Positions 1 to 34,399 of a stretch of DNA of 34,399 bases are shown piece after piece. Origin of the DNA: an uncultured Pseudomonadota bacterium (GTDB lineage Bacteria; Pseudomonadota; Gammaproteobacteria; Methylococcales; Methylomonadaceae); the NCBI GenBank assembly GCA_903877065.1, contig CAIRCR010000366.1:1-34399 (forward strand), written 5' to 3'. The notes below the pieces were generated by a model. The model did no database searches and was not told the DNA's origin. It saw only the letters and a program-made list of their open reading frames with translations. Each line of letters starts with the position of its first letter. Position 1 is the first letter of the stretch. The translations under genes and the position numbers were made by a program.

Positions 1-42
1 AAAAATAATTTTTATTGTCGAAATTGTTTGGGATAAAAAAAG

Positions 43-68
43 GCGGTGTTTCAATGTTGAAACACCGC
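43..68 (-). terminator. Intrinsic terminator downstream of the response regulator gene
   Basis: Perfect 12-bp inverted repeat GCGGTGTTTCAA-TG-TTGAAACACCGC; read on the minus strand it is followed by CTTTTTTT. Confidence 0.85.
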
Positions 69-123
69 GATTAAATAACAACTCAATTAAACGCTTTTTT
101 CTCAAAAAAACGTTACAGGAAAA

Positions 124-492
124 TCAACCCAGTATTTTTTTGATGGTTCGGCGCATCTCTGATGCAGTGAAAGGTTTTTTAAGCGTTGCTGTCACGCCCA
201 GTAATTCTGCTGATTGCAAATTAAAGTCGCTGGAGATGGCGCGTCTACCACCTGAAATCGCAATAATTGGCACACGATTACCGCCGTTAATAATATCCAC
301 GATAACGTTAATTCCATCTTTGTTGGGCATCAGAATATCAGTAATAATTAAGTCGAACTTCTTCTTGCGATAAAGCTCAATCCCTTTTTCACCATCTTCG
401 GCTAAAGCAACCTGATGTCCGTCAGCAGTTAAAACTATTTGAAGTAAATCACAGATGTCTTCATCGTCATCGATTACTAGAATGTTAGCCAT
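124..492 (-). CDS. Single-domain response regulator (CheY-like receiver)
   Basis: MANILVIDDDEDICDLL..FDLIITDILMPNKDG..AISGG..LKKPF: acidic pocket, phospho-acceptor Asp, Thr/Ser and Lys all present; SD TAGGAG upstream. Confidence 0.93.
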   Translation of the reverse strand: MANILVIDDDEDICDLLQIVLTADGHQVALAEDGEKGIELYRKKKFDLIITDILMPNKDGINVIVDIINGGNRVPIIAISGGRRAISSDFNLQSAELLGVTATLKKPFTASEMRRTIKKILG

Positions 493-503
493 ATTGGTAT
501 CTC

Positions 504-701
<198 letters not shown>

Positions 702-739
702 AATCTTGCCTTAAATTTGATGTTGCGGGACATTTTTGG

Positions 740-745
740 ATTATA
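740..745 (-). promoter_or_regulatory. Candidate -10 box for the repeat leader
   Basis: Perfect TATAAT on the minus strand about 40 nt upstream of leader ATG (701); -35 is weak. Confidence 0.45.
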
Positions 746-804
746 GTTATTTTCGTAAAAATTACTAGGCACGACCTGACGGATAACAAAAAGAATCTTA
801 AAAA

Positions 805-1467
805 TTAGCGTGTACCAAAAACAACAATGGTTTTTCCGTGTGAAGAAATAACGCCTTTGCGTTCCAATTCTTTGAGAACTCGCCCCGCCATTTCGCGTGA
901 ACAACCAACAACCCGCCCAATTTCTTGCCGTGAAATGTGTAATTGCATTCCATCGGGGTGCGTGATGGCATCGGGGGATTTACACAAATCGAGCAACGTG
1001 CGAGCAATTCGCCCTTCAACATCAATAAACGCTAATTCACATAATTTTCGGCTGGTGTTCAGCAAACGAGAAGACAGTTGTTCGCTGATTAAATACAAAA
1101 TATCGGGTGCGTAAGCTAATAATTCTTTGCGTAAAATGGCTTTAAAGCGAACGTAGCTAATTTCAGCTAATACGCATTGTTCACGCGTACATACGTTTAC
1201 TTTGCGTATTTCTTCACCTTTAAAAATGCCGATTTCGCCAATAAATTCATTTTTGTTTAAATACGCCAAAATGAGTTCGTGACTGTTTTCGTGTTCGTCA
1301 TCTTCGGCAAGAATTGCTACTGAACCATCAATAATAAAAAATAGCCGATCACCAATATCACCAATGTTGATGATATTAACTTTGCTCGGATACGTTTTTT
1401 GATGACAAAATTTTAAAAATGCCGCGAGAGCTTCTTTGTAAGGTGATTGATTGTAAAGGGGATTCAT
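805..1467 (-). CDS. crp: Crp/Vfr-type cAMP-binding transcriptional regulator
   Basis: cNMP-binding fold plus C-terminal HTH ISRQEIGRVVGCSREMAGRVLKELERKGVISSHGKTIVVFGTR, very close to canonical CRP. Confidence 0.88.
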   Translation of the reverse strand: MNPLYNQSPYKEALAAFLKFCHQKTYPSKVNIINIGDIGDRLFFIIDGSVAILAEDDEHENSHELILAYLNKNEFIGEIGIFKGEEIRKVNVCTREQCVLAEISYVRFKAILRKELLAYAPDILYLISEQLSSRLLNTSRKLCELAFIDVEGRIARTLLDLCKSPDAITHPDGMQLHISRQEIGRVVGCSREMAGRVLKELERKGVISSHGKTIVVFGTR

Positions 1468-1566
1468 GCGTAAACTTAATCAAAATGTGGAAGGGAAATA
1501 AACCTCGCGTTGCTTTTCTACATAATTCTAGCATAATGCCATTTTACCTATTCTTTGTGTAATTTC

Positions 1567-2016
1567 ATGAAAAAACATCACTTTATAAAAAAAATCATTG
1601 TTAGCTTTGGTGTGATTGGCGCGTTGTTAATTGCGGGTTGTTCGGATGAAAAAACGCCTTCAAATAAAATGCAAACAAACGGCGTAGAGCAAGCAACACC
1701 GATTAGTCACACGTTGCTTAATACGCCCGTTACGGCAAGCGACAAACAAAAATTTGAACAGACATTTGAAAATCAATGTGTGCAACGTGAGTTAAAAGGT
1801 TCTGCAAATCCTGACAACGACAAAGCGCGTGTAAGCAAAGCGTGTCAATGTATTGCGACGTTTATGATGAAGGATTTAACTGCCATTGAAGCAGAAAAGT
1901 ATTTAATCGAACATGAAAACGCGCAATCGTTAACGATTAAATATGAAAATGCGGCATACCATTGTTTACAGCAAAAAACACCCGTGCCAGCGGTGCATTT
2001 GTTTAGCAAACAATAA
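1567..2016 (+). CDS. Small predicted lipoprotein, unknown function
   Basis: Signal peptide with lipobox (LLIAGC); second in-frame Met at 1567 fits the signal peptide better than 1555. Confidence 0.6.
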   Translation: MKKHHFIKKIIVSFGVIGALLIAGCSDEKTPSNKMQTNGVEQATPISHTLLNTPVTASDKQKFEQTFENQCVQRELKGSANPDNDKARVSKACQCIATFMMKDLTAIEAEKYLIEHENAQSLTIKYENAAYHCLQQKTPVPAVHLFSKQ

Positions 2017-2076
2017 CTTTCTGCTAAGATACCGCCTCCGAATAACCCCACTATTATCCTTTCTGAGTATTAGATT

Positions 2077-2400
2077 ATGGCTTTTGTTGTTACTGAAAAT
2101 TGTATTAAATGTAGATTTACTGATTGTGTAGATGTTTGTCCTGTCGATTGCTTTCACGTTGGACCAAATTTTTTAGTGATTGATCCTGATGAATGTATTG
2201 ATTGCACCTTGTGTGAACCTGAATGCCCCGCAAATGCTATTTTTGCTGAAGATGAGTTGCCAGAAGGTCAAGAAATATTCATTCAATTGAATGCGGAATT
2301 ATCCAAAAAATGGCCTGTGATTACCGAAGTTCAAGATCCATTGTCGGATGCAGATGACTGGAACGGCAAAGCTGATAAATTAGCGTTGCTAGAAAAATAA
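2077..2400 (+). CDS. fdxA: Ferredoxin FdxA, 7Fe-8S type
   Basis: [18 protein letters not shown]...[16 protein letters not shown] cluster motifs, 107 aa. Confidence 0.93.
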
Positions 2401-2413
2401 AAATTTCCTTTTT

Positions 2414-2442
2414 CCGTTCCCGCATAGTCAAAGTGGGAACGG
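2414..2442. repeat. Inverted repeat CCGTTCCC-N13-GGGAACGG
   Basis: Perfect 8-bp arms; no adjacent T-run on either exit side. Confidence 0.6.
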
Positions 2443-2458
2443 TGCGTTAAATCAAAAA

Positions 2459-2473
2459 GCACTTTTTTGGTGC
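2459..2473 (+). promoter_or_regulatory. Candidate NtrC-binding site
   Basis: GCAC-N7-GTGC (GCACTTTTTTGGTGC), matching the NtrC dyad GCAC-N7-GTGC, about 145 bp upstream of the sigma54-like element. Confidence 0.5.
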
Positions 2474-2603
2474 GAACATTTTCACCCCGTTACATTCCCC
2501 GCACTAAATAAAATCGCTTTATTTTTAAGTGAATTTACATTTTTTAAAATTTATTAACTTTAAATTCAATCGGATAGCGTTTAAAAATGACGCTTAAAAT
2601 TTG

Positions 2604-2619
2604 TGGCACTGATTCTGCA
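2604..2619 (+). promoter_or_regulatory. Candidate sigma54 (-24/-12) promoter
   Basis: TGGCACTGATTCTGCA: GG-N10-GC spacing exact, -24 TGGCAC perfect, -12 CTGCA (consensus TTGCA). Confidence 0.65.
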
Positions 2620-2663
2620 CTGCGTAACGTGATATTTCACAATCACTTTACGGAGTTTATGCC

Positions 2664-4046
2664 ATGCAATCCATTTCAACATTTGTTTTAAAACCCCTTG
2701 CTTTAGCCCTCACACTTGCCTCAATTTCAACGTCAGCATTCGCTGTTAAAAACATCGAAAAACCCGATTTAAAATTTGGTTTTATCAAACTGACCGACAT
2801 GGCACCGCTTGCGATTGCCGCTGAAAAAGGTTTTTTTGAAGAAGAAGGACTTTTTGTCAAACTCGAAGCACAAGCCAATTGGAAAGTTGTTTTAGACCGC
2901 GTGATTAGCGGTGAACTCGATGGTTCTCATATGCTTGCACCCGTTCCGCTCGGTTCAACGATTGGTTTTGGTACAAAAGCAGACGTGATTACTGCATTCA
3001 GTTTAGGTTTAAACGGCAGTGCAATTACGGTTTCCAACGACGTTTGGGCAAAAATGAAACCCAATGTTCCTGCAAAAGACGGCAAACCGATTCATCCGAT
3101 TAAAGCCGATGCCTTAAAACCAGTCGTTGACGATTTCAAAAAAGCTGGCAAATCCTTCAACATGGGCATGACATTTCCCGTTTCTAGCCACAACATGAAA
3201 TTGCGTTATTGGCTCGCGGCAGGCGGTATCAATCCAGGTTATTACTCGCCACCGCAAGACATTGGCGGTCAAATTGATGCTGATGTTTTGTTGTCAGTCA
3301 CACCACCACCACAAATGCCGTCAACACTTGAAGCAGGGACGATTTCAGGTTATTGCGTCGGTGAGCCTTGGAATCAACAAGCGGTTGCAAAAGGTGTTGG
3401 CGTGCCAGTGATTACCGATGATGAGTTGTGGACAGATGTGCCTGAAAAAGTATTCGGTGTGTCTAAAGAATGGGCGGATAAATATCCCAATACCCATATC
3501 GCAGTGGTTAAAGCATTGATACGCTCGTCCATGTGGCTGGATGCCGAAAACAATAAAAATCGTGTTGAAGCGGTCAAAATTATTTCCGATGCAAAATACG
3601 TTGGCGCGGACAGCAGTGTAATTGCGAACAGCATGACTGGCACGTTTGAATATGAAAAAGGCGATAAACGCAGCCTTCCCAACTTCAACCTATTTTTTCG
3701 CGGCAACGCCAGCTATCCGTATTACAGCGGCGCAGTTTGGTATTTAACGCAAATGCGTCGTTGGGGGCAAATCAATGAACCCAAACCCGATAGCTGGTAT
3801 TTAGAAACCGCAAAAAAAGCCTTCCGACCTGATATTTATCAAGCGGCGGCAAAAGAATTGATTGCTGAAGGTAAAGCAAAAGCCACTGATTTTCCCGCTG
3901 AAAATGATTCGGGCTTTAAAGGGGCGCAAGCTGATTTTATTGACGGTGTGAGTTTTGATGCCAATAAACCAAACGATTATTTAACGCATTTCGCCATTGG
4001 TTTGAAAGGCAAACAAAAAGTCGTGGGCGGCAAAATCGTTGAGTAA
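2664..4046 (+). CDS. NrtA/CmpA-family ABC transporter substrate-binding protein
   Basis: Sec signal peptide; [32 protein letters not shown] and MLAPVPLG motifs of nitrate/bicarbonate/taurine-type SBPs. Confidence 0.85.
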
Positions 4047-4064
4047 TTCGCGCCAAGAATCAAA

Positions 4065-4094
4065 ATGTGAACGTAAACATTTTTGCGTTCACAT
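4065..4094 (+). promoter_or_regulatory. Intercistronic stem-loop between SBP and permease genes
   Basis: ATGTGAACG ... CGTTCACAT, 9-bp perfect arms. Confidence 0.65.
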
Positions 4095-4118
4095 CGTATT
4101 TAAAAAATAGGTTTCAAG

Positions 4119-5135
4119 ATGAACAAACTAATTAAATTTTTAAACATTACAGGGCTGACGTGGTTTATCCCACTCGTAAAAATTTGTGCAGGTGAAAATC
4201 CCAAACAGCAACTACACCAATTATGGTTGATTATGGGCGTACCAATTATCGCGTTTATGATTTTTTTAAGTTTGTGGAGTGCTGGCGCGTCACAAGTTCA
4301 CACCAGTTTGGGGGCGATTCCAAATCCGACAGCGGTGTGGGAAGAAGTCGGTGGTTTAGTCGATAATTATCACGAAGAACGTCAAAAAGAAGTGGAATTT
4401 TACGAACGCCAAAAAGTACGTTACGAAAAACTCAAAGCCGAAGACTCAAATACACCACCTCTGAAATTGCGTAAATACACAGGAAAACCAACGTATTTAG
4501 ATCAAATTTTCACCAGTTTATATACCGTTTTCGCAGGATTTTTTATTGCGACGATTCTCGCTGTTCCGCTTGGCATTATTTGCGGCATGAGTCCTGTTGT
4601 GAATACCGCCATAAATCCTCTGATTCAAATTTTTAAACCCGTTTCACCGTTGGCGTGGTTGCCTATCGTGACGTTATTAGTGAGCGCAATGTATGAAACA
4701 ACCGATGATTCGTGGTTTGATAAATCCTTTTTAACGTCAGCAATTACCGTCACGCTTTGTTCGTTGTGGCCAACGTTAATCAATACAGCGGTTGGCGTAT
4801 CGTCAATAGATCAAGATTTAGTCAACGTTGGTAAAGTGCTGCGTTTGAGTTACATGACACAAATCAAAAAAATCATTTTGCCTTCTGCACTGCCGTACAT
4901 TTTTACGGGAATGCGTTTGTCGCTTGGCGTGGGTTGGATGGTTTTAATTGCGGCTGAAATGCTCGCACAAAATCCAGGTTTAGGTAAATTTGTTTGGGAC
5001 GAATTTCAAAATGGCAGTTCACATTCTTTGGGTAAAATCATGGTTGCCGTGTTCACGATTGGGATTATCGGTTTCATTTTGGATCGCATCATGCAATCGT
5101 TCCAAAAAGTGTTTTCATTCGGTCGCAACGTCTAG
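4119..5135 (+). CDS. ABC transporter permease (NrtB/SsuC-like)
   Basis: BPD-type permease with EAA-like segment (LPSALPYIFTGMRLSLGVGWMVLIAAEML). Confidence 0.87.
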   Translation: MNKLIKFLNITGLTWFIPLVKICAGENPKQQLHQLWLIMGVPIIAFMIFLSLWSAGASQVHTSLGAIPNPTAVWEEVGGLVDNYHEERQKEVEFYERQKVRYEKLKAEDSNTPPLKLRKYTGKPTYLDQIFTSLYTVFAGFFIATILAVPLGIICGMSPVVNTAINPLIQIFKPVSPLAWLPIVTLLVSAMYETTDDSWFDKSFLTSAITVTLCSLWPTLINTAVGVSSIDQDLVNVGKVLRLSYMTQIKKIILPSALPYIFTGMRLSLGVGWMVLIAAEMLAQNPGLGKFVWDEFQNGSSHSLGKIMVAVFTIGIIGFILDRIMQSFQKVFSFGRNV

Positions 5136-5144
5136 GAGCTAGCA

Positions 5145-6827
5145 ATGACAACGCCTTTACTTTCACTCAAAAACGTCTGTAAATCTTACGGCGAAGGCAG
5201 CAACGCCGTTTCTATTTTAAAAAATATCAATCTCGACATTGTTGAAGGCGAATTTATTGCGATTGTTGGATTTTCAGGTAGTGGTAAAACAACGCTCGTA
5301 TCGTTAATTGCTGGATTATTGCAAGCAGATAGTGGCGAAATTTTAAAATCAGGTGAACCGATTACCGAGCCTGCACCAGATAGAGGTGTCGTATTTCAAA
5401 ATTATTCGCTGATGCCGTGGCTTACCGTTTACGAAAATGTGGCGTTAGCGGTTGATGAAATTTTCAAACATTGGACAGCAGATCAACGTCATTTTCACAC
5501 TGAAAAATATGTGAAGATGGTGAATTTAGGCGCGGCAATGCACAAAAAACCTGCTGAACTTTCGGGCGGTATGCGTCAACGCGTGAATGTGGCACGAGCA
5601 TTGGCGGCAAATCCTGAAATTTTGCTTTTAGATGAACCGCTCAGTGCTTTGGACGCATTAACTCGCGGGAATTTGCAAGATGAAATTTTGCAAATTTGGT
5701 CACAAGAAAAAAAGACCGTTATTTTGATTACCAACGACGTGGACGAAGCAATTTATATGGCGGACAGAGTGATTCCGCTCACGCTTGCCCCCGATGCGAC
5801 GTTTGGTGAAAGTTTTAGCGTTGATATTGCGCGTCCACGAAATCGCACCGAACTCAATCACAACGAAAATTTCAAACGCTTGCGAGGTGAAATTACTCGT
5901 TATCTTATGGCGATGGGAATTGAAAAAGCCAATGAAGCAAGCAATGACAAAATTGCCTTACCTAACGTGCGCCCAAATACCAGTGAAAATTGGCAAAATG
6001 TTTCGTTGCCAGACATTGCTTGCCAATCCAATTTAGGAAAATCACGCTATTTAGAATACACACAACTTTCAAAAATCTATCCAACACCAGACGGTAACAG
6101 CAAGGTAAAAGTGGTTGATGGCTTTGATTTGAAAATGAAAAAAGGCGAATTTATTTCAATTATTGGACATTCGGGGTGCGGCAAATCAACGGTTTTATCG
6201 ATGACTGCGGGGTTAAGCGAAATTTCTGAAGGCGGCATTATTTTAGATAACCGTGAAATTAACGGTGCAGGACCTGATCGTGGTGTGGTATTTCAAGCCC
6301 CTAGTTTATTTGGCTGGTTGAGCGCGTTTGAAAATGTGATGCTCGGTGTTTATAAAGTTTATCCACACACCAGCCAAGCAGAACGCGAAGACATTGCGAC
6401 CTATTATTTAACACGAGTTGGTTTAGGTGACGCGATTCATAAAAAAGCGGGTGAGATGTCAAACGGTATGCGCCAACGAGTTGGCATAGCGCGTGCGTTT
6501 GCTTTATCACCCAAGTTACTACTCCTTGATGAACCATTTGGAATGCTCGATTCATTGACACGATGGGAATTACAAGAGGTTTTAATGGAAGTGTGGGATC
6601 GCACACACGTTACCGCGATTGTCGTTACGCATGACGTAGACGAAGCGATTTTATTGGCAGACCGCGTAGTAATGATGACGAATGGTCCAAATGCACGCGT
6701 TGGCAAAATTGAAATCATTGATTTACCCCGTCCACGCACACGTCAAGGTTTGCTTGATCATCCCGATTACTACAAATATCGAGAGAGCTTGCTTACTTTT
6801 TTATCTGAATGCGATCACACGCATTAA
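5145..6827 (+). CDS. Tandem (fused) two-NBD ABC transporter ATPase, nitrate/taurine type
   Basis: Two Walker A motifs (GFSGSGKTTL, GHSGCGKSTV), two Walker B motifs (LLLDEPLSALD, LLLDEPFGMLD) in 560 aa. Confidence 0.92.
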   Translation: MTTPLLSLKNVCKSYGEGSNAVSILKNINLDIVEGEFIAIVGFSGSGKTTLVSLIAGLLQADSGEILKSGEPITEPAPDRGVVFQNYSLMPWLTVYENVALAVDEIFKHWTADQRHFHTEKYVKMVNLGAAMHKKPAELSGGMRQRVNVARALAANPEILLLDEPLSALDALTRGNLQDEILQIWSQEKKTVILITNDVDEAIYMADRVIPLTLAPDATFGESFSVDIARPRNRTELNHNENFKRLRGEITRYLMAMGIEKANEASNDKIALPNVRPNTSENWQNVSLPDIACQSNLGKSRYLEYTQLSKIYPTPDGNSKVKVVDGFDLKMKKGEFISIIGHSGCGKSTVLSMTAGLSEISEGGIILDNREINGAGPDRGVVFQAPSLFGWLSAFENVMLGVYKVYPHTSQAEREDIATYYLTRVGLGDAIHKKAGEMSNGMRQRVGIARAFALSPKLLLLDEPFGMLDSLTRWELQEVLMEVWDRTHVTAIVVTHDVDEAILLADRVVMMTNGPNARVGKIEIIDLPRPRTRQGLLDHPDYYKYRESLLTFLSECDHTH

Positions 6828-6842
6828 CAAAGAGGATTTTTT

Positions 6843-8075
6843 ATGAAGCGTTATCTCCACGCTGTGCCGCTTACGGCGGCATTTTTTTCTACGTTATTTT
6901 TTGCTCATGCCGCATCGGCAGATATTGATAAAACGATTGAAGACGCTTTGAAGTTTGGTGACGGTGGCGCAATTAAAGCCGACATCAATTACCGTTGGGA
7001 AAATGTGAATCAAGACGCTGGAGCTGCAAAAACAGCAAATGCCAACACGGTTCGCACTCGAATTGGAGTGCTTTCACCAAAATTTTTCGGTATTCAAGGT
7101 TTTGCTGAATACGAAGGGACACACGCTTTACAAGACGATTACAACAACGGACGTGGCAATAAACCTGCGTTTTCTAATATCGCCGATCCTTCGCTCAATG
7201 AATTAAACCAATTATGGTTGAGTTATTCCGATATTCCTGACACGGTGATTAAAGGTGGTCGTCAACGTATCAAATTTGATGACGATCGTTTTATCGGTAA
7301 CGTGGGCTGGCGACAATTGGAAACCACGTTTGATTCGGTATTAGTGACCAATAAATCACTGCCCAACACCACAATTAACGCGGGTTACATTGGAAATGTT
7401 CAAACGTTTTTATCGACAACCGAAAACATTGACGCGCCCATTGTGAACGTCAATTACAAATTGGGTGATTACGGCAACTTGATTGGTTACGGTTATTGGC
7501 TCGATTACACCGATCCGAGCGTCGCCATTCGTAATAAATCGAGCCAAACGTTTGGTGTGCGTTTGAACGGTGCAACACCAAAATTTTATGAGCATTACAG
7601 CTTGCTCTACACTGCCGAATGGGGGATTCAACAAGATTACGGGCATCGTGCCGTCGCTTATGAAGCAAACCGTTATAACGTTATGGGTGGATTCACGGCG
7701 TATTTTTTAAATTTTCAAGGCGCGATGGAGCAACTTGATGGCAACGCTAAAGGTCAATTCAATACACCACTTGGCACAAACCACGCTTTTCAAGGTTGGG
7801 CAGATTTATTTTTGACAACGCCTGTAAATGGTATTCGTGACGTATTTGGAACAGTCAGCGCGAAAGTTTGGGATGAAAGCTTAACGTTGGTGGGAAGTTA
7901 TCACGATTACACCGATGATTCGGGCAGTAAGCATTACGGTGACGAGTGGAATTTTCAAGCGGTGAAAAAAATCGGGAAGCATTATTCTGTGATGGTGAAG
8001 TATGCCAATTACAGCGCGGACACGGTTAATACTGATACGCAAAAAATTTGGTTACAAGGCAATATCAATTTTTAA
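6843..8075 (+). CDS. Alginate-export-like outer membrane porin
   Basis: Signal peptide, beta-barrel-like sequence (GGRQRIKFDDDRFIGNVGWRQLETTFDSV). Confidence 0.75.
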   Translation: MKRYLHAVPLTAAFFSTLFFAHAASADIDKTIEDALKFGDGGAIKADINYRWENVNQDAGAAKTANANTVRTRIGVLSPKFFGIQGFAEYEGTHALQDDYNNGRGNKPAFSNIADPSLNELNQLWLSYSDIPDTVIKGGRQRIKFDDDRFIGNVGWRQLETTFDSVLVTNKSLPNTTINAGYIGNVQTFLSTTENIDAPIVNVNYKLGDYGNLIGYGYWLDYTDPSVAIRNKSSQTFGVRLNGATPKFYEHYSLLYTAEWGIQQDYGHRAVAYEANRYNVMGGFTAYFLNFQGAMEQLDGNAKGQFNTPLGTNHAFQGWADLFLTTPVNGIRDVFGTVSAKVWDESLTLVGSYHDYTDDSGSKHYGDEWNFQAVKKIGKHYSVMVKYANYSADTVNTDTQKIWLQGNINF

Positions 8076-8084
8076 TCACGTTTT

Positions 8085-8111
8085 GTAGGGATTCAGCCTT
8101 TGAATCCCTAC
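8085..8111 (+). terminator. Terminator hairpin between convergent porin and lytic transglycosylase genes
   Basis: GTAGGGATTCA-GCCTT-TGAATCCCTAC (11-bp stem, 5-nt loop) followed by GATTTTT on plus strand. Confidence 0.75.
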
Positions 8112-8851
8112 GATTTTTGTTTGTATAACGCCATCACTTGTTTGACGTAATTTTGTGTTTCGGGGTAGGGCGGAATGGAATTATTGTGGCGTAACACCGA
8201 ATTTTCACCCGCGTTATACGCCGCAACGGCAAGATCTAAACTGTTTGGGAACATATCCATCAAATGCCTTAAATAGCGTGTTCCACCATCAATATTTTGC
8301 TGTGGATTATTGCTATCAATCACGCCAAAACGGCTCGCAGTTGCGGGCATCAATTGCATCAATCCCACCGCACCCGCTGACGAAATTGCATCAGGACGAT
8401 AAGCCGATTCCGTTTGAATAACGGCGTGAAGCAATTTCACATCAACTTGATGACGTGCGGCGGCTTGAGAAATTAAGTTACTAAATTTACTTTTGTTCAA
8501 ATTGACGTAAGGCGACGTTGCCGTCAATGGGTATGGCGAATTGAACGCCACTTGCGTTGGCATCGTTGGCGCGGCGGGTACGGTAACTTTCATTTTGCTG
8601 ATCAATGCCACGTCAGTACGCGCTTTATCAGTGTAAATAACGTTTTTCGCGCTATCTTGATATTTATAAAAAAAGCCCGTTGTTGCTGTCACGGGACGCG
8701 CCACTGTTTTAATAATCGGTTTTGCGGCAACGGTGGGTGCTTTATTTGTGTAACTAATCACACCGTCGTTGCCTACTACCTTTTTATAAATGTCCGCGTG
8801 AGCCTGACCACACCAGCTCATCATCATCAAAATTACCGCACCATTACGCAT
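8108..8851 (-). CDS. Lytic transglycosylase (SLT domain) with N-terminal DUF4124-like region
   Basis: Signal peptide; HAVIQTESAYRPDAISSAGAVGLMQLMPATASRFGV...YNAGENSV. Confidence 0.9.
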   Translation of the reverse strand: MRNGAVILMMMSWCGQAHADIYKKVVGNDGVISYTNKAPTVAAKPIIKTVARPVTATTGFFYKYQDSAKNVIYTDKARTDVALISKMKVTVPAAPTMPTQVAFNSPYPLTATSPYVNLNKSKFSNLISQAAARHQVDVKLLHAVIQTESAYRPDAISSAGAVGLMQLMPATASRFGVIDSNNPQQNIDGGTRYLRHLMDMFPNSLDLAVAAYNAGENSVLRHNNSIPPYPETQNYVKQVMALYKQKS

Positions 8852-8864
8852 AACATAATTACCT

Positions 8865-10064
8865 TTAGTTCGTTGTTATCACCACCATATTTGCAGCTTG
8901 TGCCGCATTCTTGCGTGCTGTATCGGCAGAATCAGCAATTGCTAAAGCAACTCCCATTCGTCTGTTAAGAAACGCTTCAAATTTTCCAAATAAACGCACG
9001 TCTGTATTCGGTACGCTTAATGCTTTTTCTAAATCGTTATAAATCAAGCCTTGTGCGTGGATGGGGCTTAAAATAACGACACTCGCGCCAGGACTTTTTA
9101 ATTGCACATTCACAGGCAAACCTAAAATGGCGCGGGCGTGTAAATCAAATTCGCTTTGCACTTGCGTTAACAGTGTCACAAGTCCCGTGTCGTGCGGGCG
9201 CGGACTGACTTCACTAAACCACACATCGTCGCCACAAATAAATAATTCCACGCCAAATAATCCCAAGCCACCCATCGCGTCCGTAATTTTTTTCGCAATC
9301 TGTTGGGCGTTTGCAAGAGCCTGACTCGTCATGATTTGAGGTTGCCAACTTTCACGGTAATCGCCACTTTCTTGCGTGTGTCCAATCGGTTCGCAAAAAT
9401 ACGTTTCAACAACACCGTCAGCATTCAACGCTCGCACCGTGAGTAATGTAATTTCAATATCAAAATCAATTTTGCCTTCCACAATGACTTTGCCCGTATC
9501 AACACGCGCACTGTTTTTCGCGTAACCCCACGCGGCAATCAATTCATGATCGGTTGTGACCATCGATTGACCTTTGCCCGACGATGACATAGTTGGTTTG
9601 ACAAAACACGGATAACCAATGCCATTGTCAACGGCGGCTTTTAATTCCTTAAACGTTTCCGCGAACGCATAACTTGAAGTCGGTATTTGCAACGTTTCAG
9701 CGGCAAGTGTGCGAATGCCTTCTCGATTCATCGTTAATTGAATGGCGCGTGCATTCGGTACAACCGTGCAATTGCCTTCGGCTTCAATTTCAACCAGTGC
9801 TGAAGTCGAAAGAGCTTCAATTTCTGGAATAATAAAATGCGGTTTTTCTTTGGCAATTAACGCTTTCAATGCTTTGCCATCAGTCATATCAATAACATAA
9901 GCACGATGCGCTAAAGCATGAGCTGGCGCGTTGGGATAACGATCAACTGCAATCACTTCTACGCCAAAACGCTGTAATGAAATGACGAGTTCTTTACCTA
10001 ATTCACCGCTACCCAATAACATTGCCTTTGTTGCATTTGGCGTTAATGCCGTCCCTAATTTCAT
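8865..10064 (-). CDS. purT: Formate-dependent phosphoribosylglycinamide formyltransferase 2
   Basis: ATP-grasp; [34 protein letters not shown]...[14 protein letters not shown]; internal Met at 10064 fits better than the upstream ORF start. Confidence 0.92.
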
Positions 10065-10272
10065 GATTTTTTGACCTTCAAATTGAATAAAAATAAAAAT
10101 GATGCGCTGCATTATAAGCAGTTGTCATGAGTATGATAAGATTGAAAAATCACCCTCAACAATTCAAAGCGATTTGAATAAACATTCGGAAAAAACTGTG
10201 ACACAAGGAAGCAAGCAAAATAGGGTGTTGGCTTATTTATCACGAATCAAAATTTTTTTGCCAAATATACTT

Positions 10273-12321
10273 ATGAAATTAAATTCAGATATGACCGTTC
10301 AAAACACAGAAAACGAAAAGAATGCGGCTGATTTTTCAAAATTTATCATGGGACTGCACAATCTCAGCGTAGGCGTTATTTGTGCAGATTGTGATCGAAA
10401 AATTACTTACATCAATAAAGCGGCACTGCTTTTATTGAGTAAGGCTGAACTCGATATTCAAATAGATTTACCCAATTTTAGCGCGGAAAATTTAATTGGA
10501 AAAAGTATCGATTTATTTCATAAAAACCCACAACATCAAGCTAATTTGCTCCGTGAACTCAACGGAATGATCGAATCTATCTCGTTAATTGGCGGACATC
10601 AACTGCTCATTAGAGCAAGCCCAATTATTAACGAATTAGGGCAAAGAATAGGTTCACTTGCCGAAGTCACTGACATTTTTGAAATAAACAAGAAGGCAAC
10701 TGAACTGGTTATTGCCACCAATAAAGGGTTGGAAGAAAGCGCAAATTCAGAAACGCTTACAAATCATCTGCTAACACTTGAAAATGCAGAAAAAAAAGCG
10801 TGGCTGTCTGAATTTGTACTTATGAATAGTGAACGGATATTTCAAAGCACTGAAAAAGAAGCACGAATAACGGCACTTATTGATGCGAATAAAGAGTTAG
10901 AGCTTCAAAATTTTCAACTAGAAAAGGAGCTTCGTAAATCGATTGCTTTAGGCGAGAAGTTAACGGTCATTTATGAGGAATTTGCTACGGTAAATGAGGA
11001 GTTAATTGTTCAAAATGCTGAAAAAGCGGCGCGGGCGGCTGAACTCATTACTGCAAATAAAGAGTTAGCATTTCAAAATTCTGAAAAAGAAAAACGAGCG
11101 GCTGAATTTGTTATTGTGAATAACGAGTTGGAATTGCAAAATTTTGAAAAAGAAGAACGAGCCAATGAACTTATGCTTGTGAATGAAGAGTTGATGTTGC
11201 AATACGCAGAAAAAGACAAGCGTTCCGAAGAACTTATACGATCAAACAATGAACTTGCTCGAGCAAACGAAGAAATTGCCGTGAATCTTCACGCTCTTTT
11301 CTCTCTAAATGAAATACAAACCAAGCAAGCCGAAGAACTTACGCTTAAAAATCAAGAATTGATTAGACAAGCCAAGAAGTTGTCTGTGCTGAATGAAGAT
11401 TTAGCGATTGCTAACGAAGAGTTGATGCTTCAAACCGTTGAAACAGAAAAACGCGCTACGGAATTAACACGCTCTTATGATGAAAATGCGGTTTTGATTG
11501 ACCAAATGAATCATATGCAAAAATTAGAAAGTATTGGGCGATTAACATCAGGGATTGCTCACGATTTTAATAACATTTTGGCGTGTATGTTGGGCTACAA
11601 CGAAATGAATAAAGATGTGAGTGATGATTTGACAGGTAAAGGTGTAGACGGATTAAAAACTGAACTTGAAAACAACACGAAACAAATTGATGAAGCGGGC
11701 AAACGTGCGATGTCACTCATTTCAAAAATGATGGCGTATTGTCGTCAAGAGAACAGCGCGAAAAAAATAGACATCAAACCCACACAAGAAGTCATCAACG
11801 AAGTTTTGGCGATGTTGCGTCCTTCGCTTACGAGTCGAATCAAACTTGAATTTACAAATCCGTGTCAGATCAATCACAACGATTGTGAAACGTGCGTTGT
11901 ACGCGATATATGCGAGGATAACATTCAAATTGATGCGATTGATTTGCACCAAATTCTTACAAATTTAGCGGTGAATGCGCGAGATGCCATGAAAGAACGC
12001 GGTGGAATTATTTCTATTTCGTTAGACAAATTGCATTTTGAAAATCATATTTGCCGTGCTTGTTCGGACATTATGGGCGGTGATTTTATTGTGTTGAGCG
12101 TATCCGATAACGGCACGGGCATTGAGGAAGGTGTGATTAAACGGATGTTTGATCCGTTTTTCACAACCAAAGAACAAGGTGAAGGCACGGGTTTGGGATT
12201 ATCGACAGTGAGTGGAATGGTGCATAGTTCGGGTGGTCACATTTTAGTTGATTCGACATTAGGTCAAGGCACTGCGTTTAAATTGTTGTTTCCAATTAGA
12301 CCCAAAGTTTTAATTGATTGA
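10273..12321 (+). CDS. PAS-coiled-coil sensor histidine kinase
   Basis: PAS region (ENLIGKSIDLFHKNPQHQ), 21-aa coiled-coil repeats, H-box SGIAHDFNNIL, HATPase DNGTGI/GTGLGLST. Start is uncertain; the ORF opens at 10099. Confidence 0.88.
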   Translation: MKLNSDMTVQNTENEKNAADFSKFIMGLHNLSVGVICADCDRKITYINKAALLLLSKAELDIQIDLPNFSAENLIGKSIDLFHKNPQHQANLLRELNGMIESISLIGGHQLLIRASPIINELGQRIGSLAEVTDIFEINKKATELVIATNKGLEESANSETLTNHLLTLENAEKKAWLSEFVLMNSERIFQSTEKEARITALIDANKELELQNFQLEKELRKSIALGEKLTVIYEEFATVNEELIVQNAEKAARAAELITANKELAFQNSEKEKRAAEFVIVNNELELQNFEKEERANELMLVNEELMLQYAEKDKRSEELIRSNNELARANEEIAVNLHALFSLNEIQTKQAEELTLKNQELIRQAKKLSVLNEDLAIANEELMLQTVETEKRATELTRSYDENAVLIDQMNHMQKLESIGRLTSGIAHDFNNILACMLGYNEMNKDVSDDLTGKGVDGLKTELENNTKQIDEAGKRAMSLISKMMAYCRQENSAKKIDIKPTQEVINEVLAMLRPSLTSRIKLEFTNPCQINHNDCETCVVRDICEDNIQIDAIDLHQILTNLAVNARDAMKERGGIISISLDKLHFENHICRACSDIMGGDFIVLSVSDNGTGIEEGVIKRMFDPFFTTKEQGEGTGLGLSTVSGMVHSSGGHILVDSTLGQGTAFKLLFPIRPKVLID

Positions 12322-12336
12322 ATTTAGTGACTGAAT

Positions 12337-13185
12337 TTACGAATTATTTTTTTGTTTCCATTCCAAAAACGTTTTTAAAATCAATGTAATAACCGCAAGT
12401 CCAGCCAAAATCGACGCACCCGCAAACGCTGAAACGCTGTCGTATTCGTTGTAACTGACTTCGACGTGAAGCGGCAATGTATTTGTCATGCCGCGAATGT
12501 GTCCCGAAACCACAGACACCGCGCCAAATTCACCCATTGCGCGTGCATTTCACAGCAAAACACCGTAAAGCAACGCCCATTTGATATTTGGCAATGTAAT
12601 CAAAAAAAACGTTTTCAAACCACTCGCGCCCAGTGATAAAGCGGCTTCTTCTTCTTCGCTTCCCATTTCTTGCATCAACGGAATCAGTTGCCGTGCAACA
12701 AAGGGAAAAGTAATAAACAACGTCGCTAAAACAATGCCAGGCACAGCGAAAATAATTTTAATATCGTGCTGAACAAACCAACTGCCAAACCAACCTTGTG
12801 CGCCAAACATCAACACGAAAATCAAGCCTGAAATTACGGGCGAAACCGAAAACGGTAAATCAATCAACGTAATCAACAAATCTTTGCCGCGAAATTCAAA
12901 ACGAGTAATTGCCCACGCCGCCGCGACACCAAAAACCGTATTTAATGGCACGGTAATAAACGCCGTCAATAACGTTAAACGCATTGCCGCTTGCATATCG
13001 GGTTGGCTCAACGCTGAAAAATACGCGCTGAATCCTTTTGAGAACGCTTGAATAATGACCAAAACCAACGGCACGCATAAAAACAAAACCATAAATCCCA
13101 ACGAAATGGTAATTAAAGTCCAGCGTACCCAATTTGCATCTTCGAGCGTTGATTGATGAACCCGTGTTGAAATAGCTGCACTCAT
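12337..13185 (-). pseudogene. cysW: CysW-like sulfate ABC permease interrupted by one in-frame UGA
   Basis: ORF 13185-12550 ends ..[12 protein letters not shown]; the same frame continues [31 protein letters not shown], standard CysW C-terminus. Confidence 0.8.
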
Positions 13186-13194
13186 AAATAATTC

Positions 13195-14022
13195 CTAAAG
13201 TTGTCCTGAACGTTTGCGAACCCAATGTTGCAACAAGTTAATCAGCAACAATAATAAAAACGAAATCACAAGCATCGTGAGCGCAATCGCCGTTGCTCCC
13301 GCCATATCGTATTGTTCTAATTTCGTGATAATCAATAAAGGCACAATTTCGGAAACATAAGGCAAATTACCTGCGATAAAAATCACTGAACCGTATTCGC
13401 CAACACCTCGCGCAAATGCCAACGCAAAACCTGTTAATAACGCGGGGAAAATGTTGGGAAAAATGATTTTGGTGAAAACTTGCCAGCGCGTTGCGCCTAA
13501 ACTTGAAGCGGCTTCTTCCATGCGTGAATCGAAGTCTTGCAACACGGGTTCAATGGTTCTCACCACAAATGGAATACTGATAAAAATTAGCGCAACCACA
13601 ATACCTGCGGGTTTGAAACCAATTTGCAAATCGAAATTTTCTTTGAGGAATTTACCCAAAAGACCGCTGGGTTGAAAAATCGTCGCTAACACAATCCCCG
13701 CAACCGCAGTTGGTAGCGCGAAAGGTAAATCAATAATGGCGTGAAAAAAACGTTTACCCGCAAACGAATAGCGTGTCAAAACCCATGCTACGATAAAACC
13801 AAAAAAACTGGCAATAATCGCCGCGCCCAAAGCCGTGCCAAAACTTACTCGAAATGCGGAAACAACCCGACGATTCGTAATGATAGTTAGATAATCATTA
13901 AAATTGAGTTCAAAACTTTTGAAAACCAACGTACTGAGCGGAATTAACACCACCAAACTTAAATAAAACACCGTGAAACTAATTGTTGGGCGAAACCCTG
14001 GCATGATGCGGCTTTGGCTCAT
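13195..14022 (-). CDS. cysT: Sulfate/thiosulfate ABC transporter permease CysT (CysU)
   Basis: DLPFALPTAVAGIVLATIFQPSGLLG... FARGVGEYGSVIFIAGNLPY signature. Confidence 0.9.
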   Translation of the reverse strand: MSQSRIMPGFRPTISFTVFYLSLVVLIPLSTLVFKSFELNFNDYLTIITNRRVVSAFRVSFGTALGAAIIASFFGFIVAWVLTRYSFAGKRFFHAIIDLPFALPTAVAGIVLATIFQPSGLLGKFLKENFDLQIGFKPAGIVVALIFISIPFVVRTIEPVLQDFDSRMEEAASSLGATRWQVFTKIIFPNIFPALLTGFALAFARGVGEYGSVIFIAGNLPYVSEIVPLLIITKLEQYDMAGATAIALTMLVISFLLLLLINLLQHWVRKRSGQL

Positions 14023-14228
14023 GATTTTTTTATGCCTTGTATTTGTTGCGTTGCTTTGAATGGTAAAGAAAAGTGGGGCGAAAATAAAATGATGATATTC
14101 GATAGTGGTATCTAAAAATTAGAACTAAATAAACTTAAAAATAGGGTGTGGGTGCATAAATATCGAAAATATGGCAATCTTTACGAATCACGAAATCAAT
14201 TACTTATTCACTTTTCAGGTTTTAAACA

Positions 14229-15632
14229 ATGACAGTTATTACACGTTTTGCGCCAAGTCCAACGGGTTATTTGCACGTTGGTGGAGCGCGTACCGCTTTA
14301 TTTTCATGGCTTTATGCGCGTAAACATGGTGGTACATTTATTTTGCGAATTGAAGACACAGACTTAGAACGCTCAACCCAAGAATCCGTACAAGCGATTT
14401 TTGACGGCATGGAATGGCTCGGTTTGAATTACGACACGGAGCCGTCGTTTCAAACGCACAATTTTCCACGTTATAAAGAAATCATCGCCAAATTACTCGA
14501 AACAGGTCACGCTTATTATTGCGATTGCAGCAAAGAAGATTTGGATATTTTGCGTGAACAGCAAATGGTGGCAAAAGAAAAACCGCGTTACAACGGTTTG
14601 TGCCGCGACGCGCATAAACCACAAAGTGACAAAACGGTTGTACGTTTTAAAACGCCCATTGATGGCGTGATTACGATTCCTGATTTAGTGAAAGGTGAAA
14701 TTAGCGTTGCCAATAAAGAGCTTGATGATTTAGTGATTGCTCGCACGGACGGTTCACCAACCTACAATTTAACGGTTGTCGTTGATGATATGGACATGAA
14801 AATAACGCACGTTATTCGTGGTGATGACCATATCAATAATACGCCGCGACAAATTAACATTTTAAAAGCCTTAAACGCACCGTTGCCAAAATACGCACAT
14901 TTGCCAATGATTTTAGGTTCAGACGGGGCGCGTTTATCAAAACGTCACGGCGCGGTAAGCGTGATGCAATTTCGAGATGACGGTTATTTACCACAAGCAT
15001 TACTTAATTATTTAGTGCGTTTGGGTTGGTCACACGGCGATCAAGAAATTTTTTCAATTGCTGAAATGATTGAATTTTTTGACCTTGCAGACGTGAATAG
15101 CGCGGCTTCCACGTTCAACATGGAAAAATTGTTGTGGCTCAATCACCATTATTTGATGCACAGCGAACCGAGTGAGATTGTTCCGTATTTGACTTGGCAT
15201 TTAAAGCAACTCGATATTGACGCAGAGCAAGAAGAAGTAAATTTAATTCAGTTGGTAAAAGCACAACGTGAACGCTGTAAAACCTTGGTTGAAATGGCGG
15301 CGGCGAGTGTTTATTTTTACCGTGAATTTGAAAATTACGACGAAAAAGCCGCAAAAAAAGCCTTTGGCGACGGTTCAGAGAACGTTTTAACGCATCTAAA
15401 AAATGCGTTTGCACAGCTTGAAAATTGGGAAAAAGAAGCCTTACACGATGTTGTTAAAAATACCGCTGAAACGCTCGAAGTCGGTTTAGGCAAAGTCGCT
15501 CAACCGTTGCGGGTTGCTATTTGTGGTTCTGGCGTTTCACCGTCAATTGATGTGACGCTGACATTGTTGGGCAAAGAAAAGACGTTAGCACGTTTACAAC
15601 GCGCCATTTTACATATTCAAACAACGTCTTAA
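14229..15632 (+). CDS. gltX: Glutamate--tRNA ligase
   Basis: FAPSPTGYLHVGGARTALFSWLYAR; class I LSKRHGAVSV motif. Confidence 0.95.
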   Translation: MTVITRFAPSPTGYLHVGGARTALFSWLYARKHGGTFILRIEDTDLERSTQESVQAIFDGMEWLGLNYDTEPSFQTHNFPRYKEIIAKLLETGHAYYCDCSKEDLDILREQQMVAKEKPRYNGLCRDAHKPQSDKTVVRFKTPIDGVITIPDLVKGEISVANKELDDLVIARTDGSPTYNLTVVVDDMDMKITHVIRGDDHINNTPRQINILKALNAPLPKYAHLPMILGSDGARLSKRHGAVSVMQFRDDGYLPQALLNYLVRLGWSHGDQEIFSIAEMIEFFDLADVNSAASTFNMEKLLWLNHHYLMHSEPSEIVPYLTWHLKQLDIDAEQEEVNLIQLVKAQRERCKTLVEMAAASVYFYREFENYDEKAAKKAFGDGSENVLTHLKNAFAQLENWEKEALHDVVKNTAETLEVGLGKVAQPLRVAICGSGVSPSIDVTLTLLGKEKTLARLQRAILHIQTTS

Positions 15633-15635
15633 ATT

Positions 15636-16656
15636 ATGCACAGACGTTTACTTGATAATTTAAATACCGCCGTTTTGTTGTTCGACACGGATTTAACGTT
15701 GTGTTATTTGAACACGGCGGCGGAGATTTTATTAGCGGACAGCGCACGGCAATTATTGGGCATTTCGGCGGAGCAATTGTTTAAATCATCTGACGCGGCA
15801 TTTATAAGCAATTTAACGCATTGCCGCGATGCCGCAGAGCCGTTGATTGATTACGCGCTAGAACTAAAGCGCGTTGTCAATCACAGCGTTTTTGTGAATG
15901 TGAGCGTGACACCGTTTGATTCAGAAAAATTTGTGAGCGAAATTATTGTCGAGTTGTTACCGATTGATAATCGTTTTCGTATGTCGCAAGAAGAACACAG
16001 ACACGCTCAACAAAATACCGCGCGTTTGATGGTGCGTAGTTTGGCACATGAGATTAAAAATCCACTCGGTGGGTTGCGTGGTGCGGCGCAATTACTCGAT
16101 TTAGAATTGCCTAACGCTCAATTTAAAGAATACACGCAAGTGATTATTGCTGAATCGGATCGGCTGCAAGGTTTGGTTGATCGAATGCTTGGCTCGAATG
16201 AATTGCCAAATAAACAACCGTTAAATATTCATGAAGTGCTAGAACGTGTGCGCTGGTTGGTTAAAACAGAAACGGGTGAAAATATCAAAATTCATTGTGA
16301 TTACGATCCGAGCATTCCTGAATTATTGGGTGATAAAAATCAGCTAATTCAAGCCGTTTTAAACATTGTGCGAAATGCGGTGCAAGCGATTTCTGAGCAG
16401 GGCAATATCAGGTTAAAAACGCGTATTTGTCGTCACGTTACGTTGGAGCGTAAACATTATAAATTGGCGTTGCGTTGTGAAATTATTGATGACGGTGTAG
16501 GCATTGCGCCCGATATGTTGAATAAAATTTTTTATCCAATGATTACGGGTCGCGCAGAGGGAACGGGTTTAGGATTATCTATTTCACAAGCCTTGATTGC
16601 TCAACATTCTGGTGCGATTGAGTGCAGCAGTGAACTGGGTCGCACCGTTTTTGCAA

Positions 16657-16682
<26 letters not shown>
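15636..16682 (+). CDS. glnL: Nitrogen regulation sensor kinase NtrB/GlnL
   Basis: PAS + HisKA (VRSLAHEIKNPLGGLRGAAQLLDLEL) + HATPase (GTGLGLSISQALI...HSGAIECSS), typical NtrB. Confidence 0.87.
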
Positions 16683-17997
<1,315 letters not shown>

Positions 17998-18207
17998 GGT
18001 GTAATTCAGTGTGAGTGAGCAGACGTCTTAGTATTTTTGATGTTTGAAAAACGTATCAATTTAATGTGTCTCCGATTGATGTTGCTGATTGTTTTTGAGT
18101 TAATGTTTGCGGTTTAGAGCAAGAAGAACGACGATGTGATTAGGCTAAAACGGGTACAAAGTATAAATTTAGATGACTGCTGAACCAGTTGGAGTTGAGT
18201 TAATTAC

Positions 18208-18290
18208 TACCGAGAAAAGGACTTGAACCTTCACGAGCTTACGCCCACTAGCACCTGAAGCTAGCGTGTCTACCATTCCACCACCTCGGC
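18208..18290 (-). tRNA. tRNA-Leu(CAG), 3' CCA not encoded
   Basis: GCCGAGGTGGTGGAATGGTAGACACGCTAGCTTCAGGTGCTAGTGGGCG...GGTTCAAGTCC...TCTCGGT; anticodon loop TTCAGGT. Confidence 0.93.
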
Positions 18291-18439
18291 GAATCGAGGA
18301 CGACTATAAGTGTCAAGGCTTGTATTGTCAATTCAAAGACCTATCGCTTTTTGTGTTGTGCCTTTTACCTAAAGCCTGAAACCTGTATGATAACTCCTAA
18401 TTTTTCCTGATTTTACTCCTCCAAAGAAGCCACTCAAAA

Positions 18440-20830
18440 ATGCCCACAAAGTCTAAAAATGTCCTTGATTTCACGTCAAAAAATGATCCTTTCGCCGAAC
18501 GTGAAGCTGAAAAATACGACAACCCCATTCCTAGCCGTGAACTGATTTTAGAATTGCTAGAAAATACAGGGCGACCGTTAGGGCGTGAAGATATTGCTGC
18601 CGCCTTTGTTATCGAAGACGACGAACGCTTAGAAGCACTGCGTCGCAGATTGCGAGCGATGGAACGTGACGGTCAGGTATTATTCAATCGGGGCGGTCGT
18701 TATTGTTTAGTCAATAACAAAGATTTAATTGTCGGACGTGTTATTGGTCACGCCGATGGTTTTGGTTTTGTACGTCCTGACGACGGTTCTGAAGATTTAT
18801 ATTTGTCGCCACGCGAAATGAATGTCCTTTTACATAATGACCGTGCAATGGTTCGTGTTGTTGGTGTCGATAGAAAAAATCGTCGTGAAGGGGCTGTTGT
18901 TGAAATTTTGGAACGTAACACTCATCAAGTCGTGGGGCGTTTGTATTATGAAGATGGATTTACTTACGTTATTCCTGACAATAAAAATATCGCACAAACC
19001 GTTTTAATTGAAAATGGAAAAACAGCAAACGCGCAACAAGGGCAAATTGTTGTCGCCGAAATTACTCAGCAACCCACAAAATTACACCAACCGTTGGGAC
19101 AAATTATCGAAGTGCTTGGCGATCATCTCGCACCTGGAATGGAAATTGAGATGGCAATTCGCACACACGAATTGCCCAACGTTTGGTCAGCACAATTACT
19201 CACAGAAATCGCGCCACTCACCGCAGAAGTTCCCGAATCTGCAAAATTAAATCGTGTCGATTTGCGCTCAACACCTTTGGTGACAATTGATGGCGAAGAT
19301 GCCCGTGATTTTGACGACGCGGTTTATTGCAAAAAAACACCAAAAGGTTGGAAATTATTAGTTGCCATTGCTGACGTGTCGCACTACGTCACCGTTGGCA
19401 GTGAACTCGATAACGAAGCGCACAAACGCAGCACGTCCGTTTATTTTCCTGAGCAAGTCATTCCAATGTTGCCTGAAATTTTGTCGAACGGTTTGTGTTC
19501 ACTCAATCCGCACGTTGATCGTTTGTGTATGGTGTGTGAAATGCTTATTGACGAGGAAGGTCAAGTCGGGCGAACACGTTTTTACGATGCGGTCATGCAA
19601 TCACACGCTCGTTTAACTTACAACGACGTGGCGAAAATGTTAGTTGATGGCGATGACGTTTTATCCGAAAAACACGCCACGTTAATGCCCGATTTGTGTG
19701 AACTTTACGCACTTTATCAAGCCATGCGAAAAGCACGCGAAAAACGCGGTGCAATGGATTTCGACACACAAGAAACCCGCATTGTATTTGGTGAAAATCG
19801 TAAAATTGAAAAAATTATTCCCGTTGTTCGCAATGACGCACACAAACTCATTGAAGAATTTATGATTGCGGCAAATGCGTCTGCGGCACGCTTTTTAAAC
19901 AACAAAAAAATGCCAAAATTGTTGCGTATTCATGATGGACCAAGTGAAGAAAAATTGGGGAATCTTCGGACATTTTTGGGCGAATTAGGTTTACGATTGA
20001 TGGGCGACAATGAACCAACGCCCGTTGATTACATGAATTTAATTGAGCGCATCAAGCACCGTCCCGACGCGCATTTAATTCAAACCGTATTGTTGCGTTC
20101 CATGTCACAAGCCGTTTACAGCGCCGAAGAAAAAGGGCATTTTGGTTTGGCGTTGGAGGCTTACGCACATTTCACTTCACCTATTCGTCGTTATCCCGAT
20201 TTGCTGGTACATCGCGCCATTCGGCATTGTTTACAAAATAAAAAAGCAGATAGTTTTGTTTATGGCATACCTGATATGGTCATGCTTGGTGAACATTGTT
20301 CTGCTAATGAACGTCGCGCTGACGATGCAACCCGCGACGTGACCAATTGGCTCAAATGTGAATACATGATGGACAAAATTGGCGACGAATTTTCAGGTGT
20401 CATTTCAGCCGTTACGTCGTTTGGTTTTTTTGTCGAATTGAATGATATTTATGTTGAAGGTTTGGTGCATATTAGCAATTTAGGGCAAGATTATTTTCAT
20501 TTCGACGCACTCAGTCATCAGCTCAAAGGCGAACACAGCAACACACGTTATCGTTTAGGCGATGTCGTAAAAGTGAAAGTGATGCGCGTTGATTTGGACG
20601 AAAAGAAAATTGATTTTGCGCTGGTTTTGAAATCAAACACAAATGCCAAAACACCGTTGAAAAAAGTCGCAGCGACTGAAAACAAACGTCAGGCAACCAC
20701 AAAACCAAAACCCGCAAAAAAACCTGTTCCCACGAAAGCAAGCGTTGAACCTGTCAACACCGCGCCGATTAAGAAAAAACGTCGCAGACGCGGTAAAAAA
20801 CCCGCTCAAACCAGTGTCCCCCAATCATGA
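18440..20830 (+). CDS. rnr: Ribonuclease R
   Basis: RNB core (VDLRSTPLVTIDGEDARDFDDAVYC, YAHFTSPIRRYPDLLVHRAI), C-terminal S1 domain, Lys/Pro tail. Confidence 0.95.
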   Translation: MPTKSKNVLDFTSKNDPFAEREAEKYDNPIPSRELILELLENTGRPLGREDIAAAFVIEDDERLEALRRRLRAMERDGQVLFNRGGRYCLVNNKDLIVGRVIGHADGFGFVRPDDGSEDLYLSPREMNVLLHNDRAMVRVVGVDRKNRREGAVVEILERNTHQVVGRLYYEDGFTYVIPDNKNIAQTVLIENGKTANAQQGQIVVAEITQQPTKLHQPLGQIIEVLGDHLAPGMEIEMAIRTHELPNVWSAQLLTEIAPLTAEVPESAKLNRVDLRSTPLVTIDGEDARDFDDAVYCKKTPKGWKLLVAIADVSHYVTVGSELDNEAHKRSTSVYFPEQVIPMLPEILSNGLCSLNPHVDRLCMVCEMLIDEEGQVGRTRFYDAVMQSHARLTYNDVAKMLVDGDDVLSEKHATLMPDLCELYALYQAMRKAREKRGAMDFDTQETRIVFGENRKIEKIIPVVRNDAHKLIEEFMIAANASAARFLNNKKMPKLLRIHDGPSEEKLGNLRTFLGELGLRLMGDNEPTPVDYMNLIERIKHRPDAHLIQTVLLRSMSQAVYSAEEKGHFGLALEAYAHFTSPIRRYPDLLVHRAIRHCLQNKKADSFVYGIPDMVMLGEHCSANERRADDATRDVTNWLKCEYMMDKIGDEFSGVISAVTSFGFFVELNDIYVEGLVHISNLGQDYFHFDALSHQLKGEHSNTRYRLGDVVKVKVMRVDLDEKKIDFALVLKSNTNAKTPLKKVAATENKRQATTKPKPAKKPVPTKASVEPVNTAPIKKKRRRRGKKPAQTSVPQS

Positions 20831-20946
20831 AAAAAATCCTTTTTATCGTTTTTATAACGTTACTTTTAACCGCGTGCGGGCAATCGGGAAAACTCGTCTT
20901 GCCAAGCAAACTCTCTGAAAGTCAAAATAATATTCACTATTTTTAA
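20827..20946 (+). CDS. 39-aa lipoprotein resembling LptM/YifL
   Basis: MKKILFIVFITLLLTACGQSGKLVLPSKLSESQNNIHYF: signal peptide, lipobox LTAC, CGxxGxLxLP-like core; start overlaps rnr stop (ATGA). Below the ORF-track size cutoff. Confidence 0.65.
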   Translation: MKKILFIVFITLLLTACGQSGKLVLPSKLSESQNNIHYF

Positions 20947-21017
20947 ACACGTTAACTTTCTCAATCCGATGGGCATTTTAGGCTCTGGTTTTCTAAATTT
21001 TTCAAGGGATTAAAACA

Positions 21018-21401
21018 ATGGCTAACATTTTAGTTATCGACGACGAAGAACAAATGCGCGATTTGCTCGACATGATGCTGACCGATGATAATCACAGCGT
21101 GAAAACAGCAAGCGATGGTGTGGAAGGATTATTGGCTTGTCATCATGAAAAATTCGATTTAATTATCACCGACATCAATATGCCGCCCAAAAACGGCATT
21201 GATTTTCTTATCGAGATACAAAAATTCAACAAAAAAATCCCCGTAATTGCCATTTCTGGTGCTGTTGGAAAATTCACAGACAGTGAATTTAATTTAGCTT
21301 CCGCTAAGATGTTGGGTGGCGTTTTAGGCACACTCAAAAAACCATTCAATGAAATTGATTTACGCAACGCTATTAACGCCATACTGGGTGAATCAAAATG
21401 A
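21018..21401 (+). CDS. Single-domain response regulator, paralog of 124..492
   Basis: MANILVIDDEEQMRDLLDMML...FDLIITDINMPPKNG...LKKPF; shares N-terminus and the FNLxSAxxLG segment with the first regulator. Confidence 0.93.
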   Translation: MANILVIDDEEQMRDLLDMMLTDDNHSVKTASDGVEGLLACHHEKFDLIITDINMPPKNGIDFLIEIQKFNKKIPVIAISGAVGKFTDSEFNLASAKMLGGVLGTLKKPFNEIDLRNAINAILGESK

Positions 21402-23506
21402 TTAAAACACTATCTTCTGAAAAATTGAGTGTTCCAATTGGCTATAGCGAAATATTTGCAGCAATTGATGAAGCCTGTGTTGTTTCACTGTCTGATATTG
21501 ATGGCGTTTTCCTTCAGGTTTCTAAAAATTTCTGCACGCTCACAGGTTATAGCGAAGAGGAATTGATTGGAAAAAACAACCGTTTGATGCGTTCAGGGCT
21601 ACATTCTAAAGAATACTATGCTGAATTTTGGCAATCTATTCTTAGCGGTAATGTTTCAGAGCATGACATTTGCAATCGAACTAAAAATGGCGATTTATTT
21701 TGGGTGCATAACACGATTGTGCCAATGCTCGAGTCAGAAACGAAAAAGATAAAAGCGTTTCTTTCGATTATGGTTGAGATTACTACACAGAAAAAAATAG
21801 CATCTGAAAAGGAAGAAATTTTTGGACAATTACTGCACGCGCAAAAAATGGAAAGTATGGGGCAATTAGCCAGTGGCATCGCGCATGATTTCAATAACAT
21901 TTTAACGCCCATTATCGGCTTCACGCGTGCCGCCAAAATATGTGTGGAAAAAAACGATATTTCTAAAGCGATGGATTGTTTAACGCGGGTTGAAAAATCA
22001 GCAAATCGAGCGGCTGATTTAGTCGATAAAATGCTCACTTTTTCGAGTGAAAAAACGGTAAAAGCGGGGGAGCCAATTAAGCCATCGATTGTTATCAATG
22101 AAGTGGTTGAAATTAGCAAAATGTTACGCGCCAGCATTTCATCACTGGTTACGCTTGAGGTGACAAATTCACTCGTTGAAGATTATCCGTTAATCCTTAT
22201 CGACAGTTCCGAATTACATCAAATTGTGACGAATTTAATTGTGAATGCGCGTGATGCCATTGATGATTATTGGACACTCAATTTAGATCACTGGTTACGC
22301 AATGCGGGTGAAATAAAAATCAATTTATCTTTGGAAAAAATGACCGAATCGGACACGATTTTTTGCTCGGCGTGTTCAGCGCGACTGAACGGCGACTACG
22401 TTAAAATTTCAATCAGCGACAGTGGAGTCGGCATTTCACCTGAAAAAATTTCGCGTATTTTTGACCCATTTTTTACGACAAAAGAAATTGGCAAAGGAAC
22501 GGGATTAGGTTTATCAGTCGTAAGCGGTATTCTTCACAATGTAGATGCTCATGTCATCGTTGAATCTGTCGTTAATCGAGGTACAACATTTTCTTTATTA
22601 TTCCCTGCCGTTTATAAAACAACTGAAGTAGCTGAATCAGTTGAAACTGCTGAAATAGTTGAAGCGGCTGAAATATTTAAAAAATCTGAAACATCGAAAT
22701 TAAAAGTTTTGGTCGTTGATGATGAAGAAGAAATTTGTGGTTTACTTAGTTATGAATTGACGGCGTTAGGTTATGACGTGACAACATTCACGTCGAGTTT
22801 TGAAGCGTTAAGTTTTTTTCATCAAGATACTGCTTATTTTGATGTTGTCATTACCGATTATGGAATGCCAAATATGTCGGGATTAGATTTAGCGATTAGC
22901 TTATTAGCACGGCGACCAAAAATTCCGATTTTGTTTTGCACTGGTTACAGCGACAAATTGAAAACGGCAGATGATTTGCCCAAAGGAAACACGTTTTTAT
23001 TCAAAAAACCAATTCATGTGCATATTTTGGATAAAACAATCAGAAAATTTTTTGCCGAAAGAATTGAAAATTCTGAAGATACACTTTTTCACTTAATTTA
23101 TGTGAGTGTTGCCGCGCATACCTTTTCAGATGACGATTTAAAAGTTTTGTTAAAAAAAGCGCGGACTAAAAATGAAAAATTAAACGTGACGGGAATGTTG
23201 CTTTATCGAGATGGGTTATTTTTACAAGTTTTGGAAGGCGAAGAAAAAGCACTTGATGAACTTTATGGCAACGTGATTAGTAAAGATGTAAGACATAAAA
23301 AAGTGTGGATGATTTATAAAAAACCCGTTGAAAAACGCAGTTTTCAAAATTGGACAATGGGATTTAACAAAATTGAGGGTAAACAAATAGAAAATCTCGA
23401 AGGTTTTACGGATTTTTTAGAATGTCCGACACTCGATTTTTTCAACAATTCGCCAAATAAAGCCGAAGAATTGTTGAATTGCTTTAAAGATGAAACGTTG
23501 TTTTGA
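21398..23506 (+). CDS. Hybrid sensor kinase PAS-HisKA-HATPase-REC-BLUF
   Basis: PAS (FCTLTGYSEEELIGKNNRLMRSGLH), H-box SGIAHDFNNIL, HATPase GTGLGLSV, REC (VVDDEEE..VITDYGMP..FKKP), BLUF (LIYVSVAAHTFSDDDL..ARTKNEKLNVTGMLLYRDGLFLQVLEGEE..RHKKVWMIYKKPVEKRSFQNWTMGF). Confidence 0.92.
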   Translation: MIKTLSSEKLSVPIGYSEIFAAIDEACVVSLSDIDGVFLQVSKNFCTLTGYSEEELIGKNNRLMRSGLHSKEYYAEFWQSILSGNVSEHDICNRTKNGDLFWVHNTIVPMLESETKKIKAFLSIMVEITTQKKIASEKEEIFGQLLHAQKMESMGQLASGIAHDFNNILTPIIGFTRAAKICVEKNDISKAMDCLTRVEKSANRAADLVDKMLTFSSEKTVKAGEPIKPSIVINEVVEISKMLRASISSLVTLEVTNSLVEDYPLILIDSSELHQIVTNLIVNARDAIDDYWTLNLDHWLRNAGEIKINLSLEKMTESDTIFCSACSARLNGDYVKISISDSGVGISPEKISRIFDPFFTTKEIGKGTGLGLSVVSGILHNVDAHVIVESVVNRGTTFSLLFPAVYKTTEVAESVETAEIVEAAEIFKKSETSKLKVLVVDDEEEICGLLSYELTALGYDVTTFTSSFEALSFFHQDTAYFDVVITDYGMPNMSGLDLAISLLARRPKIPILFCTGYSDKLKTADDLPKGNTFLFKKPIHVHILDKTIRKFFAERIENSEDTLFHLIYVSVAAHTFSDDDLKVLLKKARTKNEKLNVTGMLLYRDGLFLQVLEGEEKALDELYGNVISKDVRHKKVWMIYKKPVEKRSFQNWTMGFNKIEGKQIENLEGFTDFLECPTLDFFNNSPNKAEELLNCFKDETLF

Positions 23507-23525
23507 GATGATTTCATAAACAGAA

Positions 23526-23990
23526 TCAAGTTTTATCACTCGTTTTTGCGTGTAACAGTTCGTTGAGATGAGCGCGTTCGCTGTCAGATAATTGTTCTGT
23601 TATGTTTGTTTCTCGGCGTTTGAGCAATGACCAAAAGCCGATGCCGCCGATTAAAAGGGTTAAAACAGGTGCAATCCACAAAATCAATGTTTTGACGTTA
23701 AACGGTGGACGATACAAGACAAAATCACCGTAACGCTCGGTCATGTAATCTATAATCTGGTCGTTACTTTCTCCCGTATTGAGTTTTTCATAAACTTTAC
23801 GACGTAAATCTTGAGCGAGTTCGGCGTGTGAATCCGCGATATTTTGATTTTGGCAAACTAAACAGCGTAATTCTTCGGTTAAGGTTTGGTAGCGTAATTC
23901 AAGTTCAGGTGTTTTGAATTGATAAATCTCGATTTCAGCAAATGCGTTTAGACTTTGTAACAGTAATAAGCTCAGTAATAATTTTTTCAT
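23526..23990 (-). CDS. ccmH: Cytochrome c-type biogenesis protein CcmH
   Basis: LRCLVCQNQNIADSHAELAQDLRRKVYEKLNTGESNDQIIDYMTERYGDFVLYRPP. Confidence 0.93.
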   Translation of the reverse strand: MKKLLLSLLLLQSLNAFAEIEIYQFKTPELELRYQTLTEELRCLVCQNQNIADSHAELAQDLRRKVYEKLNTGESNDQIIDYMTERYGDFVLYRPPFNVKTLILWIAPVLTLLIGGIGFWSLLKRRETNITEQLSDSERAHLNELLHAKTSDKT

Positions 23991-24529
23991 TACATTTCCT
24001 CTAAGTTTAATTTTTCAATCAACGGCATAATCAGCGTTTGTAAAATAGTGGGATCAACAGGTCCTGTTTGTTTATGACGTACGATGCCTTTTTTATCAAT
24101 GACAAACGTTTCAGGAACGCCGTAAACGCCCCAATCTAAACCCGCCATGCCGTCTTTATCTGTGATGCTGATTTTGTAAGGATTTCCCAAACGCACGAGC
24201 CATTGCATTGCGGCATCGGATTCATCTTTGTAATTCAAGCCCATCAAATTTATCGACGGATTCGCCTTTGCAAATTCGGTAAAATAAACGTGTTCTTGCC
24301 GACATGACGCACACCACGATGCCCACACGTTTAACAACCACACTTTGCCTTTCATGTCAGCGGGTGAAAAATTTTTCTGCGGTTCGTGTAATTGAGGTAA
24401 GGTGAAAGCAGGCGCAGCTTTATCAATAAGCGGAGAGGGAACGTCGTGAGGGTCAAGTTTTAAGCCAATTGCCAAAAACACAACCAAAATCATAAATGCG
24501 CCAAGCGGTAATAAAAAACGTAATTTCAT
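23990..24529 (-). CDS. ccmG: Thiol:disulfide interchange protein CcmG/DsbE
   Basis: Thioredoxin fold with VWASWCASCRQEH; YGVPETFVIDKKGIVRHKQTGP. Confidence 0.92.
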   Translation of the reverse strand: MKLRFLLPLGAFMILVVFLAIGLKLDPHDVPSPLIDKAAPAFTLPQLHEPQKNFSPADMKGKVWLLNVWASWCASCRQEHVYFTEFAKANPSINLMGLNYKDESDAAMQWLVRLGNPYKISITDKDGMAGLDWGVYGVPETFVIDKKGIVRHKQTGPVDPTILQTLIMPLIEKLNLEEM

Positions 24530-24764
24530 AGAATAAAATCAAAAGAAGTCAAGGAAGTAGCGGGAGTAAAATTTTAACACACGATAGATTTTGCACGCGC
24601 TGAAAAAAGGTAATGAAGTCCGTTTATGTGCTTAATCGTAACGGTAAAAATTTCGTTGCATCTTCGAGCAACATTTTCAAACAAACTCGTTTTAATTCAA
24701 ACGCTGAGTTAAAATCTATCTTAATTTCGTATTTGTACATTTATTACAGACATACCTAAAAATT

Positions 24765-25613
24765 ATGAAAATGACCGCTCAAGAATTTATCGATTGGAAA
24801 TCGAAACGTATTACGTTACTTGCTATGTCTGGCGCAGGAAAAACAACGCTTGCCGACAAACTTCCCAAAACAAAGTGGTATCACTATTCAGGTGATTACC
24901 GAATCGGCACGAAATATTTAAAAGAACCCATTTTAGACAATATCAAACGCCAAGCGATGAGCGTGCCTTATTTGCGTGAGTTATTACGCGCTGACTCGCT
25001 TTATATTAAAAGCAAAATTTCGTTTGATAATTTGACGGCGGTTTCGAGTTTTTTGGGTAAATTGGGCGATGCAAATCAAGGTGGTTTATCGCTGGAAGAA
25101 TTTAAATATCGGCAAAATTTACATCGTCACGCTGAAATTGATGCCATGAAAGATGTGCCGAATTTTATTCATAACGCGGAAGATATTTATGGCTATCACC
25201 ATTTTATTAACGATGCGGGTGGCAGTGTGTGTGAACTCGATTGCCCCGAAGCGTTAGACGTTCTCGCGCAAAACACATTGATTATTTACATTAAAATTCC
25301 GCCCGAATTAGAACAAACCATTATCAACCGCGCAAAAAGCGATCCAAAGCCGTTGTATTACCGTGAGGCGTTTTTGGATGAAAAGTTAGCTGAATTTTTG
25401 TGGTTAAAAAGTTATGCGTCAACTGACGTGATGCCGCCGAATGAATTTGTGTCGTGGGTTTTTCCTGAATTATTTAAATCACGTTTACCACGTTATGAAG
25501 CGATTGCTGAAAAATACGGTTACACCATTGACGGCAACGACGTGGCAAAAGTACAAACCGAAGATGATTTTATTCGCCTAATTGCTGATGCGTTAGCCCA
25601 AAAAAATGGTTAA
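24765..25613 (+). CDS. P-loop ATPase/kinase-like protein, function unassigned
   Basis: N-terminal Walker A AMSGAGKTTL; otherwise unfamiliar. Confidence 0.7.
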   Translation: MKMTAQEFIDWKSKRITLLAMSGAGKTTLADKLPKTKWYHYSGDYRIGTKYLKEPILDNIKRQAMSVPYLRELLRADSLYIKSKISFDNLTAVSSFLGKLGDANQGGLSLEEFKYRQNLHRHAEIDAMKDVPNFIHNAEDIYGYHHFINDAGGSVCELDCPEALDVLAQNTLIIYIKIPPELEQTIINRAKSDPKPLYYREAFLDEKLAEFLWLKSYASTDVMPPNEFVSWVFPELFKSRLPRYEAIAEKYGYTIDGNDVAKVQTEDDFIRLIADALAQKNG

Positions 25614-25625
25614 GGCGGAGTCACG

Positions 25626-26690
25626 ATGCCTTTAATTGCTCACACCAATTTACCGACTTTTCAGCGATTGCGTGAAGAAGGCGAAGAAATTATTGATCCA
25701 CAACGTGCAACGCTTCAAGAAATCCGTGAGATTCACATTGGTTTGCTCAATATGATGCCCGACGCGGCTTTGGAAGCCACTGAACGGCAATTTTTTCGCC
25801 TTGTTGGTGCGTGCAATCAAATCGCACAATTTCATGTTCATCCTTTCACAATTGACGGTTTAGAACGTAGTCCTGAAACACAAGCGCATATTGATAAATA
25901 TTACGAACCTTTTTCTAAAATCAAACTTGACGGATTGGACGCGCTGATTATCAGTGGCGCGAATGTGACAGGTGCTTTTTTACCCGATGAAGATTTTTGG
26001 CAACCGTTAACAGAGGTTTTTTCGTGGGCAAAAGAGAATGTCACGTCAATTTTGTGTTCATGTTTGGCAACACACGCAATTATTCATTATTGTTATGGTG
26101 TGTCCCGAACACGTTTACCCGAAAAACGTTGGGGTATTTTTTCGCACACTTTAGTCGATAAAACGCATCCCTTAGTGGTTGAAATTAACACGCGGTTTGA
26201 TGTGCCACATTCACGCTTTAACGAAATTTATCAAAGCGATATGGAACAAAATGGGTTGCGTGTGTTAGCGACAAGTAAAGAAGCCGGTGTGCATTTAGCG
26301 ACCAGTCCCGATGGTTTTCGTATTGTGTTTTTTCAAGGTCATCCTGAATATGACGACGTGAGCTTGCTCAAAGAATACAAACGTGAAGTACGACGATTTT
26401 ATCAACGTGAACTGGTGAATTATCCGCCTTGTCCTGAGCATTATTTTAACGATGATGTAAAAGCGATTTTCAAAGAATATGAACAAAACGTAAAAACGGC
26501 AAAAGAAAATCAAACGCCGTTGCCTCTATTTCCAGAAACGTTGGTGATTGAAAGTATTGATAATACTTGGCGTGATACGGCAAAAGCGGTATTTAATAAT
26601 TGGTTAGGGCAAATTTATAAAATTACACATCAAGATAGACGTTTGCCATTTCAGGACGGTGTTGATCCAAAAAATCCGTTGAATTTATAA
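25626..26690 (+). CDS. metA: MetA-family homoserine O-acyltransferase
   Basis: IHIGLLNMMPDAALEATERQFFRLVG; SCLATHA (Cys nucleophile region), FQGHPEYD His/Glu. Confidence 0.82.
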   Translation: MPLIAHTNLPTFQRLREEGEEIIDPQRATLQEIREIHIGLLNMMPDAALEATERQFFRLVGACNQIAQFHVHPFTIDGLERSPETQAHIDKYYEPFSKIKLDGLDALIISGANVTGAFLPDEDFWQPLTEVFSWAKENVTSILCSCLATHAIIHYCYGVSRTRLPEKRWGIFSHTLVDKTHPLVVEINTRFDVPHSRFNEIYQSDMEQNGLRVLATSKEAGVHLATSPDGFRIVFFQGHPEYDDVSLLKEYKREVRRFYQRELVNYPPCPEHYFNDDVKAIFKEYEQNVKTAKENQTPLPLFPETLVIESIDNTWRDTAKAVFNNWLGQIYKITHQDRRLPFQDGVDPKNPLNL

Positions 26691-26740
26691 ACAGATAAGA
26701 AAACAATATGCCCTAATAAGCATTCAATTCGGGGTGAATT

Positions 26741-27076
26741 ATGAGAGACAAAAGTATTGCTGTGGTGGTTGGAAATGTTTTGCTATATAGCGTGGCAGGT
26801 GAGGATTGGCATTTTTTTATTCGTTCTTTAGACGCACAAACCCACGCTTCCTTTTCTGATTTCCATAAAAAGGGAATGTCGCCAGCAAATGTTGCCAAAT
26901 TTTTGCCAAACTGGAAAACTTTGAAATGGACGAGAATCAAAAACAGCATTTTAGGCAGAAGTGAATCTTATGCAAAAGACGTTGAATTTGAAGTCAATGT
27001 GTACGCCACTGAAAAGAGTGAGAAAAAACATCAGGAAGTGATTGATCTTTTTTTAGCCTTTATGCGTAATCACTAA
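26741..27076 (+). CDS. Hypothetical protein (111 aa)
   Basis: Open frame between metA and moaB; no recognised motif. Confidence 0.5.
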   Translation: MRDKSIAVVVGNVLLYSVAGEDWHFFIRSLDAQTHASFSDFHKKGMSPANVAKFLPNWKTLKWTRIKNSILGRSESYAKDVEFEVNVYATEKSEKKHQEVIDLFLAFMRNH

Positions 27077-27120
27077 CTTTTTTAAAGGTTACATAACAAT
27101 CCAAAAATAAACATAAAAAA

Positions 27121-27633
27121 ATGACTGAATTTAAAACGCTAAATGTTGCAATTCTCACCGTTTCTGATTCACGCAACGAAACCAACGATACGTCTGGCAA
27201 AGCGTTAGTTGAGCGAATTAGCAATACGGGGCATTTTGTCGCAGATAAACGCATCGTAGCCGACAACATTTATCACATTCGCGCCATCGTATCTCAATGG
27301 ATTATCGAAGAAAAAATAGATGTCATTATCAGCACTGGCGGCACAGGTGTTACGGGGCGTGACGGTACACCCGAAGCGATTACGCCGCTACTCGATAAAG
27401 TTTTAGATGGTTTTGGCGAAACGTTTCGTTACTTGTCTTTTACCGATATTAAAACTTCAACCATTCAATCACGCGCCATTGCTGGCGTGGCGAATGGAAC
27501 GTATATTTTTTGTTTACCAGGTTCAACAAGCGCGTGCAAAATGGCTTGGGATTCAATCATTCAAGCACAACTCGATTCACGCACAAAACCCTGTAATTTA
27601 GTTCAACTCATGCCTCGGCTTTTGGAAAAATAA
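27121..27633 (+). CDS. moaB: Molybdenum cofactor biosynthesis protein B
   Basis: [22 protein letters not shown]...[19 protein letters not shown]...[13 protein letters not shown]. Confidence 0.93.
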
Positions 27634-27635
27634 TT

Positions 27636-28040
27636 ATGCCTTCTGTTTTTTTATTTCTCGGTGCAATGTGTGCTTTTTTAGGTGTCACTTTTGGGGCTTT
27701 CGGCGCACACGGTTTGAAAACCATGATTAGCCCCGAATTACTTGCCGTTTATCAAACGGGCGTGACGTATCAAATGTGGCACGCTTTCGGTCTGATTGCC
27801 ATTGCGTTAATACAGCAACACGACGCACAATCAAAATTACTCAAATGGGCGGGTGTGTTGATGTTTTTAGGGATTATTTTGTTTTCGGGCAGTTTGTATG
27901 CGTTAGCCATTTTTGATTTGCCCGAACTAGGAAAAATTACACCATTAGGCGGCGTGAGTTTTTTAATTGCGTGGTCATTGTTGATTATATTTTCAGGAAA
28001 AAAATCGATGAATCGCCGATACAAATCGTCGCGCTATTAA
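27636..28040 (+). CDS. DUF423-family membrane protein
   Basis: GAMCAFLGVTFGAFGAHGLKTMISPELLAVYQTGVTYQMWHAFGL. Confidence 0.88.
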   Translation: MPSVFLFLGAMCAFLGVTFGAFGAHGLKTMISPELLAVYQTGVTYQMWHAFGLIAIALIQQHDAQSKLLKWAGVLMFLGIILFSGSLYALAIFDLPELGKITPLGGVSFLIAWSLLIIFSGKKSMNRRYKSSRY

Positions 28041-28057
28041 CTGTTAGGATGATTAAA

Positions 28058-28684
28058 ATGGAACTCAATACATTAACGCACCAAGTCATTGCATTAGCTG
28101 GAATCGCTCAATCGGCTGCATTAGTGCATCAATTGGCAACGAATGGAAAAGCCGATGAATTAGAACTTGAAACAACGTTAGGCAGTTTGCTCAAAACCGA
28201 TTCGGAAAGCGTTCTTGAAATTTACGGAAACGATTTAGCTAATTTGAAATTAGGTTTAGAACAGCTTGATAAACAGTTGACGGGCTACGAAATTACTTAT
28301 CCCGATCAAGCGCGTTATGCCGCTTCGATGGTGTTTTTGGAGCAAAAATTGAGTGAACAATCTGCCATGATTAAAACCATTTCAATTGGTATTGAACGCG
28401 CTAAAGCACAAACTGACCATTTCAGTGTGCTACATGAAAATGTGTTGGCGAATTTTGGCGATATTTATGTGCAAACTGTGAGCAAATTACAGCCGCGCAT
28501 TATGGTAAATGGCGTACCCGATTATTTGTCACGTCCTGACGTAGCAAACAAAATTCGGGCGTGTTTACTTGCAGGGATTCGTTCGGCAATGCTATGGAAA
28601 CAATGTGGTGGACGGCGTTGGAAATTTTTGTTGTATCGTAAAAAAATTCAAACGGAAACGCAGCGTTTGTTAGCGTTACTTTGA
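28058..28684 (+). CDS. hflD: HflD-like high-frequency lysogenization protein homolog
   Basis: TLTHQVIALAGIAQSAALVHQLATNGK...; C-terminal MVNGVPDYLSRPDVANKIRACLLAGIRSAMLWKQCGGRRWKFL. Start chosen with AGGA SD. Confidence 0.85.
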   Translation: MELNTLTHQVIALAGIAQSAALVHQLATNGKADELELETTLGSLLKTDSESVLEIYGNDLANLKLGLEQLDKQLTGYEITYPDQARYAASMVFLEQKLSEQSAMIKTISIGIERAKAQTDHFSVLHENVLANFGDIYVQTVSKLQPRIMVNGVPDYLSRPDVANKIRACLLAGIRSAMLWKQCGGRRWKFLLYRKKIQTETQRLLALL

Positions 28685-29560
28685 ATGTCCACAATTCAAA
28701 AACATTTAAATTTTGCGACAAATCAGCTCAATTCCGTTTCTGATTCTGCGCGTTTAGATGCAGAAGTTCTGTTGGCTTTTGTGTTAAAAAAAAACCGAAG
28801 TTATTTACGAGCATGGCACGACAAAACGTTAAATACATCAACGCTTGCACTTTTTGAATCGTTGATTTCACAACGCTTAGAAGGTGTGCCAATTGCTTAT
28901 ATCACGCGATCACGCGAATTTTGGTCGCGTGATTTTATTGTTTCTCCCGATGTGTTAATTCCACGCCCTGACACTGAATTATTGATTGAATTATGTTTGG
29001 AAGAAATCCCCAAAGATTCAACTTTTGAAATTTTAGACTTAGGGACGGGTTCTGGTGTCATTGCAATAACGTTGGCGGTAGAACGTCCCAAAGCAAAAAT
29101 TATCGCTGTCGATGCAAGTGCCAAAGCGTTAACCATCGCCCAAAAAAATGCTAAACAACACGACTGCAAAAATGTCCAATTCATTTTGAGTGATTGGTTT
29201 GCTTCTGTACCTGCAATTCAATTTGATTTAATCGTGAGTAATCCTCCCTATATTTCAGATGACGATAAACATTTATCACAAGGCGATGTTCGTTTCGAGC
29301 CTAAATCCGCGTTAATTTCTGCTGAAAATGGTTTGCGTGACATCAAAATAATCGCACAGCAAGCAAAAAAACATTTAACGACTGACGGGCAAATTTGGTT
29401 TGAGCATGGCTACAATCAAGCACTCGCGGTTCAAGCCATTTTGAACGAATTAAATTATGTTAACGTGCAAACATATCGAGATTTGGCAGGGCAATTGCGG
29501 GCAACGAAAGCATCTGCACCTGTTGATAAAATTCATCTTCAAGTAGATTGTTCCCCATAA
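28685..29560 (+). CDS. prmC: Release factor glutamine methyltransferase
   Basis: FWSRDFIVSPDVLIPRPDTELLIE, LDLGTGSGVIAITLA, IVSNPPYI. Confidence 0.94.
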   Translation: MSTIQKHLNFATNQLNSVSDSARLDAEVLLAFVLKKNRSYLRAWHDKTLNTSTLALFESLISQRLEGVPIAYITRSREFWSRDFIVSPDVLIPRPDTELLIELCLEEIPKDSTFEILDLGTGSGVIAITLAVERPKAKIIAVDASAKALTIAQKNAKQHDCKNVQFILSDWFASVPAIQFDLIVSNPPYISDDDKHLSQGDVRFEPKSALISAENGLRDIKIIAQQAKKHLTTDGQIWFEHGYNQALAVQAILNELNYVNVQTYRDLAGQLRATKASAPVDKIHLQVDCSP

Positions 29561-29657
29561 AACAACACAGTTAGTAATTCAATGCGTTAGCTCTGCCTGC
29601 ATATCTATTTTTCCGTTATAATTTACACATCTTTTTTCGTTTTAACTGGTCAATCTC

Positions 29658-30575
29658 GTGTCAAATACCAATCAAAAAGTAATCACCTTTCAAGGGCTAA
29701 TTTTGGCTCTACAAACTTATTGGGCGCAACAAGGTTGTGTGCTGTTGCAACCGCTCGATTTAGAAGTTGGCGCGGGAACATTTCACCCTGCAACTTTTTT
29801 ACGCGCAATTGGTCCAGAGCCTTGGCGTGCGGCTTATGTTCAACCTTCACGTCGTCCAACGGATGGACGTTTTGGTGACAATCCAAACCGCTTGCAACAT
29901 TATTATCAATTTCAAGTGATGCTAAAACCGTCACCTGCCGATATTCAAGATTTGTATTTGGGTTCGCTTAAACATTTAGGTTTTGATTTGTTAGAGCATG
30001 ATATTCGTTTTGTTGAAGACAATTGGGAATCACCCACTTTGGGCGCGTGGGGCTTAGGTTGGGAAGTATGGCTCAACGGTATGGAAGTGACGCAATTCAC
30101 CTATTTTCAACAAGTCGGTGGGCTGGAATGTCGCCCCGTTACAGGTGAAATTACTTACGGTTTAGAGCGTTTGGCGATGTATTTACAAGGCGTGAACAGC
30201 GTTTATGATTTGGTTTGGACAGAAACACCGCATGGCGTTGTGACTTACGGCGATGTATTTCATCAAAACGAAGTCGAAATGTCAGAATTTAATTTTGACC
30301 ACGCGAAAGTCGATTTTTTGTTTCACAGTTTTTTAACTTACGAACAAGAATGCCAAAAATTGATTTTAGAAGATTTGCCATTGCCCGCGTATGAAATGGT
30401 TTTGAAAGCCTCGCACACGTTTAATTTGCTTGATGCACGTCACGCAATTTCGGTCACAGAAAGGCAACGCTATATTTTACGAGTACGAAATTTATCAAAA
30501 TCAGTGGCTGAAACCTATTACGCCAAACGCGAAGCCTTAGGATTTCCTATGATAAACACGCAAGGAGCGAACTAA
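29658..30575 (+). CDS. glyQ: Glycine--tRNA ligase alpha subunit (GTG start)
   Basis: [47 protein letters not shown]. Confidence 0.97.
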
Positions 30576-32633
30576 ATGACAGATCAACATTTATTATTTG
30601 AACTCGGTTGTGAAGAATTGCCGCCGAAAACGTTATTAAAACTAAGCAAGGCTTTATCCGATGGCATTGTGCAAGGCTTGAACGATGCTGAACTGGCTTT
30701 TTCAAACGTAAAAAGTTTTGCCACGCCAAGACGTTTGGCAGTTTTGATTGAAAACTTACAAGGTTCACAAGCCGATAAAACCGTGCAAAAAAGAGGTGTG
30801 TCCATTCAAGCCGCATTTCAAGCAGATAACACACCAAGCAAAGCCGCGTTAGCTTTCGCGCAAAGTTGTGGTGTTGAATTTGACCAATTGGAACGTTTAA
30901 AAACCGACAAAGGCGAATGGCTGGCTTGCACTCAAACGATTGCAGGTCAAACGACACAACAATTGATTCCTGACGTTATTCGCAAAAGTATTAGCTTGTT
31001 GCCGATTGCCAAACGAATGCGTTGGGGAAATTTTTCAGTTGAATTTGTAAGACCTGTTCATTGGGCGGTTTTGCTTTATGGTGAACACGTTATTGAAACT
31101 GAAATTTTAGGTTTGCAAACGGGCAATCAAACACGCGGTCATCGTTTTCACGCGCCACAAAATTTAACAATTTCAAAACCTGAAAATTACGTCGAAATTT
31201 TATTTTCTCAAGGCAAAGTGATAGCAGATTTTGAGCAACGTAAAAATCAGATTCGCGCCGATGCTGAAAAAGCGGCTTCTGTGGTGAATGGAATTGCTCA
31301 TATTGAAGACGATTTACTTGAAGAAATTGCCGCCTTAAACGAGTTTCCTGTTCCGATTACAGGGCATTTTGATGAGCGATTTTTAGTGTTACCCGCTGAA
31401 GTGTTGATTACGACAATGCAGGAAAATCAAAAATACTTTCCTGTTAAAAACGCCGATGGTTCGTTGCGTCCCTATTTCATCACGTTCAGCAATATCGAAA
31501 GCACAAATCCCGAATCAATCAAAAATGGCAATGAGCGTGTCGTTACACCGCGTTTGTCAGATGCAGAGTTTTTCTGGAAACAAGACCGTAAAAAATCACT
31601 TGCTGATTTCTCGCCACGTTTAGAAACCATCCTATTTCAAGAAAAATTAGGAACGGTTGCCGCAAAAGTTGAGCGACTTGTAAAACTTGCTGAATACATC
31701 GCACCGAAAATTAACGCTGATGTTGCGTTTGCAAAACGTGCCGCATTTTTAGCGAAAAATGATTTGATGACTGAAATGGTCGGTGAATTTGGCAATTTAC
31801 AAGGCACAATGGGGCGTTATTACGCCCTCGCAGACGGTGAAAATTCTATCGTCGCGCAAGCCATTGAAGAACATTATTTGCCAAAACAAGCAGGTGGCGC
31901 GACTCCGAACAGTGATATTGGTTGCGTCGTGGCGTTGGCTGAAAAAATTGATACGCTCACAGGTATTTTCAGTGCTGGGTTGTGTCCAACAGGCGATAAA
32001 GATCCGTATGCGTTACGTCGCGCCGCGCTTGGTGTGTTACGAATTTTGATTGAGCATAATTTAAAACTCGATATTCACGCGCTGACTCAATTTGCGTTGT
32101 CGTTATTTAGTCAAGAATTTGATAAAAGCAAAACGCAAACGCTTGTCATCGATTTCATTTTTGAACGTTTGAAAGGTTATTGCTTAGACAAGGGTTTTAC
32201 GGCTGACGAATTTGAAGCTGTTTTAGCCGTAAATCCAGCTGAACCGCTCGATTTTATGCAACGCTTGCAAGCGGTAAAAGCATTCCGTCAATTACCTGAA
32301 GCGGAAAGTTTAGCCGCAGCGAATAAACGAATTTTAAATATTTTGAAAAAATCCGATAAACCTTCTGCAACAGTTGGGAATTTGGTTAAACCTATTGAAA
32401 TTAGCTTATTTGAATTGGCTAAAAAATCCGCCACCGACATTGAGCCGTTGCTCGAAAAACGTGATTATCAAGCAACGCTGAATCGTTTGGCAGAATTAAA
32501 ACAACCTGTTGATGCGTTTTTTGATGGTGTGATGGTCAATTGTGATGATTTAGAACTTCGTGCAAATCGTTTGGCGTTGCTGAATTTGTTGTCACAGCAG
32601 TTTTTAACTTGCGCTGATATTTCAAAGTTGTAA
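30576..32633 (+). CDS. glyS: Glycine--tRNA ligase beta subunit
   Basis: LLFELGCEELPPKTLLKLSKAL...; directly follows glyQ. Confidence 0.96.
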   Translation: MTDQHLLFELGCEELPPKTLLKLSKALSDGIVQGLNDAELAFSNVKSFATPRRLAVLIENLQGSQADKTVQKRGVSIQAAFQADNTPSKAALAFAQSCGVEFDQLERLKTDKGEWLACTQTIAGQTTQQLIPDVIRKSISLLPIAKRMRWGNFSVEFVRPVHWAVLLYGEHVIETEILGLQTGNQTRGHRFHAPQNLTISKPENYVEILFSQGKVIADFEQRKNQIRADAEKAASVVNGIAHIEDDLLEEIAALNEFPVPITGHFDERFLVLPAEVLITTMQENQKYFPVKNADGSLRPYFITFSNIESTNPESIKNGNERVVTPRLSDAEFFWKQDRKKSLADFSPRLETILFQEKLGTVAAKVERLVKLAEYIAPKINADVAFAKRAAFLAKNDLMTEMVGEFGNLQGTMGRYYALADGENSIVAQAIEEHYLPKQAGGATPNSDIGCVVALAEKIDTLTGIFSAGLCPTGDKDPYALRRAALGVLRILIEHNLKLDIHALTQFALSLFSQEFDKSKTQTLVIDFIFERLKGYCLDKGFTADEFEAVLAVNPAEPLDFMQRLQAVKAFRQLPEAESLAAANKRILNILKKSDKPSATVGNLVKPIEISLFELAKKSATDIEPLLEKRDYQATLNRLAELKQPVDAFFDGVMVNCDDLELRANRLALLNLLSQQFLTCADISKL

Positions 32634-32691
32634 GCGTAAAAATTTATTACAAAATAAGGTTGCAGCATGAACTTTAAGAGCAATAATTTTC

Positions 32692-32742
<51 letters not shown>

Positions 32743-32748
32743 AGTATT

Positions 32749-34399
32749 ATGAAATATACAAACTGTAAATACTGCGTTTTGAGTGTCATGTTTGTTTGCT
32801 TAAATTCGCAAAACGTAATGGCAACGTGTAGTAAATCTGTTGAGCAGATGTTAGACGCGCCAATGGAAGAATTGCTGGAAACGCCCATCACAGTGGCATC
32901 TAACGTTTCTGTTGATCCCAAAAAACAACCCGCTTCAGTGACAGTGATTTCACGAGAACAACTGCAATTAAGCTCTGCTCGCACGCTTAACGAAGCCTTG
33001 ATGACTTATGTTCCAGGATATTTTGTTGCGGAAGGTCATAGCGATACCGTTGGGGCTTTTCGTGGGCTTGCCGCTGACAGCAATACAAAAATTATGATGC
33101 TGATCAACGGACATAATATAAATGCTGAACGTTTAGAAGGTATGCCCGATGGAATCATTAACGGCACTAATTTTGATTGGATTGAGCGCATTGAAATCGT
33201 GCGCGGTCCTGGTTCGGTGACGTTAGGGCAGGGTGCGTTGCAAGGTGTTATAAATATCGTGACGCGCACGGCGGATAATTTAGCCACGGATTGTGGTGAC
33301 GCTAAAGTGACTATGTTCAGTGGAGGCGGGTTAAATGGCGCAGTACAAGGCGGCATGGAAGCGGCGTTCAACCATGAAAACTATGACGGTTATTTATTTG
33401 TTCAACAAAAAAACTACGACGGTCAGCCTGTACGTCGTGAAGGTTGGGCGGCAAAATCGAGCTTAGTTGGCGACAGCGCACCAGGTTCTGATGGTGTGGT
33501 GGCAGATGTTGGACATCATTTGAAACGCACTGACAATTTGAGCGTGTTTGCCCATTTGCGTTATGGAGAATTGAATTTTGATATGCTGCATATTGACCAA
33601 ACGCGTGATATGTATTTTTTCTTTAGTGATGCCGATGGCAAGGGTGAAGAACTCAATTACTTTGGACTCAGTCACAACTTGGAATTTGCAAAAGATATTC
33701 GTTTGGAAAGTAAAGTCGATGCAACCATTGATGATGCGTCAAAGTACACCGTTCAAACGGGGAGTACAGCAGGTGGAAGTCGAGAAATACGATATGGCGT
33801 TAAAGAAGTTTTGCATTTAAATAATTTGTTGGAAGGGAACAATTTAGCGTTGGGTTCTGAGGCGCATCTTTATGAAATAGGTCTGAATAATTCAGATGGT
33901 GCAAATTTTATAATTAACAATATGTCCTTGCTGAATGGTGAAACGATTAGTTCTTTGAATCAAAAACATACCTTTATTTTTCCTTCTAATATCAATATCT
34001 ACAGCTTTTTTATTGAAGATAACTACCAAATCAATCCGTGGCTTACTCTGTTTGGTGGTCTGCGCCTTGATCAACATCAATACTGGGGTACTCATTATTC
34101 ACCGCGTATAGGTACGTTTATTACGCCTTGGCAAGATGGTTTGTTTCGTGTTTCTTATCAAGAAGGTGTTCGTGGCGCAGTGGGATTGGCTTACAGTGGC
34201 GGTTACGTTGGAGATGGTTTTTTAAGTTTGAACAATTTGAAAAAAATAGGCAGTGCAAACATACCAGGTTACAGCAGTGTATCGCCCGTTAAACCCGAAT
34301 CCTTGCAAACATTAGAGTTAGCATTTAATCAACAGCTCAATAAAAATTGGCAGTTTGAAAACGTTTTGTTTTACAGTAAATCGTCGCATACGATTGATG
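32749..34399 (+). CDS. TonB-dependent outer membrane receptor, 3' truncated by window end
   Basis: Signal peptide MKYTNCKYCVLSVMFVCLNSQNVMA; plug domain KQPASVTVISREQLQLSSARTLNEALMTYVPGYFV...IERIEIVRGPGSVTLGQGALQGVINIVTR; open to window end. Absent from the ORF track because no stop is reached. Confidence 0.9.
   Translation, partial: MKYTNCKYCVLSVMFVCLNSQNVMATCSKSVEQMLDAPMEELLETPITVASNVSVDPKKQPASVTVISREQLQLSSARTLNEALMTYVPGYFVAEGHSDTVGAFRGLAADSNTKIMMLINGHNINAERLEGMPDGIINGTNFDWIERIEIVRGPGSVTLGQGALQGVINIVTRTADNLATDCGDAKVTMFSGGGLNGAVQGGMEAAFNHENYDGYLFVQQKNYDGQPVRREGWAAKSSLVGDSAPGSDGVVADVGHHLKRTDNLSVFAHLRYGELNFDMLHIDQTRDMYFFFSDADGKGEELNYFGLSHNLEFAKDIRLESKVDATIDDASKYTVQTGSTAGGSREIRYGVKEVLHLNNLLEGNNLALGSEAHLYEIGLNNSDGANFIINNMSLLNGETISSLNQKHTFIFPSNINIYSFFIEDNYQINPWLTLFGGLRLDQHQYWGTHYSPRIGTFITPWQDGLFRVSYQEGVRGAVGLAYSGGYVGDGFLSLNNLKKIGSANIPGYSSVSPVKPESLQTLELAFNQQLNKNWQFENVLFYSKSSHTID

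Follow-up and report, generated by a model that had tools for sequence, protein, structure and literature searches.

What does a BLUF photoreceptor do at the far end of a histidine kinase, behind the receiver? The locus that raises this question lies in a 34,399-nucleotide stretch of contig CAIRCR010000366.1 (hereafter the window). A soluble kinase, an intact receiver, a terminal BLUF domain and an adjoining regulator come together in it, and the genus supplies a natural control in a sister kinase that lacks BLUF. This is a compact setting in which to ask if phosphotransfer can be steered by light acting from the receiver's side.

Translation of the frame at 21398-23506 on the forward strand gives a soluble protein of 702 aa, and a Pfam search bears out the domain order read in the initial annotation, PAS-HisKA-HATPase-REC-BLUF, with all five domains scoring above their gathering thresholds. 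The features of the locus are these:

21018..21401, + strand: single-domain response regulator of 127 aa, a plain receiver (Response_reg, E 1.5e-22)
21398..23506, + strand: PAS-HisKA-HATPase-REC-BLUF hybrid kinase, 702 aa (open reading frame, Pfam)
21479..21784, + strand: PAS domain, residues 28-129 (PAS_9, E 5e-11)
21857..22048, + strand: HisKA, residues 154-217, with the phospho-acceptor His163 at codon 21884-21886 (Pfam, residue check)
22202..22609, + strand: HATPase_c, residues 269-404, catalytic motifs present (Pfam, residue check)
22706..23035, + strand: receiver (Response_reg), residues 437-546, with the canonical Asp441, Asp442, Asp487, Thr515 and Lys537 (Pfam, residue check)
23054..23083, + strand: linker of 10 residues (553-562) from the last helix of the receiver to the BLUF domain (no in-frame start codon; models)
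23084..23362, + strand: BLUF core, residues 563-655 (PF04940, E 1.6e-29; residue check; PDB matches)
23363..23503, + strand: C-terminal helical tail of the BLUF part, ending in FKDETLF, common to stand-alone short BLUFs and of low model confidence

The PF04940 match reaches 102 bits against a curated cut-off of 25. The BLUF tyrosine, asparagine and glutamine reported earlier are indeed present as Tyr568, Asn592 and Gln610, and Ser570, Trp652 and Met654 are kept as well; in order along the chain, the six pair in the alignment with Y8, S10, N32, Q50, W91 and M93 of TePixD. Such a domain match together with such a residue set is far beyond chance. In the kinase core, H163, D341 and the G-box are kept. 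With the HisKA histidine, the HATPase motifs and a C-terminal receiver carrying the DD/D/T/K set, the window protein is, as judged from its sequence, a hybrid histidine kinase. The ATPase domain also contains a CxxC motif (Cys323/Cys326, window 22364-22375), which is kept in all compared kinases that cover the region and perhaps has a redox or metal role.

Residues 418-702, modelled with AlphaFold (mean pLDDT 80), form a receiver and, after it, a BLUF fold. Foldseek matches the first half of this model to receiver domains in the PDB and the BLUF half to TePixD and AppA (the best matches), Slr1694 and OaPAC. When the whole protein is modelled, the final helix of the receiver (541-558) leads almost straight into the first BLUF strand (562); the placement of the domains relative to one another is unreliable in both models (pTM 0.57 and 0.42), and the BLUF tail has low confidence.

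The BLUF part looks like an entire protein in its own right. It aligns over its whole length, tail included, with unfused short BLUFs of the PixD type from the same family (L063, 4514-4948 in G212, 55% identity; L064, 49%; L065, 48%), and its terminal FKDETLF follows the motif FK[KHD]ETLF that ends the stand-alone proteins as FKKETLF or FKHETLF. In the BLUF tree it groups with these stand-alone short BLUFs.

The kinase part has another history. Its closest same-genus relative, L058 (168-1793 in G208:C138), is a PAS-HK-REC protein that is 62-64% identical over PAS-HK-REC. Like the window kinase it has an intact receiver and a single-domain regulator beside it (1797-2165), but it ends at the receiver (...IQRFFS-stop), at the place where the window protein continues through the 10-residue linker. 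The two are sisters in the kinase tree (support 100/100) inside an eight-row clade (100/98) whose other members all lack BLUF. The trees thus point to separate ancestries for the BLUF domain and the kinase. Because the 3' end of L058 lies 167 bases from the end of its contig, BLUF could conceivably have been lost in L058 rather than gained in the line leading to the window. As for the junction itself, no in-frame ATG, GTG or TTG was found in linker residues 553-562, which leaves no trace of a former separate start, and we rejected the idea that two genes had merged by loss of a stop codon. The GC contents of the BLUF and receiver parts are close, at 0.32 and 0.35. We put it at an even balance of probability that, in this lineage, an existing response regulator/PAS-HK-REC operon acquired an entire short BLUF protein behind its receiver, and that the product is a working blue-light-responsive hybrid kinase in which light acts by way of the receiver.

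The initial annotation had named the adjoining single-domain regulator as a natural partner and reported a 4-nt overlap (ATGA) between the two genes. The overlap, of the regulator's stop with the kinase start, is there in the sequence, and the partnership gains support from the relatives: the regulator is 52% identical to the one beside L058, and L058 and most of its eight-row clade adjoin a single-domain regulator of the same kind. The 21018..21401 regulator is therefore a likely phosphotransfer partner of the kinase, judged by sequence and gene order. Since the regulator also adjoins BLUF-less relatives, the pairing is older than the BLUF domain. Downstream of the kinase, ccmH and a thioredoxin-like gene lie on the other strand. 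No such kinase was found within about 1.5 kb of ccmH in 15 relatives with a ccmH match, one of which gave only a weak kinase match, and the location beside ccmH is not common to the relatives. Some BLUF-less relatives of the kinase (L060, 3596-4324; L061, 3358-5537; L059, 3026-4651) adjoin B12-binding-like and MCP-signal-domain genes, neighbours that hint at a chemotaxis- or motility-related role.

The genus contains a second set of proteins in which BLUF directly follows a receiver, as in the window. Four are HK-REC-BLUF proteins without PAS (L052, L053, L054 and L055), and another, L057, has a frameshift; there are also REC-BLUF proteins, of which L056 lies directly downstream of a receiver-less kinase. 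The arrangement is found in L052-L055, L056, L068, L090 and L106 of this genus and in G148 and G150 of genus g11. Where checked, the BLUF residues of this second lineage are intact, as they are in the window. Its kinase forms, however, lack the PAS domain and have a degenerate receiver, whereas the window protein has PAS and a canonical receiver. The second-lineage receivers are mostly degenerate, with alanine or serine for the threonine, Asn for Asp in several, and Arg in place of Lys in the kinase forms; despite this, the kinase residues and BLUF are intact. No single-domain regulator was found adjoining the HK-REC-BLUF kinases of this lineage.

Do the two sets descend from one fusion? A single clade of the window protein and the second lineage is rejected for the kinase (HK-REC-BLUF lineage, AU p = 1.6e-4) and for the receiver (AU p = 0.038). 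For BLUF, it is rejected with the 15 REC-fused rows (AU p = 1.3e-4) but narrowly not once two nested rows are included (p = 0.061). We accordingly set aside a single ancestral REC-BLUF fusion. Because the kinase, receiver and BLUF trees all place the second lineage apart, BLUF was probably joined behind a receiver twice, independently, in one genus. L097 (1-2265, G210:C44) is a BLUF-PAS-PAS-HisKA-HATPase kinase whose BLUF falls inside the REC-BLUF clade; about 160 aa, perhaps a decayed receiver, precede that BLUF. In L090 (5-1923, G208:C144), a gene for a REC-HD phosphodiesterase-type regulator is followed directly by a degenerate-REC-BLUF gene.

How unusual is the arrangement? BLUF occurs in 120 of 399 Pseudomonadota genomes, and a published survey counted 64% of BLUF proteins as short and 34% as EAL-linked (PMC4844311). 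The view that BLUF domains usually stand alone or N-terminal to an output domain nevertheless needs amending, because C-terminal BLUF is found in a recurrent PBP-PAS-GGDEF-EAL-BLUF family as well as in the separate HK-REC-BLUF lineage. Among the matches listed from the Pseudomonadota genomes, the four frames of at least 500 aa are either of this PBP-PAS-GGDEF-EAL-BLUF type or without another recognised domain. The PBP (Peripla_BP) proteins (L121, L187, L188, L191-L193) resemble the window protein in being multidomain signalling proteins that end in BLUF, but they are c-di-GMP enzymes without a receiver, whereas the window protein is a kinase. Since they recur in the order, we rejected the notion that a C-terminal BLUF is unusual in itself.

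The junction of receiver and BLUF is more restricted. In Methylococcales, spanning matches to a REC-BLUF profile were confined to this genus and two g11 genomes. The rest of the class sample had none, and neither did a second class (240 genomes) or a small class (48); a scan of viral contigs gave no match either. Across 84,980 species, spanning matches came only from MAGs of this methanotroph group, with patterns that were tuned to the genus and so give no proof of absence. The fusion with PAS and an intact receiver is known from one MAG, and no second genome carrying it was found. A 2019 review of photoreceptor histidine kinases notes that BLUF occurs in kinases, which are less well characterised than those with LOV, phytochrome or rhodopsin sensors (PMC6798134). 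Our search of the open-access literature turned up no description of a BLUF hybrid kinase with this layout. A functional parallel is offered by the LOV histidine kinases, Brucella LOV-HK and the Caulobacter LovK-LovR pair, in which a flavin-based blue-light sensor controls a kinase as we propose here (PMC4844311). LovK has a single-domain partner regulator, like the window kinase, but no attached receiver, and the sensor of these kinases is a LOV domain at the N-terminus, whereas that of the window protein is a C-terminal BLUF.

The initial annotation suggested that blue light acts on the receiver or on phosphotransfer output, which is plausible. Most likely, in our view, the window protein is a light-sensing hybrid kinase whose BLUF domain modulates the receiver, and hence the flow of phosphate to the neighbouring regulator. 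FAD binding and a photocycle are inferred here, as are the direction of the light effect and its sign. In this mechanism, His163 would autophosphorylate at a level set by PAS input, and the phosphate would pass to Asp487 of the protein's own receiver, to the overlapping single-domain regulator, or to both. Blue light absorbed by FAD in the BLUF domain would switch the hydrogen bonding of Tyr568 and Gln610 and so alter the BLUF sheet and cap. Transmitted along the short stretch that joins BLUF to the last receiver helix, this change would shift the receiver. Under light, the attached receiver would then take up or drain a different share of the phosphate, and the amount reaching the regulator would differ accordingly. 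Two points lead us to favour BLUF as an input on the receiver: this canonical receiver has the kinase on one side and BLUF on the other, and in the parallel lineage BLUF outlasted the decay of the receiver. Loss of receiver residues with retention of BLUF argues that BLUF is an input there and not an output gated by the receiver; for the window protein, that direction is favoured by analogy with a different lineage.

The alternative that survives best takes BLUF as an output or effector, with receiver phosphorylation and light jointly gating its binding to a partner protein. The position of BLUF at the C-terminus, behind an intact receiver, is what such a design would have, and the BLUF part amounts to a whole short-BLUF protein, tail included; short BLUFs signal by protein-protein contact, as in PixD-PixE and PapB-PapA. 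In the parallel lineage, however, BLUF is kept beside a degenerate phospho-acceptor side, so gating by phosphorylation is not the general reason for the pairing. Nor is there an obvious partner gene nearby, where ccmH and the thioredoxin-like gene lie downstream and the relatives have no such kinase beside ccmH. We regard an output role as unlikely, though worth keeping in view.

BLUF might instead act directly on the kinase core, in cis or from one subunit of the dimer to the other; autokinase or phosphatase activity would change, and the receiver would be only a spacer. The HK-REC-BLUF proteins of the genus, with their degenerate receivers and intact kinase residues and BLUF, would suit this arrangement. 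The receiver of the window protein, on the other hand, is canonical at 5/5 positions checked, which argues that it still carries phosphate, and the full-length model places the domains with too little certainty to reveal a contact between kinase and BLUF. Direct action on the core is, in our judgement, unlikely and slightly less probable than an output role.

We give little credence to the idea that BLUF is no light switch but senses redox state or flavin levels, or stabilises the protein as a non-photoactive addition. Flavin redox sensing has been discussed for BLUF and LOV proteins (PMC4844311), and the conserved CxxC of the kinase core would fit with it, but all photocycle residues are kept, among them Tyr, Gln, Asn, Trp and Met. 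That an assembly or sequencing error fused two genes, one for a kinase and one for a short BLUF, is hardly credible, for although the MAG is in 552 contigs and the fusion was seen once, the protein is one open frame on a 34-kb contig with a linker free of start codons, and its BLUF part is most similar to same-genus and same-family BLUFs and close in composition to the receiver part.

The modulation of the receiver by BLUF, our preferred reading, can be placed in a wider setting. The host genome is a 3.1-Mb MAG with 4.7% contamination, and the window BLUF is the sole BLUF gene found in it. The AMO/pmoA family is carried by this genome and most of its genus, and the host is therefore a methanotroph of the order Methylococcales; to judge by the sample codes, it and its relatives appear to be lake genomes. 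An inhibition of lake methane oxidation by light has been proposed (see PMC7474682), and PMC8163242 also treats light effects on the process, which makes light sensing in these bacteria ecologically interesting. That interest concerns light sensing alone, and we do not claim a link between the kinase and methane oxidation. More tentatively, and as an idea that we hold possible at less than even weight, BLUF on the C-terminal end of a receiver could be a repeatedly evolved functional module, through which blue light tunes the uptake or drain of phosphate from the effector side and links light to behaviour in lake methanotrophs.

Other BLUF architectures turned up alongside. Frames of about 300 aa with BLUF are frequent in the same family (several of L002-L031), and in the one scanned for domains, L002 (1441-2376), BLUF is followed by PsiE. 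A further set of proteins of about 1220 aa (L092, 772-3279 in G193:C42; L078, L079 and L093; and one in G208:C34) joins a pyridine-nucleotide oxidoreductase region and a cyclic-nucleotide-binding domain to BLUF and a cyclase domain of class III, a composition that suggests a possible cyclase under redox, cNMP and light control.
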